A DNA stretch of 64,000 bases from Microbacterium saperdae. GTDB lineage: Bacteria > Actinomycetota > Actinomycetes > Actinomycetales > Microbacteriaceae. The position numbers and the translations under genes were made by a program. The notes under the pieces were generated by a model, which searched no databases, had not been told where the DNA came from, and worked only from the letters and a program-made list of their open reading frames with translations. Location: positions 992,001-1,056,000 of the forward strand of contig NZ_VFOX01000001.1 in NCBI RefSeq assembly GCF_006716345.1. Direction: 5' to 3'. This document shows positions 1 through 64,000 of this stretch, in pieces. The stretch's first letter is position 1. The number at the start of each line of letters is the position of its first letter.

Positions 1-156
1 GACACGGCCAAGCAGGGAGTCGCGATGGCCGGCTTCGAGATGGCGCGGACGATCGAGCCCGGATTCGTCGGCATCGGCACGGACAAGTTCGCGCTCCCGG
101 TCGTCCGCATCGACTACGGCATGGGGTTGGACGCGCTGGTCTCCCGCATCGGCTGA
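1..156 (+). CDS. C-terminal end of an unidentified protein (partial)
   Basis: The first frame is open from base 1 to a TGA at 154-156 and gives the last 51 residues of a protein whose start lies before the window. The piece contains a Gly-rich stretch (GFVGIGTDKFALP) and ends VSRIG. I do not recognise the family from this fragment. It runs in the same direction as the PfkB kinase that follows after 28 bases, so the two may be co-transcribed, possibly in sugar or nucleoside metabolism; that is only inferred from the neighbour. Confidence 0.6.
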   Translation, partial: DTAKQGVAMAGFEMARTIEPGFVGIGTDKFALPVVRIDYGMGLDALVSRIG

Positions 157-184
157 GGCCGCCGGACGCGGCAGGATGGTGTTC

Positions 185-1045
185 ATGTCCGACGCCTCCG
201 TGTTCATCGCCGGCCCTGCGTCGTGGAACCAGATCGTGGTGCTCGATCGGCTTCCCGACCCGGTTCCTCACATGCAGTTCGCCCAGGCGTCGTGGGAGAC
301 GGTCGGCGGCACGAGCGCCGGCAAGGCGCTGAGCCTCCGCGGGCTCGGGCGGGCGGCGCTCCTCCACGCCGCGGCGGGCGAGGACGATGCGGGAGGGCGC
401 GTGCGTGCCGCCTTGGACGCGGCCGGTGTCCCCGTGCGGTGGGCAGACAGCGCGGAGACCGAGCGTCACCTCAACCTGATGACCGGGCAGGGTGCTCGTG
501 TCTCGCTGTACCTCTCGTCACCGGCGGCTCAGTCGGATGGCGAGGATTCGGCGATCGCGGCGGCGATGAACGCGTCCGCGGTGATCGTGCTGGATCTGGC
601 GGCCGAGCCCCTGCGGCTCCTTCCGCTCGCGCAGGCGACCGGGCGCCCGATCTGGGTGGACGTGCACGACTACGACGGTACGGCCGAGTTCCACCGCCCC
701 TTCCTCGCTGCGGCCGACGTCATCTTCTGCAACGCCGATCGGCTCGATGATCCACTCGCCTTCCTGCACGGCTGCATCGACGCGGGAGCGTCGCTCGCGG
801 TCTGCACGCTCGGCGCGGACGGCGCTGTCGCCGTCGACGCGCACGGTGGGGAGCATCGTGTGGCCGCCGTCCCCGTCGAGGTCGTCGATACCAACGGTGC
901 GGGAGATGCGTTCTTCGCCGGCGTGCTCGATGCGCGGCTGTCCGGTGAGCCGGTCACGGCCGCGCTCGAAGCCGGTGCACGGGCGGCATCCGTCGTGCTC
1001 CGGAGCCGGCACCTGCACCCTCTGCTCGATCCGGTTCTCGGCTGA
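185..1045 (+). CDS. PfkB-family carbohydrate kinase
   Basis: A 286-residue protein of the ribokinase/PfkB family, which transfers the gamma phosphate of ATP to a hydroxyl of a sugar or nucleoside in the cytoplasm. The C-terminal PfkB signature DTNGAGDAFFAGVL is clear, with the conserved GAGD anion hole and catalytic Asp. The N-terminal half, which sets the substrate, is not diagnostic, so ribose, fructose, nucleosides or others are all possible. An upstream ATG exists at 176, but its purine-rich stretch touches the start codon; ATG 185 has AGGA at a normal distance and also a weak -10-like CAGGAT seven bases upstream. The family is firm, the substrate unknown. Confidence 0.85.
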   Translation: MSDASVFIAGPASWNQIVVLDRLPDPVPHMQFAQASWETVGGTSAGKALSLRGLGRAALLHAAAGEDDAGGRVRAALDAAGVPVRWADSAETERHLNLMTGQGARVSLYLSSPAAQSDGEDSAIAAAMNASAVIVLDLAAEPLRLLPLAQATGRPIWVDVHDYDGTAEFHRPFLAAADVIFCNADRLDDPLAFLHGCIDAGASLAVCTLGADGAVAVDAHGGEHRVAAVPVEVVDTNGAGDAFFAGVLDARLSGEPVTAALEAGARAASVVLRSRHLHPLLDPVLG

Positions 1046-1079
1046 GGGTTCTGTGCCGGGGCTGCTCGGCTGAGAAGCG

Positions 1080-1832
1080 TCAGCGTCCGGCGAGCGACTC
1101 CTGAGCGAAGGCGTCGACCAGCGCGGTCACGGTCTGGTGCATCTCCTCGTCGGAGATCGTGGGCGTGCCGTCTCCGGCCTGCGGCCCGTAGTCCCCGAAA
1201 GACGCGTGGGAGGCGCCGGGGATCTCGACGAGCTCGGCGTCGGCCGGCAGCAGGTGACGGGCGTCGGCGATCTTCTCCGGAGTCGACAATCCGTCCTCGG
1301 AACCGGCGATGCTCAGCACCGCGAGATCGGTGTCCGACACGTCCGTGGCGCAGTACGAGCCGAACAAGAGCAGGGCGTCGGCGTCGGCGGCGAGCTGGCA
1401 TGCGCGGACACCGCCGAGGGAGTGCCCGCCGACCGCCCACGTGTCGATGTCCGGTGCCGCCGAGGTGAAGGAATCGAGGCCTCGCAGGTCGAAGAACGCG
1501 AGGTTCAGCCAGGGGCGGGTGATCACGACGGTCATGCCGTCTTCGGCGAGACCCTGCAGGATCGCCGCGTACGCCCAGGGATCGACCTTCGCGCCGGGGA
1601 TGAAGACGACGCCGATCTCGGAGTCCCCGTCTGCCGGCGCGAGCACGATCCCCTCGGGGGCATCCGTGACGGTGATGTCCGGGTTCTCCCGCACGGTCGC
1701 GAGCGGCTCCGGTTCCGCAGCCATCACGCCGACCTGGCTCCACACCAGGATGCCGCCGATGCCGAGCACCAGCACGACGGCGATGCTCCCCAGGATCCAG
1801 CGGAGTACTCGGCGGCCGCGCTTCTTCTGCAT
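1080..1832 (-). CDS. membrane-anchored alpha/beta hydrolase
   Basis: A 250-residue alpha/beta hydrolase (dienelactone hydrolase-like). One membrane segment spans about residues 9-31 after a basic start (MQKKRGRR), so the enzyme is probably tethered with its catalytic domain outside. The nucleophile elbow GHSLGG gives Ser138; Asp180 (GSEDG) and His209 (GASHASFGD) complete a plausible triad. The substrate cannot be read. It follows the epimerase gene by 9 bases on the same strand but has its own likely promoter: TAATCT at 1844-1839 lies six bases before the ATG and includes the TAA stop of the epimerase. It may therefore be expressed both by read-through and as a leaderless message. Confidence 0.85.
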   Translation of the reverse strand: MQKKRGRRVLRWILGSIAVVLVLGIGGILVWSQVGVMAAEPEPLATVRENPDITVTDAPEGIVLAPADGDSEIGVVFIPGAKVDPWAYAAILQGLAEDGMTVVITRPWLNLAFFDLRGLDSFTSAAPDIDTWAVGGHSLGGVRACQLAADADALLLFGSYCATDVSDTDLAVLSIAGSEDGLSTPEKIADARHLLPADAELVEIPGASHASFGDYGPQAGDGTPTISDEEMHQTVTALVDAFAQESLAGR

Positions 1833-1838
1833 GGTTCC

Positions 1839-1844
1839 AGATTA
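1839..1844 (-). promoter_or_regulatory. -10 element of leaderless hydrolase gene
   Basis: On the minus strand TAATCT is followed by GGAACC and then the ATG of the hydrolase. The first three bases are the TAA stop codon of the preceding epimerase gene. This is a sequence reading; transcription is not shown. Confidence 0.5.
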
Positions 1845-2801
1845 TGTGGTCGGTGCGGTGGTGACGCCGGGGTGCGTGGCCAGGTAGGCCTCGAACGCCT
1901 GACGGCTCGTGAAGTGCGGGGTGTAGCCGAAGCGCTCCTTCAGGCGCCTGTTGGCGAGCACCGGCCGGTAGCGCAGGAACGGGACCTTCTCGGGGCCGTG
2001 GACGGTCAGTCGCAATGCCCGACCGACGCGGAGCGCCGCGGACAGCACGCCGGCCGGGATCGTCACGGTCGGTTTGCCCAGTCTGCGGGCGATCTCGGTG
2101 ACGGTCATCCGTCCGTCGCCGGCGACGTTGTAGATCCCCGCAGGGCCGTCTGTCGCGGCGCGCGCCATCGCGGCAGCGACGTCGTCGACCCAGACGAACA
2201 CGAAGGGGGACTCGGAGCCGGTGAGGCGCAGGATGCGTCTGCCGTCCCACAGCGCGGTGATCTGGTTCTGGACGGTCGGACCGAGGATCGTGCCGATGCG
2301 GAAGATCACCTGCTCCAGGGCGGGATGCGTCTCCCGGTGACCGGCCAGCATCTCCTCGACGAGCCGCTTGTGTCGCGAGTACGGGAAGGCGTCGTTGCCG
2401 CGCAGCGGCTGATCCTCGTCGATCCACTCCGGGTTGTCGCGGTGGTACCCGTACGCGGCCCCTGAGCTGGAGACCACGATCCGGCGCACTCCGGTCTCGA
2501 CACATGCCGCGAGCACGTGCGTGCTGCCGGTGACATCCACCCGATACTCCAGATCGACATCGCGCCCCGGATTGACGATCGCGGCGAGGTGCACGACCGT
2601 GTCGATGCGGTGGGTGCGCAGCAGGGGAGCGAGTGCGTCCGGATCCGTCACGTCGAGGAGGACCTCCACGACTCCCGTGCGCGGCGGCCCTGTGCGCAGG
2701 TCTGCCGAGACGATCAGATCGACGTCGTCGCGCGCCGCCAGTGCTGCGGCGACGTGCGTGCCGAGAAAGCCGCCGCCGCCCGTGATCAGCACCCGCGTCA
2801 C
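1842..2801 (-). CDS. NAD-dependent epimerase/dehydratase (extended SDR)
   Basis: A 319-residue extended short-chain dehydrogenase. The Rossmann loop GGGGFLG lies at residues 8-14, the catalytic residues are Ser113 (SSSGAAYG) and Tyr141/Lys145 (YSRHK). Such enzymes act on nucleotide sugars or on 3-hydroxysteroid or dihydroflavonol-like substrates using NAD(P). The GTG start is chosen because it overlaps the stop of the upstream transporter in GTGA and because the Rossmann motif begins directly after it; the open frame continues far upstream but antisense to other genes. Co-transcription with a BASS transporter and an FMO-type monooxygenase suggests redox processing of a small hydrophobic compound, which is inference. 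Confidence 0.85.
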   Translation of the reverse strand: MTRVLITGGGGFLGTHVAAALAARDDVDLIVSADLRTGPPRTGVVEVLLDVTDPDALAPLLRTHRIDTVVHLAAIVNPGRDVDLEYRVDVTGSTHVLAACVETGVRRIVVSSSGAAYGYHRDNPEWIDEDQPLRGNDAFPYSRHKRLVEEMLAGHRETHPALEQVIFRIGTILGPTVQNQITALWDGRRILRLTGSESPFVFVWVDDVAAAMARAATDGPAGIYNVAGDGRMTVTEIARRLGKPTVTIPAGVLSAALRVGRALRLTVHGPEKVPFLRYRPVLANRRLKERFGYTPHFTSRQAFEAYLATHPGVTTAPTT

Positions 2802-3751
2802 GACGCGGTCTCCAGCGCGGTGCGACCGGTGGCATCGCCGGATGCGGATCCGGTGCGCCTCTTGGTGTGCCGCGCCCAGAGGCCCGCCAGGATGAGACCG
2901 GCCACGATGTCCCAGATGCCCCACCATCCGGCGACGATCGCCATCCCGCCGAGGCCGTCGAAGAACAGGAAGACCAGGCCGAGGCCGAGCCCGGCATTGC
3001 GGATGCCGACCTCGAAGGTCATCGCCTTGCGCTCTCGCGTGCCCAGGCCACCGACCACCGCCGTGCCGTAGCCGAGCGCGAGCGCCACCGCATCGTGCAC
3101 GGTCACGACCAGCACGATGATGCCGAGCACCTGGATGAACACCGCCCAGTTGCCGACCAGGGCCGCCACGATGAAGGCGAGCAACGCGATCAGGCTGAAC
3201 CACTTCACGAACGGCTGCACCCGCCGGGTGAGTGCGGGCGCCTGAGCGCGCAGCAGCAGACCGAGCGCGAACGGGAGGCCGACGATGAGCAGGATCTCCA
3301 GCAGCATCTTCCACGGGTCCAGCGCGACCTCGCGGAGAAGGTGGCGTGCGGTCGGATGCAGCGAACCCCAGAAGGTGATGCTCAACGGCATCGCGACGAT
3401 GTAGACCAGATTGCCCACCGCGGTCAGGGACACCGACAGGGCGACGTTGCCACCCGCACGATGCGTGAGCACCTGCGAGATGTTCCCGGGCGGGCAGCAG
3501 GCCACCAGGATCATCCCGAGCGCCATCGAGGCGGACACCGGCAGCACGAGGGTGAGCAGGAAGGTGGCGATCGGCAGCAGCAGAAGCTGCGCGAGGATCG
3601 CGATCACGAACGGCTTCGGGTGCTTCGCGACGACCTTGAAGTCCGAGGGCGAGGTGTCCAGCGCGATGCCGAACATGATCAGGCCCAGCACCACGTTCAG
3701 GATCGTCAGCGTGCCGGGGGTGAAGCTGAGCACCACATCGTCGACGTTCAT
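2798..3751 (-). CDS. bile acid:sodium symporter (BASS) family transporter
   Basis: A 317-residue integral membrane protein with about nine to ten hydrophobic helices and the family's helix-breaking motifs, such as CCPPGNISQ near residue 85 and EVGIRNAGLGLGL in the C-terminal half. BASS proteins carry organic anions (bile acids, pantoate, keto acids) with sodium. The ATG at 3751 overlaps the TGA of the monooxygenase by four bases, and its own stop overlaps the start of the epimerase by four bases, so the three genes are probably translated in a coupled way. The substrate cannot be read. A second, different BASS-type transporter sits at the far end of the window. Confidence 0.85.
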   Translation of the reverse strand: MNVDDVVLSFTPGTLTILNVVLGLIMFGIALDTSPSDFKVVAKHPKPFVIAILAQLLLLPIATFLLTLVLPVSASMALGMILVACCPPGNISQVLTHRAGGNVALSVSLTAVGNLVYIVAMPLSITFWGSLHPTARHLLREVALDPWKMLLEILLIVGLPFALGLLLRAQAPALTRRVQPFVKWFSLIALLAFIVAALVGNWAVFIQVLGIIVLVVTVHDAVALALGYGTAVVGGLGTRERKAMTFEVGIRNAGLGLGLVFLFFDGLGGMAIVAGWWGIWDIVAGLILAGLWARHTKRRTGSASGDATGRTALETAS

Positions 3752-5040
3752 GCGCCCGCCTCCAGCTCCTGCTTCGCGTGCCTGACCGCGCCGCGATACG
3801 CATCCTTGTTCACGTAGTACGCCATACGGTCGAGCCCGAGGTAGTGATAGCCGCCGGTGAGGTCCGGCCACGGGGCGCCGGTCACGCGGGTGCGGAACCG
3901 CGCGGCGGTATCCGGGTCCCGCTCGACGGCGCGCAGGTAGGACGCCAGCAGGTCGGCCTGCTCGTAGCGGCCCTGCCACCCGATGCCCGATGCCTCGATC
4001 ATGCCCATGACGTAGAGGCCGTTGAACGAGGCGGGGAACATGTTGAGGAACAGGCGGGGCGCCGCTCCCCGCCACTGCAGGTGGGCCCGATCGACGAACG
4101 GGTAGTCGAGGGTGTATCCGGTGGCGAGCAGCACCAGGTCGTAGTCGTCGGATGTGCCGTCGCGGAAGTGCACCGTGTCGCCGTCGAAGCGCTCGACATC
4201 GGCCCGGATCCGCAGATCACCCTGGCCGAGATGGTTCAGGATCAGGGTGTTCACGATCGGGTGTGATTCGTAGATCCGGTAGTCGGGCTTCGGGAAGCCG
4301 AATCGCACCGGATCGCCGGTGAAGGCGCGGAGGACCCGACTGTCCAGCGCCTGCTTGAGCCGAGCGGGCAACGGCTTCCCCTGGTTCAGGGTGTCACTGG
4401 GCTTGCCGAACAGGTAGCGGGGGACGAAGTAGTACCCGCGGCGCACACTCATGTCGATCGAGGCGGCATGGTGCACGGCGTCCACGGCGATATCGCAGCC
4501 GGAGTTGCCGGCGCCGATCAGCAGCACGCGCTTGCCGGTGAGCTGCGCGGGGGATTTGTAGGCGCTGGTGTGTCGCAGCTCGCCCGTGAAGGTGCCGGGG
4601 AAGGACGGGATGTTCGGCTCGGCGAGTGTGCCGTTCGCGAGCACGACACCGGCGTACCAGTGCGTCTGCTCGCCGTCCGGGCCCGCCGCGGTGAGATCCC
4701 ACCCGCCGTCACGTGGCTCGAGGCGGCTCACGCGGGTGTCGAACCGGAAGAGCGGGCGCAGATCGAAGTGCGCGGCGTAGTCGCGGAAGTACTCGTGCAG
4801 CACCCGGTGGCCGGGGTAGTCGACCTCGGAGCGCATCGGGAAGTCCGTGAACTCCGTCGTCGTGCGCGAGGAGATCAGGTGTGCGGACTCGTACATGGTG
4901 CTGCGCGGATTCGAGATGTCCCAGAGGCCGCCGACGTCGTGCGAAGCCTCGTAGCCGTCGACGCCGATACCGCGCTTCTGCAGTGCCCTGGCGGCCGCGA
5001 GACCGGAAGGCCCCGCGCCGATGACGGCGTATCTGTTCAT
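3748..5040 (-). CDS. FMO-type flavin-containing monooxygenase
   Basis: A 430-residue two-dinucleotide-binding flavoprotein. The FAD loop GAGPSG is at residues 8-13 and the NADPH loop GAGNSG at 176-181. Between them, residues 151-162 match the FMO/Baeyer-Villiger identifying pattern F-x-G-x3-H-x3-Y-K (F151, H157, Y161, K162), and LATGYTLDYPF matches the ATG motif. Such enzymes insert one oxygen atom from O2 into N, S or carbonyl groups with NADPH. ATG 5040 is preferred over an upstream start because the FAD motif begins at once and a GGGAG ribosome site lies before it. It heads the operon with the BASS transporter and the epimerase. Confidence 0.88.
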   Translation of the reverse strand: MNRYAVIGAGPSGLAAARALQKRGIGVDGYEASHDVGGLWDISNPRSTMYESAHLISSRTTTEFTDFPMRSEVDYPGHRVLHEYFRDYAAHFDLRPLFRFDTRVSRLEPRDGGWDLTAAGPDGEQTHWYAGVVLANGTLAEPNIPSFPGTFTGELRHTSAYKSPAQLTGKRVLLIGAGNSGCDIAVDAVHHAASIDMSVRRGYYFVPRYLFGKPSDTLNQGKPLPARLKQALDSRVLRAFTGDPVRFGFPKPDYRIYESHPIVNTLILNHLGQGDLRIRADVERFDGDTVHFRDGTSDDYDLVLLATGYTLDYPFVDRAHLQWRGAAPRLFLNMFPASFNGLYVMGMIEASGIGWQGRYEQADLLASYLRAVERDPDTAARFRTRVTGAPWPDLTGGYHYLGLDRMAYYVNKDAYRGAVRHAKQELEAGA

Positions 5041-5091
5041 GCAACTCCCGCACGTCGTTGTGCTCGAAATGTCCCCGCGCGCCGCACGCGA

Positions 5092-5130
5092 CGCGCCCCC
5101 GCCCACCGATCGTATCGGGTGGCGGGGCGC
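5092..5130 (-). terminator. terminator after the mannitol operon
   Basis: A GC-rich hairpin lies between the mtlD stop and the monooxygenase start. The arms 5098-5110 and 5114-5126 pair with two central mismatches around a three-base loop, and further C/G runs extend the stem outward. It probably ends mtlD transcripts and isolates the monooxygenase operon. Confidence 0.6.
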
Positions 5131-5146
5131 GGCAGAGCGTGGCGGG

Positions 5147-6304
5147 TCAGTCGACTCCGATGTGCTCCTGACGGGCCTGCACGGCGTCGCGGATCGACGC
5201 GAAGAGCGGATGCTCGGGGTCGAGCCCGGTCGTGCGAGTGGTGAACGTCACGGCGTCGACGGTGCGCAACAGCTGCTGCAGTTCGACCGACTGCTCGTCC
5301 TCGGCGTCGTCGAATGCGAGGGCAGCCGCGATCGCCGCCACCAGCGCGTGCGAGGGGAATCCATGCTCTGCGGCCATGGCGGCGGGGCCGACGAAGCGCT
5401 CGTGGCGTGAGATCTTGCGCAACGGCTGACGCCCGACGCGTTGCACCGTGTCGACGAGTGCGGGGTTGCGGAAACGCTCCAGGATCGTCGCCCGGTACTC
5501 GGCCAGCTCGGCCGGGTCGAGGCCGTGTGCCGCGACCAGCACGGCAGAGGTCTCCTCCAACGCGGCGGTGACGTTCCCGGCGACCGTGTCGTCGGCGAGG
5601 GCATCCGAGATCCGCTCGATCCCGCGCTGCGCGCCGAAGTACGCCGCCGCGGCATGCCCCGTGTTCACGGTGAAGAGCTTGCGCTCGATGTAGGGGGCCA
5701 GGTTCTCGACGAAGTGCGCGCCGGGGATGTTCGGCAGCGTGCCGCCGAAGGCTCCGGACTCGATCGCCCACTCGAAGTAGGGCTCCACCGTGACGTCGAC
5801 ACCCGCTCCGGGCGCCTGGGCCGGAACGATGCGGTCGACCGCGGTGTTCGCGAACACCGCGCGGGCCAGGAGCACCTCGGCGTCGGCGCCTGCGGCGTTC
5901 TCGACCTCGGCACGCAGCAGATCGGTCGCGCCGATCGCGTTCTCGCACGCCATGACCTGCAGCGGAGCCGCATCGGGGGAGCGCCGGGTGAGACCCGCGA
6001 CGATCGTGGGAGCGACGAACCGCAGCACGGTCGGTCCGACCGCGGTGGTCACGACATCCGCCGTCGCGATCTCGGACGCCACGGCCTCGGGGTCGGTACG
6101 GCTGTTGATCGCACGGAACCCGGTGACCACGTGGTCGACGCCGCCCGGGCCTGCCTCGTGCACGGTGTAGGAGTCGGCCGCATCGATGGCATCCACCAGG
6201 GCATCGGCGACGTCGGAGAACACGACCTCGTATCCGCCCTCGTGCAGCAGCAGGCCGACGAATCCACGGCCGATGTTGCCGGCGCCGAAGTGGACCGCCT
6301 TCAT
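5147..6304 (-). CDS. mtlD: mannitol-1-phosphate 5-dehydrogenase
   Basis: A 385-residue long-chain polyol dehydrogenase that oxidises mannitol 1-phosphate to fructose 6-phosphate with NAD+ in the cytoplasm. It starts [17 protein letters not shown], the characteristic NAD-binding start of MtlD. The length is typical of the family (about 380). Its ATG overlaps the stop of mtlF by one base, so the last step of mannitol uptake and oxidation is translationally coupled to the EIIA component. A hairpin terminator follows. Confidence 0.93.
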
Positions 6305-6735
6305 CAGTCGTTCACCGCCGACAGCAGCGCGAAGAGCTCTTCCGGCGTCTGCGCGGCGTTCAGCTTCGCGACGTCGTCGTCATCCGAGAACAGGATCGCG
6401 ATCTGCGAGAGGATCTCGAGGTGTTCGTCTCCGCGTCCCGCGATGCCGATCACGAAGGTCGCGGGTTCGCCCGCCCAGTCGACGCCGCCGTCGTAGCGGA
6501 CGACCGAGAGGGCGGAGGCGAGGATCGCGTCCTTGGTCTCGTTCGTGCCGTGGGGGATGGCCAGGCCGTTGCCCATGTACGTCGACACGGTCTCCTCGCG
6601 CTGACGCATCGCATCGACGTAGGCGGGGGTGACGGCACCGGCGGAGATCAGGATGTCGGTGGCCTCCTGCAGGGCTTGATCCTGCGTGGCGCTGCCGGAG
6701 TGGATGCGGACCTGGCTGAGGGTGAGAACGCTCAT
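6304..6735 (-). CDS. mtlF: mannitol PTS EIIA component
   Basis: A 143-residue EIIA of the fructose/mannitol class, which takes phosphate from HPr and passes it to the EIIB domain of MtlA. The phospho-acceptor is His62 in [11 protein letters not shown]. In this operon EIIA is a separate protein, as in many Gram-positives, whereas enteric MtlA carries it as a fused domain. The gene is separated from mtlA by 66 bases that hold a strong hairpin and a ribosome site (GAAAGGCAA), and overlaps mtlD by one base. Confidence 0.92.
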
Positions 6736-6761
6736 GGTGTGTTGCCTTTCTGGGAATGATG

Positions 6762-6795
6762 AGGCGGGGCGGATGCCATGGCACCCGCCCCGCCT
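6762..6795 (-). terminator. intergenic hairpin between mtlA and mtlF
   Basis: Arms 6762-6772 and 6785-6795 form a perfect 11-bp GC stem around a 12-base loop that can pair further. It sits just after the mtlA stop and before the mtlF ribosome site, with no clear T-run. It may be a partial terminator or an mRNA-stabilising or processing hairpin that sets different levels of MtlA and MtlF/MtlD. Confidence 0.55.
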
Positions 6796-6801
6796 GGTCT
6801 G

Positions 6802-8430
6802 TCACGCGTCGGAATCGCGCTGTGCGCGCACCATCTCGACGACCTCTTCGTACTTCGGAGAGTTCATGAAGTTGTCGACCGACACGTGGATCGAGTTCGG
6901 CGACTGTGCCTTCGCGCGATCCGTCAGCTGCTGCTGCGTGATCACGAGGTCGGCGGTGCCGTCGAGGTTGGCGATCGCCTGGTTGGTGACCGTGACCCCG
7001 TCGATCTCGGCCTTCTTGAACTTGTTGCGCAGCACGCTCGCGCCCATGGCGGACGAGCCCATGCCGGCGTCGCACGCGAACACGATGTTCGAGATGCGGC
7101 GGTCGGTGGCCACGCTGCCCGCGGCACCCGCTGCGGCAGCGGCACCGGACGAGGTGCGCAGCGCATCCATGGCGGCCGAGGACTTGCCCTTGTTCGCCTC
7201 GGTCTGCGCGATCGCGGCGCCGAACGCGTCACCCTCGGCCTCGAGGTCACGCCTGCGCGAAGCCCGCAGGATGACGCCCGTGATGAGGAACGTCACGACG
7301 GCGGCGATGACGACCGACAGGTAGACGGTCAGCAGGTTGCCGACGCCCGGACCGATGGCGGCCGCTGTCACGGCGATGATGCTTCCCGGAGCGGCAGGGA
7401 AAGCCAGGCCGCCGCCGAGGACCATGTTCGTGGTGACGCCGGCTGCGCCACCCGCGATCAGCGCGAGGATGGTGGTCGGCTTGCTCAGGGCGTACGGGAA
7501 GTAGATCTCGTGGATGCCACCCAGGAACTGGATGATCGCTGCGCCGGGCGCGGACGCCTTGGCTGCGCCCACACCGAAGAACGTGAACGCGAGGAGCAGG
7601 CCGAGGCCCGGGCCGGGGTTCGCCTCGATGAGGAACAGGATCGACTTCCCGGTCTCGGCGGCCTGCTCGATGCCGAGCGGCGTGAACACGCCGTGGTTGA
7701 TGGCGTTGTTCAGGAACAGGACCTTCGCGGGCTCGACGATGATCGAGACGACGGGGAGCAGCTGCAACGAGACCAGCCAGTCGACGGCCGAGCCCAGCAC
7801 GGCGCTGATGCCGAGCATGACGGGGCCGAAGGCGAAGAAGCCCGCGATCGCGAGGAGCATGCCGAGGATTCCGGCTGAGAAGTTGTTCACCAGCATCTCG
7901 AAGCCGGGGCGGATCTTGCCGTCCCACAGCTTGTCCATCTGCTTGGTGATCCACGCGGCCAGCGGCCCCATGATCATCGCGCCGAGGAACATCGGGATGT
8001 TCGTGCCGACGATGACACCCACCGTGGCGATCGTCGCCACGACGCCGCCGCGCTCGCCGTAGACCATGCGGCCGGCGGTGTTGGCGATCAGCAGCGGAAG
8101 CAGGTAGGTGACCATCGGACCGACCAGGCCGACGTAGGCGAGGATGTTCCCGTCGGCGGTCTCGGCCACCGTCGTCATGGCACCCTGCCAGCCGATGATG
8201 GACGAATCGCCGCCGCCGCCGATGATCTCGGCGACACCGGCCCAATGCCAGCCCTTGAAGGGGGTCTCGGCGCCGAAGAATCCCTTGGGGATGAACAGCA
8301 TGGTGATGAAGCCCCACGCGATGAACGCCGCGATGTTGGGCATGATCATGCCGGACAGGAACGTGCCGAAGCGCTGCACGCCCGTTCGGAGTCCGCCCGG
8401 TTTCCGGGCGGCTGGTGACGTCGTCGTCAT
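6802..8430 (-). CDS. mtlA: mannitol PTS permease, EIICB
   Basis: A 542-residue fusion of the membrane EIIC domain (about residues 15-350, many hydrophobic helices) and a cytoplasmic EIIB domain (about 445-540). It imports mannitol and phosphorylates it to mannitol 1-phosphate. The EIIB phosphocysteine is Cys453 in FACDAGMGSSAMG, the exact MtlA-type loop. A low-complexity Ala/Gly/Ser linker (about 410-440) joins the domains. EIIA is absent from this chain and supplied by mtlF. The ATG overlaps the stop of the enzyme I gene by four bases, an unusual arrangement that ties the specific permease to the general PTS enzymes. Confidence 0.94.
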   Translation of the reverse strand: MTTTSPAARKPGGLRTGVQRFGTFLSGMIMPNIAAFIAWGFITMLFIPKGFFGAETPFKGWHWAGVAEIIGGGGDSSIIGWQGAMTTVAETADGNILAYVGLVGPMVTYLLPLLIANTAGRMVYGERGGVVATIATVGVIVGTNIPMFLGAMIMGPLAAWITKQMDKLWDGKIRPGFEMLVNNFSAGILGMLLAIAGFFAFGPVMLGISAVLGSAVDWLVSLQLLPVVSIIVEPAKVLFLNNAINHGVFTPLGIEQAAETGKSILFLIEANPGPGLGLLLAFTFFGVGAAKASAPGAAIIQFLGGIHEIYFPYALSKPTTILALIAGGAAGVTTNMVLGGGLAFPAAPGSIIAVTAAAIGPGVGNLLTVYLSVVIAAVVTFLITGVILRASRRRDLEAEGDAFGAAIAQTEANKGKSSAAMDALRTSSGAAAAAGAAGSVATDRRISNIVFACDAGMGSSAMGASVLRNKFKKAEIDGVTVTNQAIANLDGTADLVITQQQLTDRAKAQSPNSIHVSVDNFMNSPKYEEVVEMVRAQRDSDA

Positions 8431-10112
8431 GATGTCGTCTCTTTCTGGTGGGAGGGGAAGGACGCCGTGGCTTCCGCCACGGCGTGGCGTGCACCGGCGG
8501 CGTCGTCCGCTGCCAGTGCGATCTCTGCGAGGTTGCGGGCCTCGTCGAGGGTGCGTTCGGAGAGGGTGTGGCGCACGTCGGCCAGCGCGGACGGGGCCAT
8601 CGACAGGCTCGTCGCCCCGAGGCCAACGAGCACGACCGCGAGCAAGGGGTCAGCAGCAGCCTCGCCGCAGATCCCGATGGGCTTGCCGAGTCGCGCGCCG
8701 GCAGTGCCGACTTCGCGCACCAGGCGCAGCACTGCCGGGTGCCACGGGTCCTGGAAGCCGGCGACGGAACCCAGCAGCCGGTCGGCGGCCATGGTGTACT
8801 GCGTGAGATCGTTCGTGCCGATCGAGGCGAAGTCGGCATGCGCGAGCACCCGATCGGCGAGCAGCGCGCTCGCCGGGACCTCGACCATGACCCCTGCGGT
8901 CTTCAGCCCGTACTCGCGCGCGAGGGCGGTGAAGTACGCGGTCTCCTCGACGGTCGTGACCATCGGCGCCATGACCCACAGGTCCGCCTCGGTCAGCGCT
9001 TCCGCCTCGGCGAGCGCCGTGAGCTGTTCGCGGAGGATGTCCTCGCTGGCGCGCAGCGCGCGCAGCCCGCGGAGCCCCAGCGCGGGATTCTCCTCGTGCG
9101 CGTCGTTGAGGAAGGCGAGCGGCTTGTCGGCGCCGGCATCGAGCATCCGCACGACGACCTTCTTGCCGGGGAACGCCGCCAACAGCTCGCGGTACGACTC
9201 GCGCTGCTGCGCGATCGTCGGCGCCTGCGTGGCGGAGAGGAACAGGAACTCGGTGCGGAACAGCCCGACGCCCTCGGCCCCGCGTTCGACGGCATCGGAC
9301 GCGTCTGCAGGTTTCCCCAGATTCGCCAGCAGCGCGATCGGCGTGCCGTCGGCGAGGGCGCCGGGGGTCAGGGGGGCCGCGTCCGCCGAGCGCCGCTCGG
9401 CTGCCCGCTGCGCGGCGCGATCCTTCTCCTCCTCGGAGGGATCGGCGGTGACCAGCCCGGCCGCGGCATCGACGATGACGGTCTGGCCGTTGGTCAGCGC
9501 CGTGGCGTCGACCGCGCCGACGATCGCGACGATGCCCTTCTCGCGGGCGAGGATCGCGGTGTGCGAGGTCGGGCCGCCGTCGGTCGTGATCAGCGCAAGC
9601 ACCTGATCGAGGTCGAGCAGCGCGGTGTCGGCGGGTGCCAGGTCGCGGGCCACCAGGACGAAGGGGTGCCCGGGGTTCGGGATGCCGGGGGCGTCCACAC
9701 CCCGCAGGTGCGCCAGCACACGCTGGGCGATGTCGTCGAGGTCGGCCGCACGCTCGCCGAGGTAACCGCCGACCGCCTCCAGGGTGGCGCGGAAACCGGC
9801 GAAGGCGTCGTGCACGGCCCACTCTGCCGTGGCGCCGGAGTCGAGACGGGTGTCGACCTCGTCCTGCAGGGTCGGGTCCTCGGCGATCATGGCCTGTGCT
9901 TCGAGCACGTCCTGGGCCGAACCGCCGGCGGCGGCACCGCGTTCGTTCAGCTCCCGAGCGACCACGGCCACGGCATCCCGTACCCGGGTGCGCTCCGCGT
10001 CGGCCCCGCGCGTGCTGGGCGCCTGGTCGGGTGCCGGCAACGCCTCGGTCATCCGGACGACGGTGCCCTGGGCGACGCCGAGACCGATGCCCACTCCGCG
10101 CAGCGTGCTCAT
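8427..10112 (-). CDS. ptsI: PTS enzyme I (phosphoenolpyruvate-protein phosphotransferase)
   Basis: A 561-residue enzyme I that moves phosphate from phosphoenolpyruvate to HPr. The active His184 lies in TDGGPTSHTAILAREKG. The C-terminal PEP-binding barrel carries the family's VMVEVPASALLAD and IGTNDLTQY stretches and the catalytic cysteine in GICGEAA. The length is normal (about 570). It overlaps both neighbours, HPr upstream and mtlA downstream, by four bases. No other enzyme I is in the window, so this is probably the general PTS enzyme of the cell and its expression may follow mannitol control. Confidence 0.95.
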   Translation of the reverse strand: MSTLRGVGIGLGVAQGTVVRMTEALPAPDQAPSTRGADAERTRVRDAVAVVARELNERGAAAGGSAQDVLEAQAMIAEDPTLQDEVDTRLDSGATAEWAVHDAFAGFRATLEAVGGYLGERAADLDDIAQRVLAHLRGVDAPGIPNPGHPFVLVARDLAPADTALLDLDQVLALITTDGGPTSHTAILAREKGIVAIVGAVDATALTNGQTVIVDAAAGLVTADPSEEEKDRAAQRAAERRSADAAPLTPGALADGTPIALLANLGKPADASDAVERGAEGVGLFRTEFLFLSATQAPTIAQQRESYRELLAAFPGKKVVVRMLDAGADKPLAFLNDAHEENPALGLRGLRALRASEDILREQLTALAEAEALTEADLWVMAPMVTTVEETAYFTALAREYGLKTAGVMVEVPASALLADRVLAHADFASIGTNDLTQYTMAADRLLGSVAGFQDPWHPAVLRLVREVGTAGARLGKPIGICGEAAADPLLAVVLVGLGATSLSMAPSALADVRHTLSERTLDEARNLAEIALAADDAAGARHAVAEATASFPSHQKETTS

Positions 10113-10396
10113 CCGGCGGAGTCCTGGTCGTGGTCGGTCGTGAGCAGCTCGGTGAGGGTGTCGATCACGTTCTCGGCGTCGGCGCCGTCACCGTCGACCG
10201 TGAGGGTGACATAGTCGCCGTACTCGATCGCGAGCGCGATGACGCCCAGGATGCTGGCGGCGTTGACCGGCTTGCCGGAATCCTTGGCGATCGTGACCGG
10301 GACGCCTGAGTCCTTCGCGGCCTGTGCGAACAGCTTCGCGGGACGGGCGTGCAGCCCGTGCGATGAACCGATGCGAACGGTGCGAGAGGTGGTCAT
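10109..10396 (-). CDS. ptsH: phosphocarrier protein HPr
   Basis: A 95-residue HPr. The phospho-acceptor is His16 in SSHGLHARPA, and Ser48 in NAASILGVIAL is at the place of the regulatory serine (Ser46) of Gram-positive HPr. It relays phosphate from enzyme I to the EIIA proteins. Its start overlaps the orphan IIB gene and its stop overlaps ptsI, each by four bases. A second, more divergent HPr is encoded at 12806-13069. Confidence 0.95.
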   Translation of the reverse strand: MTTSRTVRIGSSHGLHARPAKLFAQAAKDSGVPVTIAKDSGKPVNAASILGVIALAIEYGDYVTLTVDGDGADAENVIDTLTELLTTDHDQDSAG

Positions 10397-10710
10397 GATG
10401 TTCCTTTCGGGGTGCTGCTGACGTCGGGGAGAAGGGCGCGGGCGATCGCGAGCGTGCGCTCGCCGGACCGGTCCGCGAAGACATCCGGAGGAAGGAGGGC
10501 GACCGGGCTGCTCACCGCGCCACGGATCGCCGTGAGCCGGTCGGCGAGGTGCGGACCGACGAGGACGAGGTCGTGCGCACCGTCGATGACGGAGCTCTCC
10601 ATGCCCGCGGAGGCGTCCCAGTCGAGACCGACCTCAGCGGCCGCGCGTCGGAGTCGCTGAGCGACGAACGTGCTGGACGCACCGGCGCCGCACACTACGA
10701 GGATCCTCAT
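10393..10710 (-). CDS. orphan PTS EIIB component (lactose/cellobiose type)
   Basis: A 105-residue protein beginning MRILVVCGAGASSTFVAQRL, the phosphocysteine loop of small EIIB proteins of the lactose/cellobiose class (Cys7). No EIIA or EIIC partner of that class lies nearby. The start at 10710 is supported by AGGAAGG upstream; a longer frame runs into the divergent regulator promoter and is not believed. As first gene of the chain IIB-HPr-enzyme I-MtlA it may serve a permease elsewhere or act as a phosphorylation-dependent signal, for example towards the PRD regulator. The role is inferred. Confidence 0.82.
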   Translation of the reverse strand: MRILVVCGAGASSTFVAQRLRRAAAEVGLDWDASAGMESSVIDGAHDLVLVGPHLADRLTAIRGAVSSPVALLPPDVFADRSGERTLAIARALLPDVSSTPKGTS

Positions 10711-10770
10711 CGATGCCACCTTCCTGAGAACAGTCTGTGAAAGGACGAGGTGCGTCACCACCACGTTCCT

Positions 10771-10799
10771 TTCCGCCCCTGCGGAACATCGGTTTCCGC
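10771..10799. promoter_or_regulatory. alternating TTCCGC repeats in PTS/regulator divergent region
   Basis: In the 166 bases between the divergent IIB gene and the PRD regulator, the 6-mer TTCCGC occurs at 10771-10776, its complement GCGGAA at 10781-10786, and TTCCGC again at 10794-10799. Adjacent copies form inverted repeats with spacers of 4 and 7 bases. This could be an operator for the regulator or a pair of mutually exclusive RNA hairpins. It may also be chance in GC-rich DNA. Confidence 0.4.
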
Positions 10800-10876
10800 G
10801 CATGCCCCGCGGCGAACTGACATCATGGAGAGACGTCAGGACAGTGCAGTCAGCACGTGGAGGAGTCGGAGGGATC

Positions 10877-12799
10877 ATGTCGCGCCAGCGCCAGGACCAG
10901 CTGCTCTCGACCCTCCTTCGTCAGGGGACATGGGCGACGGCCGGCAGCCTCGCCGATCTGCTCGGCGTCACCCCGCGCAGCGTTCGCTCCTACGTCGCCG
11001 CGTTGAACGGCCGCACGGCGGACGGAGACGCCGTCGAATCCGGTTCGGCGGGGTACCGCGCCGGCCCCGGTGCGCGCGCTGCACTCCGCATTCGTCAGAC
11101 CGGTGAGTCGGCACCCCGCGACCGCCTGCACGGCCTCGTGCGTACGCTGCTCGACGCGCCAACCGGCATCGACGTCTTCGAGACCGCCGATCGTCTGCAC
11201 GTCAGCGAAGCCACACTCGAAGCCGATCTAGCCCGTGTGCGTGCGCTGATCGACGGCACCGACCTGACGCTCGAGAGGGACCGGGAGATCGTGCGGCTGC
11301 GCGGCAACGAGACGGCGCAACGTCGACTGCTCAGCCGACTCGCGCACGACGAGATGGACGCCGCCTCCTTCCATCCGGAGACGTTCCGGCGCGCTCTCGC
11401 CGGCAACGCGGTCGCGGCGCACGCCGTCGCGCCGTTCAAGTCCGCGCTGGTGCGGGAGCTCGGAGAGCTCGGCTACTACGTCAACGAGCTCGCGATCTCC
11501 GATGTGCTGCTGCACATCGCCATCGCCGCCGAACGCGTGGCCGCCGGTCACGCGCTGGAGTCCGCCCCGTCGGGTGCTCGCGCCGAGATCCCGCAGGTCG
11601 GTGCCGTGATCGCGCGTCTGGCCGGCGAGCATTTCGCCGTGGCGCTCGGCGACGGGGACAGCGATCACCTCGCCTCCCTCGTGCTGACGCGCATCGTCGC
11701 GCCCGGGGAGGACGCCGCCGGCGATGTCGCCCGCAGCGGTGTGGACCCCGAGGTCGAAGCGGCCGTGCGCGCCGAGGTGCAGCGCGCGGCAGAGGACTAT
11801 CAGGTCGACCTGGTCGACGAGACCTTCCAGCTCCGGCTCGCGCTGCATGTGCAGAACCTGCTGCGGCGGGCCGAGGAGAGTGCACTCACGCGCAATCCGC
11901 TCACCCGATCGCTCAAGACGTCGTACCCGATGATCTTCGAGGTCGCCGTCTCCATCGCCAGTGGGCTGCACGACCGCCTGGGCGCCCCCATCCATGACGA
12001 CGAGATCGCGTACATCGCGATGCACGTCGGCGGACGCCTCGAGCGCAGTCGCAAGGCCGAGTCGATCCTGACCGCCACCATCGTCTGTCCCGGGTATTAC
12101 GAGCTCCACGAACTGCTCCGCTCCAGCGTCGACCGCTCACTCGGGTCGGCGATCGAGGTGACCAGCGTGATCACCAACGTCGACCCCGACTGGGCCTCCT
12201 TCGACACCGACCTCGTGCTCAGCACGATCGAACCCGGGGCATCCGGTGATCGCTTCGTGCGCATCCAGCCCTTCCTGACCGACTCCGACGTCGATCGCAT
12301 CCAGTCGGCAGCGGGTCGTGTGCGCCGCGGACGCCGCCTGACACGCCTGCGCGGTGAGCTGGCGCGCTACTTCCACGCCGACGCGTACGTGTCTCCGCTC
12401 CCCGACGAAGGCGAGGAGGCGATCATCCGGCGCCTGGGCGGGCTTCTGGTCCAGGCCGGCCTGATCGGTGAGGACTACATCGACAACACGATCGCGCGCG
12501 AGCAGATGTCGTCGACAGCGTTCACCGACGCGCTCGCCGTTCCCCACGCGCTGCAGATGACGGCGACCAGGACCGCCATCGCGATCGGCGTCGCCGACGG
12601 CTCGGCAGCCTGGGGCGACGGACGGGTGCAGGTCGTCGCGCTCGCCGCTTTCAGCGAGAGCGACCGCGCCGCGTTCCAGACCGTGTTCGAGCAGCTCGTG
12701 GAGGTGTTCAGCGAACGCGAGAGCGTGCAGCGGATCGTTCGCAGGGCCACGAGCTTCGAGACCTTCCTCGACGAGCTCGTCGCGGTGATCGACGGCTGA
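10877..12799 (+). CDS. mtlR: PRD-domain transcriptional activator, MtlR/BglG type
   Basis: A 640-residue PTS-controlled regulator. In order: N-terminal winged helix (about 1-60, SLADLLGVTPRSVRSYV), second HTH region (about 80-150), two PRD domains (about 190-400) with candidate regulatory histidines such as the one in YIAMHVGGRLE, a EIIB-like domain with Cys404 (IVCPGYYELHELL) and a EIIA-like domain with His557 (AVPHALQM). This is the layout of MtlR, a DNA-binding activator phosphorylated by HPr and EII proteins, rather than of RNA-binding antiterminators. It is divergent from the PTS chain, which it very likely controls. ATG 10877 follows GGAGTCGGAGGG; a longer frame is not believed. Confidence 0.88.
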   Translation: MSRQRQDQLLSTLLRQGTWATAGSLADLLGVTPRSVRSYVAALNGRTADGDAVESGSAGYRAGPGARAALRIRQTGESAPRDRLHGLVRTLLDAPTGIDVFETADRLHVSEATLEADLARVRALIDGTDLTLERDREIVRLRGNETAQRRLLSRLAHDEMDAASFHPETFRRALAGNAVAAHAVAPFKSALVRELGELGYYVNELAISDVLLHIAIAAERVAAGHALESAPSGARAEIPQVGAVIARLAGEHFAVALGDGDSDHLASLVLTRIVAPGEDAAGDVARSGVDPEVEAAVRAEVQRAAEDYQVDLVDETFQLRLALHVQNLLRRAEESALTRNPLTRSLKTSYPMIFEVAVSIASGLHDRLGAPIHDDEIAYIAMHVGGRLERSRKAESILTATIVCPGYYELHELLRSSVDRSLGSAIEVTSVITNVDPDWASFDTDLVLSTIEPGASGDRFVRIQPFLTDSDVDRIQSAAGRVRRGRRLTRLRGELARYFHADAYVSPLPDEGEEAIIRRLGGLLVQAGLIGEDYIDNTIAREQMSSTAFTDALAVPHALQMTATRTAIAIGVADGSAAWGDGRVQVVALAAFSESDRAAFQTVFEQLVEVFSERESVQRIVRRATSFETFLDELVAVIDG

Positions 12800-12805
12800 T
12801 CTCCG

Positions 12806-13069
12806 TCAGCGTCGCGGCGCGAGGACCTCGCTCAGGGTGTCCAGCACGGCAGCGGCGTCCGAGGACTCCCTGGTCTCGAGCGTGACGGCATCGCCGGGGG
12901 CCAGGGCCAGGTCCATGACCGCCAGCACGCTGCTGAGGTCGACGACCACCCCGTCTGCGGTGCGCAGGGTCACCGCATCACCGTGGGCCTGCACGACGCG
13001 CACGAGTTCGGCGACCGGTCGCGCGTGCACGCCGTTGTGCGCGGTGATGGTGACGTGACGGCTCAGCAT
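12806..13069 (-). CDS. second HPr-family phosphocarrier
   Basis: An 87-residue HPr paralogue: active His15 in HNGVHARPVAEL and Ser47 in the SVLAVMDL helix at the regulatory serine position. It differs clearly from the ptsH product in the same locus. It converges on the regulator gene with only six bases between stops. TAGCAT lies six bases before its ATG, so it is probably a leaderless single-gene transcript. It could serve a separate phosphorelay (for example a DhaM-like or regulatory branch) or signal to the PRD regulator; no partner is visible here. Confidence 0.85.
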   Translation of the reverse strand: MLSRHVTITAHNGVHARPVAELVRVVQAHGDAVTLRTADGVVVDLSSVLAVMDLALAPGDAVTLETRESSDAAAVLDTLSEVLAPRR

Positions 13070-13081
13070 GCTCCGATGCTA

Positions 13082-13117
13082 GCCGTGGTCCGCGCACGAG
13101 TGCCAGCGGACCACGGC
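13082..13117 (-). terminator. terminator after phosphosugar mutase gene
   Basis: Arms 13082-13093 and 13106-13117 make a perfect 12-bp stem, with GCAC/GTGC able to pair inside the loop. It lies seven bases past the mutase stop. No T-run follows. It also overlaps the region where the -35 element of the second HPr gene should be. Confidence 0.65.
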
Positions 13118-13123
13118 AGCGCG

Positions 13124-14794
13124 TCAGGAGCGCTCTTCGAGAAGGACGCGGACACCGGCCTCGAGTGCGGCCACGACGTCGCGGGCGCCCTCGGCGGAGT
13201 CCGCCTTCGCGTCGATGTACACCTTGAGCTTCGGCTCGGTGCCGCTCGGGCGCACGATCACGCGCGAACCGTCGGCCAGGCGGTAGCGCAGCACGTCGCC
13301 CGCGGGCTGACCGGGCGCCGCCTGCAGCAGGTCCTCGGCCACGGCGATCGACTGGGTGCCGATGTGTGCGGGCGGCAGGGAACGCAGCGACAGCATCACG
13401 GTGCCGATGATCGAGAGGTCCTCGACGCGCACCGAGACCTGGCCGCTCGCGAAGTGGCCGTAGGTGTCTCCGAGCTCGGAGAGCAGGTCGGCGAGCCCGA
13501 GGCCACGGTCACGGGCCTCGGCCGCGAGACCGAGGATCGCGACCGCTGCGGAGATACCGTCCTTGTCGCGCACGGTCTCGGGGTTCACGAGATAGCCCAG
13601 GGCCTCCTCGAAGCCGAAGACGATGCCCGGAGCGCGGGAGATCCATTTGAAGCCCGTGAGCGTCTCGTGGAAGTCCAGCCCGTGGTGGGCGGCGACCGCG
13701 CTGAGACCGGGCGAGGACACCAGAGAGCAGGCGAGCGAGGCACCCGGTGTTCCTTCCGCGGCGCGTGCGGCGCGGGCGCCGAGGAGCAGCCCGACCTCGT
13801 TGCCCGTCAGCCGACGCCAGCCGTCCGCTGCGGACTCGTCGGGGATGGCGACGGCGAGGCGATCCGCATCGGGGTCGTTGGCGAGGATGAAGTCGGCCTT
13901 GGCCCGACGTGCCCGGGCGAAGGCCAGGTCCATGGCCCCCGGCTCCTCGGGGTTCGGGAACGAGACGGTGCGGAACCGGGCATCCGGGCGCAGCTGCTGA
14001 TCGACCACAGCCGGCTGCGGATAGCCGGCGGTGGTCAGGATGCGCGACAGCGTCTCCCATCCGACGCCGTGCATCGCCGTGTAGACCCAGCGCAGTCCAT
14101 CCGCACCCGCCGGAGCGGGGGCGACGGCCGCTGTCGCCGCGACGTACGCGTCGACGACGGCCTCCGGTGCGATCTCGTAGGCGGTGGAGCGGGGGAGCGC
14201 CGGTACCCGGAGCGTGTCGGCGACCCGCTGGATCTGCGCGGCGATCTCGGCATCGGCAGGGGCGACGATCTGCGATCCCTGGTCGTCACCGCCGAGGTAG
14301 ACCTTGTAGCCGTTGTCGTTCGGAGGGTTGTGGCTGGCGGTCACCATCACACCCGCGTCGGCGCCGAAGTGCCGCACCGCGAAGGCCAGCACGGGAGTCG
14401 GCAGCAGTCGGGGCAGCAGGATCGCCCGCAGACCGGCCCCGGCGAAGATCTCGGCGGAGTCCGTCGCGAAGACCCGGGAGTTGCGCCGACCGTCATAGCC
14501 GATCACGACCGTCGGGGTCGCGCCGTGCGCGCGCTCGCTGAGGTACGCCGCGAAGCCGGCGGCGGCCTGCGCGACCAGCACCCGGTTCATGCGGTTGCTG
14601 CCAGCGCCGAGCTCTCCGCGCAGACCCGCTGTGCCGAAGGCGAGACGTGCACCGAAACGGTCGTCGAGCTCGGCGACCGCCGCCTCATCGCCGCCCGAGG
14701 CGCGCGTGATGAGCCCGGCGAGCTCGTCCCGGGTCTCGTGGTCGGGGTCCTGCCGCAGCCATGCTCGCGCCTGCGCGAGCCGCTCCTCGCTCAC
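13124..14794 (-). CDS. phospho-sugar mutase (phosphoglucomutase/phosphomannomutase)
   Basis: A 556-residue alpha-D-phosphohexomutase. It carries FGTAGLRG near the N-terminus, the phosphoserine loop VMVTASHNPP, the metal loop NDPDADRLAVAI, the sugar-binding loop GFEEALGY and the C-terminal phosphate-binding RPSGTEPKLKVY. These enzymes interconvert 1- and 6-phosphates of hexoses, or pentose phosphates in the PGM2/PmmB group, to which its length and pairing with PNP point. It overlaps the upstream purine nucleoside phosphorylase by four bases, so removal of ribose 1-phosphate released by PNP is a likely job. Mycobacterium has the same pair (deoD-pmmB). Confidence 0.9.
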   Translation of the reverse strand: MSEERLAQARAWLRQDPDHETRDELAGLITRASGGDEAAVAELDDRFGARLAFGTAGLRGELGAGSNRMNRVLVAQAAAGFAAYLSERAHGATPTVVIGYDGRRNSRVFATDSAEIFAGAGLRAILLPRLLPTPVLAFAVRHFGADAGVMVTASHNPPNDNGYKVYLGGDDQGSQIVAPADAEIAAQIQRVADTLRVPALPRSTAYEIAPEAVVDAYVAATAAVAPAPAGADGLRWVYTAMHGVGWETLSRILTTAGYPQPAVVDQQLRPDARFRTVSFPNPEEPGAMDLAFARARRAKADFILANDPDADRLAVAIPDESAADGWRRLTGNEVGLLLGARAARAAEGTPGASLACSLVSSPGLSAVAAHHGLDFHETLTGFKWISRAPGIVFGFEEALGYLVNPETVRDKDGISAAVAILGLAAEARDRGLGLADLLSELGDTYGHFASGQVSVRVEDLSIIGTVMLSLRSLPPAHIGTQSIAVAEDLLQAAPGQPAGDVLRYRLADGSRVIVRPSGTEPKLKVYIDAKADSAEGARDVVAALEAGVRVLLEERS

Positions 14795-15624
14795 AGCGCC
14801 TCGACCACGCGGGCCAGCAGGGCGGAGATCACCGGTTCGGCTTCGCGGCCGGCCTCGATCACCTCGGCATGGCTCAGCGGCGTCTTCTGGATGCCGGCGG
14901 CGAGGTTCGTGATGAGCGAGAAGCCCAGCACCTCCATTCCGGCTTCGCGGGCGGCGATGGCCTCGAGCGCGGTCGACATGCCGACGATGTGACCGCCGAT
15001 GATCTTCGCCATCTGCACCTCGGCCGGCGTTTCGTAGTGCGGGCCGCGGAACTGCGTGTAGACGCCCTCGTCGAGCGAGGGGTCGACGCTGCGGGCCACA
15101 TCGCGCAGGCGCGAGGAGTACAGGTCGGTCAGGTCGATGAACGTGGCTCCCTCGAGCGGGGAGTCGGCCGTGAGGTTGATGTGGTCGCTGATCAGCACGG
15201 GCTGACCGGGCGTCCAGGTCTCGCGGATGCCGCCGGCGCCGTTGGTGAGCACCATGATCTTCGCGCCGGTCGCGGCGGCGGTGCGCACGCTGTGCACCAC
15301 GCGGCGGACGCCGTGATCCTCGTAGTAGTGGGTGCGCGCGCCGATGACGAGGACGTTCTTGCCGTCGGGCGTGCGGATGCTGCGGAGGGTTCCGACGTGA
15401 CCCTCGAGTGCGGGCTTCGAGAAGCCGGTGACCTCGGTCGCCGGGATCGTCGCGACCGTCTCGCCGATGATGTCGGCGGCCTTGCCCCAGCCGCTTCCGA
15501 GCGTGAGGGCGATGTCGTGGTTCTCGACGCCGGTCAGCCGCGCGATGTCGGCGGCGGCGGTGGCTGCGACCTCGAACGGGTTCGCAGTGGGGTCATCGAG
15601 GGGGTTGCTGTGTGTCTCGGGCAT
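14791..15624 (-). CDS. purine-nucleoside phosphorylase
   Basis: A 277-residue trimeric-type PNP that splits purine nucleosides with phosphate to base and ribose 1-phosphate. The phosphate loop LGSGWGKAAD is near residue 43, and VLTNGAGGI plus the MSTALEAIAAREAGMEVLG stretch are family hallmarks. It is translated with the mutase (four-base overlap). TAGAGT lies exactly six bases before the ATG, a leaderless arrangement. The gene is divergent from the Lpd-like reductase, with 57 bases between. Confidence 0.93.
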   Translation of the reverse strand: MPETHSNPLDDPTANPFEVAATAAADIARLTGVENHDIALTLGSGWGKAADIIGETVATIPATEVTGFSKPALEGHVGTLRSIRTPDGKNVLVIGARTHYYEDHGVRRVVHSVRTAAATGAKIMVLTNGAGGIRETWTPGQPVLISDHINLTADSPLEGATFIDLTDLYSSRLRDVARSVDPSLDEGVYTQFRGPHYETPAEVQMAKIIGGHIVGMSTALEAIAAREAGMEVLGFSLITNLAAGIQKTPLSHAEVIEAGREAEPVISALLARVVEAL

Positions 15625-15681
15625 GGATCCACTCTAGGAAGGTGCAGGCTCCGGTGCCAGGATTGCGCGAGAATGGTTTTC

Positions 15682-17121
15682 ATGTCTTCCACCACTTTCG
15701 AGCGCACTCAGCGCGTCGCCGTCCTCGGCGGCGGTCCCGGCGGTTACGAGGCGGCCCTGGCGGCCGCTCAGCTCGGAGCCGAGGTGACCCTGGTCGAACG
15801 CGTCGGTGTCGGAGGATCCGCGGTCCTGACAGACGTGGTGCCGTCCAAGAGCCTGATCGCCACGGCGGACGCCGCCGTCGCGATCTCCGAGGCGAGCGAC
15901 CTCGGCGTCAACTTCTACGCGAAGGGCGAGAACGGCAAGCCGCTCAAGCCGGAGATCGCGATCAACCTCGCTGCCGTGAACAAGCGCCTGGTCGCGCTCG
16001 CCGGGCAGCAGTCCGAGGACATGCGTGCGACGCTCCTCGAGGCCGGTGTGCGGATCCTCTCCGGTCACGGCCGTCTCGAGGGACCGACGGCGATCGTGGT
16101 GTCGACCGGTCAGGGCGGCACCGACTTCGACCGCATCGAGGCCGACACGATCATCGTGGCTGTCGGCGCCTCACCGCGGGAACTGGATTCGGCCAAGCCC
16201 GACGGCAAGCGCATCCTGACCTGGACCCAGCTCTACGACATGAAGGCGCTCCCCGAGCACCTCATCGTGGTCGGCTCCGGCGTCACCGGTGCCGAGTTCG
16301 CCTCGGCGTACATGAATCTGGGCGCGAAGGTGACACTGGTCTCCAGCCGCGAGCAGGTGCTCCCCGGCGAGGACAAGGATGCCGCGAGCGTCCTCGAGAA
16401 GGTTTTCAAGCGCGGCGGCATGCAGGTGCTGTCCAAGTCCCGCGCCGACAAGGTGCAGGCCGACAAGGACGGGGTCGTCGTGACCCTGTCGGATGGCCGG
16501 ACGGTCGAGGGCAGCCACTGTCTGATGGCGGTCGGCTCGATCCCCAACACGGCGGGGATCGGTCTCGAGGAGGCCGGCGTCGAGCTCGACGAATCCGGAC
16601 ACGTCCGCGTGAACAAGGTGGCGCGCACCTCGGTTCCCAACGTCTACGCGGTCGGCGACTGCACGAACTTCTTCCCCCTGGCATCCGTCGCCTCGATGCA
16701 GGGACGGACAGCGGTGTTCCACGCGCTCGGTGACATCGTGATCCCGCTCGAGCTGATCAAGATCACCTCGAACATCTTCACCGCCCCCGAGATCGCCACG
16801 GTCGGGTACTCCGAGAAGGACGTCGAGGACGGCATCGCCGACGGGCTCGTCTACAAGCTGCCGCTGGCGGCCAATCCGCGCGCGAAGATGATGGGCATCA
16901 AGGACGGCTTCGTCAAGATCATCGCCCGCAAGGGGTCGGGCACCGTCATCGGCGGCGTGATCGTCGCCCCCAAGGCCTCCGAGTTGATCTACCCGATCGC
17001 CGTCGCCGTCGAGCGGCGACTCACGGTCGACCAGGTGTCCCGCGTGTTCGCGGCCTACCCGTCGCTCTCGAGCAGCATCACGGATGCGAGCCGTGCGATG
17101 CACCTGGGCTACATCTCCTGA
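15682..17121 (+). CDS. NAD(P)H-quinone dehydrogenase, Lpd-like (LpdA/Rv3303c type)
   Basis: A 479-residue flavoprotein of the pyridine nucleotide-disulphide oxidoreductase family. The FAD loop is GGGPGGYE and the second nucleotide loop is VVGSGVTGAEF. Where true lipoamide dehydrogenases have the cysteine pair (GTCLNVGCIPSK), this one reads GSAVLTDVVPSK, so it has no redox disulphide. This is the feature of actinobacterial LpdA, which reduces quinones with NAD(P)H. Start at 15682: GAGAAT lies seven bases upstream, a fair leaderless -10; an ATG at 15673 would add three residues. The dehydrogenase lies next to PNP, as in Mycobacterium. Confidence 0.9.
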   Translation: MSSTTFERTQRVAVLGGGPGGYEAALAAAQLGAEVTLVERVGVGGSAVLTDVVPSKSLIATADAAVAISEASDLGVNFYAKGENGKPLKPEIAINLAAVNKRLVALAGQQSEDMRATLLEAGVRILSGHGRLEGPTAIVVSTGQGGTDFDRIEADTIIVAVGASPRELDSAKPDGKRILTWTQLYDMKALPEHLIVVGSGVTGAEFASAYMNLGAKVTLVSSREQVLPGEDKDAASVLEKVFKRGGMQVLSKSRADKVQADKDGVVVTLSDGRTVEGSHCLMAVGSIPNTAGIGLEEAGVELDESGHVRVNKVARTSVPNVYAVGDCTNFFPLASVASMQGRTAVFHALGDIVIPLELIKITSNIFTAPEIATVGYSEKDVEDGIADGLVYKLPLAANPRAKMMGIKDGFVKIIARKGSGTVIGGVIVAPKASELIYPIAVAVERRLTVDQVSRVFAAYPSLSSSITDASRAMHLGYIS

Positions 17122-17131
17122 GGCGCAGCCC

Positions 17132-17179
17132 GACGACAGGAAAGGCGCCCCACCGCGGTGGGGCGCCTTTCCTGTCGTC
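17132..17179. terminator. bidirectional terminator, perfect 24-bp palindrome arms
   Basis: Bases 17132-17155 and 17156-17179 are perfect reverse complements, centred on CCACCG/CGGTGG. It lies between the convergent reductase and biotin carboxylase genes. The AAAGG/CCTTT segments give short T-runs on both strands, so it should stop transcription from both sides. Confidence 0.85.
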
Positions 17180-17220
17180 TGAGTTCCCGAGCCCGGCGAG
17201 GGGCCCTGAGCGTTCGAAGA

Positions 17221-18987
17221 TCAGCTGATCGTGAGCAGCTGATGACCGGCGGACACCGTGCTGCCGGCCTGTGCGTTGATGTTGCCGACGACGCCGTCCT
17301 TGTGCGCCTGCAGCGGCTGCTCCATCTTCATCGCCTCCAGGACCACGACCAGGTCGCCCTTGACGACCTGCTGTCCGTCCTCGACCGCGATCTTGACGAC
17401 GGTGGCCTGCATCGGCGACTTGACGGCATCGCCCGATGCGCCCGCATTCGCCGTGGTCGCATGGCTGCGACGCGACGGCGGAACGACGGCAGGGCGCCCA
17501 GCCGTGCCGGCAGCGACCGCGACGCGATCGGGAAGGCTCACCTCGAGTCGCTTGCCGGCGACCTCGACGACGACCGTGTGACGTCCGTCCGAGGCGGCGG
17601 CCGGCTCGAGCTCGCCGTCCCACGCGGGGATGTCGTTGTCGAACTCGGTCTCGATCCAGCGGGTGAAGATGGCGAAGTTGCCGTCTTCCGCCGTGAACGC
17701 GGGGTCGCGGACGACCTTGCGGTGGAAGGGGAGGACCGTGGGGAGACCGGCGACCTCGAACTCGTCGAGTGCGCGACGCGACCGCTCCAGCGCCTCCTCG
17801 CGGTTCTTGCCGGTGACGATGATCTTGGCCAGCAGCGAGTCGAACGCGCCGGAGACCACGTCGCCGGCGGTGACACCGGAGTCGAGACGGATGCCGGGAC
17901 CGCCGAACGTCTTGAAGACGTTCACGGGTCCGGGCTGGGGGAGGAAGCCGCGCCCGGGGTCCTCGCCGTTGATCCGGAACTCGATGGAGTGGCCCTGCGG
18001 CTCCGGGTCGGCGTAGTCGATCGTGCCGCCGGCGGCGATGCGGAACTGCTCACGCACCAGGTCGATGCCGGTGACCTCTTCCGAGACCGGGTGCTCGACC
18101 TGCAGGCGGGTGTTGACCTCGAGGAACGACACGGTGCCGTCGGCGCCGATCAGGAACTCGCAGGTGCCGGCACCGACGTAGCCGACCTCCTTCAGGATGG
18201 CCTTGGAAGCCGAGTAGAGCAGGCTGTTCTGCTCGTCCGTCAGGAACGGCGCCGGTGCCTCTTCGACCAGCTTCTGGTGTCGGCGCTGCAGCGAGCAGTC
18301 GCGCGTCGAGATCACGACGACGTTGCCCGCAGCATCCGCGAGGCACTGGGTCTCGACGTGACGCGGCTTGTCGAGGTACTTCTCCACGAAGCACTCGCCG
18401 CGACCGAAGGCCGTGACGGCCTCGCGCGTGGCGGATTCGAAGAGCTCGGCGACCTCGGCGAGCTCGCGTGCCACCTTGAGGCCGCGTCCGCCTCCGCCAT
18501 AGGCCGCCTTGATCGCGATCGGCAGGCCGAACTCCTCGGCGAACGCCACGACCTCATCGGCGCCTGACACGGGTCCGGGGGTGCCGGGTGCCAGCGGCGC
18601 GCCGACCTTCTCGGCGACGTGACGCGCGGTCACCTTGTCGCCGAGGGCTTCGATCGCTTCGGGGGACGGACCGATCCAGGTCATCCCCGCACCGATGATC
18701 GCGCGAGCGAACTCGGCGTTCTCGGCGAGGAATCCGTACCCGGGGTGCACGGCGTCTGCTCCGGCGCGGCGGGCGACGGAGAGGATCTTCTCGATCTGGA
18801 GGTAGGTCTCGGCGCTGGTGGCCCCGCCGAGGGCGTAGGCCTCGTCGGCGAGCCGCGTGTGCAGCGCGTCGCGGTCCTGGTCGGCGTAGACGGCGACCGA
18901 AGCGATCCCGGAGTCACGAGCGGCACGGATGATGCGTACGGCGATCTCGCCGCGGTTGGCGATGAGCACCTTGGCGATAGCAGGCAT
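17221..18987 (-). CDS. acyl-CoA carboxylase alpha chain (biotin carboxylase + biotin carrier)
   Basis: A 588-residue fusion. Residues 1-450 are biotin carboxylase ([14 protein letters not shown] start, ATP-grasp loop [28 protein letters not shown]). A linker of about 60 residues follows, and the carrier domain ends the protein with Lys554 in EAMKMEQP as biotinylation site. With separate beta and epsilon subunits it makes malonyl-CoA or methylmalonyl-CoA, as AccA3 does in mycobacteria; candidates for both are at 28579-30389. ATG 18987 is chosen because TAGGCT lies seven bases before it (leaderless) and the domain starts at once; the frame is open further upstream. Confidence 0.94.
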
Positions 18988-19072
18988 GGTTGCCAGCCTA
19001 GCGAGAAGCCCACCGAACCAATTGACGACTCTCCACAAGAAAGACGTCGAAACGTCGCGCAGAGTCTACGAG

Positions 19073-19729
19073 TCAGTCGGACTGCGGGATGTTCCAGAGA
19101 TCGGTCCACGTCACGTCGAGATCCGCGGCCAGACGGCGGATCGTCGACAACGACATTCCGACGACCGTGGACGGATCACCGTCGACGCGTGTGATGAACG
19201 CACCGCCGAGACTGTCGACCGTGAACGCACCCGCGACGTACAGCGGCTCTCCGGAGGCGACGTACACGGCGATCTCCTCGTCGCTGATGTCCTCCGCGAA
19301 GGTCACGGCCGCCTCGGCGGTCGCGGTCGCCTCGACCGGAGCAGCGCCCGGGGCGATCCGGAAGACGGAGTGGCCCGAGTGCAGGATCCCGGTCGCGCCG
19401 CGCATCTCGTGCCAGCGGCGGGTGGCTTCGGCTGCCGTGTGCGGTTTGCCGTAGACGCGGCCGTTCAGCGCGAACATCGAGTCCCCACCGATCACGATGC
19501 CGTCGAACCCGGGGTCTTCCGCGGCCACGCGGCGCGCCACGTCGGCTGCTTTGGCCCGTGCGAGCAGCAGCACCAGCTCGGCCGGGGGCAGTTCCGCTCC
19601 CGCGGCCTCGGTGGCGGCCGCGGCGACCGCCTCCTCGTCGACGTCCGGCGACGCGGTCAGAGGCTCGATCCCCGCCTGTCGCAGCAGCATCAGGCGGGCG
19701 GGAGAGGTGGAGGCGAGGCAGACGCGCAT
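19073..19729 (-). CDS. Maf-family nucleotide pyrophosphatase
   Basis: A 218-residue Maf protein (canonical or modified-nucleotide pyrophosphatase). It begins MRVCLASTSPARLMLLRQAGI, where the first loop contains the usual S-x-S-P-x-R-like motif, and has GGDSMFALNGRVYGKP in the middle, matching the D-S/T-V-V-x(n)-GKP region. It is reported to clear non-standard nucleoside triphosphates or to affect septum formation. ATG 19729 rather than an in-frame GTG ten bases upstream is chosen because TACGGT lies seven bases before it. The gene is only 23 bases from a divergent methyltransferase. Maf next to carboxylase genes is also found in Mycobacterium. Confidence 0.9.
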   Translation of the reverse strand: MRVCLASTSPARLMLLRQAGIEPLTASPDVDEEAVAAAATEAAGAELPPAELVLLLARAKAADVARRVAAEDPGFDGIVIGGDSMFALNGRVYGKPHTAAEATRRWHEMRGATGILHSGHSVFRIAPGAAPVEATATAEAAVTFAEDISDEEIAVYVASGEPLYVAGAFTVDSLGGAFITRVDGDPSTVVGMSLSTIRRLAADLDVTWTDLWNIPQSD

Positions 19730-19736
19730 GTTCACC

Positions 19737-19746
19737 ACCGTATCCT
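19737..19746. promoter_or_regulatory. overlapping divergent -10 elements (maf / methyltransferase)
   Basis: On the plus strand TATCCT (19741-19746) is six bases before the methyltransferase ATG. On the minus strand TACGGT (19742-19737) is seven bases before the maf ATG. The two hexamers share two base pairs, and both genes would be leaderless. Any -35 elements would have to lie inside the two coding regions; none resembles TTGACA. Confidence 0.6.
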
Positions 19747-19752
19747 CGAAGA

Positions 19753-20988
19753 ATGACTTCTTCCTCTGCCGACGTGCTCGACCTCGACATCACCGGGATC
19801 GCGCACGGCGGGACCTTCGTCGCCCGCCATGAGGGACGTGTCGTGTTCGTCTCGGACGCGATCCCGGGGGAGCGCGTCCGCGCCCGGCTGATCGATCCGC
19901 AGGACGACGCGGCCGACAGTCGGAGCTTCTGGCGAGCCGAGGCGATCGAGGTCCTCGACGCCTCTCCACACCGTCAGGCGCACATCTGGCCCGAGGCGGA
20001 CATCTCCCGCGATCCCGCCGAGCGCCCGGGTGGCGCTGACCTGGGTCACATCGAGCTCGGACATCAGCGCACGCTCAAGCGTCAAGTGCTGTCGGAGGCG
20101 TTCGACCGGTTCGCCGGAGGCGGGCTGGAGGCCCCCGAGGTCGAAGCCGTCGAATCCGGTGATGGTATGGGTTGGCGCACGCGCGTCACGCTGCACGTCG
20201 ACGACGCCGGCCGTGTCGGTCCTTTCGCGGCCAGGAGCCATCGCGTCATCCCCGTGCGCTCGCACCCGCTCGCCCGTCCGGCGGTCGCGCAGGCGGCGCT
20301 CGCACTGCGTGGGGGAGCGGCGGGGCGTATCGATCTCGTCGAGCCGGCCGATGGTGAGGTGCGCGTGATCCGTCACGAGGACGGCGCGCGTCCCGTGCAC
20401 CGCGGAGGGCGTCGGCCCGAGCCCGAGGTCGTGTACGAGCAGGTCGGCGACCGTCGCTTCGAGGTCGATGTCAACGGGTTCTGGCAGGTGCACCCTCGGG
20501 CGGCATCCGTTCTCGACGGTGCGGTCTACGGCGTGCTCGACGGGCACGTCGACCCGGATTCGACCCATTACGACCTCTATGGCGGAGTCGGCCTGTTCGC
20601 GGCGACCCTGGCCGACCTCGGCGCGACGGATGTCGTGACGGTCGAGTCGAGCAAGCGCGCGACCCAGCACGCGGCCGCGAACCTCGCACCGCTGCAGGCG
20701 ACCGCGGTGACCGCGCGCGTCGATCGCTTCCTGCAGAGTGCCGCCGGACGCACGGGAACCGGGGCGGTCGTCCTGGACCCGCCCCGCGCCGGTGCGGGGC
20801 GAGCGGTGGTCGAGGGCGTGCACGCGCTCGACCCCGCAGCGATCGCGTACGTCGCCTGTGATCCCGTCGCCCTCGCCCGTGACCTCGGTACCTTCCGCGG
20901 TCTGGGGTGGAACGTGACGATGCTGCGTTCCTTCGACCTGTTCCCGCATTCGCACCACTTCGAGGTCGTCGCCCTGCTCACCCGGTGA
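19753..20988 (+). CDS. TRAM-domain class I RNA methyltransferase (TrmA/RumA family)
   Basis: A 411-residue enzyme of the RNA (uracil-C5)-methyltransferase family. Residues about 5-65 form a TRAM domain (DLDITGIAHGGTFVAR, RVRARLI). The SAM domain has DLYGGVGLFAATLA, LDPPRAGAG and the catalytic cysteine in YVACDPVALARDL. That is the only cysteine in the protein: the four cysteines that hold the 4Fe-4S cluster in RumA/RlmD are absent (GGADLGH stands where CGGCxLQH is usual). The exact uridine target (23S rRNA or tRNA) cannot be read. The ATG has TATCCT six bases upstream. Confidence 0.9.
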   Translation: MTSSSADVLDLDITGIAHGGTFVARHEGRVVFVSDAIPGERVRARLIDPQDDAADSRSFWRAEAIEVLDASPHRQAHIWPEADISRDPAERPGGADLGHIELGHQRTLKRQVLSEAFDRFAGGGLEAPEVEAVESGDGMGWRTRVTLHVDDAGRVGPFAARSHRVIPVRSHPLARPAVAQAALALRGGAAGRIDLVEPADGEVRVIRHEDGARPVHRGGRRPEPEVVYEQVGDRRFEVDVNGFWQVHPRAASVLDGAVYGVLDGHVDPDSTHYDLYGGVGLFAATLADLGATDVVTVESSKRATQHAAANLAPLQATAVTARVDRFLQSAAGRTGTGAVVLDPPRAGAGRAVVEGVHALDPAAIAYVACDPVALARDLGTFRGLGWNVTMLRSFDLFPHSHHFEVVALLTR

Positions 20989-21041
20989 CGCGCGGCGACA
21001 GGGTCCCTCGCCGGGCCCTGCCGACTCACTAGGCTGGGTGG

Positions 21042-21701
21042 ATGAGCACGGTCGCCCTCATCGATGATCACGAGTCCGTTCGCCTCGGCCTTGAGGCCGC
21101 GTTCGCGCGCGACTCGCAGACCGTCGTGTTCTCCGGCAGTTCCGTCAGCTCCTACCTCGACTGGCGGAAGAGTTCGGGAGCGGCCCCTGCCGAGGTCGTG
21201 GTGCTGGACCTCACGCTCGGTGACGGCACCACGGTCACCGAGAACGTCACGTCTCTGGTCGCCGACGGCGCGAGTGTCGTGATCCACAGCGTGGCCGACC
21301 GTCCCGCCGCCGTGCGCGAAGCACTGTCCGCCGGTGCGGCCGGGGTCGTCAGCAAGTCTTCGGCACTCGATGATGTGCTCGATGCGATCCGGACGGTGGC
21401 CCAGGGCGAGGCGCTGAACAACGTCGAATGGGCGAGCGCCGTCGACGGCGACCGCGACTTCGGCGACGCCCAGCTGTCGACGCGTGAGCGCGAGGTGTTG
21501 CGCCTGTACGCCACCGGACTCCCGCTCAAGGCGGTGGCCGAGCGACTCGGCGTCGCCTACTCCACCGCCAAGGAGAACATCACGCGCATCCGTGTGAAGT
21601 ACGTCGACGTGGGTCGCCCTGCTCCGACCAAGGTCGATCTGCTGCGTCGCGCGATGGAGGACGGGATCGTCGAGACAGACGGAGATCCGAGTGGCCACTG
21701 A
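21042..21701 (+). CDS. NarL/FixJ-type response regulator
   Basis: A 219-residue regulator. The receiver (about 1-120) has the acidic pair in ALIDDHESVRLG, the phospho-acceptor Asp in VVVLDLTLGDG and the conserved Lys in GVVSKSS. A LuxR-type HTH (about 150-212) reads LSTREREVLRLYATG and ERLGVAYSTAKENITRIRVKY. It opens a three-gene unit with a histidine kinase (11-base overlap) and a kinase-like membrane protein. TAGGCT at 21030-21035 is six bases before the ATG, so the message is probably leaderless. Target genes are not evident. Confidence 0.93.
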   Translation: MSTVALIDDHESVRLGLEAAFARDSQTVVFSGSSVSSYLDWRKSSGAAPAEVVVLDLTLGDGTTVTENVTSLVADGASVVIHSVADRPAAVREALSAGAAGVVSKSSALDDVLDAIRTVAQGEALNNVEWASAVDGDRDFGDAQLSTREREVLRLYATGLPLKAVAERLGVAYSTAKENITRIRVKYVDVGRPAPTKVDLLRRAMEDGIVETDGDPSGH

Positions 21702-22920
21702 CGCCCTCGACATCCGCGAGGCCTGGAGTAAGATCCCCTCTCCCGGCACGGCGGAGACCGAGTTCGAGCGCTTCACCGGCAAGCGCATGGAGCGGATCCT
21801 GGCGACCGTGGTCGCGATCGGATCGGCGACTCTCGGCGCGCAGGCGTTCGTCGCGGCCGTCGGTTCCTTCTCTCGCGGCGATGTCCCGCAGATCGTCGTG
21901 CTCCTCGTCGTCTTCATCCCGTTGGCGGCGATGCTCGTCGCCTGCATCCTCGGTCGCTGGGTCTCCATCGCCGCAGGCTCCTTCGCCGTCTCCTACGTCC
22001 TCGCACTCGTGGCGTGGCCGATCGTGGTCCCCCCGGGGGGAGCGGGCGACCAGCCCTGGATCTTCTTCCTGGTCAACGTCTGCGTCGTCGCGGCGATGCT
22101 CGCCTTCCCGATCCGCCTCCAGATCGCCTGGGCCGCCGGTCTGCCCTTCATCTATGGATACGTGCGGCTGGTGCAGGGGAGCTTCTCCCGCGACTTCTGG
22201 ATCACGACGGCGTTCGACGTCTCGTTCACGCTGATCCTGGGCATCGTGATCGTCGCGCTCGGATGGATGTTCCGCTCCGTCGCGGCCGGCGTCGACGATG
22301 CGCGAGGGCGCGCCGTCGCCTCGTACGCCTCGGCTGCGGCGGCCGCCGCAGCAGAAGAGGAGCGGGTGGCGATGTCCGCGCTGATGCACGACAGCGTCCT
22401 GGCCGCACTCATCGCCGCGGAACGGGCGGAGAGCGAGCGTGCGCGTGAGCTCGCGGTCGCGATGGCGCGCGAGGCCCTGACCCGTCTGGCCAACACGGAG
22501 GCCGCGGTGGCCCAGGAGGGCAGCGACGAGCCGGTCGGCATCTCGCAGATCGTGGTCGAGCTGCGCCGCGCGCTCTCGGAGCTCGGCGCCGACGCGATCG
22601 TGGAGGAGCGCGGAGGCATCGGCCTGATCCCCGGACGCGTGGCACGCGCTCTCGTCCTGGCCGCACGCCAGGCGATCGGCAACGCGGTGGCGCATGCACA
22701 GGGTCGGGGACTGCACATCATCGCGACGGGCCGCGGGGACGAGGGGATCATCGTGGCGATCTCCGATACCGGCGCCGGATTCGACATCGACACGATCGGC
22801 CCTGATCGACTGGGCATCAGCGCCTCGATCTTCGCGCGCATGGCCGGCGTCGCCGGTACTGCCGACATCGTCTCCGGTCCGCAGGGCACCACGGTCACAC
22901 TCGGCTGGGAGCGCTCATGA
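21691..22920 (+). CDS. membrane histidine kinase
   Basis: A 409-residue sensor kinase with five to six hydrophobic helices (about 30-200), a short Ala-rich linker, a dimerisation helix with phospho-acceptor His233 (SALMHDSVLAAL) and a C-terminal ATP-binding domain with N-box Asn (AARQAIGNAVAHA) and ISDTGAGFDID. There is no large external domain, so the signal is probably sensed in or at the membrane. The GTG start overlaps the regulator's end. The partner regulator is encoded upstream. It resembles a second kinase at 53811-54974 in layout. Confidence 0.9.
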   Translation: MATDALDIREAWSKIPSPGTAETEFERFTGKRMERILATVVAIGSATLGAQAFVAAVGSFSRGDVPQIVVLLVVFIPLAAMLVACILGRWVSIAAGSFAVSYVLALVAWPIVVPPGGAGDQPWIFFLVNVCVVAAMLAFPIRLQIAWAAGLPFIYGYVRLVQGSFSRDFWITTAFDVSFTLILGIVIVALGWMFRSVAAGVDDARGRAVASYASAAAAAAAEEERVAMSALMHDSVLAALIAAERAESERARELAVAMAREALTRLANTEAAVAQEGSDEPVGISQIVVELRRALSELGADAIVEERGGIGLIPGRVARALVLAARQAIGNAVAHAQGRGLHIIATGRGDEGIIVAISDTGAGFDIDTIGPDRLGISASIFARMAGVAGTADIVSGPQGTTVTLGWERS

Positions 22921-23927
22921 ACCGGACGGTGCGTAGTGTCGCGACGTCGCTCGCCGTCGGCTTCGCCATGTACTTCGTCGCCCGCTCCATCTGGTGGACG
23001 GTGCAGCCCACCGCGCCGGTGCTGATGGTGCTGGCGATCGCCGTCTATCTCGTCGCGGTCCTCATCGCGATCCTCTGGGACTCCGCCTCGTCGGTACGGA
23101 TGCCGCTGTGGACGGCGCTGCTGTCCCTGCTGGCATGCCTGCTCGTACCACCCCTGGTCACGCTCTCGTTGGACGTGACGGCTCGCACCGCGCCGTTCGC
23201 GACCTGGTACATCGGCGGGCTCGGCCTGTTCGGCATCGTCTGCGTCGTGCGGCGCCGATTCCTGATCGGATGGCTCACGGTCGCCGTGCTCGTGGCGACG
23301 TCAGCGGGCTATCTGGGCTTCGGCGTCGCGCTGAATCTGGGGTTGGTCGGCTCGATCATGTGGGTCGTGGTCGCTCAGCTGCTCGTGCTGTTCTGGGACA
23401 AGGCGATCCGCGACACCGCCCGGCTGGCGGAGATCCAGCAGGCGGTCTCCGCGTGGCATGCGACGCAGCTGGTGCGCCAGCGGGAGCGGCGGCTGCGCAC
23501 GCAGTTCGCGCTCGCTGTGGCAGGGCCGGTGCTCAGTCGCGTCGTGGCTTCCCGCGGCAGCCTGACGGTCGATGAGCGGCTGGAAGCGCGTCTCGCCGAA
23601 GGGCGGCTGCGCGATGAGCTGCGCGGCGCGGATCTGCTCAACGACGCGGTGCGTGATGCGATCGAGGATGCGCGACGACGCGGTGTGATCGTCACGGTCT
23701 TCGACGAGGGAGGTCTCGACGGCGTCGAAGAGGATCGTCGTGCCGAGATCAGGGATGAGCTCGCCGTGGTCCTGCGCAAGGCGCAGGCAGGGCGATTGAT
23801 CATCCGCTCGTCCAACGATGAGCGGATCGCGGTGACGGTCGTGGGGCGGGCGAGTTCGGGATCGTCGCGGGATGACGACGAGGTCGACCTGTGGCACGAG
23901 ATCTCGCGCGAGGTCGCGACGGGCTGA
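22917..23927 (+). CDS. membrane protein with degenerate kinase-like C-terminal domain
   Basis: A 336-residue protein: about five to six membrane helices (residues 10-165), a charged helical stretch (about 165-245), then a domain (about 245-320). By eye this domain lines up with the ATP-binding domain of the kinase before it: RGVIVTVFDEGGLDG matches the EERGG strand, and IRDELAVVLRKAQAGRLII sits where the N-box helix is. The N-box Asn, the DxGxG loop and a phospho-acceptor His are missing, so it should not be an active kinase. Its ATG overlaps the kinase stop by four bases. It may form heterodimers with the kinase or tune it; this is inference. A paralogue is at 54962-55945. Confidence 0.72.
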   Translation: MNRTVRSVATSLAVGFAMYFVARSIWWTVQPTAPVLMVLAIAVYLVAVLIAILWDSASSVRMPLWTALLSLLACLLVPPLVTLSLDVTARTAPFATWYIGGLGLFGIVCVVRRRFLIGWLTVAVLVATSAGYLGFGVALNLGLVGSIMWVVVAQLLVLFWDKAIRDTARLAEIQQAVSAWHATQLVRQRERRLRTQFALAVAGPVLSRVVASRGSLTVDERLEARLAEGRLRDELRGADLLNDAVRDAIEDARRRGVIVTVFDEGGLDGVEEDRRAEIRDELAVVLRKAQAGRLIIRSSNDERIAVTVVGRASSGSSRDDDEVDLWHEISREVATG

Positions 23928-24202
23928 CAGCCGCACGGGGCGCGCCCTCCTCGGCTCCGGCCGGGGGAGGAGGTCGGAGTCGAGGATGCAGAGTGGGCGA
24001 GGGGCGGCGAAGCCGCCCACCCCTCGCCATGCGGTCAGTTACCCGAAAACCGACCGCTGGTGGCCGTTCTACGTCTATCTACCCTGGGATAGAGAGAACA
24101 GCCGAACGCGAAGCGTCCCCATTAGTCTCCTCGGTCGATCAAAGGTTGTCTGTAGGTATTTTGGGGGACACGTTTCGGGCCCGGATGAGGGAGGATTGGA
24201 CG
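23928..24202 (+). promoter_or_regulatory. intergenic region: hairpin then ROK-gene leader
   Basis: This 275-base region holds, in order, a perfect 7-bp hairpin with a GAA loop (arms 24002-24008 and 24012-24018, extendable outward by GGCGAGGGG/CCCCTCGCC), probably the terminator of the sensor unit, and then an AT-richer stretch (about 24040-24160). TATTTT near 24150 could be a -10 element for the ROK gene. I see no gene here. Confidence 0.45.
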
Positions 24203-25435
24203 ATGGGAATGCGTCGCGGGACCAACCTTCCACGGATGGGCGACTTCAATCAGTCGGTGATCCTGGAAGCCATACGTCAGTCCGGAACCGGACTGAGCAG
24301 AACCGAGCTCGTCGAGGCGACGCGGCTGTCAGCCCAGACGGTCACGAACATCACCCGTCGCCTTCTCGCCGATGGTCTCATCGCCGAGGCGGGGCGCACG
24401 ATCAACGGCCCGGGCAAGCCCCGTGTCACGTTGCGCATGATCGCGGAGAGCCGCTACTCGGTCGGCGTCCACCTCGATCCCGCGGTGATGACGTTCGTGC
24501 TCCTCGACCTCACCGGAGCCGTTGTGCGGCGCATCACCACACGCACTCCTGTGGCCGACCCGCGGCGCATCGTCGATGCCATGGCGGCGACCATCGGGTC
24601 CCTCATCGATGCATCCGGAGTCGACCGGAATCTGATCGCGGGGGTCGGCGTCGCGGCCCCTGGGCCCTTGGATGCCGAACGGGGAACCGTGATCGATCCC
24701 CCCAAGCTGCCGGGGTGGCATCGTGTGCCGCTGCGCGCGGTGCTCGCGGAGGCCACGGGGTTCGAGGTCACGCTGGAGAAGGACACCACGGCTGCCGCGG
24801 TGGGCGAGCTGTGGACCAGACACGGGCCCCCGGACGACTCGTTCGTGCTGATCTACCTCGGCACGGGGATCGGCGCGGCGCTGGCGCGCGACGGCGAGGT
24901 CGTGCGGGGGAGCTCGCGGAACCTCGGAGAGGTCGGCCACATCATCGTCGATCCCGACGGACCGGCCTGCATGTGCGGCTACCGGGGCTGCGTAGAGGTG
25001 GTCTGCACTCCGCAGGCGATCGTGGAGCAGGCCGAGGCGGCCGGCGTCTTCCCGGACGACCGCGAGGTCAACGATCCCGAGGCTGTCGACACCCGCTTCA
25101 CCCAGCTGTGCGAGCGCGCCGCATCGGGCGACGTGGCAGCGCAACGCGTGCTGCGACAGGCGGCAGCCCACCTGGCGGTCCTCGTCGCGGCGCTGACCAA
25201 CATGCTCGATGTCGACAGGGTCGTGCTCGGCGGCCCCTTCTGGTCGCGGTTGGCGCCGGTATACCTGCAGGAGCTTCCGGCGAGGCTGGAACGGTTGAGC
25301 GCGACGCGCGCCGTGCACACGCTTCCCGTGGACGGGAGCGTCGTGGGAGACGACGTCGGCGCGGTGGGTGCTGCGTGCGTGGTGCTGGATTCGGTGCTGT
25401 CGCCCCGAACGTCCGATCTGCTCCTGGAGACGTGA
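24203..25435 (+). CDS. ROK-family transcriptional regulator
   Basis: A 410-residue ROK protein: N-terminal winged helix (about 12-75; SRTELVEATRLSAQTVTNITRRL) joined to a sugar-kinase-like domain with LGTGIGAAL and the zinc motif C-x-C-G-x2-G-C-x-E (CMCGYRGCVE). The kinase sequence GEVGHI is kept. Repressors of this type (NagC, XylR, Mlc) release DNA when they bind a sugar or its phosphate. It lies 112 bases ahead of an alpha-mannosidase on the same strand and is a strong candidate for its regulator. ATG 24203 follows GGGAGGATTGG; ATG 24209 and an upstream ATG are alternatives. Confidence 0.9.
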   Translation: MGMRRGTNLPRMGDFNQSVILEAIRQSGTGLSRTELVEATRLSAQTVTNITRRLLADGLIAEAGRTINGPGKPRVTLRMIAESRYSVGVHLDPAVMTFVLLDLTGAVVRRITTRTPVADPRRIVDAMAATIGSLIDASGVDRNLIAGVGVAAPGPLDAERGTVIDPPKLPGWHRVPLRAVLAEATGFEVTLEKDTTAAAVGELWTRHGPPDDSFVLIYLGTGIGAALARDGEVVRGSSRNLGEVGHIIVDPDGPACMCGYRGCVEVVCTPQAIVEQAEAAGVFPDDREVNDPEAVDTRFTQLCERAASGDVAAQRVLRQAAAHLAVLVAALTNMLDVDRVVLGGPFWSRLAPVYLQELPARLERLSATRAVHTLPVDGSVVGDDVGAVGAACVVLDSVLSPRTSDLLLET

Positions 25436-25483
25436 TCGCGCGCTGACACCGTGACGGGAGGACGATCGACGTCGAGAAAGGTC

Positions 25484-25514
25484 TTGACAGCGATAAGTCC
25501 AATCGATGTATTAT
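25484..25514 (+). promoter_or_regulatory. near-consensus promoter of the alpha-mannosidase gene
   Basis: A perfect TTGACA (25484-25489) and TATTAT (25509-25514, preceded by TG) with a 19-base spacer. This is unusually AT-rich for the window. ATAA at about 25493 and TTAT at about 25511 are complementary, so an operator may overlap the promoter. The start codon follows at 25548 with GGAAG as ribosome site. Confidence 0.65.
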
Positions 25515-25547
25515 TTCACATCCCCTCTCGTCGACCGGAAGCGTGTG

Positions 25548-28500
25548 ATGCACGACAACTCCGAACTCGTACAGGCGCGCATTCGCCGTTTCGAACATGA
25601 GCGCCTCCGGCCGGCGGTGTACCCGCGGTCCATCGCGCTGGAGCTCGCGGCCTGGGTCGTCCCCGGCGAGCCGGTGCCGTTCGCTGACGCGGTGGCGCAG
25701 GAGTTCGTACCGTTCGCTGCGGGAACGCCGTGGGGGCGGGCCTGGAGCACGATGTGGGTGCGCGTCCGCGGAACCGTTCCGGAGGTGGCACCCGGCGAGC
25801 GTGCGGAACTCGTCTTCGATCTGGGCTTCGGCGCCGCGGAGCCGGGGTTCCAGGCCGAGGGAACCGTGTATCGGCCGGACGGAACCATCGTGAAGGCCGT
25901 CGAGCCGCGGAACGCCCATGTGCCGTTGGATGGTGCGCCGGGAGATCTGATCGAGCTCTACCTCGAGGCGGCCGCCAACCCGGACGTGGCCGACGGCTTC
26001 CGTGACTTCCGCCCGACGCCGCTGGGCGAGTGGGACACGGCCGGCGCGGAGCCGCTCTACGTCTTCCGGCGCGCGGACGCGGTGGTCAGAGATCTGACGG
26101 TGTGGGAGCTCGTGCAGGACGTCGCCGTGCTGCGAGGGCTGCTCGAGGTGCTGTCGCCGACCTCCCCCCGCCATGCGGAGATCCTCCGTGCGCTCGAGCG
26201 CATGGTCGATATCGCCGATCCCGACGACATCGCGGGCACCTCGCAGCAGGCACGGGCCGCGCTGGCCGACGTCCTGGCGCGTCCGGCATCCGGATCCGCC
26301 CACTCGGTGCACGCCGTGGGACACGCGCATATCGACTCCGCCTGGCTGTGGCCCGTGCGGGAGACCCAGCGCAAGGTCGCCCGCACCTTCTCCAACGTCC
26401 TCTCGCTGCAGCAGGAGGACGCCGACTTCGCCTTCGCCGCGTCGTCGGCGCAGCAGTACGCCTGGATGAAGCGTTTCCAGCCCGAACTGTTCGAGCGGAT
26501 CCGCGCCGCGGTCGCCGCTGGGCGCTTCCACCCCGCCGGAGGGATGTGGGTGGAATCCGATACCAACATGCCCGGCGGTGAGTCGCTGGTGAGGCAGTTC
26601 CTGCGGGGCAAGCTCTTCTTCCTCGAAGAGTTCGGTGTCGAACCTCTCGACGTCTGGCTGCCCGACTCGTTCGGATACTCGGCGGCGCTGCCGCAGATCG
26701 CCAGGGCCGCGGGGTCGCGGTGGATGCTGACGCAGAAGATGTCGTGGAACGAGACCAACGTCATGCCGCACCACACCTTCCAGTGGGAGGGGATGGACGG
26801 CACGCGGATCTTCACGCACTTCCCGCCGGTCGACACATACAACGCGCAGCTCACGGCCGAGGAACTGGCGAGGGCCGAACGCCAGTACGCCGAGAAGGGG
26901 GCGGCGAACACCTCGCTGGTGCCCTTCGGATACGGCGACGGCGGTGGCGGACCCAATCGGGAGATGCTGGCTGCGGCGTCCCGCCTGCGTTCGCTGGAGG
27001 GGTCGCCGACGGTCACGCTCTCGACGCCCCGACGCTTCTTCGAGGCGGCAGAGGCCGAGTACGGCGACCCTCCGGTGTGGACGGGCGAGATGTATCTCGA
27101 GTTCCACCGCGGCACGTACACCTCTCAGGCGCGCACCAAGCGGGGCAACCGCCGCAGCGAGCATGCGCTCAGGGAGGCCGAGCTCTGGGCGACGGCGGCG
27201 GCGCTCCGCGGGGAGCCGTACCCCTACGAGCAGCTGCAGGAGGCCTGGGAGACCGTGCTGCTGCAGCAGTTCCACGACATCCTCCCCGGCAGCTCGATCG
27301 GCTGGGTGCACCGGGAGGCAGAACGTCGTTACGCCGAGGTCCTCGCCTCGACGGAGCGCATCATCGCAGGGTCCTTGGCGACCGTGGCGGGTTCGGGTGA
27401 GTCCGAGCTTGTCGCCAACGCCGGGCCCTACGCAAGGGAGGGAGCGGCGGCGATGGGGATCGCCGCCGCGCAGAGGACTGGGGTCTCTGCGGCGGTCACG
27501 CGGACGACGGACGGGTTCGTGTTGGAGAACGAGTACCTCACGGTCTCGATCGACAACGCCGGCCTGGTGACGGCACTCGTCGTCCGCGCGACCGGGAGGC
27601 AGGCGATCGCGGCGGGGGAGCGGGGGAACCTCCTCCAGCTGCATCGCGATACGCCGACGAAGTGGGATGCCTGGGACATCGACGAGCACTACCGACGCCA
27701 CGTCATCGACGTGACGGACGTGGTCTCGATCGACATCGTCCCGCACGCGTCGGCGGCTGTCGTCTGCGTGGTCCGCGAGCTGGGGGGTTCGCGGATCACG
27801 CAGGCTCTGACCCTGACCGCCGACGGGCGCGCTCTCGACATCGAGACGACTGTCGACTGGCGCGAACGTCAGAAGCTGCTCAAGCTCGCCTTCCCGCTCG
27901 ACGTGCACACCGAGCGGGCGACGTCCGAGATCCAGTTCGGGCATGTGCACCGTCCCACGCATGCCAACACCTCCTGGGACAGGGCGCGGTTCGAGACCGT
28001 GGCGCATCGGTGGGTGCACGTGGGCGAGCCGGGGTTCGGGGTGTCGATCGCGAACGACTCCACGTACGGACACGACATCACGCGTGCACCGCGTGCCGGA
28101 GGAGGCACGGCGACGACCGTGCGGCTCTCGTTGCTGCGTGCGCCGCTGTATCCGGATCCTGAGGCCGACCAGGGCGAGCACACGTTCCGAGTGAGCGTGC
28201 GACCCGGTGCGTCGATCGCTGATGCCGTGCAGGAGGGCTATCGCCTCAACCTGCCCCTGCGCGAGATCACGGGCGCGGGCCCGGTCGCGCCGTTGATCGC
28301 GGTCTCATCGGATGCCGTCGTGATCGAGGCCGTGAAGCTCGCCGAGGATCGCAGCGGCGACGTGATCGTGCGGCTCTACGAGGCGCACGGCGGTCGGGCG
28401 GCGGCGACGGTCACTCCCTCGTTCTCGTTCGACACGGTCACCGAGACCGATCTGATCGAACGGGAGATCCCGGCGACCGCGTTGGACACCACGACGGCCG

Positions 28501-28568
28501 GTGAGACTCGGCTGGAACTGCGTGCCTTCCAGCTGGTGACGCTGCGATTCAGCCGACCGCGGCTCTGA
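25548..28568 (+). CDS. GH38 alpha-mannosidase
   Basis: A 1006-residue glycoside hydrolase family 38 enzyme that removes alpha-linked mannose. The zinc/active-site motif GHAHIDSAWLW has His261 and Asp263; the likely nucleophile is Asp373 in WLPDSFGYSAALP. The middle domain and the C-terminal beta-rich domain (about 650-1000) match the family in order and length. There is no signal peptide, so it should act in the cytoplasm on imported oligosaccharides. An upstream in-frame ATG at 25506 overlaps the promoter's -10 region and is rejected. The adjacent ROK regulator fits sugar-induced expression. Confidence 0.94.
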   Translation: MHDNSELVQARIRRFEHERLRPAVYPRSIALELAAWVVPGEPVPFADAVAQEFVPFAAGTPWGRAWSTMWVRVRGTVPEVAPGERAELVFDLGFGAAEPGFQAEGTVYRPDGTIVKAVEPRNAHVPLDGAPGDLIELYLEAAANPDVADGFRDFRPTPLGEWDTAGAEPLYVFRRADAVVRDLTVWELVQDVAVLRGLLEVLSPTSPRHAEILRALERMVDIADPDDIAGTSQQARAALADVLARPASGSAHSVHAVGHAHIDSAWLWPVRETQRKVARTFSNVLSLQQEDADFAFAASSAQQYAWMKRFQPELFERIRAAVAAGRFHPAGGMWVESDTNMPGGESLVRQFLRGKLFFLEEFGVEPLDVWLPDSFGYSAALPQIARAAGSRWMLTQKMSWNETNVMPHHTFQWEGMDGTRIFTHFPPVDTYNAQLTAEELARAERQYAEKGAANTSLVPFGYGDGGGGPNREMLAAASRLRSLEGSPTVTLSTPRRFFEAAEAEYGDPPVWTGEMYLEFHRGTYTSQARTKRGNRRSEHALREAELWATAAALRGEPYPYEQLQEAWETVLLQQFHDILPGSSIGWVHREAERRYAEVLASTERIIAGSLATVAGSGESELVANAGPYAREGAAAMGIAAAQRTGVSAAVTRTTDGFVLENEYLTVSIDNAGLVTALVVRATGRQAIAAGERGNLLQLHRDTPTKWDAWDIDEHYRRHVIDVTDVVSIDIVPHASAAVVCVVRELGGSRITQALTLTADGRALDIETTVDWRERQKLLKLAFPLDVHTERATSEIQFGHVHRPTHANTSWDRARFETVAHRWVHVGEPGFGVSIANDSTYGHDITRAPRAGGGTATTVRLSLLRAPLYPDPEADQGEHTFRVSVRPGASIADAVQEGYRLNLPLREITGAGPVAPLIAVSSDAVVIEAVKLAEDRSGDVIVRLYEAHGGRAAATVTPSFSFDTVTETDLIEREIPATALDTTTAGETRLELRAFQLVTLRFSRPRL

Positions 28569-28578
28569 CGCGCATCCG

Positions 28579-28803
28579 TCAGCCGGAGAAGCGTCCCCAC
28601 GGGATGTCACGGCGCAGCGGGCTGCGCAGCGCCCGCTGTGTGCGCGTCCAGGCCGAGACGTGCGGCTCTTCGGCCACCGCATCCTCGGCCTCGTGCGAGT
28701 AGGCGTCGGTGACGACCGCGATGAGCGCCGCGAGCTCCTCCTCGGAGGCGGTGCCGCGCGTGATCTGAAGCGCCGGAGGCTGCTCGTCGAGAGGTGCACT
28801 CAC
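28579..28803 (-). CDS. acyl-CoA carboxylase epsilon subunit
   Basis: A 74-residue protein of the actinobacterial AccE/PccE type: an N-terminal [19 protein letters not shown] block and a C-terminal [13 protein letters not shown] with the final Trp. The epsilon subunit stabilises contact between alpha and beta chains and raises carboxylase activity. It overlaps the stop of the beta subunit gene by four bases and is thus made together with it. The convergent alpha-mannosidase ends ten bases away. Confidence 0.9.
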
Positions 28804-30389
28804 AGCGGGATGTTCCCGTGCTTCTTCGGGGGCAGGGACGAGCGCTTTCCGCGGAGCGCGCGCAGCGCCTTCGCGATCGAGACGCGCGTGTTGGCGGGCT
28901 CGATGATCCCGTCGAGCTCACCGCGCTCGGCGGCGAGGAACGGAGAGGCGACGTTGTACGTGTACTCGTTGGCCAGGCGGGTGCGGACGGCGGCGACGTC
29001 CTCGCCGGCCTCCTCCGCCTTCTTGATCTCACCGCGATACAGGATGTTGACGGCACCCTGGCCACCCATCACCGCGATCTCGGCGGTGGGCCACGCGAGG
29101 TTGACGTCGGCTCCGAGCTGCTTGGATCCCATCACGATGTACGCGCCGCCATAGGCCTTGCGCAGGATGACGGTCACGAGCGGCACGGTGGCTTCGGCGT
29201 AGGCGTACAGCAGTTTCGCGCCACGGCGGATGACGCCGGTCCACTCCTGGTCGGTGCCGGGCAGGTAACCGGGGACATCGACGAGAGTGACGATCGGAAT
29301 CGAGAAGGCGTCGCAGAACCGCACGAAGCGGCTGGCCTTCTCGCCGGCCTCGATGTTCAGGGTGCCCGCCATCTGGGAGGGCTGGTTGGCGATGATGCCC
29401 ACCGAGCGGCCCTCGACGCGGCCGAAGCCGATCACGATGTTCGGAGCGAACAGCGGCTGGACCTCGAGGAAATCGCCGTCGTCGACCACGTGCTCGATGA
29501 CGGTGTGCATGTCATAGGGCTGGTTCGCGGAGTCGGGGACGATCGTGTTGAGCGCGCGGTCGGCGTCTGTCGTCTCGAACTCGAACGCGCTCTCGTACGA
29601 CGGGAGCTCCGCCATGTTGTTGTCCGGCAGGAAGCTGAGCAGCGTGCGCGCGTAGTCGATCGCGTCGTCCTCGTCTTCCGCGAGGTAGTGGGCGACACCG
29701 GAGCGCGTGTTGTGCGTGTACGCGCCGCCGAGCTCCTCCATGCCGACATCCTCGCCGGTCACGGTCTTGATGACGTCGGGGCCGGTCACGAACATCTGGC
29801 TGGTCTTGTCGACCATGATGACGAAGTCGGTGAGGGCGGGGGAGTACACCGCGCCACCCGCTGCCGGGCCCATGATGATCGAGATCTGCGGGATCACGCC
29901 GGATGCGCGGGTGTTCAGGCGGAAGATCTCGCCGTACTTGCCGAGCGCGACGACGCCCTCCTGGATGCGGGCTCCGCCGGAGTCGAGGATGCCGATGCAG
30001 GGCATGCCGCCGTCGAGGGCGAACTCCATGATCTTGATGATCTTCTCGCCGGCGACCTCGCCGAGCGAGCCGCCGAAGGTCGAGAAGTCCTGCGAGTACA
30101 CGGCGACCGTGCGTCCGTGGATCGTGCCGACGCCGGTGACGACCGAGTCGCCGTAGGGGCGGGAGCGATCCATGCCGAAGGCGGTGGTGCGGTGGCGCAC
30201 GTACTCGTCGAACTCGACGAAGCTGCCGGGGTCCACGAGCAGTTCGATGCGCTCACGGGCGGTCATCTTGCCCTTGGCGTGCTGCTTCGCCTTCGCCTTC
30301 TCCTCGGCGTCGACGACGGCCTCGGTGTAGCGAGCGCGCAGATCCGCGATCTTGCCGGCGGTGGTAAAGAGGTCGGGCTTGTCCGTCAC
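28800..30389 (-). CDS. acyl-CoA carboxylase beta subunit (carboxyltransferase)
   Basis: A 529-residue biotin-dependent carboxyltransferase of the PccB/AccD5 type, moving CO2 from carboxybiotin to acetyl- or propionyl-CoA. Typical stretches are [49 protein letters not shown] and [13 protein letters not shown]. The crotonase-fold oxyanion loops are intact. It pairs with the epsilon gene downstream and with the alpha chain at 17221-18987. GTG 30389 is chosen because TAGGGT lies seven bases before it (leaderless) and family members begin here; a longer frame is open upstream. Confidence 0.93.
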
Positions 30390-30478
30390 GGATTCCACCC
30401 TAGCGTCGCTTCGGCGTCGTCTGTTGGATGCTCGGCACAACGGGTCGCCCGATCCTTTGGCGACCGGCACGAGGCGGA

Positions 30479-31483
30479 TCAGGGCGCGTCGTCGATCGCG
30501 GCGGCAGTGCCGATGCCGGAGGGGAGCTCATGATCGCCCTGCAGGTCCTCGATGCGCTCCGTGAGCGGGGCATCCGCGCCTCTGCCGCGCCGCGTGGTCA
30601 GTTCGCCGACCTTGTGTCCGGCCCATCCGATCCCTCGGGCCGCGGTGCCTGCCGCGCCCGCCATCGCGTTACCGGCGAAACGCGCCCCCCGCAGCATTCG
30701 CATCTCGACCTTCTCCGCGCCGGGCACGGGCTCCAGTTCGAGTGGCAGGTCGATGGGAGCCGCGCCGAAGGCGCGATGCGACGTCGTCAGGACGCGGCGA
30801 CCGAGGATGTGGTTGCCCGCGCCGCCGATCGCGGCGCCCACCCCGAACGGGAGGGCCTTGCCGAGGAAGGAGGCGCCGCCGCGGGTGGCGAACTGCTTGA
30901 CGAACATGCTCTTGAGCTGGTCGACGAGCGGTCCGACCGCAGCACGGGGGAGAGATTTGGTGACGAGCTCTCCCCAGTAGGTGGAACGGCTGCCGCCGCG
31001 ACCGGCGACCTGACCGGCGAGCTGGCCGACCAGGTCGACCCCCTCCTTGCCGAGCATGAGGGTCATCACGAGAGCGCGAGCCCTGTCGGGGTTCGCGATC
31101 GCGATGCCATGCACCTCTGCCACGGACTGCGCGAAGAGGGCTGTGGATTCCACGAAGCCCACGGTCTCGACGCCGGAGAGAGCGAGCGTGATTCCTGTGC
31201 CGATGCCGGGGACGACGGCGGTCGCGCCGACCGCTGCGCCACCTGTGGTCACCGCGGCGAGGTAACGGCGTTCCAAGATGCGCACGATCTCGGCGGGCGT
31301 CGCCTGCGGGTTGCGCAGTCGGATGCTGCGGATGTGCGCGAGGACGAGCGGACGCTGGATCGACAGCACCCGGTCGAGACCGCGCACCATCATCGGGTGC
31401 TCCGGAGAGCCCGTGGGTGGCACCCCCTTGTCCCAGGGGGAGTCATCCGGGAGGGAGTGGATCTTGTGCACCTTGGGGCCCAT
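30479..31483 (-). CDS. EcsC-family protein
   Basis: A 334-residue protein resembling the EcsC family, of unknown biochemical function. It has a Gly/Ala-rich hydrophobic region (about 75-115, [20 protein letters not shown]) and the conserved [20 protein letters not shown] block near residue 205. The last 70 residues are basic and then acidic without known motifs. It probably associates with the membrane. TAGGAT six bases before the ATG suggests a leaderless transcript. The context (carboxylase genes on one side, a nucleotidyltransferase on the other) does not reveal a role. Confidence 0.75.
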
Positions 31484-31518
31484 GTGCTGATCCTATGAAG
31501 TCCGGCCGCGAAAACGCA

Positions 31519-31550
31519 GGGAGCCGCACCCCCGAAAGGGCGCGGCTCCC
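31519..31550 (-). terminator. rho-independent terminator after nucleotidyltransferase
   Basis: Arms 31519-31527 and 31542-31550 (GGGAGCCGC and its complement) pair, with CCC/GGG pairing inside the loop. On the minus strand TGCGTTTT follows, giving a T-run. It lies just past the stop of the nucleotidyltransferase. Confidence 0.75.
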
Positions 31551-31563
31551 GAAAGCAAGGGGA

Positions 31564-32256
31564 TCAGACGAAGAGGTTCGCCCGCTCCAGGTCTTCCGCG
31601 AAGTCGACCTCGACCGCGTACAGGTCGGAGACATCCATCGGCTCGAGCAGCAGGCCGTCTTCGGCGATCGCGAGCTCCAGGCCGCGCTCGAAGTAGTCCT
31701 GGTCCTCGACGCGCTGCAGCTGACGCATGAACGCCTTCTTGTGCGCCGCCGAGATGTAGTTGATGCCCACGGCCTCGCCGAGACCGCCCTTGACGGTCTT
31801 GGACAGTTCGTTGATGAAGCCCTCGGCCGTGACCGTGTACTTCACCTCTTCGTCGCTCACCTTGGAGGTGTTCACCGTGACGAAGGACTGGTCGCGCTCG
31901 ATGAAGGCCGCCGCGCGGCCGAGGATCATCGGGTCGAACACCACGTCGCCGTTCATCCAGAGCACGCCGCCCTTGCCGGTCGCGCCGAGTGCGCGCAGCA
32001 GGCTCTTCGACGTGTTCGTCTCGTCGTAGCGCTCGTTATGCACGTAGTTCGCGGTCGGGAAGGCATCGATGATCGTCTCGGCGCGGTAGCCGACGACCGT
32101 GGTGATGCGTGCATCGGAGCCGAAAGCGGCCTGGATGTTGTCGTGCTGCTGGCGCATGATCGTGCGCCCGTCGCTCAGCTCGGTGAGCGGCTTCGGCAGC
32201 GCACGGCCGAGGCGCGAGCCCATGCCGGCTGCGAGGATGACGGTCTGAAGAGTCAC
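31564..32256 (-). CDS. sugar/phosphocholine-type nucleotidyltransferase
   Basis: A 230-residue single-domain NTP transferase. The nucleotide-binding signature VILAAGMGSRLG is followed by LPKPL; MNGDVVFDP supplies the metal-binding Asp. Short members of this group activate phosphocholine, sugar 1-phosphates or similar headgroups with CTP or another NTP for cell-envelope polymers. The GTG start has TAGGAG seven bases upstream. The leader of about 60 bases contains a small hairpin (32285-32300) after a possible TACCAT -10 (32330-32325). It is a single gene with its own terminator, so no pathway partner is visible. Confidence 0.85.
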   Translation of the reverse strand: MTLQTVILAAGMGSRLGRALPKPLTELSDGRTIMRQQHDNIQAAFGSDARITTVVGYRAETIIDAFPTANYVHNERYDETNTSKSLLRALGATGKGGVLWMNGDVVFDPMILGRAAAFIERDQSFVTVNTSKVSDEEVKYTVTAEGFINELSKTVKGGLGEAVGINYISAAHKKAFMRQLQRVEDQDYFERGLELAIAEDGLLLEPMDVSDLYAVEVDFAEDLERANLFV

Positions 32257-32506
32257 GAGTGCTCCTAAAAGAAGGTGTGTTAAGGATCGGTTCACCGATC
32301 AGACACTTCTTCGTGCCGAGATTCATGGTAGCGATTCAGCCTGGGAAGCCACGGGGCAGACGGTCCCCGTTGTCATTTCGTGACCGAGTACACACTCAAC
32401 ACACAGACTCGCACGATCGCCGTGATTTCGGGAGGAGTACGTTCTGATTCCGCCAAATGTTGCGCGGAACCACAGGCTCGCCACAGCTCATTGATACCGT
32501 AGAACG
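32257..32506. promoter_or_regulatory. divergent promoter region (nucleotidyltransferase / ABC exporter)
   Basis: This 250-base gap has a GATCGG/CCGATC hairpin at 32285-32300 in the leader of the minus-strand gene, a TACCAT -10 candidate at 32330-32325, an inverted repeat TTCCGC/GCGGAA at 32448-32469 with 10-base spacing, and TACCGT six bases before the GTG of the ABC gene. No gene was found in it. Confidence 0.45.
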
Positions 32507-34270
32507 GTGACTTCCTCCCCTGACGACCGCACCGACCAGGTGGACGACCCCGAGACCCCTCCCGTGAAGGCGACTGCCAAGCGAACGACCGCCGGCGCCG
32601 GCGCAGCCGCCGCGAAGAAGCCGCCGGTGAAGCGCGCTCCCGCTGCGGGAAAGCCCGCGGCGCGGGCGACCGCCGCGAAGAAGCCGGCCACGACGAAGAA
32701 GCCCGCCGCGACCAAGAAGCCGGCGACGACCTCCGCCGCCCGCGCGAACGCGAAGTCGGCTGCCGAGAAGGCCGCCGCGAACGCCGAGGTCGTGATCGAG
32801 CCCGTGACATCGAAAGACGCCGCGGCCGGAGCGACGGAGCCGGCAGCTCCTCCCGTGAAGAAGACGGCGGCGGCGGCGCGCACGGCGGCCGCGAGGAACA
32901 CTGCGGCGCGCGCGGGTGCGACCAAGCCGGCCTCTCCGCGAGCGAAGAGCGCAGGCTCGGAGAGCACGACATCCCGCCCGGCGGCGGCGAAGTCGGCGAC
33001 GGCGAAGTCCACGGCCGCCAAGACCACAGCGGCGAAGACGACCGCGGCGAAGTCCACCGCCGCGAAGACGGCGGCGGCCAAGGCGGCAGCGGCGAAGGCG
33101 GCGGAGACGAAGTCGACGGCCCGCACCGCGGCAGCGCGCACGGCTTCGGCGAAGACGGTGGCGGCGAAGACCGCGGCGGCCAAGACGGCGGCGTCCAAGG
33201 CGGCAGCGGCGAAGGCCGCTGAAGATGCGGAGACCGTCGTCGCGCCCGTCGAAGCGCCGGATGCCCCCGTCGAGTCGGCGCTCATCGACGCGTCTGTCCC
33301 CTCCTCCTTCACGGTCCTGGAGGAGCCTCCGATCATCCCCGCCACGGACCCTGCGGTCGATGTGGACGAAGTCTCGACGAGCGTCCAAAACGACGACGCC
33401 GCCGCCGACGACACGTCTGTCGCTCCCCCCACGGAGGCGCCACGCGAGATCATCGACACCGGAGCGAGCGCCACCGAGCGCGTCGTCGCCGAGGTGCACG
33501 AGGTCTCCGGCACGCCCGCGATCAGCATCCGCGGTCTGGTGAAGCACTTCGGTGACAACCACGCCGTCGATGGCATCGATCTGACGGTACCGGCCGGTTC
33601 GTTCTATGGAATCGTCGGCCCGAACGGCGCCGGAAAGACCACGACGCTGTCGATCGTCGCCGGGCTCCTGCGCGCGGACCAGGGCACCGTGGAGATCTGC
33701 GGAATCGACCAGGCCGCACAGCCGCTCGCCGCGAAGCGCGTGATGGGCGTGCTTCCCGATCGCCTGCGTACGTTCGACCGGCTCACCGGTCGTCAGCTGC
33801 TCTTCTACTACGGCCTGCTCCGCGGCCTCGCCTCGAGCGTGATCGAGAAGCGCACCGCCGACCTGGCGCGGGCATTCGATCTGCAGGAGGCGCTCAGCCG
33901 CGTCGTCTCGGATTACTCCGCGGGCATGACGAAGAAGCTCATGCTCGCAGGAGCGATGATCCACTCGCCGCGCGTCCTCGTCCTCGACGAGCCCTTCGAG
34001 TCCGTCGATCCCGTGTCCTCCGCGGTGATCCTCGACATCCTCAGGGCCTACGTCGCCCATGGCGGCACGGTGATCCTGTCCAGCCACGGCATGGACCTCG
34101 TCGAGCGGGTGTGCTCGCGGGTCGCGATCATCGTCGGTGGTGAAGTCCTCGCAGAGGGGACCATCGACGAGGTCCGCGCCGGACAGACTCTCGAGGCCCG
34201 ATTCGTCGAGCTCTCGGGCGGTATCGGAGAAGTGGAGGGTCTCGAGTGGTTGCACATGTTCTCCGACTGA
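32507..34270 (+). CDS. ABC transporter ATPase with long Lys/Ala-rich N-terminal tail
   Basis: A 587-residue protein of two unlike parts. Residues about 338-575 are an ABC-2-type ATPase: Walker A GPNGAGKT (about 371-378), Walker B VLVLDEPF (about 489-496), a D-loop and switch His (LSSHGMD). The signature loop is YSAGM instead of LSGGQ. Residues 1-245 are a histone-H1-like tail of AAK/TAAK repeats, and 246-337 an acidic, Pro/Val/Asp-rich linker. A normal ATPase of this class has about 240-310 residues. The GTG start follows TACCGT by six bases. The permease gene overlaps by 25 bases, forming an exporter; the cargo is unknown. Confidence 0.85.
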   Translation: MTSSPDDRTDQVDDPETPPVKATAKRTTAGAGAAAAKKPPVKRAPAAGKPAARATAAKKPATTKKPAATKKPATTSAARANAKSAAEKAAANAEVVIEPVTSKDAAAGATEPAAPPVKKTAAAARTAAARNTAARAGATKPASPRAKSAGSESTTSRPAAAKSATAKSTAAKTTAAKTTAAKSTAAKTAAAKAAAAKAAETKSTARTAAARTASAKTVAAKTAAAKTAASKAAAAKAAEDAETVVAPVEAPDAPVESALIDASVPSSFTVLEEPPIIPATDPAVDVDEVSTSVQNDDAAADDTSVAPPTEAPREIIDTGASATERVVAEVHEVSGTPAISIRGLVKHFGDNHAVDGIDLTVPAGSFYGIVGPNGAGKTTTLSIVAGLLRADQGTVEICGIDQAAQPLAAKRVMGVLPDRLRTFDRLTGRQLLFYYGLLRGLASSVIEKRTADLARAFDLQEALSRVVSDYSAGMTKKLMLAGAMIHSPRVLVLDEPFESVDPVSSAVILDILRAYVAHGGTVILSSHGMDLVERVCSRVAIIVGGEVLAEGTIDEVRAGQTLEARFVELSGGIGEVEGLEWLHMFSD

Positions 34271-35811
34271 GACTCGCGCTCCTGATCGGATCGCTGCGCG
34301 GGGACCGTCGAGGACGAACGCTCGTCACTCTGGCCGCTCTCGCCGCCGTGACCGTCGCGGTCTGCATCGCCGTGCACACGCTCGGCGGTGCTCCGGTTCC
34401 GGTCGCGCGCACGGTCACCGTGCTCGGCGGCGTCGCCCTCATCATCGGTTTCCTGGTGGGCCCGATCCTGGTGGGTGCCGTCGACCAGCTGGATCCTCGT
34501 CGGTTCGCGGTCTTCGGCGTCGACGAACGCAGGATGCCCTGGGTGCTCACGGTCGCCGCCTTCGTGAGCGTGCCGAGTCTGGCGCTGCTCGCGGTGTACG
34601 CGAGCGTCTGCGCCGTGGCGATCACGCTCGGCGCTCCCTGGCCGCTCGCTGTGCTCATGACGATCGTGGGACTGCTGAGCACCGTGCTCACCGCACGGAT
34701 CGGCATGGCCATCAACGCGCTGTTCCTGCCGGAGCGGCGTTCGCGTGAGCTCACGGCGCTGTTCGCGCTGGCACTGATCATCATCGCCTTCCCTGTCGCG
34801 GTCTTCTTCGCGTCGATGCGCTGGGACGGTCACGTGCCGGCGTCTCTCGAGACCCTCACGACCGTCTTCGGATTCACGCCGTTCGGTGCATCTCCCGGAT
34901 TCCTCTTCGCCATCGCCGCCGGCGATACCTCGCTGGCGTGGATCACCGGTCTGATCGCCGTGGTCACGGTGGCGGCGCTCTGGGGGCTCTGGGCCTGGCT
35001 GGTCCGGCGCCTGCTCACGACCACCGAGCGGCCGGCTGCGGCCCGAGAGCGCAGCGGTCTCGGATGGTTCGGCCTGCTGCCGTCCAACGCGTTCGGTGCG
35101 ATCGCCGCACGCAGCCTGGTCTACTGGCTGCGCGACCGCCGCTACATCATGAACATCATCGTCGTGCCCGTCGCGGGCGTGCTGACGGTGTTCCCGCTCC
35201 TGGTGGCCGGGGTACCGCTCGAGATCGCGGCACTGATCCCCGTTCCGGTGATGGCACTCTTCTTCGGATGGCTGCCGCACAACGACGTCGCCTACGACTC
35301 GACCGCACTGTGGACGCATGTCGCCAGCGGTGTGCGGGGGATTCCCGACCGGCTCGGACGCCTGGTGCCCGTCGTGCTCGTCGCCGTGCCGGTGCTGGCC
35401 GTCGCCATCCCGCTCTCACTGGTCTTCATCGGCGACCTGCGACTGCTCCTGCCGCTGATCGGACTGGCGGCGAGCCTCCTGTTCTCCGCGCTCGGCATCT
35501 CGAGCATCGTCTCGGTCGTCGCGCCCTACGCCGTTTCGCGGCCAGGCGACAGCCCCTTCCAACAGCCTCAGCGACCGACGTCGCGTGGCGCATACGGCCC
35601 GGCGGCGGCGTTCCTCGGAGCGATCGTGTTCAGCGTGCCGACGATCTGGTTGTTCGTCGCGACGATCGCCGACGACGTCCTCTACGCACCGGCGACCTTC
35701 TGGGTCGGCATCGCGAGCGGCATCATCGTGCTCGCCGTCGGCGCGACGATCGGCGGTCGCATCTTCGAGCGCAGCGGCGAACGGCTCATGGAGTTCGTCG
35801 AGACCGCGTGA
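34246..35811 (+). CDS. ABC exporter membrane subunit
   Basis: A 521-residue integral membrane protein with about twelve hydrophobic helices in two similar halves, like ABC-2 permeases of actinobacteria. It overlaps the ATPase gene by 25 bases; the GTG at 34246 is the first start in frame, but an internal start cannot be excluded. There is no recognisable solute-binding or peptidase domain. Together with the ATPase it should move an unknown lipid, drug or polymer across the membrane. Confidence 0.8.
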   Translation: MVAHVLRLRLALLIGSLRGDRRGRTLVTLAALAAVTVAVCIAVHTLGGAPVPVARTVTVLGGVALIIGFLVGPILVGAVDQLDPRRFAVFGVDERRMPWVLTVAAFVSVPSLALLAVYASVCAVAITLGAPWPLAVLMTIVGLLSTVLTARIGMAINALFLPERRSRELTALFALALIIIAFPVAVFFASMRWDGHVPASLETLTTVFGFTPFGASPGFLFAIAAGDTSLAWITGLIAVVTVAALWGLWAWLVRRLLTTTERPAAARERSGLGWFGLLPSNAFGAIAARSLVYWLRDRRYIMNIIVVPVAGVLTVFPLLVAGVPLEIAALIPVPVMALFFGWLPHNDVAYDSTALWTHVASGVRGIPDRLGRLVPVVLVAVPVLAVAIPLSLVFIGDLRLLLPLIGLAASLLFSALGISSIVSVVAPYAVSRPGDSPFQQPQRPTSRGAYGPAAAFLGAIVFSVPTIWLFVATIADDVLYAPATFWVGIASGIIVLAVGATIGGRIFERSGERLMEFVETA

Positions 35812-35851
35812 CGGCCGCCCACGCGGAGCCTGACGCGGCTAGACTCACGGG

Positions 35852-36118
35852 ATGAGTACTCCGCTGGACAGCCCCGATCAGGGCGGCGTGGCAACGCTTG
35901 ATCGCGAACTGGAAGAGCTCCTCCGCGAGGAGAACCTCGAACCGGGCGACCATGAGCGCTTCTCGCATTATGTGAAGAAGGACAAGATCCTCGAGTCCGC
36001 GATCACCGGCAAGCCGGTGCGCGCTCTGTGCGGGAAGAAGTGGACCCCCGGGCGCGACCCGGAGAAGTTCCCGATCTGCCCGACATGCAAGGAGATCTAC
36101 GAGTCGATGGTCCGCTGA
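35852..36118 (+). CDS. DUF3039-family small protein
   Basis: An 88-residue actinobacterial protein of the DUF3039 family. The N-terminus is acidic and the core reads RFSHYVKKDKI and then CGKKWTPGRDPEKFPICPTC, with three cysteines and histidines that may bind zinc. The function is unknown; the strict spread in Actinobacteria suggests a housekeeping role. TAGACT lies six bases before the ATG, a clear leaderless arrangement. Confidence 0.88.
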   Translation: MSTPLDSPDQGGVATLDRELEELLREENLEPGDHERFSHYVKKDKILESAITGKPVRALCGKKWTPGRDPEKFPICPTCKEIYESMVR

Positions 36119-36166
36119 CGGGCCCTCCCGTCATGCGCCATCGGCGCGTCACCCGCCGATGAACCG

Positions 36167-37492
36167 TCAGGCGACGTCGACGTAGACCGTCGGAATCGCC
36201 GGGTCCGACTTGCTGAGCGCGAGTGCTCGCACCGGCAGTTCTTCGCGTACCCGCAGGTGATGAGCGCGCGCTGCCGATGTGCCTGCCGGACCTTCGTGGG
36301 CGGCATCGATGTCGCCGCCCTCTGCGAACGTGACCTGCAGCGCGCGGCCGTCGGCACGCCCGGCAGGCGACTCGAGCTCCTCGAATCCGTCGGCGACCAG
36401 CACGGTCTCGCTCACCGCCACGCCGTCCTCGATCGTGCGGAAAGCCGCCTTGCGTCCACCGTGCGAGGCCTTGTCCGCTGACGCCTTCGCGACGCCCACC
36501 CAGGACCCGTCGGAGTCCTGGCGTGCGACCAGCTTGTAGACCATGCTCGCCGTGGGGTAGCCGGAGCCCGTGACGACGGAGGTTCCCACACCGTAGGAGT
36601 CCACGGGGGAGGCAGCGAGGGCGGCGATCGCGTACTCGTCGAGATCGCTGGTCACGGTGATGCGCGTGCCGGTCGCCCCGAGCTCGTCCAGCTGCGCGCG
36701 CACCTCGGCCGCCACGATCGGCAGGTCGCCCGAGTCGATCCGCACGCCGCCGAGGCCGGTGCCGGCCACGCGGATCGCGGTCTCCACTCCGGTGCGGATG
36801 TCGTAGGTGTCGACGAGCAACGTCGTGTCGGTGCCGAGGCTGTCGACCTGCGCGCGGAACGCCTGCTCCTCCGTGTCGTGCAACAGCGTCCAGGAGTGCG
36901 CGGCCGTGCCCATGGTCGGGATGCCCCAGCGGCGTCCTGCCTCGAGGTTGCTGGTCGCGCGGAAGCCCGCGATGTACGCGGCACGGGCGGCCGCCACGGC
37001 GGACTGCTCGGCGGCGCGACGCGATCCCATCTCTGCGAGCGGGCGCTCGCCGGCTGCGATGCTCATGCGCGAAGCGGCGGTGGCGACGGCGGAGTCGTGG
37101 TTGAGAACGCTCAGCGCCAGTGTCTCCAGGACCACTGCGTCTGCGAAGGTGCCTTCGACCGTGAGGATGGGGGAGCCCGGGAAGTACAGCTCGCCCTCGC
37201 GGTAGCCGCGGATGGAGCCGGTGAACCGATACTCCTCGAGGTACTTCACTGCCGGCGCGTCGACGATCTGGTTGTCGCGGAGGAAGCGCAGCTCGTCGTC
37301 ACCGAAGCGGAAGTCCCGCACGAGGCTGAGCAGCCGTCCGGTCCCGGCGACGACGCCGAATCGGCGTCCCCCGGACAGGCGCCGCGAGAACAACTCGAAC
37401 ACGCTGGGGCGGGAGGCCGTCCCGTCGCGGAGCGAGGCAGCGAGCATCGTGAGCTCATAGCGGTCGGTGAGCAGCGCCGTCGACGAGGTCAT
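36167..37492 (-). CDS. pncB: nicotinate phosphoribosyltransferase
   Basis: A 441-residue enzyme that joins nicotinic acid and PRPP to nicotinate mononucleotide in NAD salvage. It starts with the typical [16 protein letters not shown], has the phospho-histidine region MGTAAHSW, and [15 protein letters not shown] in the PRPP/base-binding face. The length is normal. TAAGCT lies six bases before ATG 37492. It is divergent from murI across 63 bases; a pncB near murI-rph-rdgB also occurs in Mycobacterium. Confidence 0.93.
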
Positions 37493-37555
37493 GCGCCCAG
37501 CTTAGTGAGCGCGGTGATGCACGCGGCGGCTTCGACGCAGGTAGGCTGGGGAGTC

Positions 37556-38392
37556 ATGAACGACGCGCCGATCGGGATCTTCGACTCCGGTGTCGGCGGG
37601 CTCACGGTGGCACGTGCCATCCGTGCCCAGCTGCCCCGCGAATCGTTCGTCTACATCGGCGACACCGCGCATTCCCCCTACGGACCGAAACCGATCGCCG
37701 ATGTGCGTCGGTACTCTCTCGAAGTGCTCGATACCCTGGTCGATCAGGGCGTGAAGATGCTCGTGATCGCTTGCAATACGGCGTCTTCAGCGATGCTGCG
37801 CGATGCCAGGGAGCGGTACGACATCCCGGTCGTCGAGGTGATCGGTCCGGCCGTGCGCCGCGCCGTCTCGACCACCCGCAACGGCAGGGTCGGTGTCATC
37901 GGGACGATCGGCACGATCGGCTCACGCGCCTATCAGGACATGCTCGAGGTGAACGAACGCCTTCAGGTCTTCACAGCCGCCTGCCCGCGCTTCGTGGAGT
38001 TCGTCGAAGCCGGCATTACCGGGACGCCGGAAGTGCTCGCCGTCGCCGAGGAGTACCTGGCTCCACTGCGCGATGCCGGAGTCGACACGCTCGTGCTCGG
38101 CTGCACGCACTATCCCTTCCTCCGTGGCGCGATCAGCTATGTGATGGGCGAGGGTGTGACTCTCGTCTCCAGCGATGACGAGACCGCGGGCGACGTGTAC
38201 CGCCAGCTGGTCCGCGGCGATCTCCTCGCCCCACCCGATGCGACGGCGACCTACGTGTACGAGGCGACGGGTGACTCGGCCACGGAGTTCACCGCATTGG
38301 CCAACCGCCTCATGGGCCGCGAGGTCCGCGACGTCCAGCTCGTCCAGACCGGCGTCATCACCCTTCCAGAATCCCTCTCCGAGCCGTACTGA
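37556..38392 (+). CDS. murI: glutamate racemase
   Basis: A 278-residue racemase that makes D-glutamate for peptidoglycan. The two catalytic cysteines are Cys73 (IACNTASS) and Cys183 (LGCTHYPFL), and [10 protein letters not shown] gives the N-terminal Asp. TAGGCT lies eight bases before the ATG, and GGGGAG in between could serve as a ribosome site. It is followed after 33 bases by rph and rdgB, the conserved actinobacterial order. Confidence 0.95.
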
Positions 38393-38425
38393 CGCGGCTC
38401 GTTCCTCCCTACCTGAAAGAAGCAC

Positions 38426-39163
38426 ATGACCGAAATCGTCCGCGCCGACGGCCGTTCCACCGATCAGCTCCGCGAGATCACCATCGAGCGCGGATGGAGC
38501 GCACAGGCCGAAGGATCGGCGCTGATCAGCTTCGGCGGCACGAAGGTGCTGTGCACGGCATCCTTCACCAACGGCGTTCCGCGCTGGCTGACCGGCAAGG
38601 GCAAGGGGTGGGTGACCGCCGAGTACGCCATGCTCCCGCGGGCCACCAACAGCCGCAACGACCGCGAGAGCGTCAAGGGGCGCATCGGCGGACGCACCCA
38701 CGAGATCTCACGCCTGATCGGTCGCGCCCTGCGCGCGGTCGTCGACACCAAGGCGCTGGGTGAGAACACCATCGTGATCGACTGCGACGTGCTGCAGGCC
38801 GACGGCGGCACGCGCACCGCGGCGATCACCGGAGCGTACGTCGCGCTGGCCGACGCCATCGAGTGGGGTCGTGCCAAGAAGTTCATCGGCAAGAACGCCA
38901 CTCCGCTGCTCGACTCGGTCGCCGCAGTCTCGGTCGGCATCATCGACGGCGAGCCCATGCTCGATCTCGCCTACGTCGAGGATGTGCGCGCAGAGACCGA
39001 CATGAACATCGTCGTGACGGGCCGCGGTCTGTTCGTCGAGGTGCAGGGCACGGCGGAGGGCGCGCCGTTCGACAAGCGGGAACTGGATGCTCTGCTCGAC
39101 CTCGGTGTCGCCGGTTGCGCGACGCTGAAGGATCTGCAGACGGCGGCGCTGGCAGGCGAGTGA
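38426..39163 (+). CDS. rph: ribonuclease PH
   Basis: A 245-residue phosphorolytic 3'-5' exoribonuclease that trims tRNA 3' ends. It opens with the family's [18 protein letters not shown] and has [18 protein letters not shown] and the metal-binding [27 protein letters not shown] stretch precedes the ATG. Its TGA overlaps the ATG of the next gene by one base. Confidence 0.95.
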
Positions 39164-39756
39164 TGCGGGTCGTCCTCGCGACCCACAACCCGCACAAGGT
39201 CGCAGAGTTCCAGCAGATCGTCGCGCAGACGCGTCCTGACCTGGAGATCGTCGCGTACGACGGTCCGGAGCCGGTCGAGGACGGCGTGACCTTCGCGGAC
39301 AATGCGCTCCTCAAGGCGCGGGCGGCGTCATCGCACACAGGTCTGGTGGCCCTAGCCGACGACTCGGGAATCTGCGTCGACGTGCTGGGTGGTTCACCCG
39401 GGGTGTTCTCCGCGTATTGGGCGGGGCAGCGCAAGGACGCTGCGGCGAATCTCGCGCTGCTGCTCGATCAGCTGCACGACATCGCCGATCCGCATCGCAC
39501 GGCGCACTTCAACTCGACCATCGCACTCGTCACGCCCGAAGGGCAGGAGCACGTGGTCGTCGGCAACTGGCCGGGGCGCCTGGCCCACGCGGCCTCCGGA
39601 GGGGGAGGGTTCGGCTACGACCCGATCTTCATCCCGGACGGTCAGGACGAGGATGCCGAACGCACGGTCGGCGACTTCACGGCGGAGGAGAAGCAGTCGC
39701 AGTCGCACCGTGCTCGTGCCTTCGCCGAACTCCTGCCGCTGCTCGAGAAGCTCTGA
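39163..39756 (+). CDS. rdgB: XTP/dITP pyrophosphatase (RdgB/HAM1)
   Basis: A 197-residue HAM1-type enzyme that removes deaminated purine nucleoside triphosphates. The start [16 protein letters not shown], the metal-binding block ALADDSGICVDVLGG and GGGGFGYDPIFIP are diagnostic. It is coupled to rph by a TGATG overlap. Unlike many homologues its C-terminus ends shortly after SHRARAF, which is normal for the family. Confidence 0.94.
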   Translation: MRVVLATHNPHKVAEFQQIVAQTRPDLEIVAYDGPEPVEDGVTFADNALLKARAASSHTGLVALADDSGICVDVLGGSPGVFSAYWAGQRKDAAANLALLLDQLHDIADPHRTAHFNSTIALVTPEGQEHVVVGNWPGRLAHAASGGGGFGYDPIFIPDGQDEDAERTVGDFTAEEKQSQSHRARAFAELLPLLEKL

Positions 39757-39767
39757 CCCTCCTCATC

Positions 39768-39809
39768 TAACCACTACGCTTGACGTACTTCATGCGTAGT
39801 GGTTACGGT
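39768..39809 (+). promoter_or_regulatory. perfect 12-bp inverted repeat around a promoter
   Basis: Arms 39768-39779 (TAACCACTACGC) and 39794-39805 are perfect reverse complements with a 14-base spacer. TTGACG (39780-39785) fills the start of the spacer, and TACGGT (39804-39809) overlaps the end of the right arm; the spacing between them is 18. The reductase ATG follows TACGGT by seven bases. This looks like an operator for a dimeric repressor placed across a leaderless promoter; it could also fold as a hairpin after rdgB. Confidence 0.7.
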
Positions 39810-39816
39810 GGACGGC

Positions 39817-40389
39817 ATGCGAGAACTCACCTACTACATCGGAGTGACCCTCGACGGATTCATCGCCGGCCCCGACGATGAGGTCGACTTCTACCCGCTC
39901 ACACCCGCCTTCGAGGAGACGCTCGGCACCGAGCTCGCCGACATCCAGCCGACGCATGTGCGGGCGGGTCGCGGGGGAGCGGATGCTCCGGTCACGCGAT
40001 TCGACACCGTGATCATGGGACGCCGCACGTACGAGCCGGCGCTGCAGCACGGCATCACTGATCCGTATGCGCAGTTGCGCACGCTCGTGTGCAGCACGAC
40101 TCTGGCCGATCCGAGTGAGCCGAACGTCGAGATCGTCCGCACGGATCCGATACGACGCGTGCAGGAGCTCAAGGCGGAGGACGGCCTCGGGATCTACCTC
40201 GCCGGCGGCGCGGGGCTCGCCGGGGTGCTGCTCGACGAGATCGACCGGCTGATCGTGAAGAAGTACCCGGTGATCGCCGGCGACGGCATCCCGATGACCC
40301 GCCACGGCTTCGCACCGGCGCTGTTCGCGCTGGAGGAAGTCCGCTCCTTCGACAACGGCTGCGTCGTGCTCAGCTACTCGCGACCGTGA
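39817..40389 (+). CDS. dihydrofolate reductase-like (RibD C-terminal) family protein
   Basis: A 190-residue protein of the DHFR/RibD_C fold: YYIGVTLDGFIAGPDDEVDF at the start, FDTVIMGRRTYE in the middle and GIYLAGGAGLAGVLLDEIDRL for the NADPH-binding part. Many bacteria carry several such proteins of unknown substrate next to regulators. An earlier in-frame start is not believed since TACGGT lies seven bases before ATG 39817. The operator-like inverted repeat upstream suggests tight control. The last 20 bases overlap a small convergent gene. Confidence 0.85.
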   Translation: MRELTYYIGVTLDGFIAGPDDEVDFYPLTPAFEETLGTELADIQPTHVRAGRGGADAPVTRFDTVIMGRRTYEPALQHGITDPYAQLRTLVCSTTLADPSEPNVEIVRTDPIRRVQELKAEDGLGIYLAGGAGLAGVLLDEIDRLIVKKYPVIAGDGIPMTRHGFAPALFALEEVRSFDNGCVVLSYSRP

Positions 40390-40570
40390 CGGGGCGGAGG
40401 TCGAACTGATAGGTCGGCTCGTCGCCCGTCACGGTCTGTCCGGCGATGAACCACTCCTGCCCTTCGGGTGCGGGATTCTCCGCCGCATAGGCGTGGAGCA
40501 CCTGCTCATCCGCCGACGCGGACGCATGTCGGGCTGCCCAGCTCTTGAGGTCATCGCTGAAGTTGCTCAT
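40370..40570 (-). CDS. small hypothetical protein
   Basis: A 66-residue soluble protein without a known domain (SFRW-poor, acidic; contains DDLKSWAARHASAS and EWFIAGQTVTGDEPTYQF). GGGTGAGCGG before the ATG can serve as ribosome site. It overlaps the end of the convergent reductase by 20 bases. Codon use looks genuine for this genome, but I cannot name a family. Confidence 0.55.
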   Translation of the reverse strand: MSNFSDDLKSWAARHASASADEQVLHAYAAENPAPEGQEWFIAGQTVTGDEPTYQFDLRPVTVASS

Positions 40571-40651
40571 CCGCTCACCCTGTCCTCTCCTCGGCGAGAG
40601 GTCAACTTCGGTGTCGTTCCGACCGGGACGTGACTCTCCGGGTGCCTCTCC

Positions 40652-40671
40652 TGAGACTGGTTCTCGTTACC
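40652..40671. promoter_or_regulatory. possible metal-regulator box upstream of CDF exporter
   Basis: A partly symmetric TGAGAC/GTTCTC stretch lies about 45 bases upstream of the exporter's -10 element (TAGCCT, 40717-40722). Its outline resembles Fur/Zur-type boxes only loosely. Confidence 0.2.
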
Positions 40672-40728
40672 CTTCCCGACTAGGGGAAATCACGCTCTCG
40701 GCAGGGATTCCCGGTCTAGCCTGAAGGC

Positions 40729-41649
40729 ATGCACGATCACGCTCCCGCCGCCGGCGGCATCCGTTCCGCAGGCCACCGCCGCCTGTTGACGATCTCGCTG
40801 TGCCTGACCGCGACCATCATGGTCGTGCAGGTCATCGGGGCGATCCTGACCGGCTCGCTCGCTCTTCTCGCCGATGCGGCGCACATGTTCACCGATGCCT
40901 CCGCTCTCGTCATCGCGCTCGTCGCCGCGGCCGTCGCCGCACGTCCGGCCGACGATCGCCGCACCTTCGGGTACCAGCGCGCCGAGGTGTTCGGGGCGCT
41001 GATCAACGCCGTGATCCTGATCCTCCTCGCCGGCTGGGTCGGCGTGGAAGCCGTCGGTCGTCTGCTGAACCCGAGCGACGTCGAGGTCGCCGGTCCGCTC
41101 ATGCTGGCGGTCGCCGTGGTCGGACTGCTCGCGAACGGCGTCTCGATGTGGTTGCTGAGCCGCGCACAGCGCGCCAGCATCAACGTGCGCGGCGCGTATC
41201 TGGAGGTCATGGGAGACCTGATCGGCTCGGCAGCCGTGATCGTGGCGGCCATCGTGATCGTCGCGACGGGATGGATGCCGGCGGATGCCATCGCCTCGAT
41301 GTTCATCGCGGTGATGATCATCCCTCGCGCGATCTCTCTGCTCCGCGAAGTGTTCTCGGTGCTCTCGGAGTCCGCGCCGAAGGGCACGGCCGTGAGCGAC
41401 ATCCGTCAGCACCTGCTGGACTACCCGGGCGTGACCGGGGTCCACGATGTGCATGTGTGGCAGCTCACGCGCGGTGCGCCGGTGTTCAGCGCGCACGTCA
41501 GCGTCGATCCGGCCTACCTGGCGGACGGGCGATCGGCGAAACTGCTCTCCGACCTGCAGTCCTGTCTGGCCGAGCACTTCGATGTGGAGCACTCCACCTT
41601 CCAGATCGAGCCGGCCGAGCAGTCGGACTGCGAGCCGCATCACGCCTGA
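40729..41649 (+). CDS. cation diffusion facilitator (zinc-type metal exporter)
   Basis: A 306-residue CDF protein with six membrane helices and a cytoplasmic C-terminal domain (about 210-300) containing GVHDVHVWQLTRG. The helix-2 metal site is H52/D56 (LADAAHMFTDAS). In helix 5 the usual HxxxD is E159/D163 (YLEVMGD), so one His ligand is replaced by Glu. These proteins export zinc, cobalt or related ions by proton exchange. His residues at both ends (MHDH, EPHHA) may help to capture metal. TAGCCT lies six bases before the ATG. Confidence 0.92.
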   Translation: MHDHAPAAGGIRSAGHRRLLTISLCLTATIMVVQVIGAILTGSLALLADAAHMFTDASALVIALVAAAVAARPADDRRTFGYQRAEVFGALINAVILILLAGWVGVEAVGRLLNPSDVEVAGPLMLAVAVVGLLANGVSMWLLSRAQRASINVRGAYLEVMGDLIGSAAVIVAAIVIVATGWMPADAIASMFIAVMIIPRAISLLREVFSVLSESAPKGTAVSDIRQHLLDYPGVTGVHDVHVWQLTRGAPVFSAHVSVDPAYLADGRSAKLLSDLQSCLAEHFDVEHSTFQIEPAEQSDCEPHHA

Positions 41650-41655
41650 CCGCGC

Positions 41656-43599
41656 TCAGGATTCGCGCACCACGTCTCCGGGTGTCTTGTCCGGACGGAG
41701 GCCCCGCCAGCGCGCATGGCGCAGCACGCCGTCGGGAGTCCAGTTCGCGAACTCGACCTCGCCGACCAGCTCCGGACGTACCCAGAGCGCGTCCGAGGCG
41801 TCGAGCGCGGGAACCCCGCCGAGCGGAGCCGTGTCGACGCGCAGCGGCTCCAGGCGTGCCAGCAGGTCCCGCAGCGTGCGCTCGGTGAAGCCGGTGCCCA
41901 CTCGTCCGACATAGCGCAGGGGCCCTCCCGCCGTGTCGGGGACCGCCAGCAGGAGAGAGCCGAGCGTGCTCTCGCGGTCGCCCTTCCCTGGGCGGATGCC
42001 GACGATCACCGCCTCCTGCATGAGCGTGTGCTTGAGCTTGAGCCACGAGGGGGAGCGCTGCCCCGGACGGTAGCGCGACGACGGATCCTTGGCCACGACC
42101 CCTTCGAGGCCGAACTCCCTGCTGGCGGCGAGGGCGGCGTCGACATCGTCGAACACCGGAGGGATCTGCACCGGGGCGTCGAGTCCTTCGGCCAGGTCAT
42201 GCAGCAGTGTGCGCCGCTGCCGGAGAGGCATGTCTGTGAGGTCGTGGCCGTCGAGGCGCAGCAGATCGAAGAGCACATACACGATCGGTGTGCGCACGAC
42301 CTCTCGCTCGATCTCGCGAGGCCTCGTCAAGTGCATCCGGTTCTGCAGGAGCGAGAAGCTCGGTCGTCCCTGGGCGTCGAAGGCGACGATCTCGCCGTCG
42401 ACGATCGCATCCGAGACGGGCAGGAACGGGGCGCCGTCGGCAGTGAGCTCGGGATACCGCGCGGTGATGTCGATGCCGCTGCGGGCATGCAGCAGCATCC
42501 GCCCGTTCGACCAGGTGCCCACGGCCCGGATGCCGTCCCACTTCACCTCGACCCAGGAGGGGTCGCTCAGGCTGCGGGCGAGCGCCGGGGTGCCGTTCTC
42601 GGCGAGCATCGGGGCCAGCGTGGCCGCCTGCGCATCGGACGCCGGGGCTGCGGAGGCCCGCGCGTAGCGGTGGGGGTGGCGGGGAGCCGCAGGAGGCACG
42701 ACGACCGGGGCGTCTCCGCGCAGGCCGGCCAGCGGATCGATGCCGGCTTCGGCGCGGGCGAGCACCGTGTCGAGATCGAGCTGGGTGAGGTCGGGATCGT
42801 CGAGTTCCTCCCACGTGCGGGGAGCAGCGACCCAGGGCTGCGCCCGGCCCCGCAGCGAGTACGGCGAGATGGTGGTCTTCTTGCCGTTGTTCTGGCTCCA
42901 GTCCAGGAACACCCGGCCGCCGCGCACCGCCTTCGCCATCGTGGCGGTCGCGAGGTCGGGATGCTCGCCCTCGATGAGGCGGGCGAGCTCCTTCACCACG
43001 GCCGAGATCTCGTCACTGGTCTGCTCCCCGGGCAGCGCGGCGTAGAGATGGATGCCCTTGGAGCCGCTCGTCACCGGCAACGGGTCGAGCCCCATGCCGG
43101 TGAGGATGCCGCGGGCGATCCGGGCGACCGCGGCGCACTGCGCCAGATCGACGCCAGGGCCGGGATCGAGGTCGAGCACGAGCCGGTCGGGCCTGCCGGG
43201 AAGCCCATCCGGGGCGAACCTCCACTGCGGCACGTGCAGCTCGATCGCGGCCACCTGCGCCAGCCACACCAGGGTCGGCACATCCTGTACGAGCGGGTAC
43301 TCCTTCGCGCCGTCGGAGTGCTGGATCTCCCGCCGGGGGATCCACTCCGGAGCACCGCGTTCGAGCTGTTTCGTGAAGAAGGCGTCGGCAGGGGCATCCG
43401 TCGTGCCCACACCCTCCACCCAGCGCTTGCGTGTGACGGGACGTCCGGCGAGCAGGGGGAGGAGCTGCGGGGCGATCGCCGAGTAGTAGGCGATGATCTC
43501 GCCCTTGGTCGTGCCCGTCTCGGGGTAGACGACCTTGTCGAGGTTGGTGACGCGCAGACGGCGGCCGTCGATCTGCACGATCTGCCCGTCCGTCGCCAT
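41656..43599 (-). CDS. ligD: ATP-dependent DNA ligase LigD (polymerase + ligase domains)
   Basis: A 647-residue end-joining protein. Residues about 10-290 are the primase-polymerase domain (VLDLDPGPGV with the catalytic Asp pair, SGSKGIHLY); about 330-640 are the ATP-dependent ligase with adenylated Lys353 in VEVKWDGIRA, EGVVAKD and the OB-fold end. The 3'-phosphoesterase domain of mycobacterial LigD is missing. With Ku, encoded divergently 72 bases away, it repairs double-strand breaks by non-homologous end joining. TAGCCT is six bases before the ATG. Confidence 0.94.
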   Translation of the reverse strand: MATDGQIVQIDGRRLRVTNLDKVVYPETGTTKGEIIAYYSAIAPQLLPLLAGRPVTRKRWVEGVGTTDAPADAFFTKQLERGAPEWIPRREIQHSDGAKEYPLVQDVPTLVWLAQVAAIELHVPQWRFAPDGLPGRPDRLVLDLDPGPGVDLAQCAAVARIARGILTGMGLDPLPVTSGSKGIHLYAALPGEQTSDEISAVVKELARLIEGEHPDLATATMAKAVRGGRVFLDWSQNNGKKTTISPYSLRGRAQPWVAAPRTWEELDDPDLTQLDLDTVLARAEAGIDPLAGLRGDAPVVVPPAAPRHPHRYARASAAPASDAQAATLAPMLAENGTPALARSLSDPSWVEVKWDGIRAVGTWSNGRMLLHARSGIDITARYPELTADGAPFLPVSDAIVDGEIVAFDAQGRPSFSLLQNRMHLTRPREIEREVVRTPIVYVLFDLLRLDGHDLTDMPLRQRRTLLHDLAEGLDAPVQIPPVFDDVDAALAASREFGLEGVVAKDPSSRYRPGQRSPSWLKLKHTLMQEAVIVGIRPGKGDRESTLGSLLLAVPDTAGGPLRYVGRVGTGFTERTLRDLLARLEPLRVDTAPLGGVPALDASDALWVRPELVGEVEFANWTPDGVLRHARWRGLRPDKTPGDVVRES

Positions 43600-43671
43600 G
43601 TGGCCAGGCTAGCGGCGCGCGGGTCCTGCCGGGTCTAGCCGTCGTGGGCGCGGCTGGTGTCTACTGGTCAC

Positions 43672-44481
43672 ATGAGGACGATCTGGAAGGGCGCGCTGAC
43701 ATTCGGGCTCGTCAACGTGCCGGTGAAGGTGTACTCCGCCACCGAGGACCACGACGTGTCGCTGCATCAGGTGCACGAGAAGGATGGCGGACGCATCCGT
43801 TATCAGCGCACCTGCGAGGTGTGCGGGGAGACCGTGGCGTTCGCCGACATCGACAAGGCGTATGTCGACGAAGGGCAGACCGTCGTGCTCACCAAGGATG
43901 ACCTCGCCGCCCTGCCGGCGGAGAAGAGCCGAGAGATCGACGTGGTCGAGTTCGTCCCCTCGGATCAGGTCGATCTGCTCACGCTCGACAAGCCGTACTA
44001 CCTCGAGCCCGACTCGAAGTCGCCCAAGGCGTACGTGCTGCTGCGCAAGACGCTCGAACAGACCGACCGCACCGCGATCGTCCGGTTCACGCTGCGGCAG
44101 AAGACGCGCCTGGCGGCACTCCGCGTGCGCGGCAAGGTGCTCGTGCTGCAGACCCTCCTTTGGGCGGACGAGGTGCGTGAGGCGGAGTTCCCGGCGTTGG
44201 ATGAGGACGTCCGGATCTCGAAGAAGGAACTGGAGCTGTCGGCATCCCTCGTGGAGAGCTACTCGTCGGACTTCGACGCCGAGGAGTTCGTCGACGAGTA
44301 CCAGAAGGAGCTGCGTACGCTCATCGAGGCCAAGATCGAGGCGGGCGACACCTTCGACGTGTCCGACACCTTCGGCGAGAAGGACGCGGACGCCAAGAGC
44401 GGTGAGGTCATCGACCTGATGGAAGCGCTGCGTGCGAGCGTGGCGAAGTCGAAGGAGCAGCGGGCGAAGAACGCGGGCTGA
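43672..44481 (+). CDS. ku: Ku protein
   Basis: A 269-residue bacterial Ku that forms a ring on DNA ends and recruits LigD. It begins RTIWKGALTFGLVNVPVKVY, the standard Ku start, keeps CEVCG and DLLTLDKPYYLEPD, and ends in a short charged tail (about residues 245-269) without the long lysine extension of some homologues. An earlier in-frame ATG would add five residues not seen in the family. It diverges from ligD across 72 bases, so both are probably controlled together. Confidence 0.95.
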   Translation: MRTIWKGALTFGLVNVPVKVYSATEDHDVSLHQVHEKDGGRIRYQRTCEVCGETVAFADIDKAYVDEGQTVVLTKDDLAALPAEKSREIDVVEFVPSDQVDLLTLDKPYYLEPDSKSPKAYVLLRKTLEQTDRTAIVRFTLRQKTRLAALRVRGKVLVLQTLLWADEVREAEFPALDEDVRISKKELELSASLVESYSSDFDAEEFVDEYQKELRTLIEAKIEAGDTFDVSDTFGEKDADAKSGEVIDLMEALRASVAKSKEQRAKNAG

Positions 44482-44483
44482 TC

Positions 44484-44511
44484 CCCGGTCCTCAAAGCGA
44501 CGAGGACCGGG
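44484..44511. terminator. hairpin between convergent ku and dedA
   Basis: Arms 44484-44493 (CCCGGTCCTC) and 44502-44511 form a perfect 10-bp stem with an 8-base loop, three bases after the ku stop and seven before the dedA stop. It can work for both genes. Confidence 0.7.
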
Positions 44512-44517
44512 TGATGG

Positions 44518-45291
44518 TCAGTGCTTGCCGTCGCCGTCGAGGTCGGGAGCGCGATCGAACACCTCGGTGTCGAGCACGAGCTCCTCCGCCTCGGCGGCGT
44601 CGGTGGTGACGTCCTCACCGGCGGCAGCGGCCTTCTTGGCCTTGTGGCGCTCGGACAGGTAGTGCCACAGGGTGACCAGCGCGGTGCCGCCGACCGCGGC
44701 GAGCAGGATCAGGTCGATGTAGCTCTCGACGAAGTGGGCGACCGGAGGGATGAACCCGATGGCGTAGCCGAACATCGTCAGACCGAAGCCCCAGAGGATC
44801 GCACCGATGAGGTTGTAGAGCGTGTACCGGCGCCACGGCATGTGACCGACACCCGCCGCGACGGGGGCGAAGGTGCGCACGATCGGCACGAAGCGGGCCA
44901 GGATGACCGTGATGCCGCCGAAGCGCTCGAAGAACGCGTTGGTGCGCTCCACGTTCTTCTTGCTGAAGAGCCCGGATTCCTTGCGCTCGAAGACCGCAGG
45001 GCCGCCCTTGTGGCCGATGACGTAGCCGACCTCTCCACCGATGAACGCCGAGAGGCCGATCAGCAGCGCCACGAGCCAGACATTGATGCCGAAGACACCG
45101 TGCTCCGATCCGGCGATCGGGTGCGACAGCAGGCCGGCGATCACGAGCAGCGTGTCACCGGGCAGCAGGAACCCGACCAGCAGACCCGTCTCGGCGAAGA
45201 CGATGAAGCACACTACGAGCAGTGCCCACGGGCCGGCGTTGCCGATGATCATCGCGGGGTCGAGCCAGGGGATGAGAGCGGCGTGATGCAT
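44518..45291 (-). CDS. DedA-family membrane protein
   Basis: A 257-residue DedA (VTT-domain) protein with about five hydrophobic helices. The core E/F-T-G-L-L-V-G-F-L-L-P-G-D motif near residue 40 and RFVPIVRTFAPVAAGVGHM in the middle are typical; such proteins flip undecaprenyl phosphate or phospholipids and keep the membrane potential. The last 55 residues are charged and acidic. ATG 45291 is chosen by the hydrophobic start; an upstream frame would run across the tRNA flank. Confidence 0.9.
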   Translation of the reverse strand: MHHAALIPWLDPAMIIGNAGPWALLVVCFIVFAETGLLVGFLLPGDTLLVIAGLLSHPIAGSEHGVFGINVWLVALLIGLSAFIGGEVGYVIGHKGGPAVFERKESGLFSKKNVERTNAFFERFGGITVILARFVPIVRTFAPVAAGVGHMPWRRYTLYNLIGAILWGFGLTMFGYAIGFIPPVAHFVESYIDLILLAAVGGTALVTLWHYLSERHKAKKAAAAGEDVTTDAAEAEELVLDTEVFDRAPDLDGDGKH

Positions 45292-45357
45292 GGGTTTCCC
45301 GTCGTAGAGATGTGTGCGGCGGTCAAGAGGTCGAGCGCGTACGGTGCGATCGATCAG

Positions 45358-45439
45358 TGCGGAAGGTGGGACTTGAACCCACACGCCCTAGGGCACAGGA
45401 ACCTAAATCCTGCGTGTCTGCCAATTTCACCACTCCCGC
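45358..45439 (-). tRNA. tRNA-Leu (anticodon UAG)
   Basis: 82 bases that fold as a class II tRNA. The acceptor arm pairs GCGGGAG with CTTCCGC (one G-U), followed by the discriminator A. The anticodon stem CAGGA/TCCTG encloses TTTAGGT with anticodon TAG (reads CUA/CUG). The variable arm is long, and the T loop GGGTTCAAGTCCC is canonical. CCA is not encoded. TAGACT at 45456-45451 is a likely -10 element. Confidence 0.96.
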
Positions 45440-45575
45440 GCGGTGAAATCAGTCTACTGATCGCGGGAAACGAGATTCTGGGGATCAGCCCGCAGTTGCG
45501 CGCCGTCGAGAGCGTCGACGACCGCGCTGTGGATAACTTCGGAGCCGGGTGCGGGAATCTTGCGAGGATGCACGG

Positions 45576-46748
45576 GTGAATCACCCCTCTGCCGTCGTCG
45601 CCGAGCGCGTGCGACTGCGGTTGCGTGCGGAGAGCAGCGACCCGTCGATCGATCCCGAGTCCCTGCGTCGCGTCGCGGTGGCGGAGGTGCGCCGACACAA
45701 CGATGTGGCGCTGTCGCGCGGCGAGCAGCTGATCGACGACGAGGCGGCGTGCGTGCGCGATGTGCTGGCGGCGGTCAGCGGCTTCGGCGTGCTGCAGCCG
45801 CTGTTGGACGATCCCGAGATCGAGGAGATCTGGCTGAACGGTCCGACGCACGTGCACGTTGCTCGCGGTGGGGTCGCGGAGCGGATCGACCTGCGCCTGA
45901 CGGATGCGACGATGCGCGACCTCGTGGAGCGGATGCTGCAGTCCACCGGGCGCCGTGTCGACATCAGCCAGCCGTTCGTGGATGCCTCGCTGCCCGACGG
46001 ATCGCGCCTGCACGTGGCGATCGCCGATGTCGTGCGGGGGTCGTGGGCCGTCAACATCAGGAAGTTCCTCCCGAAGTACCGGTCACTCGCCGCGCTCACG
46101 GCGCAGGGGGCCATGCCCGAGACGGTCGCGACGCTGCTGCGCACGGCGATGCGCGACGGGGTGAGCGTGATCGTGTCCGGGGCGACCCATGCCGGGAAGA
46201 CGACGCTGCTCGGTGCGCTCCTGGATTCGTGCGCTGATCGGCAGCGCATCATCACGGTCGAGGAGACCTTCGAACTCGCGGTCACGGGGCCCGACGTGGT
46301 CGCGCTGCAGGGGCGGCAGGCGAGTCTGGAGGGGACGGGCGAGATCACCCTGCGCCGGTTGGTGAAGGAGGCTCTGCGTATGCGGCCGGATCGACTGGTG
46401 GTCGGTGAGGTGCGCGATGCGGAAGCCCTCGACCTGGTTCTCGCGCTCAACACGGGCGTGCCGGGTGCGGGTACCGTCCACGCGAACTCCGCGACCGGGG
46501 CGCTCGAGAAGCTGGCGATCCTGCCGCTGTTGGCCGGCCGCAACATCGACCGCGCGTTCGTCGCCCCGGCACTCGCCGCGGCGGTCGGGCTGGTGGTGCA
46601 TTGCGAGCGTGATGCGGTGGGGCATCGCCGTGTGCAGGAGGTGATCGCACCGACCGGCGAGGTCAGCGACGGTCGCATCCTCACGCGGTCGATCTACTCG
46701 GCCGGCGCACGCGTCTCGGCGCTGCGACGGTCCGAGGTCATGTCGTGA
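45576..46748 (+). CDS. tadA: Tad/Flp pilus ATPase (CpaF/TadA)
   Basis: A 390-residue secretion ATPase of the type II/IV family that powers Flp pilus assembly at the inner face of the membrane. Walker A GATHAGKTTLL ends about residue 210; Walker B LVVGEVRDAEALDL and the His box GTVHANSA follow. The N-terminal domain (about 1-120) has the usual DPEIEEIWLNGP. The GTG start has GAGGAT six bases upstream. It opens a seven-gene operon; the usual upstream tadZ/ssd and a prepilin peptidase are not in the window. Confidence 0.92.
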   Translation: MNHPSAVVAERVRLRLRAESSDPSIDPESLRRVAVAEVRRHNDVALSRGEQLIDDEAACVRDVLAAVSGFGVLQPLLDDPEIEEIWLNGPTHVHVARGGVAERIDLRLTDATMRDLVERMLQSTGRRVDISQPFVDASLPDGSRLHVAIADVVRGSWAVNIRKFLPKYRSLAALTAQGAMPETVATLLRTAMRDGVSVIVSGATHAGKTTLLGALLDSCADRQRIITVEETFELAVTGPDVVALQGRQASLEGTGEITLRRLVKEALRMRPDRLVVGEVRDAEALDLVLALNTGVPGAGTVHANSATGALEKLAILPLLAGRNIDRAFVAPALAAAVGLVVHCERDAVGHRRVQEVIAPTGEVSDGRILTRSIYSAGARVSALRRSEVMS

Positions 46749-47602
46749 CGTTGCTGCTCGGCGCGCTGCTCGCTGCCGGTGTGCTGCTGAGCATCTCGCC
46801 CTGGATGTGGCCGCCGAGAGAGAAGGCGGAATCCACCGCACGCCGTGGTCGGCTCATGCGCCTGCAGGAGGAGGCAGGACTCGGGGCTCTCGGACAGCGC
46901 ACCGTGGTGAGCGCGATCGTGGCGGCGGCGATGATCGCGGCGTCCGTGGTCTGGTTGCTCACGGCCATACCGGTCCTCGCGCTCCTGGCCGGCATCGCAG
47001 GCGCCCTGGCGCCGGTGCTGTTCCTTCGGGCTCGTCGCGTTCGCCTGCTGCGGCTTCGACGGCAGCTCTGGCCAGACGTCTGCGATCTGCTCGTCGCCTC
47101 GATCCGCGTGGGTCTGTCGCTACCCGATGCGGTGGCCGGGCTCGGCAGTTCCGCACCCGTGATGCTGCGCCCCGCCTTCGCCGTCTTCGCCCGCGACCTG
47201 CAGGCGACGGGGCGCTTCGAGGCGAGTCTGGATCGGCTGAAGGTCGCTCTCGCGGATCCGATCGGTGACCGCATCGTCGAAACGCTGCGGATGGCGCGGC
47301 AGGTCGGAGGGACAGAGCTCACCAACGTGCTGCGGGCGCTGTCCGCGTCGGTGCGTGCGGATGCAGCTCTGCGCGGTGAGGTGGAAGCGCGCCAGTCGTG
47401 GATCCGTGGCGCCGCAGTACTGGGGGCGGTGGCGCCGTGGGTCATCCTGGGGCTGCTCGTGATGCGGCCAGAAGGTGCGTCCGCTTACGGCACGGCGGAA
47501 GGGGTGCTCGTGATCTGCGTCGGGGCCGTGGTCTCAGTGGTCGCCTTCCGCATCATGATCCGCATCGGCCGTCTGGCGGAGCCGCGGAGGTGGTTCGGAT
47601 GA
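46745..47602 (+). CDS. tadB: Tad pilus membrane protein TadB
   Basis: A 285-residue GspF-type membrane protein. It has two N-terminal helices, a cytoplasmic type II secretion F domain (about 90-215, SIRVGLSLPDAVAGLGSSAP and ATGRFEASLDRL), and two C-terminal helices. It forms the platform with TadC. Its GTG overlaps the ATPase stop by four bases, and its stop overlaps the tadC start by four bases. Confidence 0.88.
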   Translation: MTLLLGALLAAGVLLSISPWMWPPREKAESTARRGRLMRLQEEAGLGALGQRTVVSAIVAAAMIAASVVWLLTAIPVLALLAGIAGALAPVLFLRARRVRLLRLRRQLWPDVCDLLVASIRVGLSLPDAVAGLGSSAPVMLRPAFAVFARDLQATGRFEASLDRLKVALADPIGDRIVETLRMARQVGGTELTNVLRALSASVRADAALRGEVEARQSWIRGAAVLGAVAPWVILGLLVMRPEGASAYGTAEGVLVICVGAVVSVVAFRIMIRIGRLAEPRRWFG

Positions 47603-48537
47603 ACGGCGTCACGGCGATCGCGAACGCGGTGCTGCTCGGCGGCGCTTTCGGTGCCGGGGTGCTGGCGCTGCTCTCGGCGCTGCCGCGGTGGCGAGCACCG
47701 TCGCTCGCCGTGCGCATCGCCCCGTACATCCGTGACGTCGTCGCCGACGAAGCCCTGCCGCGCGGCATCCTCCCCACCTCCGGCGTACTGCCCGCCGGAG
47801 GGCGAACCCTCTGGCAACGAGCGCAGAGTGCGTTCGAGCGTCTCGTCGGCGGAGGCGACGCGCTCCGGCAGCGGCTCGCACAGGCTGGATCCCCGATGGA
47901 ACCTTCCGCTTTCCGCGGTCGGCAGCTCGGGTGGATGGTCGCGAGCATCGGGCTGGGCGCAGTCGTTCTGATAGTCCTGGTCCTCACCGACCGGATGACG
48001 GCCCCGGTCGCGCTGATGCCGCTGCTGGCCGGAGCGCTCGCCGGGGTCGCGTACGACATGCAGCTCTCCGCGCGCGTCGCCTCGCGCCGTGCGCGGCTGA
48101 CGGAAGAGCTGCCGACCATGCTGGAGTTCCTCTCGCTCTGTCTTTCCGCCGGCGAGGGCTTCCTCGACTCGCTGCGGCGGGTGACGACGGTCGGCTCGGG
48201 GGAGCTGACCGGGGAACTGCGCCAGGTGGTGCTCGCGGTGAACACCGGCTCGCCGCTCGCGGAAGCGCTCGCCGGGATGGCTACGCGGCTGCAGCTTCCG
48301 GGACTCACGCGAGCCGTCGACCAGGTGATCGCCGCTCTCGAACGCGGAGCGCCACTGGCCGGGGTGCTGCACGCCCAGGCCGGAGACGCGCGCGAGGACG
48401 CGAAACGGACACTCATCGAGCAGGCGGGGCGCAAGGAGATCCTGATGCTCCTCCCTCTCGTGTTCCTCATCCTGCCGCTGTCCGTCCTCTTCGCGATCTA
48501 CCCCGGCCTGTTCATCCTGCGGCTCGGCATCAGCTGA
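47599..48537 (+). CDS. tadC: Tad pilus membrane protein TadC
   Basis: A 312-residue second GspF-type platform protein. The F domain lies at about 165-285 with LPTMLEFLSLCLSAGEGFLDSL and NTGSPLAEALAGMA; hydrophobic helices flank it (two near 110-155, one at the C-terminus). ATG 47599 is taken because of the ATGA overlap with tadB; the frame is open further upstream. A ribosome site and the small pilin gene follow after 21 bases. Confidence 0.88.
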   Translation: MNGVTAIANAVLLGGAFGAGVLALLSALPRWRAPSLAVRIAPYIRDVVADEALPRGILPTSGVLPAGGRTLWQRAQSAFERLVGGGDALRQRLAQAGSPMEPSAFRGRQLGWMVASIGLGAVVLIVLVLTDRMTAPVALMPLLAGALAGVAYDMQLSARVASRRARLTEELPTMLEFLSLCLSAGEGFLDSLRRVTTVGSGELTGELRQVVLAVNTGSPLAEALAGMATRLQLPGLTRAVDQVIAALERGAPLAGVLHAQAGDAREDAKRTLIEQAGRKEILMLLPLVFLILPLSVLFAIYPGLFILRLGIS

Positions 48538-48558
48538 CCGCTCCGAGAAAGGAACTTC

Positions 48559-48756
48559 ATGACAACTCTTCGACGCCGGCGGACGGATGCGACGATCTGG
48601 CTGCGCGACCTCGCCGAGGACGAGCGCGGCGATGTGCCGGGATGGGTGCTGGTGACTCTGATGACCGCCGGGCTGGTCGTGCTGATCTGGGCCGTGGCGG
48701 GGCCGGCGCTTTCCGCCCTGTTCGAGCAGGCGATCCAACGGGTGTCCGGACTCTGA
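48559..48756 (+). CDS. small Flp-like pilin or TadE-like subunit
   Basis: A 65-residue single-helix protein. After a charged start of about 25 residues, DERGDVPGWVLVTLMTAGL leads into the membrane helix, which resembles a class III prepilin cleavage site (after the Gly). The glutamate at position +5, kept in true Flp pilins, is absent (GWVLV instead). By position between tadC and the TadE-like genes it is probably the pilin. GAAAGGAA is a good ribosome site. Confidence 0.75.
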   Translation: MTTLRRRRTDATIWLRDLAEDERGDVPGWVLVTLMTAGLVVLIWAVAGPALSALFEQAIQRVSGL

Positions 48757-48757
48757 G

Positions 48758-49159
48758 GTGAGCGTTCGTCGCGGGTTCGGGGACGACCGGGGATCGAGTC
48801 CGGTCGAGTTCCTCCTCGTCGGGACGCTGCTCACGGTGCTCACGCTTGCGGTGCTGCAGCTCGCGCTCGCGGTCTACGTGCGCAACGTCGTGCATGACTC
48901 CGCCGTCGAGGGCGCGTACTACGCGGCGCTCGCCGACACGAGTCTCGCGGAAGGAGCCGAGCGGACCCGGATCGCGATCACGCGGGCCGTCGGAGCCGAG
49001 TATGCCGAGGAGATCAGCGTCCGGCGATCCGATGCGCAGGGTCAGGCGACGATCGGCGTGCGGGTGCGCACGACTCTGCCGGTGATCGGCCTGCTCGGCA
49101 TTCCCTACGGATTGGAGGTCGAGGCGCATGCGCCGGAGGAGAGCCTGGGCGACGAATGA
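48758..49159 (+). CDS. TadE-like minor pilin
   Basis: A 133-residue pseudopilin. DDRGSSPVEFLLVGTLLTVL is a class III prepilin signal with Glu at +5, followed by one membrane helix and an external domain of about 85 residues. The GTG start is two bases past the pilin stop, so translation is probably coupled. It overlaps the next gene by 32 bases. Confidence 0.82.
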   Translation: MSVRRGFGDDRGSSPVEFLLVGTLLTVLTLAVLQLALAVYVRNVVHDSAVEGAYYAALADTSLAEGAERTRIAITRAVGAEYAEEISVRRSDAQGQATIGVRVRTTLPVIGLLGIPYGLEVEAHAPEESLGDE

Positions 49160-49562
49160 CGACGGGTCCGCAGCACTGGAGTTCATTACCGTCGGCGTGA
49201 TCCTGCTGGTGCCGCTCGTCTATCTGGTGATCCTGCTCGGCGTGATCCAGGAACAGACCCTCGGCGCGGAGGCCGCCGCACGCCACACCGCTCGGGTGAT
49301 CGCGCTGGCCTCGGATGCCGATGCGGTGCTGGACGGGATCGCGGATGAGTACGGACTCGATCAAGACGCCCTCCAGGTCTCGGTGACGTGTGTGCCCGCG
49401 GGCGTGGACTGTCCGTCGTCCGGGGCGACGGTGACCGTGACGATCGGCGCCCGAGTCACGCTCCCGTTCGTTCCCGCGGTGTTCGGACTCGAGCGTGCGC
49501 TGTCGATTCCCGTCGAGGCATCGGCGGTGCAGAAGGTGTCGCGGCTCTGGGGTGCGCAATGA
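49128..49562 (+). CDS. TadE/TadF-like minor pilin
   Basis: A 144-residue pseudopilin with NDDGSAALEFITVGVILLV as prepilin-type signal (Glu +5) and one helix; the external domain has two cysteines (CVPAGVDC) that may form a disulphide. GGAGGT precedes ATG 49128, which lies inside the preceding gene. The stop overlaps the next start by four bases. Confidence 0.82.
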   Translation: MRRRRAWATNDDGSAALEFITVGVILLVPLVYLVILLGVIQEQTLGAEAAARHTARVIALASDADAVLDGIADEYGLDQDALQVSVTCVPAGVDCPSSGATVTVTIGARVTLPFVPAVFGLERALSIPVEASAVQKVSRLWGAQ

Positions 49563-49993
49563 GGGCTTCTCCGTCGGAGAAGACGGTGACCAGGGGCGAA
49601 GAAGGCAGCGTCCTGCTGCTCACGCTCGGCTACGTGCTGCTCGCTCTCGCACTGTTGTTCGTGTGCGTCTGCGCGACCGACCTCTACATCGCGCAGAAGA
49701 GGCTGGACGCCCTCGCCGATGCGGCCGCGCTCGCCGGAGCCGACGGTTTCACGCTCGTGGTCGAGGGGGAGAGCGTGCGAGCACAACTGACCGCCACCGG
49801 AGTGCGCGACCAGGCACTGGCGCTGATCGCCGTGATGCCCGGTGATGCGACTCTCGTCGCCGCGGACACCCCGGATGGCGTCTCCGCCCGAGTGACGATG
49901 GCCGCGGCGTGGCATCCGCCGCTGTTCGCGCCGTTCGTCCCGGACGGGGTGCCGCTGGAGGCCACGGCGACGAGTCGCACGGCCCTGCGATGA
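49559..49993 (+). CDS. TadG-like pilus assembly protein
   Basis: A 144-residue single-helix protein. RGEEGSVLLLTLGYVLLALALL begins the membrane segment, and QKRLDALADAAALAGADGF is the typical start of the external part of TadG/Rv3655-like proteins. No von Willebrand domain is present, so it is a short actinobacterial form. It closes the Tad operon. Confidence 0.8.
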   Translation: MRASPSEKTVTRGEEGSVLLLTLGYVLLALALLFVCVCATDLYIAQKRLDALADAAALAGADGFTLVVEGESVRAQLTATGVRDQALALIAVMPGDATLVAADTPDGVSARVTMAAAWHPPLFAPFVPDGVPLEATATSRTALR

Positions 49994-50023
49994 CCGGTGG
50001 GCCCCACAGCGGGGGCGCTCAGC

Positions 50024-50212
50024 TCAGAACCAGCCGAGCCAATCGCCGAGGAAGTAGACGCCGACCGCGACCACGAGAAGACCGACGCTGATCGATGACC
50101 AGAGCATCGCGCGCGGCTTCGTGTCTTCCTCCGAGAGCTGGCGGAAGGAGGCGCCGAGAGGATTGTCGTTGATGCCGGGCATCTGACTGAACTCCTGCTG
50201 ATGCGGTTCCAT
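50024..50212 (-). CDS. small membrane protein
   Basis: A 62-residue protein with about 35 polar residues and a C-terminal helix (MLWSSISVGLLVVAVGVYFL). AAGGAGGT six bases before the ATG is one of the strongest ribosome sites in the window and decides the start. No family is recognised. It lies just downstream of the AraC-type gene on the same strand (19 bases). Confidence 0.7.
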   Translation of the reverse strand: MEPHQQEFSQMPGINDNPLGASFRQLSEEDTKPRAMLWSSISVGLLVVAVGVYFLGDWLGWF

Positions 50213-50231
50213 GGTCGACCTCCTTGGACTG

Positions 50232-51224
50232 TCACTCTCCCACAGATCGCGCCAGAGCGAGTTGCCGATGCTCAGTCGGTGATCGGCCGAACCGGCGGTG
50301 GAATGCACGAGTGAGCGCGGTGCGGTCACTGTACCCGTGGTTCTTCGCGATCACGTCGAGCGGCGGCAGAGGGGCGCGTGAGGAAAGCAGCTGCTCGACG
50401 GCGGTCAGGCGGGCATCGCGCAGGGCGGCCATCGGGCTCGTACCGATGGTGCGGAACTCCCGGTTCAGGGTGCGTGTGCTGGTGCCGACGGCAGCAGCGA
50501 GCGCATCGAGACTCAGGTGATGATCCGCAAGATTCTGATCGAGGTGGCGCAGCGCGGCGCCGAGAAGCGGAGACGTGTTCGCGGATCTCCCACGTGCCTG
50601 GACCATCTGCGTCGCCACTTGGGCCACGAGGCCGGCGACGAGGGTCTCGATCGCCTGATCCGTGTCCGTGTCCGGATTCTCGCTCGGCGGCGCGTCGATG
50701 AGCGAGTCGATCGCGCTCCACACCGTCGAGGTGAGCGTCGACGGCGGCAGAGGGATGTCGATCGCGGCCACGATGTCCGCGATCTCTGCGGGGGCGAACA
50801 GGCGCAGCGCGACCCGCACCTGTGTGAGCTCACCCTCTTCCATCAGGAAGTCGTAGTGTCCGGAAGTCAGGAACAGAACCGACTCGCCGGGGCCGGAGGC
50901 AAAGGTGTATCCGTCGTGGGTGGCGCGGAGGCGGCCGCGGAGCATGCGGAACAGCACGATCGCGGGAGGTGAGCTGCGTATCGGCGGCGTCGACGTGACA
51001 CGGATCGCGTCGCTCGTGGCCCGTTCCACCGCGATCTCGCCATAGCGACGAAGAAGACGACGGGCGCGATAGGACGATGGATCCGGCGACGACGCTCGAG
51101 CACGCCCGATGAGGCGGTGGATGTCGGCGGCGCCGATCACAGAACCGTCCAAGAGCCGTCCTTTCGGCAAGGGGATCTCCGCACCAGTATGTCGGCCCAC
51201 CGATCTGGCGGAGGTCGGATTCAT
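50232..51224 (-). CDS. AraC-family transcriptional regulator
   Basis: A protein of about 330 residues. The C-terminal 100 residues form an AraC HTH domain: LSLDALAAAVGTSTRTLNREF and GYSDRTALTRAFHRRFGRSP. The N-terminal part resembles the AraC-binding-like domain of AraC/NimR-type regulators (FASGPGESVLFLTSGHYDF). The start is unsure: ATG 51224 is chosen, while the open frame continues upstream through a Pro/Arg-rich stretch that looks non-coding. Its target is unknown; the Tat-exported protein and MFS transporter beside it are candidates. Confidence 0.8.
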   Translation of the reverse strand: MNPTSARSVGRHTGAEIPLPKGRLLDGSVIGAADIHRLIGRARASSPDPSSYRARRLLRRYGEIAVERATSDAIRVTSTPPIRSSPPAIVLFRMLRGRLRATHDGYTFASGPGESVLFLTSGHYDFLMEEGELTQVRVALRLFAPAEIADIVAAIDIPLPPSTLTSTVWSAIDSLIDAPPSENPDTDTDQAIETLVAGLVAQVATQMVQARGRSANTSPLLGAALRHLDQNLADHHLSLDALAAAVGTSTRTLNREFRTIGTSPMAALRDARLTAVEQLLSSRAPLPPLDVIAKNHGYSDRTALTRAFHRRFGRSPTEHRQLALARSVGE

Positions 51225-51521
51225 CCTCAGGCGCTGTGTCCCAGGCCGCGCAGGAGGCGTCGACCGCCGCATCGGCGGGCGCCTGCGTCGCCGTGATCTC
51301 CGTGGGGATCCTCTCGCGGGGACGCTCGCCATCAGGTCGCTCGGGGATTTGCAGGGTGGGGTGTCGCTCATGTCCTGGTGGAGCGTGAGACGGCGGGAGC
51401 GTGCAGGGGAAGGGTCCGGAGCACAGCTGGGGAGAGGCTCCGTGCAACGGATCCCGCCGCCCCACGGGGGACACTCGATCTCACATGAATCGCGCGGATC
51501 GAGCGGGCTCGTGTGCGCCGG
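51225..51521. other. 297-base gap between Tat-exported protein and AraC regulator
   Basis: No convincing gene. It contains a 7-bp inverted repeat (51474-51480 with 51497-51503, CTCGATC/GATCGAG) that may help to end the Tat-protein transcript, and the upstream region of the AraC-type gene, in which I see no clear promoter. Confidence 0.4.
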
Positions 51522-52256
51522 TCAGGCCGACGCGGGTTCGATGTAGAAGTGATCCGTGACGTTCGGCAGCGGCACTCGAGACCAGCCGGCGCGATAGTCG
51601 TAGGGGACACTTCCGCTGGTGCCCGCGGGAATCGTGGACAGGTTCGCGTTGACGTAGGCCCGCGAGTAGAGGATCTGTCCCGGGATCTGCAACGTGCCGT
51701 CGACGAAGACACGATCGGCTACGGCGCCGGTCGGAGTCGCCGTGAAGTACACGGTGCTGGACGTCTGACCGGTCGCGAGCGGCAGCTGGTACTGGAACCA
51801 GATGGGGTAGGCGGCGTCTACGGCGGGTGCCGCGTGCTGTGGAGTGCCCTTGCCGATGTAGGTCCAGTTGTTGTTGTTCACCGCGGTCAGCGTGAACAGG
51901 TCCTGACCGGCCTGGTTCTTGGCGACCGACGTCAGCAGCCCCTGGAGGAAAGCCTCGCCGGGCGCGAGCGGTTCACCGAGGTTGGTGAACGACAAGCCCA
52001 GCACGACGGGAGCATACGGCGCGAGCATCTTGCCGACGCCCGACTCCGACGAGTTCCAGGGCGGACTGCCCAACGGCGGGACAGAGACGCGGCTCGACGC
52101 CTGCAGGTTCCGCACGGGCGTCGCGCTGGCTGCTGCCAGCGGTGTCGCGATCGTCAGTGCCACGACGGGCACCGACCACGCGGCCGCGGCGATCACCGTG
52201 CGGCGGCTGAAGCGGTCGGATCCCTCGTCCGAAGGCGCAGGTGTGTTGTCGGTCAT
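51522..52256 (-). CDS. Tat-exported protein of unknown function
   Basis: A 244-residue protein with a twin-arginine signal: FSRRTVIAAAAWSVP followed by a hydrophobic stretch and ALA-type cleavage region near residue 45. The mature part (about 200 residues) is rich in Asn, Thr, Tyr and Trp and looks beta-sheet-like, with no known catalytic motif and no cysteines. GGGGGAGA is a good ribosome site, and TACGGT about 40 bases upstream could be its -10. I do not recognise the family. It may be a cell-surface protein. Confidence 0.72.
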   Translation of the reverse strand: MTDNTPAPSDEGSDRFSRRTVIAAAAWSVPVVALTIATPLAAASATPVRNLQASSRVSVPPLGSPPWNSSESGVGKMLAPYAPVVLGLSFTNLGEPLAPGEAFLQGLLTSVAKNQAGQDLFTLTAVNNNNWTYIGKGTPQHAAPAVDAAYPIWFQYQLPLATGQTSSTVYFTATPTGAVADRVFVDGTLQIPGQILYSRAYVNANLSTIPAGTSGSVPYDYRAGWSRVPLPNVTDHFYIEPASA

Positions 52257-52401
52257 CGTGTCTCCCCCAGATCAGTTGCGGCTCACACCGTATGCGGGGA
52301 GGGTGCGCGATGTCGCGCCCGGGAGGCGGATCCGACACTCGATCGCCAGATGTGACCGGACGCGACACGATCGACCGGGCGGGGTGCGCGGGGGAGCGGA
52401 G

Positions 52402-53667
52402 CTACTCGGGCTTCGGCCGCGGGACGAACCGCGGGATCCACCGCAGGAACCCGGCGGCTCCGAGAAGTCCGACGACACCCATGGCGGCGGCGGCGATCGG
52501 CAGCGAGGCGACGGCGATGATGCCGGAGATCAGCAGCGGGGCGATCGCGCCACCGGCATCCGTCAGCGTGCGCCATGATCCGAGGAACGGCGCGGGGTCG
52601 CGCTTGGGGGCGACGTCGGCGCCGAGAGTGAGCAGGATGCCGCTGGAGAGCCCGTTGCCGACGCCGAGCATCGCGGCGAACATGCCGTACCAGAGCACGG
52701 CGGCATCTCCGTCGTGCGTGAACGAAAGGGCGAAGAAGGCGCCGGCCATCAGCACCATCGCGGGCATCGCCGCCCAGAGGCGACCGAATCGGTCCATCAC
52801 CTGCCCGCTCGCGTAGAACAGGGCGAAGTCGATCGCTCCCGACACGCCGACCACCAAGGCGATCGTGGAGGCGTCGAGCCCGAGAGACAGACCCCACAGC
52901 GGCAGCACGACCTGGCGCGCCGAGCGCACCGCCGACAGCGAGGCGGCCGCGAGGCCGAGACGTCCGAGAACCGCGCGCTGCCGCCACATCGTGCGGAAGA
53001 TGCCGGCACGCCCGACGGTCGGGATCGATCCGCTCACCGGCTCGCCGGAGTCCTCGACGAACGACCGCGCAGACGGGCGGGTGATCGGCGGGATGTCCTT
53101 CTCCGGATCCGGGCCGAACAACACCAGCAGAACCATCAACACGAGGCAGCCCATGAAGAACCAGATCGCAGCCGACTCCGCGTCGAAGAGCTGCAGGAGC
53201 CCCGCCGCCACGAACGGACCGACGAAGATTCCCAAGCGGAAGCTGCCGCCGAGCAGCGACAGCGCCCGCGCCCGGAACGCGACCGGCACCCGGGTGGTCA
53301 TGAACGCATGACGGGCGAGCCCGAACGCCGCAGCGCAGAAACCGAGAAGGAAGACGGATGCCGCGAGCACGCCGATCGAAGGGGCGAAGATCATCCCGGC
53401 GGCGGCGAGCATCGACACCACTCCGGCGATCACCATCGTGAAACGCTCGCCGATGCGGGCGACGGCCCAGCCGGCGGGCAGATTGCCGCACAGCTGTCCG
53501 ACGACCAGTGCGGACGCCACGAGGGCGGCGAACGCGACATCGGCGCCCATCCGCGCGGCGATCACGGGGATCAGAGGGATGACCGCACCCTCGCCGAGCG
53601 AGAAGAGCACGGTCGGCAGGTACACCATCGGCCCGAACTGTCTCAGGATCGTCGATGCACCGCTCAC
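52402..53667 (-). CDS. MFS transporter
   Basis: A 421-residue major facilitator protein with twelve hydrophobic helices and a central cytoplasmic loop at about 185-225. The helix 2-3 loop reads GWAVARIGERFTM, a degenerate form of the MFS motif A. It is probably a drug or metabolite exporter; the substrate is unknown. GTG 53667 is chosen because TAGCCT lies six bases before it (leaderless). Confidence 0.88.
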   Translation of the reverse strand: MSGASTILRQFGPMVYLPTVLFSLGEGAVIPLIPVIAARMGADVAFAALVASALVVGQLCGNLPAGWAVARIGERFTMVIAGVVSMLAAAGMIFAPSIGVLAASVFLLGFCAAAFGLARHAFMTTRVPVAFRARALSLLGGSFRLGIFVGPFVAAGLLQLFDAESAAIWFFMGCLVLMVLLVLFGPDPEKDIPPITRPSARSFVEDSGEPVSGSIPTVGRAGIFRTMWRQRAVLGRLGLAAASLSAVRSARQVVLPLWGLSLGLDASTIALVVGVSGAIDFALFYASGQVMDRFGRLWAAMPAMVLMAGAFFALSFTHDGDAAVLWYGMFAAMLGVGNGLSSGILLTLGADVAPKRDPAPFLGSWRTLTDAGGAIAPLLISGIIAVASLPIAAAAMGVVGLLGAAGFLRWIPRFVPRPKPE

Positions 53668-53810
53668 AGTCCGAGGCTACTCCGCGCGTCCGCCGGATCC
53701 GCGCGTCGTCCCCGATCGTGCGCGCGGAGAGAAGCGCCGCGCGCGGACAGCATGTTGGTCGCAGGAGGGTGGATGCACGACACTGAGCGGGGAACGACAG
53801 GAGGCTGCCG

Positions 53811-54974
53811 ATGGGGACTCGGCTTTCAGAACAGGGGATGGCGGATCCGCGCACCGACCGACAGGTCGGATGGCTGATCGCTCTGGGGTCGTTGGTCGGC
53901 GCGTTCGCGCAGGCGGCTCCGCTCTCCTTCGTGCAGGCAGGGATGTTCGCGTCCTGGTGGCAGGCCGCGTCCTGGATCTGCATCTGTCTTTTCGTCGTGA
54001 TCGCGGTCGGCGGACGGGTGCTGCCGATGGGCGTGCTCCGGGTGCTCTGGGTGCTGATCCCGGCGTGCGTGATCTCGCTCCAGCTGCTCTCGTTCCTCGC
54101 CTACGTCGGCCCGGCGGACGGCGTCGTGCCGTGGGTGTGGATGATCGAGCCCGGGTCCGTCACCCTCCTCGTTCTCCTCGTCCGTCCTGTCATCGCGATC
54201 GCGCTCGCCGTCTTCTCCGGCATGTCGGTGGCGCTCTCGGCCTGGATCTTCACGGGCTCCGTGCCCGAGGTGATCGCCGCGGCGACGCCCATCCACGTCA
54301 GCAACATCGCGTTCGTGGTGATCTTCATCGGCATCCGCGGGCGATTGACGCAGCTGCGCCGCCTGGAAGAGGACGCACGTCTCGCTGCTGAGCGCCAGGC
54401 GCGCCAGGAGGCGGAGGCCGAACGCAACGCCGAGCTCCAGCGTCTCGTACACGACGAGGTGCTCTCGGTGCTCGCCGCGGCGGCCCTGTTCCGGGGCGCG
54501 GCACCCCGGGAGCTGCAGGACGAGGCGGCGCACGCCCTCCTGGTGCTCAGAGACTCCGGCGACCCGGATGATACGGGTGGCGCGGGCGCCGTGATCGACA
54601 CCGCGGAGGCCGCGGAGGAGATCCGCCTGCGCGCAGCGCGCTTCTCATCGGTGGAGCTGCGCATCGATGATCGAGGAGGGTTCCTTCCGGCCGACGTCGT
54701 GCAGGAGGTCTCGGCCGCGGCATCCGAGGCGATCCGCAACGCGCGACGCCACTCCGGAGCGGAACGCGTGTTCGTCGACGCGCTCTTCGCGCATGACCGC
54801 GTCCGCGTGGTCGTGCGCGATGACGGCATCGGCTTCGTCCTCGCTGCGGTGCCCGGGGAGCGTCTCGGCGTGCGTGACAGCATCATCCGTCGCCTGGCGG
54901 ACATCGGCGGCCGAGCGGAGATCGTCTCGGTGCCGCGCACGGGGACGGAGGTGTCGCTGTCATGGCCACGATGA
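53811..54974 (+). CDS. membrane histidine kinase (orphan)
   Basis: A 387-residue sensor kinase with about five hydrophobic helices (25-180), a charged coiled segment (about 180-212, RLEEDARLAAERQARQEAEAER), His214 in QRLVHDEVLSVLAAA as phospho-acceptor, and an ATP-binding domain with ASEAIRNARRHSG (N-box) and VRDDGIGF. AGGAGG six bases upstream fixes the start. It has the same plan as the kinase at 21691-22920 and is followed by the same kind of partner, but no response regulator gene accompanies it. Confidence 0.88.
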   Translation: MGTRLSEQGMADPRTDRQVGWLIALGSLVGAFAQAAPLSFVQAGMFASWWQAASWICICLFVVIAVGGRVLPMGVLRVLWVLIPACVISLQLLSFLAYVGPADGVVPWVWMIEPGSVTLLVLLVRPVIAIALAVFSGMSVALSAWIFTGSVPEVIAAATPIHVSNIAFVVIFIGIRGRLTQLRRLEEDARLAAERQARQEAEAERNAELQRLVHDEVLSVLAAAALFRGAAPRELQDEAAHALLVLRDSGDPDDTGGAGAVIDTAEAAEEIRLRAARFSSVELRIDDRGGFLPADVVQEVSAAASEAIRNARRHSGAERVFVDALFAHDRVRVVVRDDGIGFVLAAVPGERLGVRDSIIRRLADIGGRAEIVSVPRTGTEVSLSWPR

Positions 54975-55945
54975 CCTCGAGCGGCACCGGCGCGGCCGGC
55001 CTCGCCACGCGGGGCGCGCGGTGGGCGATGATCGCGGTGTGGTGCTGCGGCATCGCCCAGGGCGTGATCGAGGGGCGGTTCGCGCCGCCGGCTCCGGCCT
55101 ACCTCGGCGCGCTTCTCGTCGCTCTGCTGGGGGCTGTCGTCCTCACGTACCGCCGCGACGAGCCGCTGCGCGGACTGCGGGCATGGGCGGTGCCGGCGGC
55201 GACACTCACCACGACGGCGCTGATGCTGACGGTCGTGGACCAGGCGGATGCCACGTGGGTGATCGACTTCGCCTCCTACCTCGTCGCCCTGCAGATCGGT
55301 CGGGGCAACCCGGCGATCGGGGGGATCGGTCTCGCCGCACAGCTCGCACTCGTCGTCGGATGGGGAGCACTCACCGAGCAGTCCGCGTCGGGCATCGGCG
55401 CCATGCTCAGCATCCCGATCATGTCGGGGGTCGTCGGCGTGATCTGGCGACTGACGCTGCGCAACATGGTCGCCCGTGAGCGCGCGCACCGTTCCGAAGC
55501 CGCCGAGAGCGCGCGTCGGGGAGCCGCCGCGCGCGCGGCTGCAGAGCAGTACCGGGCGGAGCTCGGTGCGATCGCGCGCGAGGTGCAGGACGTGCTGGAA
55601 CGACTGCGTGATGCGGACGGGATCGACGACGACTTCCTCACCGAGTTGACCGCCCGGGAGGGCACGATCAGGGATCGCATCCGTTCGCCGCGCCTGCACC
55701 ATCCCGACATCGCCGATGCCGCCGCCGTGGCACGGAGGCGAGGGGTGCGCGTCGCGATACTCGCGAACCACGTCCCGGATGCGCCACGGATCAGCGACCG
55801 AGCGGCCAGGGAGGTGGCAGCCGTCCTCGCCGATGTCGGGGAGGGCTCGGTGGTGATCTCGTCGGGAGCCCGGGCGGTCGAGGCGCTCAGCATCGTGATC
55901 GACACGGGGAAGGAGCATCGACGTCTCGAGCTCTCGGTGCGGTGA
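54962..55945 (+). CDS. membrane protein with degenerate kinase-like domain (paralogue)
   Basis: A 327-residue protein with about five helices (20-160), a charged helical region (about 170-230) and a C-terminal domain of about 85 residues. It matches the partner protein at 22917-23927: ARRRGVRVAILA with RRRGVIVTVFD, and REVAAVLADVGEGSVVISS with DELAVVLRKAQAGRLIIRS. Phospho-acceptor His, N-box Asn and DxGxG are missing. It overlaps the kinase by 13 bases. ATG 54962 follows GGAGGTG; ATG 54971 would give an ATGA overlap instead. Confidence 0.7.
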   Translation: MATMTSSGTGAAGLATRGARWAMIAVWCCGIAQGVIEGRFAPPAPAYLGALLVALLGAVVLTYRRDEPLRGLRAWAVPAATLTTTALMLTVVDQADATWVIDFASYLVALQIGRGNPAIGGIGLAAQLALVVGWGALTEQSASGIGAMLSIPIMSGVVGVIWRLTLRNMVARERAHRSEAAESARRGAAARAAAEQYRAELGAIAREVQDVLERLRDADGIDDDFLTELTAREGTIRDRIRSPRLHHPDIADAAAVARRRGVRVAILANHVPDAPRISDRAAREVAAVLADVGEGSVVISSGARAVEALSIVIDTGKEHRRLELSVR

Positions 55946-56002
55946 ACGGGGTGATCCGAAACCGGAAGCGCGCACGCGCCCGGCAGGATAGGCTCGGATA
56001 TC

Positions 56003-57112
56003 ATGCTCGAACTCGATCTCTCCGCCGACATCCAGGCGCTCAGGCACACCTTCGGCGACATCAGCGAGGTCGTCGATGTCTCCCGTCTCCGCGACGACAT
56101 CGCGCGGCTCAGCGAGGAGGCCGGCGCCCCCGACCTCTGGGACGACACCGAGAACGCACAGAAGGTGACCAGCGCCCTCAGCCACCGGCAGTCCGAGCTC
56201 GCCCGGATCACCGGGATCGCTCAGCGTCTCGACGACCTCGAGGTGCTCGTCGGCCTCGCGAACGAGATGGGTGACGAGGATTCGGCGCAGGAGGCACGGG
56301 CCGAGCTCGCCGCCCTCACCGAGATGATCAACCAGCTCGAGGTGCAGACGCTGCTCGACGGCGAGTACGACGAGCGCTCCGCGATCATCACGATCCGCTC
56401 CGGCGCGGGCGGCGACGACGCCACCGACTTCGCCGAGATGCTCATGCGCATGTACCTGCGCTGGGCCGAGCGCCACAAGTACCCCGTCAAGGTCATGGAT
56501 ACGTCGTATGCCGAAGGGGCTGGCATCAAGTCCGCGACCTTCGAGATCGATGCGCCCTACGCCTTCGGCACGATCTCCGTCGAGGCCGGGACGCACCGCC
56601 TCGCGCGCATCAGCCCGTTCGGCTCGGCCGACAAGCGTCAGACGTCGTTCGCCGCTGTCGAGGTCATCCCGCTCATGGAAGAGGCCACCGAGGTCGACAT
56701 TCCCGAGAACGACATCCGCGTCGACGTGTTCCGCTCCTCCGGTCCCGGTGGGCAGTCGGTCAACACGACCGACTCGGCCGTGCGCCTCACCCACCTCCCG
56801 ACCGGCATCGTGGTGTCGATGCAGAACGAGAAGTCGCAGATCCAGAACCGTGCGGCCGCCATGCGCGTGCTGCAGACGCGCCTCCTGCTGCTGCAGAAGG
56901 AGCAGGAAGCGGCGAAGAAGAAGGAGCTCGCGGGCAACATCACCGCGAGCTGGGGTGACCAGATGCGCTCCTACTTCCTCTACGGCCAGCAGCTGGTGAA
57001 GGACCTTCGCACCGGCCAGGAGTCGGGAAACCCGGCAGCCGTGTTCGACGGCGACCTCGACGACTTCATCTCCGCCGGCATCCGCTGGCGCAAGCGTCCC
57101 AGCGACGACTGA
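56003..57112 (+). CDS. prfB: peptide chain release factor 2
   Basis: A 369-residue RF2 that ends translation at UGA and UAA. GGQ at residues 249-251 ([13 protein letters not shown]) is the peptidyl-tRNA hydrolysis motif, and SPF in [10 protein letters not shown] is the stop-codon reading tripeptide of RF2. The frame is open from the first ATG, so the programmed frameshift of enteric prfB is absent. TAGGCT lies eight bases before the ATG. It is followed by a strong terminator before the ftsE-ftsX-smpB group, which in other actinobacteria lies close by. Confidence 0.95.
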
Positions 57113-57120
57113 GCAGCGAG

Positions 57121-57162
57121 ACATGAAGAAGGCCCCGGATCCGTCCGGGGCCTTCTTCATGT
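57121..57162. terminator. bidirectional terminator, perfect 19-bp stem
   Basis: Arms 57121-57139 and 57144-57162 are perfect complements with a 4-base loop. GAAGAAGG/CCTTCTTC next to the GC core supplies U-rich ends on both strands. It separates the convergent prfB and DUF2510-type gene. Confidence 0.88.
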
Positions 57163-57172
57163 CGTCCGCGAC

Positions 57173-58273
57173 TCAGGGGACGAGGCAGGCGGGAATCGCC
57201 TCGGTGATCTCGTCCGTGAAAGCGGTCACGGCGTCCACGTCCAGGAACGTCTCGTCTGCGCCGCTGGCGATCACGCGCAACGTGTCGTCGGGGATGTCGG
57301 AAGCGACGAACTCCCCAGCGACGCAGGTGATCTGCTCGGGAGTCAGGGCCTCGGTCTCCACCGCCTGCAGGATCTCGGTGATTCCGACGGTCACCTCTTC
57401 GACGGTCGGGCGGCCGGTGCCGGTCGTCCCTTCATCGGTCTCGCTCGGCGCGGTCGCCTCGATCGAGGGCGAGGAGGTGGGGAGGTTGTCGATCTCGCTG
57501 CTCACGCCCTGCGCGAAGGCGAACAGGTAGATGAACGACATCACGATGCCGATGATCGTGCCGACCACCGCGAGGATCAGGCCCGTGATGCCCGGCCACT
57601 TCTTGCCCTTCAGGAAGAGCGAGATGAGCGACACGATGAAGCCGGCCGCGAGAACGATGAACCCGATGAAGCCGATGACCGGGATGAAGACCAGGATCGT
57701 GCCCAGCACGCCCAGGCCCAGCCCGACCAGCCCCAGGACCGAGACCTTCTTCGGCCCCTCGGGAGCGGCCTGTCCGTAGGGTGCTGCGGCCGGGTAGCCG
57801 GTCGGCGCCGCCGAGTAGGCGCCCGGGTACACCGGTGCGGAACCCGGATAGCCCGGCGTTGCGGGACGAGCATAGGCGGCGATGCCGTCGTCGAGCGGCG
57901 TGGTCGCCGCGGTCGCACCCTGATCGGCGAACGCGTTGGGGTCGGACGACGCGGCCGGAGCGGTCGACGGCGCGGACCAGTCCTGCGCCGCCGGGGTGGT
58001 CGCGGTCTCGTCAGTCGGACGGATCACGGTGTCATCGATCGACGGCTCGTCGAGGGCGGCCGCCTCGTACGCCGGAGCCTCGTACGCCGGAGCCTCGGAT
58101 GCGGGCGGCTCGTACGCCGCTGCCGCGTCTGTCGTCGGGACCTCAGCCGCAGCGGCGGTCTCCGCCTCGACGGGCGCTGCGGCCTCCGGAGCGAAGTGCT
58201 CGGTCCACTGCTGGCCGTCCCACCAGCGCTGACGTCCGGATCCGTCGTCGTACCAACCTGCAGGTGTCGTCAT
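57173..58273 (-). CDS. DUF2510/DUF4190-type membrane protein
   Basis: A 366-residue protein. Residues 1-30 are a DUF2510 motif (PAGWYDDGSGRQRWWDGQQW), common in actinobacterial envelope proteins; about 35-180 is low-complexity Ala/Pro/Glu/Tyr-rich with EAPAYEAPAYEAA repeats; about 185-255 has two membrane hairpins (LGLVGLGLGVLGTILVF, then GLILAVVGTIIGIVMSF); about 260-366 is an external domain ending in CLVP with two cysteines. ATG 58273 has AGGGGGAA before it. The function is unknown. It interrupts the prfB-ftsE order on the opposite strand. Confidence 0.82.
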   Translation of the reverse strand: MTTPAGWYDDGSGRQRWWDGQQWTEHFAPEAAAPVEAETAAAAEVPTTDAAAAYEPPASEAPAYEAPAYEAAALDEPSIDDTVIRPTDETATTPAAQDWSAPSTAPAASSDPNAFADQGATAATTPLDDGIAAYARPATPGYPGSAPVYPGAYSAAPTGYPAAAPYGQAAPEGPKKVSVLGLVGLGLGVLGTILVFIPVIGFIGFIVLAAGFIVSLISLFLKGKKWPGITGLILAVVGTIIGIVMSFIYLFAFAQGVSSEIDNLPTSSPSIEATAPSETDEGTTGTGRPTVEEVTVGITEILQAVETEALTPEQITCVAGEFVASDIPDDTLRVIASGADETFLDVDAVTAFTDEITEAIPACLVP

Positions 58274-58456
58274 GGTTCCCCCTAGAAGCATTGGGCCGGC
58301 CGCGAGTGCGTCACCGGCATCCTCATGTTAACAGGGGCCTGCGACGTGGCAGGGGGTGTCGGATGGGGAGCACTACCCATCCGATCCTGACGCGGACGCA
58401 CTGCGCGGGGTGTCGCTCGCGGCCAGCCGAAGAGGCGCGCTTAGGCTCGTAGCGCC

Positions 58457-59539
58457 ATGATTCGGTTCGAGAACGTCACGAAACGCTACCGCGGGACGTC
58501 GAAGCCCGCTCTGTCCGGAGTCGACTTCGAGGTGCAGCGCGGGGAGTTCGTCTTCCTGGTCGGCGCCTCCGGGTCCGGCAAATCGTCCTGCCTGCGGCTC
58601 ATCCTGCGCGAGGACGTCCCCACCTCAGGGAGGGTGGCGGTGCTCGGCAGAGACCTGCGCTCGCTCGCGAACCGCAAGGTGCCCTATTTCCGGCGCCACA
58701 TCGGCTCGGTGTTCCAGGACTTCCGGCTGCTCCCGTCGAAGACCGTCTACCAGAACGTCGCCTTCACCCTGCAGGTCACCGGTTCCTCGCGCGGGTTCAT
58801 CCAGCAGGCCGTCCCCGAGGCGCTCGCGCTGGTCGGGCTGGACGGCAAGCAGAAGCGGATGCCGCACGAACTCTCCGGTGGCGAGCAGCAGCGCGTCGCC
58901 ATCGCACGCGCTCTCGTCAATCGTCCGCAGGTGCTGCTCGCCGATGAGCCCACAGGCAACCTGGACCCCGCGACCTCGGTCGACATCATGCAGCTGCTCG
59001 CCCGTATCAACGCGGGTGGAACGACCGTGCTGATGGCTACGCACGAGGCTGGTTTCGTCGACCAGATGCAGCGTCGCGTGATCGAGCTCAACGACGGCGA
59101 GATGGTGCGCGACGAGGTGCACGGCGGGTACGGCGACACCTCGAACATCCCTCGCCTCGTGCCGGCAGAGGTACGCGGCGCGGCCGCCGTCGCCGCGCTC
59201 ACCGCGGTGCAGGAGGTGCAGCGCCAGACGGCAGACCTCTCCATGGTCCGAGCCGCACTCGCCGAGGAGCTGAGCGAGCAGCGCAAGGCCGCTGCCGCCG
59301 CTCCGGCGCACGAGCCAGCTTCGGCATCCGCACCTGTCGCCGAGAGCACACCCGCGGACACGGTGGTGCCTCTCGAGCCGGTCGTGGCGCCGGATCCCGC
59401 TCCGGTCGACCCTCCTGTCGCGGTCGGCCCGCGCACGCATCCGATCGTCCTGCCGCAGGTCGATGTCGCCGAGCTCGGCGTCGCCGATCGCCTGGGACTC
59501 TCTGACGGCGACGATGAAGAAGTGGGGCCGACCTCATGA
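58457..59539 (+). CDS. ftsE: cell division ATPase FtsE with long C-terminal tail
   Basis: A 360-residue ABC ATPase. The first about 228 residues are FtsE (Walker [10 protein letters not shown], signature [15 protein letters not shown], Walker [13 protein letters not shown]). With FtsX it drives peptidoglycan hydrolases at the septum. The family normally ends near residue 229; here about 130 residues follow, first helical (about 230-275), then Pro/Ala/Val-rich and acidic at the end ([11 protein letters not shown]). The ftsX start overlaps the stop by four bases. Confidence 0.94.
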
Positions 59540-60450
59540 GAATCGGTCTGATCCTCGCCGAAGCCCTCGGCGGTCTCCGCCGCAACATCTCGATGGTGAT
59601 CTCCGTCGTGCTGGTGACCTTCGTCTCGCTCACATTCGTCGGTGCGGCGATCCTGATGCAGGGCCAGATCGGCGTCATGCGCGGCTACTGGGCCGAGCGC
59701 GCCCAGGTCGCCGTGTACATGTGCTCCGCGGTCTCGGAATCCGACACCTGTGTCGACGGCGCGGCCAGCGATGAGCAGGTGGAAGCCGTCCGGGCTCAGC
59801 TCGAGGGCGATGCGCTCTCGCCGCTCATCAGCTCGATGACGTTCGACACCAAGGAAGACACCTACGCCAAGCTCGTCGAGCAGCTCGGCGCCGACCAGGC
59901 CAGCGTGCTCACGCCCGACCAGGCTTTCGAGGTGTTCTTCGTCACGATGAAGGACCCGGGGCAGTCTCCGGTGCTCGCCGAGGCCTTCAGCGGCCAGGCG
60001 GGCGTGGAGCAGGTCAAGGACCAGCTGCAATATCTGGAGCCGCTCTTCTCCGCGCTCACGGTCGCGACGTATATCGCCGTGGGTATCGCGGTGCTCATGC
60101 TGATCGCGGCGACGCTGCTGATCGCGACCACGATCCGTCTGTCCGCGTACGCGAGACGCAAGGAGATCGGCATCATGCGCCTGGTCGGCGCGTCCAACAG
60201 GTTCATCCAGACGCCGTTCGTCCTCGAAGGCGTGTTCGCGGCGTTCCTGGGGTCTGCGCTCGCCAGCGCCGCGGTCGTCGCCGGGGTGCACTTCGGAGTC
60301 AACGGATACCTCCGCGGTCGAGTCCCCTTCATCACGACCTGGATCACGATGCAGGACGCGATGCTCGTGGTGCCTGTGCTGATCGGCATCGGCATCGTGC
60401 TGGCGGCCCTGTCCGCCGGGTTCGCGATCAGACGCTGGCTGCGCACCTGA
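59536..60450 (+). CDS. ftsX: cell division membrane protein FtsX
   Basis: A 304-residue FtsX with one N-terminal helix (about 20-42), an external domain of about 130 residues, and three C-terminal helices. The external part has two cysteines ([12 protein letters not shown]) that may form a disulphide. [20 protein letters not shown] is the conserved cytoplasmic loop. It transmits FtsE ATP hydrolysis to cell wall hydrolases outside. Confidence 0.95.
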
Positions 60451-60499
60451 CCCGACCGGGTCGGGTGTGCCCTCCGTGCTCGGTATAGACTGAAAGGCT

Positions 60500-60524
60500 G
60501 CTCAGCCGTTTCATGTCGCTGAGC
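60500..60524 (+). other. leader hairpin of smpB
   Basis: GCTCAGC (60500-60506) and GCTGAGC (60518-60524) form a perfect 7-bp stem in the leader. TATAGACT (60484-60491) upstream looks like the -10 region. CAGGAGAG serves as ribosome site before ATG 60548. It could affect stability or initiation. Confidence 0.45.
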
Positions 60525-60547
60525 TCATCGACACACAGGAGAGCATC

Positions 60548-61024
60548 ATGCCCAGGGAACGCGGGGAGAAGGTCATCGCGACCAATCGTCGCGCACGTCA
60601 CGACTACAACATCGAGAAGTCGTACGAGGCGGGGATGGTGCTCACGGGCACCGAGGTGAAGTCGCTGCGCCAGGGGCGCGCGAACCTGAGCGACGGGTAC
60701 GCGTTCATCAAGGGCAACGAGGTCTTCCTCGATTCGGTGCACATTCCGGAGTACTCCCAGGGTCACTGGACGAACCACACCGCCAAGCGCGTGCGCAAGC
60801 TGCTGCTGCACCGCGAGGAGATTGCGAAGCTCGCCCACGCCGTCTCGGCGGGCGGATACACGCTGATCCCGTTGAAGCTCTACTTCTCGGACGGTCGCGC
60901 CAAGGTCGAGATCGCCCTGGCGAAGGGAAAGCGCGAGTACGACAAGCGTCAGACCCTGCGTGAGCGTCAGGACACCCGCGAGGCAGACCGGGCCATGCGG
61001 TTGCGCAACCGCGTCGGGGAGTAA
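60548..61024 (+). CDS. smpB: SsrA-binding protein SmpB
   Basis: A 158-residue partner of tmRNA in rescue of stalled ribosomes. It starts with NRRARHDYNIEKSYEAGMVL and has GTEVKSLRQGRANLSDGYA; the basic tail KRQTLRERQDTREADRAM reaches the decoding centre. The length is normal. No tmRNA gene follows in the 20 bases before the convergent peptidase. Confidence 0.96.
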   Translation: MPRERGEKVIATNRRARHDYNIEKSYEAGMVLTGTEVKSLRQGRANLSDGYAFIKGNEVFLDSVHIPEYSQGHWTNHTAKRVRKLLLHREEIAKLAHAVSAGGYTLIPLKLYFSDGRAKVEIALAKGKREYDKRQTLRERQDTREADRAMRLRNRVGE

Positions 61025-61044
61025 TTAGCCGGACGAATCCGGGA

Positions 61045-62910
61045 TCAGAGTCGCGGAGCGAATCCGAAGACACGACCGAGGAACGTCAGCTCCCGTTCGA
61101 GCGCATCGACGACGGTCTCCGCGCGGCGGAAGCCGTGCCCTTCTCCCGGATAGAGCACGTACTCATGGTCGATTCCGCGCGCGGCCAGTGCGTCGCGGAT
61201 CGCCGCGGACTGCGACGGCGGCACGACACGGTCGTCCTCGCCCTGCAGCAGGAGCACCGGCACCGCGATCCGGCCGGCGGATGAGAGCGGGGAGCGGTCG
61301 ATGTACAGCTGCTCCGACTCCGGCAGGGGACCCACGAGGCTCTCGATGTAGTGCGCTTCGAAGTCGTGGGAGTCCTCAGCGAGCATCCGCAGGTCGGAGA
61401 CGCCGTAGCGGCTGATGCCCGCCCCGAACACCCCGCCGCGTACGAGGGCCGACAACACGGTCCAGCCCCCGGCCGAGCCGCCGCGGATCGCGATCCGATC
61501 GGGATCTGCCAGGCCGGCGTCGGCGAGCCCCTGTGCGGCGGCGATCACGTCGTCGACGTCGACCACGCCCCATTGCCCCTGCAGTCGCTCCCGATAGGCG
61601 CGACCGTAGCCGGTCGAACCGCCGTAGTTCACGTCGAGCACGCCGATGCCACGGCTCGTGTAGAACGCGATCGCGGCGGACGTGGCACCCGTCACGTGGG
61701 CGGTCGGTCCGCCGTGCACGAGCACGACATAGGGCGGGAGCGAATCCTCCGGGGCGGAGACCTCCGGGTTCGCCGGTGCGTAGGCGAAGGCGTGCACCGG
61801 TCCGTGCGCACCGTCGATGTCGATCTGCTGTGCGGCGGGCATCCATGCGGGATCCACCCGGTCGCCGCCGCGCACCGCCGTCACCTCTCCGGAGTCCAGG
61901 TCCACGCACCAGACGCCCGGGTTCACGTGGGAACCGTTGCCGGACAGCAGCACGCGGTGTCCGCGGACATCGTCAACGCTCACATGGCCGTCGCAGGGCA
62001 CGTCGAGGTCGCGTGTCTCTCCCTCGGTATCGATCACGACGACTCGATCGCGGCCGTTCGTGCGGATGGCGACGGTCCGGCCGTCGGAGAGCGGCCGGAA
62101 CCAGCGGTTGCCGAGCACCCACAATCCGTAGCCGGTATCGGCATCGGCCGGTGCGATGAGCTCGGCCGGCGCGCTCGGGGAGAGGCCGTCGAGGTGCACG
62201 CGATGCAGGAGCCAGCGCCCGGAGGGATCATCGGCGTAGAGCAGTGCATCGTCGGAGACCCATTCGGGTTGCAGAGCAGCCCGACTCGGCAGGGTCGCCA
62301 CCTCGCGCCCGTCCACGGTGGCGAGGTGCACCGTGGCGGCGTCCCACGGCATCCGATCCCCACTCCACTGGACCCACGCGATCCGCGAGCCGTCGGGGGA
62401 GAGCGCCGGATGCGCGAAGAACGCGGATCCCTCGGCGAACACCCGGATCGCTGCCGGATCGCCGGAGGCGGAGCCGTCCAGCGGAACGCCCACGATCGCG
62501 CGTCGGTGCGGCGTAGACGTGAGGTCCTCGCGCACCGCGAGCAGACGGCCGTGTTGCCACCGCAGACCGCCGTGGGCCGGCCCCTCAGGCGTCAGCGGCG
62601 TCGGCCCGCCGGCCGCGGGGAGGCGGTACACCCGCTGGTCCTTGGCGTCGACGAAGTACAGGGTGCCCTCGTCATCCGCCGTCCAGGCCCCTCCGCCGTA
62701 TTCGTGCACTCGTGAGCGTGCACTCCAGGGAGCCGGCAGGACCTCTCGTCCGGTCGAGGACCGGACGGTGACACGACCGCCCTCGGCCGGTACGGACTCG
62801 CCCCACCAGATGTCGTCGCCGACGAACCGCGCCCCGTCGATGCGCGGCGAGGAGGTGGCCACCGAAGCCGCAGAGAAGGGGGAGGGCCAGGACCCGTAGG
62901 GCGAAGTCAT
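61045..62910 (-). CDS. S9-family prolyl oligopeptidase-like peptidase
   Basis: A 621-residue serine peptidase. The N-terminal about 360 residues form a beta-propeller-like domain; the C-terminal part is an alpha/beta hydrolase with nucleophile Ser in RGGSAGGWTVL, Asp in LQGEDDRVVPP and His in YPGEGHGFRRAE. There is no signal peptide, so it degrades peptides in the cytoplasm. TAGGCT lies six bases before the ATG (leaderless). Confidence 0.92.
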   Translation of the reverse strand: MTSPYGSWPSPFSAASVATSSPRIDGARFVGDDIWWGESVPAEGGRVTVRSSTGREVLPAPWSARSRVHEYGGGAWTADDEGTLYFVDAKDQRVYRLPAAGGPTPLTPEGPAHGGLRWQHGRLLAVREDLTSTPHRRAIVGVPLDGSASGDPAAIRVFAEGSAFFAHPALSPDGSRIAWVQWSGDRMPWDAATVHLATVDGREVATLPSRAALQPEWVSDDALLYADDPSGRWLLHRVHLDGLSPSAPAELIAPADADTGYGLWVLGNRWFRPLSDGRTVAIRTNGRDRVVVIDTEGETRDLDVPCDGHVSVDDVRGHRVLLSGNGSHVNPGVWCVDLDSGEVTAVRGGDRVDPAWMPAAQQIDIDGAHGPVHAFAYAPANPEVSAPEDSLPPYVVLVHGGPTAHVTGATSAAIAFYTSRGIGVLDVNYGGSTGYGRAYRERLQGQWGVVDVDDVIAAAQGLADAGLADPDRIAIRGGSAGGWTVLSALVRGGVFGAGISRYGVSDLRMLAEDSHDFEAHYIESLVGPLPESEQLYIDRSPLSSAGRIAVPVLLLQGEDDRVVPPSQSAAIRDALAARGIDHEYVLYPGEGHGFRRAETVVDALERELTFLGRVFGFAPRL

Positions 62911-62947
62911 ACGTCGAGCCTATGCGGGCGTGGAGACCGTCACGGCG

Positions 62948-63913
62948 TCAGCGCTGCGGGATGAGCCGGGGCAGGACGCGCACCAGCATGACCATCACGA
63001 TGAGCTCCACCAGCGTCTGGGTGACCACGACCAGCGGTGCGAGTGCGAGGGCCGAGGGAAGCGCGAGCGCGAGAGGGAGGACCACGAGTGAGTTGCGCGT
63101 GACGCCGCTGAACGTCAGTGCGCGCGACGACGCCGCGTCGAGACGGGCGATGCGCGCCACGAGGATGCCGAGCACGACGAGGATGACGGCGAACGCGAGG
63201 TAGATCGGCGCGACCCTGGTGAGCGCCCCGAGCTGTGCACCCACTGCGCGCACCTGGGAGGCGACGACGATCAGGAGCGTCGCGCTCATGAGGGGCACCG
63301 TCGCGGCGAGCAGACCGCTCTCGATCGTGCGGACGAGGGAGTATCGACGTGCCAGCACCTGCACCAGGGCGGCGGCTGCCAGCGGGAGAAGGATCAAGAC
63401 GACGAAGGCCCGCACGAACGGCGCGCCGTCGATCAGCGCGGCGGCGTCCGGCCCGATGAACAGCAGGAGGTACAACGGCAGCAGCAGGATCTGGGCGAGC
63501 ATCAGCAGCGGGGCGGCGGCGAGCAGTTTGGTCGCGGACCCGCCGGCCAGTCCGGTGAAGACGATCACGTAGTCGACGCAGGGTGTGAGCAGCACCAGGA
63601 GCACGCCGATCAGCAAGGCGCTCTCGTCGGCCACGAAACGGGACAACGCGAAGACGACGATCGGGACCACTACGAAGTTGAGGAGTCCGAGCGCGCCGAG
63701 GAAGCGTGCATCGCGCAGGGAACCGCCGATCCGCCGGAAGGGGACGGAGAGGAACGTGACGAACAGCAGCACCCCGAGCACCGGTTCGATCGCGTACTCG
63801 AGAGCATCGCTGCCGGGAACGGCCAGGCCGACTCCGACGCCGCACAGGATCGCCGCCAGGAAGAGCGCGACCTGATGACGTTCCATCCAGGAAGTACGAG
63901 TCGTCTCAGTCAT
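62948..63913 (-). CDS. BASS/arsenite-exporter-like transporter
   Basis: A 321-residue membrane protein with about ten helices, related to bile acid:sodium symporters and ACR3-like arsenite exporters. LLTPCVDYVIVFTGLAGG near residue 110 corresponds to the conserved helix-4 region with a Cys, as in ACR3. No arsenic genes (arsR, arsC) lie beside it in the window. The start is unsure: ATG 63913 or GTG 63916; GGGAGGTG and TACAGT just upstream could act as ribosome site or as -10. Confidence 0.8.
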   Translation of the reverse strand: MTETTRTSWMERHQVALFLAAILCGVGVGLAVPGSDALEYAIEPVLGVLLFVTFLSVPFRRIGGSLRDARFLGALGLLNFVVVPIVVFALSRFVADESALLIGVLLVLLTPCVDYVIVFTGLAGGSATKLLAAAPLLMLAQILLLPLYLLLFIGPDAAALIDGAPFVRAFVVLILLPLAAAALVQVLARRYSLVRTIESGLLAATVPLMSATLLIVVASQVRAVGAQLGALTRVAPIYLAFAVILVVLGILVARIARLDAASSRALTFSGVTRNSLVVLPLALALPSALALAPLVVVTQTLVELIVMVMLVRVLPRLIPQR

Positions 63914-63966
63914 CACCTCCCACTGTACGGACGACGGCAGGCGGCCGGAGCATGTTGCGCCCGGGG

Positions 63967-64000
63967 TCAGACGGCGCGGAGCACGGCGACCACCTTGCCG
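63967..64000 (-). CDS. C-terminal end of a protein (partial)
   Basis: On the minus strand the last bases of the window read GKVVAVLRAV and then TGA at 63969-63967. The ending resembles C-termini of zinc-binding dehydrogenases or quinone oxidoreductases, but ten residues cannot establish this. The gene would end about 50 bases upstream of the BASS-type transporter on the same strand. Confidence 0.35.
   Translation of the reverse strand, partial: GKVVAVLRAV

Follow-up and report, generated by a model that had tools for sequence, protein, structure and literature searches.

Sensor kinases are usually regarded as homodimers; pairs of a kinase with a pseudokinase are known from a few single cases. 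In group A Streptococcus, an operon encodes two kinase-like membrane proteins, FasB and FasC, together with one response regulator, FasA (PMC12675982). As described in the part of that paper drawn on here, FasB and FasC show hetero- but no homo-interaction by two-hybrid, the kinase domain of FasC is dispensable, its authors propose that FasC is a pseudokinase, and its phospho-site His, H246, is according to them key to phosphate flow (PMC12675982). RocA is described as a membrane pseudokinase with six putative TM helices, a DHp and a degenerate CA that interacts with the active kinase CovS, and its predicted phospho-site His is present but dispensable (PMC7028121). In Caulobacter, the pseudo-histidine kinase DivL controls the active kinase CckA (PMC5361649, PMC4211667, PMC9491836, PMC12471899). 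In Corynebacterium glutamicum, a pseudokinase version of ChrS, ChrS_CA-fs, acts through the paralogous kinase HrrS; native ChrS and HrrS heterodimerise, and the truncated ChrS_CA-fs is reported without significant heterodimerisation (PMC9491836). DesK is a kinase/phosphatase with His188 and Gln193 (PMC5231405). These statements are limited to the parts of the cited papers on which we draw.

Here we analyse a 64,000-nucleotide stretch of the Microbacterium saperdae genome (4.3 Mb), referred to as the window, in which positions 21042-23927 encode a response regulator (RR), an intact sensor kinase (HK) and a pseudokinase-like membrane protein (PT). We consider it fairly probable that HK and PT together make up an obligate kinase:pseudokinase sensor, which would probably be a heterodimer with phosphorylation in cis; HK would be its sole catalytic subunit and PT would be regulatory.

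Layout of the locus

The open reading frames of RR, HK and PT overlap in series and run in one direction, and their coordinates (Table 1) agree with an earlier note on this DNA, which had described a three-gene unit here. RR matches the Pfam models Response_reg (38.7 bits) and GerE (28.3 bits), both above cut-off. HK starts at a GTG codon and its start overlaps the end of RR by 11 bases. Of 76 loci, 73 have a TANNNT sequence at most 30 bases 5′ of the RR start codon, whereas the remainder of the upstream region looks diverged among the loci listed; since the −10-like hexamer stands so near the start codon, the three genes are likely to be transcribed as a leaderless operon mRNA. Further upstream, at 17221-20988, are genes which by reading are accC-, maf- and TRAM-methyltransferase-like, and these hold the same place in 9/9 Leifsonia and Microcella loci.

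Table 1. Coordinates of the trio, of the second HK-PT pair and of their features in the window.
Feature	Positions	Strand	Remarks
−10-like hexamer, TAGGCT	21030..21035	+	6 bases 5′ of RR start codon
RR, 219 aa	21042..21701	+	receiver domain and LuxR/NarL-type helix-turn-helix
HK, 409 aa	21691..22920	+	hydrophobic N-terminal half, DHp (His233), ATP-binding domain
HK phospho-accepting His233 codon	22387..22389	+	
HK N-box Asn331 codon	22681..22683	+	Asn in 325/326 relatives
ATGA, PT start codon over HK stop codon	22917..22920	+	4-base overlap
PT, 336 aa	22917..23927	+	membrane protein, degenerate kinase half
PT hydrophobic helices, residues 1-160	22917..23396	+	AF2 secondary structure
PT DHp-like helical hairpin, residues 183-240	23463..23636	+	AF2 helices to 211 and 218-240
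PT degenerate ATP-binding-like domain, residues 243-331	23643..23909	+	AF2, fold and profile comparison
PT near-invariant R253, G256, D263	23673..23705	+	
PT near-invariant R297	23805..23807	+	
Second HK	53811..54974	+	HK profile E 1.9e-36; HATPase_c above cut-off
Second PT	54962..55945	+	PT profile E 1.4e-9

Linkage, fusion and distribution of HK and PT

The earlier note had made conserved linkage of kinase and partner in other genomes a condition of its reading, and this linkage is borne out: in 363 of 366 loci the gene immediately upstream of PT is HK, the two pairs of the window and repeated copies of one gene being included in the count. The three exceptions are one contig edge (L062) and two fusions that the HK profile did not pick up (L211, L214); partial or frame-broken rows (L029, L055 and L330 for HK, L097 for PT) were not counted as exceptions, and the set omits some weaker second PT copies. 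Taking pairs as distinct by the end of PT, and leaving out L062 at the contig edge as well as the fused L211 and L214, whose HK half falls under threshold, gives 326 distinct pairs. A 4-base stop/start overlap, ATGA or GTGA, joins the genes in 280 of the 300 distinct split pairs. HK and PT share one stop-free frame in 27 loci (26 of the 326 distinct pairs), and by reading L211 and L214 are also fused; because a fused protein served as query in the search that yielded L215-L244, this share should not be read as a frequency, and outside these loci 7 of 333 pairs are fused, or 9 counting L211 and L214. Fusions are present in at least 20 of 198 Microbacterium genomes, with an RR-like frame in the flank of all 20 fused Microbacterium loci, and also among proteins of Frankia, Parafrankia and Humibacillus; of the 28 database relatives of a Frankia-type fusion, among them the record of the query itself, 27 have both halves.

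On a tree of 67 pairs, split and fused forms alternate and the fusion state changes at least five times, four of these changes being forced by starred branches, a count that is approximate because the tree comes from a quick search and has long branches that meet. On the same tree a fused pair from outside the order falls among the Microbacterium fusions (L207 and L184), a placement that hints at horizontal transfer. A different arrangement is seen in P0132, a database protein of 821 residues in which two kinase halves, very similar to each other and both apparently intact, stand in tandem.

Among the matches listed, which are close relatives, 77 of 78 loci have the whole trio in the same order, and the remaining one starts at a contig edge; in 20 distant loci HK and PT are present in 20/20 and RR in 19/20. 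A survey of the Microbacteriaceae, as the earlier note had proposed, found PT in 148 of 199 genomes (60/85 genera). It is present in 67 of 248 genomes of the order (18/85 genera) and in 57 of 296 genomes of the class (24/114 genera), where some weak matches (E near 1e-4, fewer than 100 positions) may be ordinary kinases. Eight Microbacteriaceae genomes of 1.1-1.7 Mb, two of them less than 90% complete, have 7-10 receiver domains left, and in each of the eight one receiver domain adjoins a PT gene. Judged from these comparisons, the HK-PT system is an old, widespread actinobacterial family.

The window holds a second HK-PT pair (Table 1), whose PT overlaps its HK by 13 bases. By reading, the second HK has VHD, an N-box and DDGIGF. 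No response regulator adjoins this pair, the sole receiver domain listed in the window being that of RR in the trio, and its neighbours were read as an MFS-like gene on the opposite strand and a prfB-like gene. The second PT groups with the split L182 and the fused L179 and L234 in a starred clade; L234, its closest sampled relative, has an RR-like frame nearby.

HK is an intact kinase

HK has the His, the N-box Asn and the D and G boxes of a histidine kinase, although its HATPase_c match (E 3.4e-4) is under the Pfam cut-off and two scans gave no match to Pfam HisKA_3 (PF07730). A profile of 67 HKs nevertheless matches that of the 12 HisKA_3 kinases of the genome with E 1.2e-16 and, by this comparison, HKs are related to HisKA_3 kinases though the Pfam model does not match them. 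Across the 326 distinct HKs the His is kept in 321, the N-box Asn and the D-box Asp in 325 each and the three Gly columns in all 326. Of the five HKs without the His, three come from rows that are partial or misaligned. The other two, L361 and L363, are extra HK-PT copies from two genomes outside the order, and as Arg replaces the phospho-His both members of the pair may be inactive there. A split-kinase type, in which neither chain is complete and one has the CA while the other has the His, as in HK1/HK2 of M. tuberculosis, was rejected since HK is complete alone.

HK does differ from its HisKA_3 relatives at the phosphatase site. Residue 238, at H+5 of His233 (residues 233-238 are encoded at 22387-22404), is Ala, and Gln or His is found at H+5 in 0/321 HKs having the HD motif, none of which thus shows the DxxxQ pattern of a bifunctional HisKA_3 kinase/phosphatase; His can also serve at this position instead of Gln. 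Among the distinct other HisKA_3 kinases of the genome, 11/12 have H or Q there (12/13 before one doubly counted gene was removed). The doubly counted gene (L366 and L367) is present on both contigs of the genome that contains the window, at their ends and in reverse complement, and these are probably one repeated contig end.

PT has lost the catalytic motifs of a kinase

In the AF2 model the last predicted helix of the membrane part of PT (residues 135-211) continues into the DHp-like part. The ATP-binding-like domain of the window's PT is missing the N-box Asn, DxGxG, the lid and the third helix; this helix and the next strand are present in the model of the relative L176 and in the alignment of L175 and L177. 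The hhalign register sets PT columns 280-286 and 305-311 opposite the kinase N-box and D-box, and no N-box Asn or DxGxG consensus appears in these columns in 326 PTs. Within residues 190-212, where a phospho-His would be sought, the commonest His column is 194 (20/326). Residue 187 is His in 122/326 and Arg in 114/326, including the window's PT, but it sits higher on the helix than the expected phospho-His site, and PT has no HDxxxQ-like site at the expected place. The earlier note had read PT as lacking the phospho-acceptor His, the N-box Asn and DxGxG, which holds as a consensus over the 326 distinct pairs.

Other residues are kept almost without exception (out of 326): E228 in 319, R232 in 325, D233 in 320 and R236 in 321, all in the DHp-like hairpin, and R253 in 322, G256 in 323, D263 in 318 and R297 in 322.

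Two other identities for PT were rejected. A phosphotransferase of the RcsD HPt or Spo0B type does not fit residues 185-212, in which His never exceeds 122/326 in any column, and SrfB, matched in Pfam with E 0.15, was taken as chance. No HPt domain came up when both PTs of the window, further distant PTs and three fusions were scanned with Pfam, and PT has no NCBIfam match and no Pfam family model. Its closest database relatives are Microbacterium proteins (best 96% identity), and the relatives listed are mostly annotated 'hypothetical protein' and in a few cases 'histidine kinase'.

Kinase ancestry of PT and selection on it

The earlier note had aligned the C-terminal domain of PT by eye with the ATP-binding domain of HK. 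Plain BLASTP of HK against PT found no match (E 1.2), and the by-eye resemblance is not significant alone. Profile comparison, however, bears the alignment out: 48 PTs against 45 HKs gave probability 29.6 (E 5.7e-4), 38 diverse PTs against the 45 HKs probability 92.4 (E 5.1e-7), and 67 against 67 diverse PTs and HKs probability 97.7 (E 1.8e-12). This last alignment begins in the later part of the membrane region and extends as far as the D-box, and its reversed control reached 28.9 over 14 columns. The membrane halves had also been called similar, and here the earlier reading is least secure: on their own the membrane parts are only weakly similar, with probability 30.7 across 41 columns against 0.4 for the reversed control, which slightly lowers our confidence in the proposed sensor.

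Structure prediction, also suggested earlier, found a kinase-like fold in PT, comprising a DHp hairpin and a HATPase_c fold with moderate structure scores that are stronger for L176. The best Foldseek match of the window's PT is DesK, a HisKA_3 kinase (PDB 7ssj, 3gie and others). The descent of PT from a kinase is thus supported by profile and model, and the earlier suggestion of a duplicated kinase turned non-catalytic finds support in the homology (E 1.8e-12), the predicted folds and the motif loss. In fused proteins the PT half scores far above its own HK half with the PT profile (63.0 against 6.1 bits in L209) and, since this is how one old lineage rather than repeated decay would appear, PT looks like a single old lineage.

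With a median dN/dS of 0.213 over 30 relatives, against 0.172 for HK and 0.075 for RR, PT is under purifying selection much like HK. A decaying, functionless relic of a kinase duplication would account for the loss of catalytic motifs, but this is excluded by a dN/dS near that of HK; PT is, moreover, kept across families and in the 1.1-1.7 Mb genomes, and we give such a relic next to no probability.

Proposed mechanism and alternatives

The kinase:pseudokinase sensor that we propose builds on gene order, overlap, fusion, the motifs lost from PT and retained in HK, homology and selection. PT would have arisen from an old kinase duplication, and would be made together with HK by translational coupling or, in some lineages, fused to it. 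PT travels with HK, mostly in a fixed coupling and repeatedly in one chain, and the two therefore most likely form one sensor; they most likely pair physically, as the fusions suggest. The earlier note had offered heterodimers with the active kinase, or sensing of a ligand for it, as what PT might do, and this view of the mechanism is plausible. Pairing would occur through the helical DHp segments and give a heterodimer or, in fused proteins, a pseudo-dimer made by a single chain, a layout analogous to that of membrane adenylyl cyclases, whose C1 and C2 halves are unequal. With no His and no working ATP site on the side of PT, a heterodimer would have to phosphorylate in cis on HK, which would phosphorylate its own His and pass the phosphoryl group to RR. 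PT may then set the on/off state of HK through its own membrane half and E228, R232, D233, R236, R253, D263 and R297. This control could act on the kinase activity of HK, or PT could compensate for the lost phosphatase; as HKs lack the usual HisKA_3 phosphatase residue, control is probably on kinase activity. The wider claim, that a large and so far undescribed branch of actinobacterial sensors consists of obligate unequal dimers, split or in a single chain, which act as kinases only and in cis with the dead half regulatory, seems to us evenly balanced.

The DHp-like hairpin bears directly on whether PT might instead be an accessory regulator, with HK a normal homodimer to which PT, alone or as a dimer, binds sideways via its membrane helices. 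Such a role is reported or proposed for RocA and LiaF, the latter so named in the part of PMC12675982 drawn on here. Covariation of HK with PT (effective number 190) gave within-protein couplings that fit the fold and no consistent between-protein excess, which speaks neither for nor against pairing; the lack of DHp-DHp covariation would suit side binding. However, the hairpin carries several of the best conserved residues of PT and fusions fix the HK:PT ratio at 1:1, both of which favour pairing, and we regard the accessory role as unlikely.

Two further readings concern what PT might do instead. It could be a sensor of a small molecule or nucleotide, its degenerate ATP-site fold binding another ligand through the conserved Arg/Asp set. 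Near-invariant R232, R236, R253, R297, D263 and E228 in a protein without catalytic motifs would suit this role, but R236 and D263 covary (40th among covarying pairs), which fits a structural salt bridge, and a ligand sensor appears rather improbable. It could also be a phosphatase or negative partner that mainly docks phosphorylated RR and promotes its dephosphorylation, replacing what HK lost. The difference at H+5 (0/321 against 11/12) is what would be expected of such a replacement, but PT has neither an HDxxxQ-like site at the expected place nor a His low enough on the helix, residue 187 being its one common His, and we think this quite improbable.

Comparison with known systems

The earlier note knew of no described system of this exact kind. 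For the family this stands, as no description of the HK-PT genes appeared among the matches listed in searches of an open-access library; for the kind it does not, as FasBC/FasA, RocA/CovS and DivL/CckA are analogues. Nearest in layout is FasBC, followed by RocA/CovS, DivL/CckA and the ChrS pseudokinase. DivL/CckA resembles HK-PT in joining a pseudokinase to an active kinase, but DivL senses the response regulator DivK and, to our knowledge, DivL and CckA are not a translationally coupled pair. RocA/CovS belongs to a different kinase family from HK-PT. RocA is, furthermore, an accessory protein, and no RocA/CovS gene fusion is described in the part of PMC7028121 drawn on, whereas HK and PT are fused in some lineages. 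Both ChrS_CA-fs and PT are actinobacterial, but the former is described as a laboratory-evolved frameshift and PT is a natural family. DesK shares the DHp and CA fold with PT, which is without the DesK His, Gln and lid, and Spo0B (PDB 1f51; Paenibacillus Spo0B-TM, in the part of PMC12826061 used here) is a His phosphotransferase, whereas PT has no His at the expected site.

FasBC/FasA shares with RR-HK-PT two kinase-like proteins and one response regulator, with one of the two having a degenerate CA, a unit recognised here from gene order and overlap. FasC, however, keeps a His that is used, so that labour is split over two chains, while in PT the His and the ATP site are both gone; the binding site of FasA is ComE-like and RR is of the LuxR/NarL type; and no fused forms of FasB/FasC appear in the portion of PMC12675982 drawn on, unlike HK-PT. 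Where the described pairs are single cases, HK-PT is common to many families of one class, is kept even among the 7-10 receiver proteins of the eight genomes of 1.1-1.7 Mb, and is found in split and fused forms. As one half is apparently without catalysis, HK-PT is a natural system in which to ask what the second protomer of a sensor kinase does, and whether one-sided cis phosphorylation suffices, and it gives a hypothesis of function to a family mostly annotated as hypothetical. HK-PT would thus be new as a family, but of a rare known kind to which FasBC/FasA, RocA/CovS and DivL/CckA also belong.
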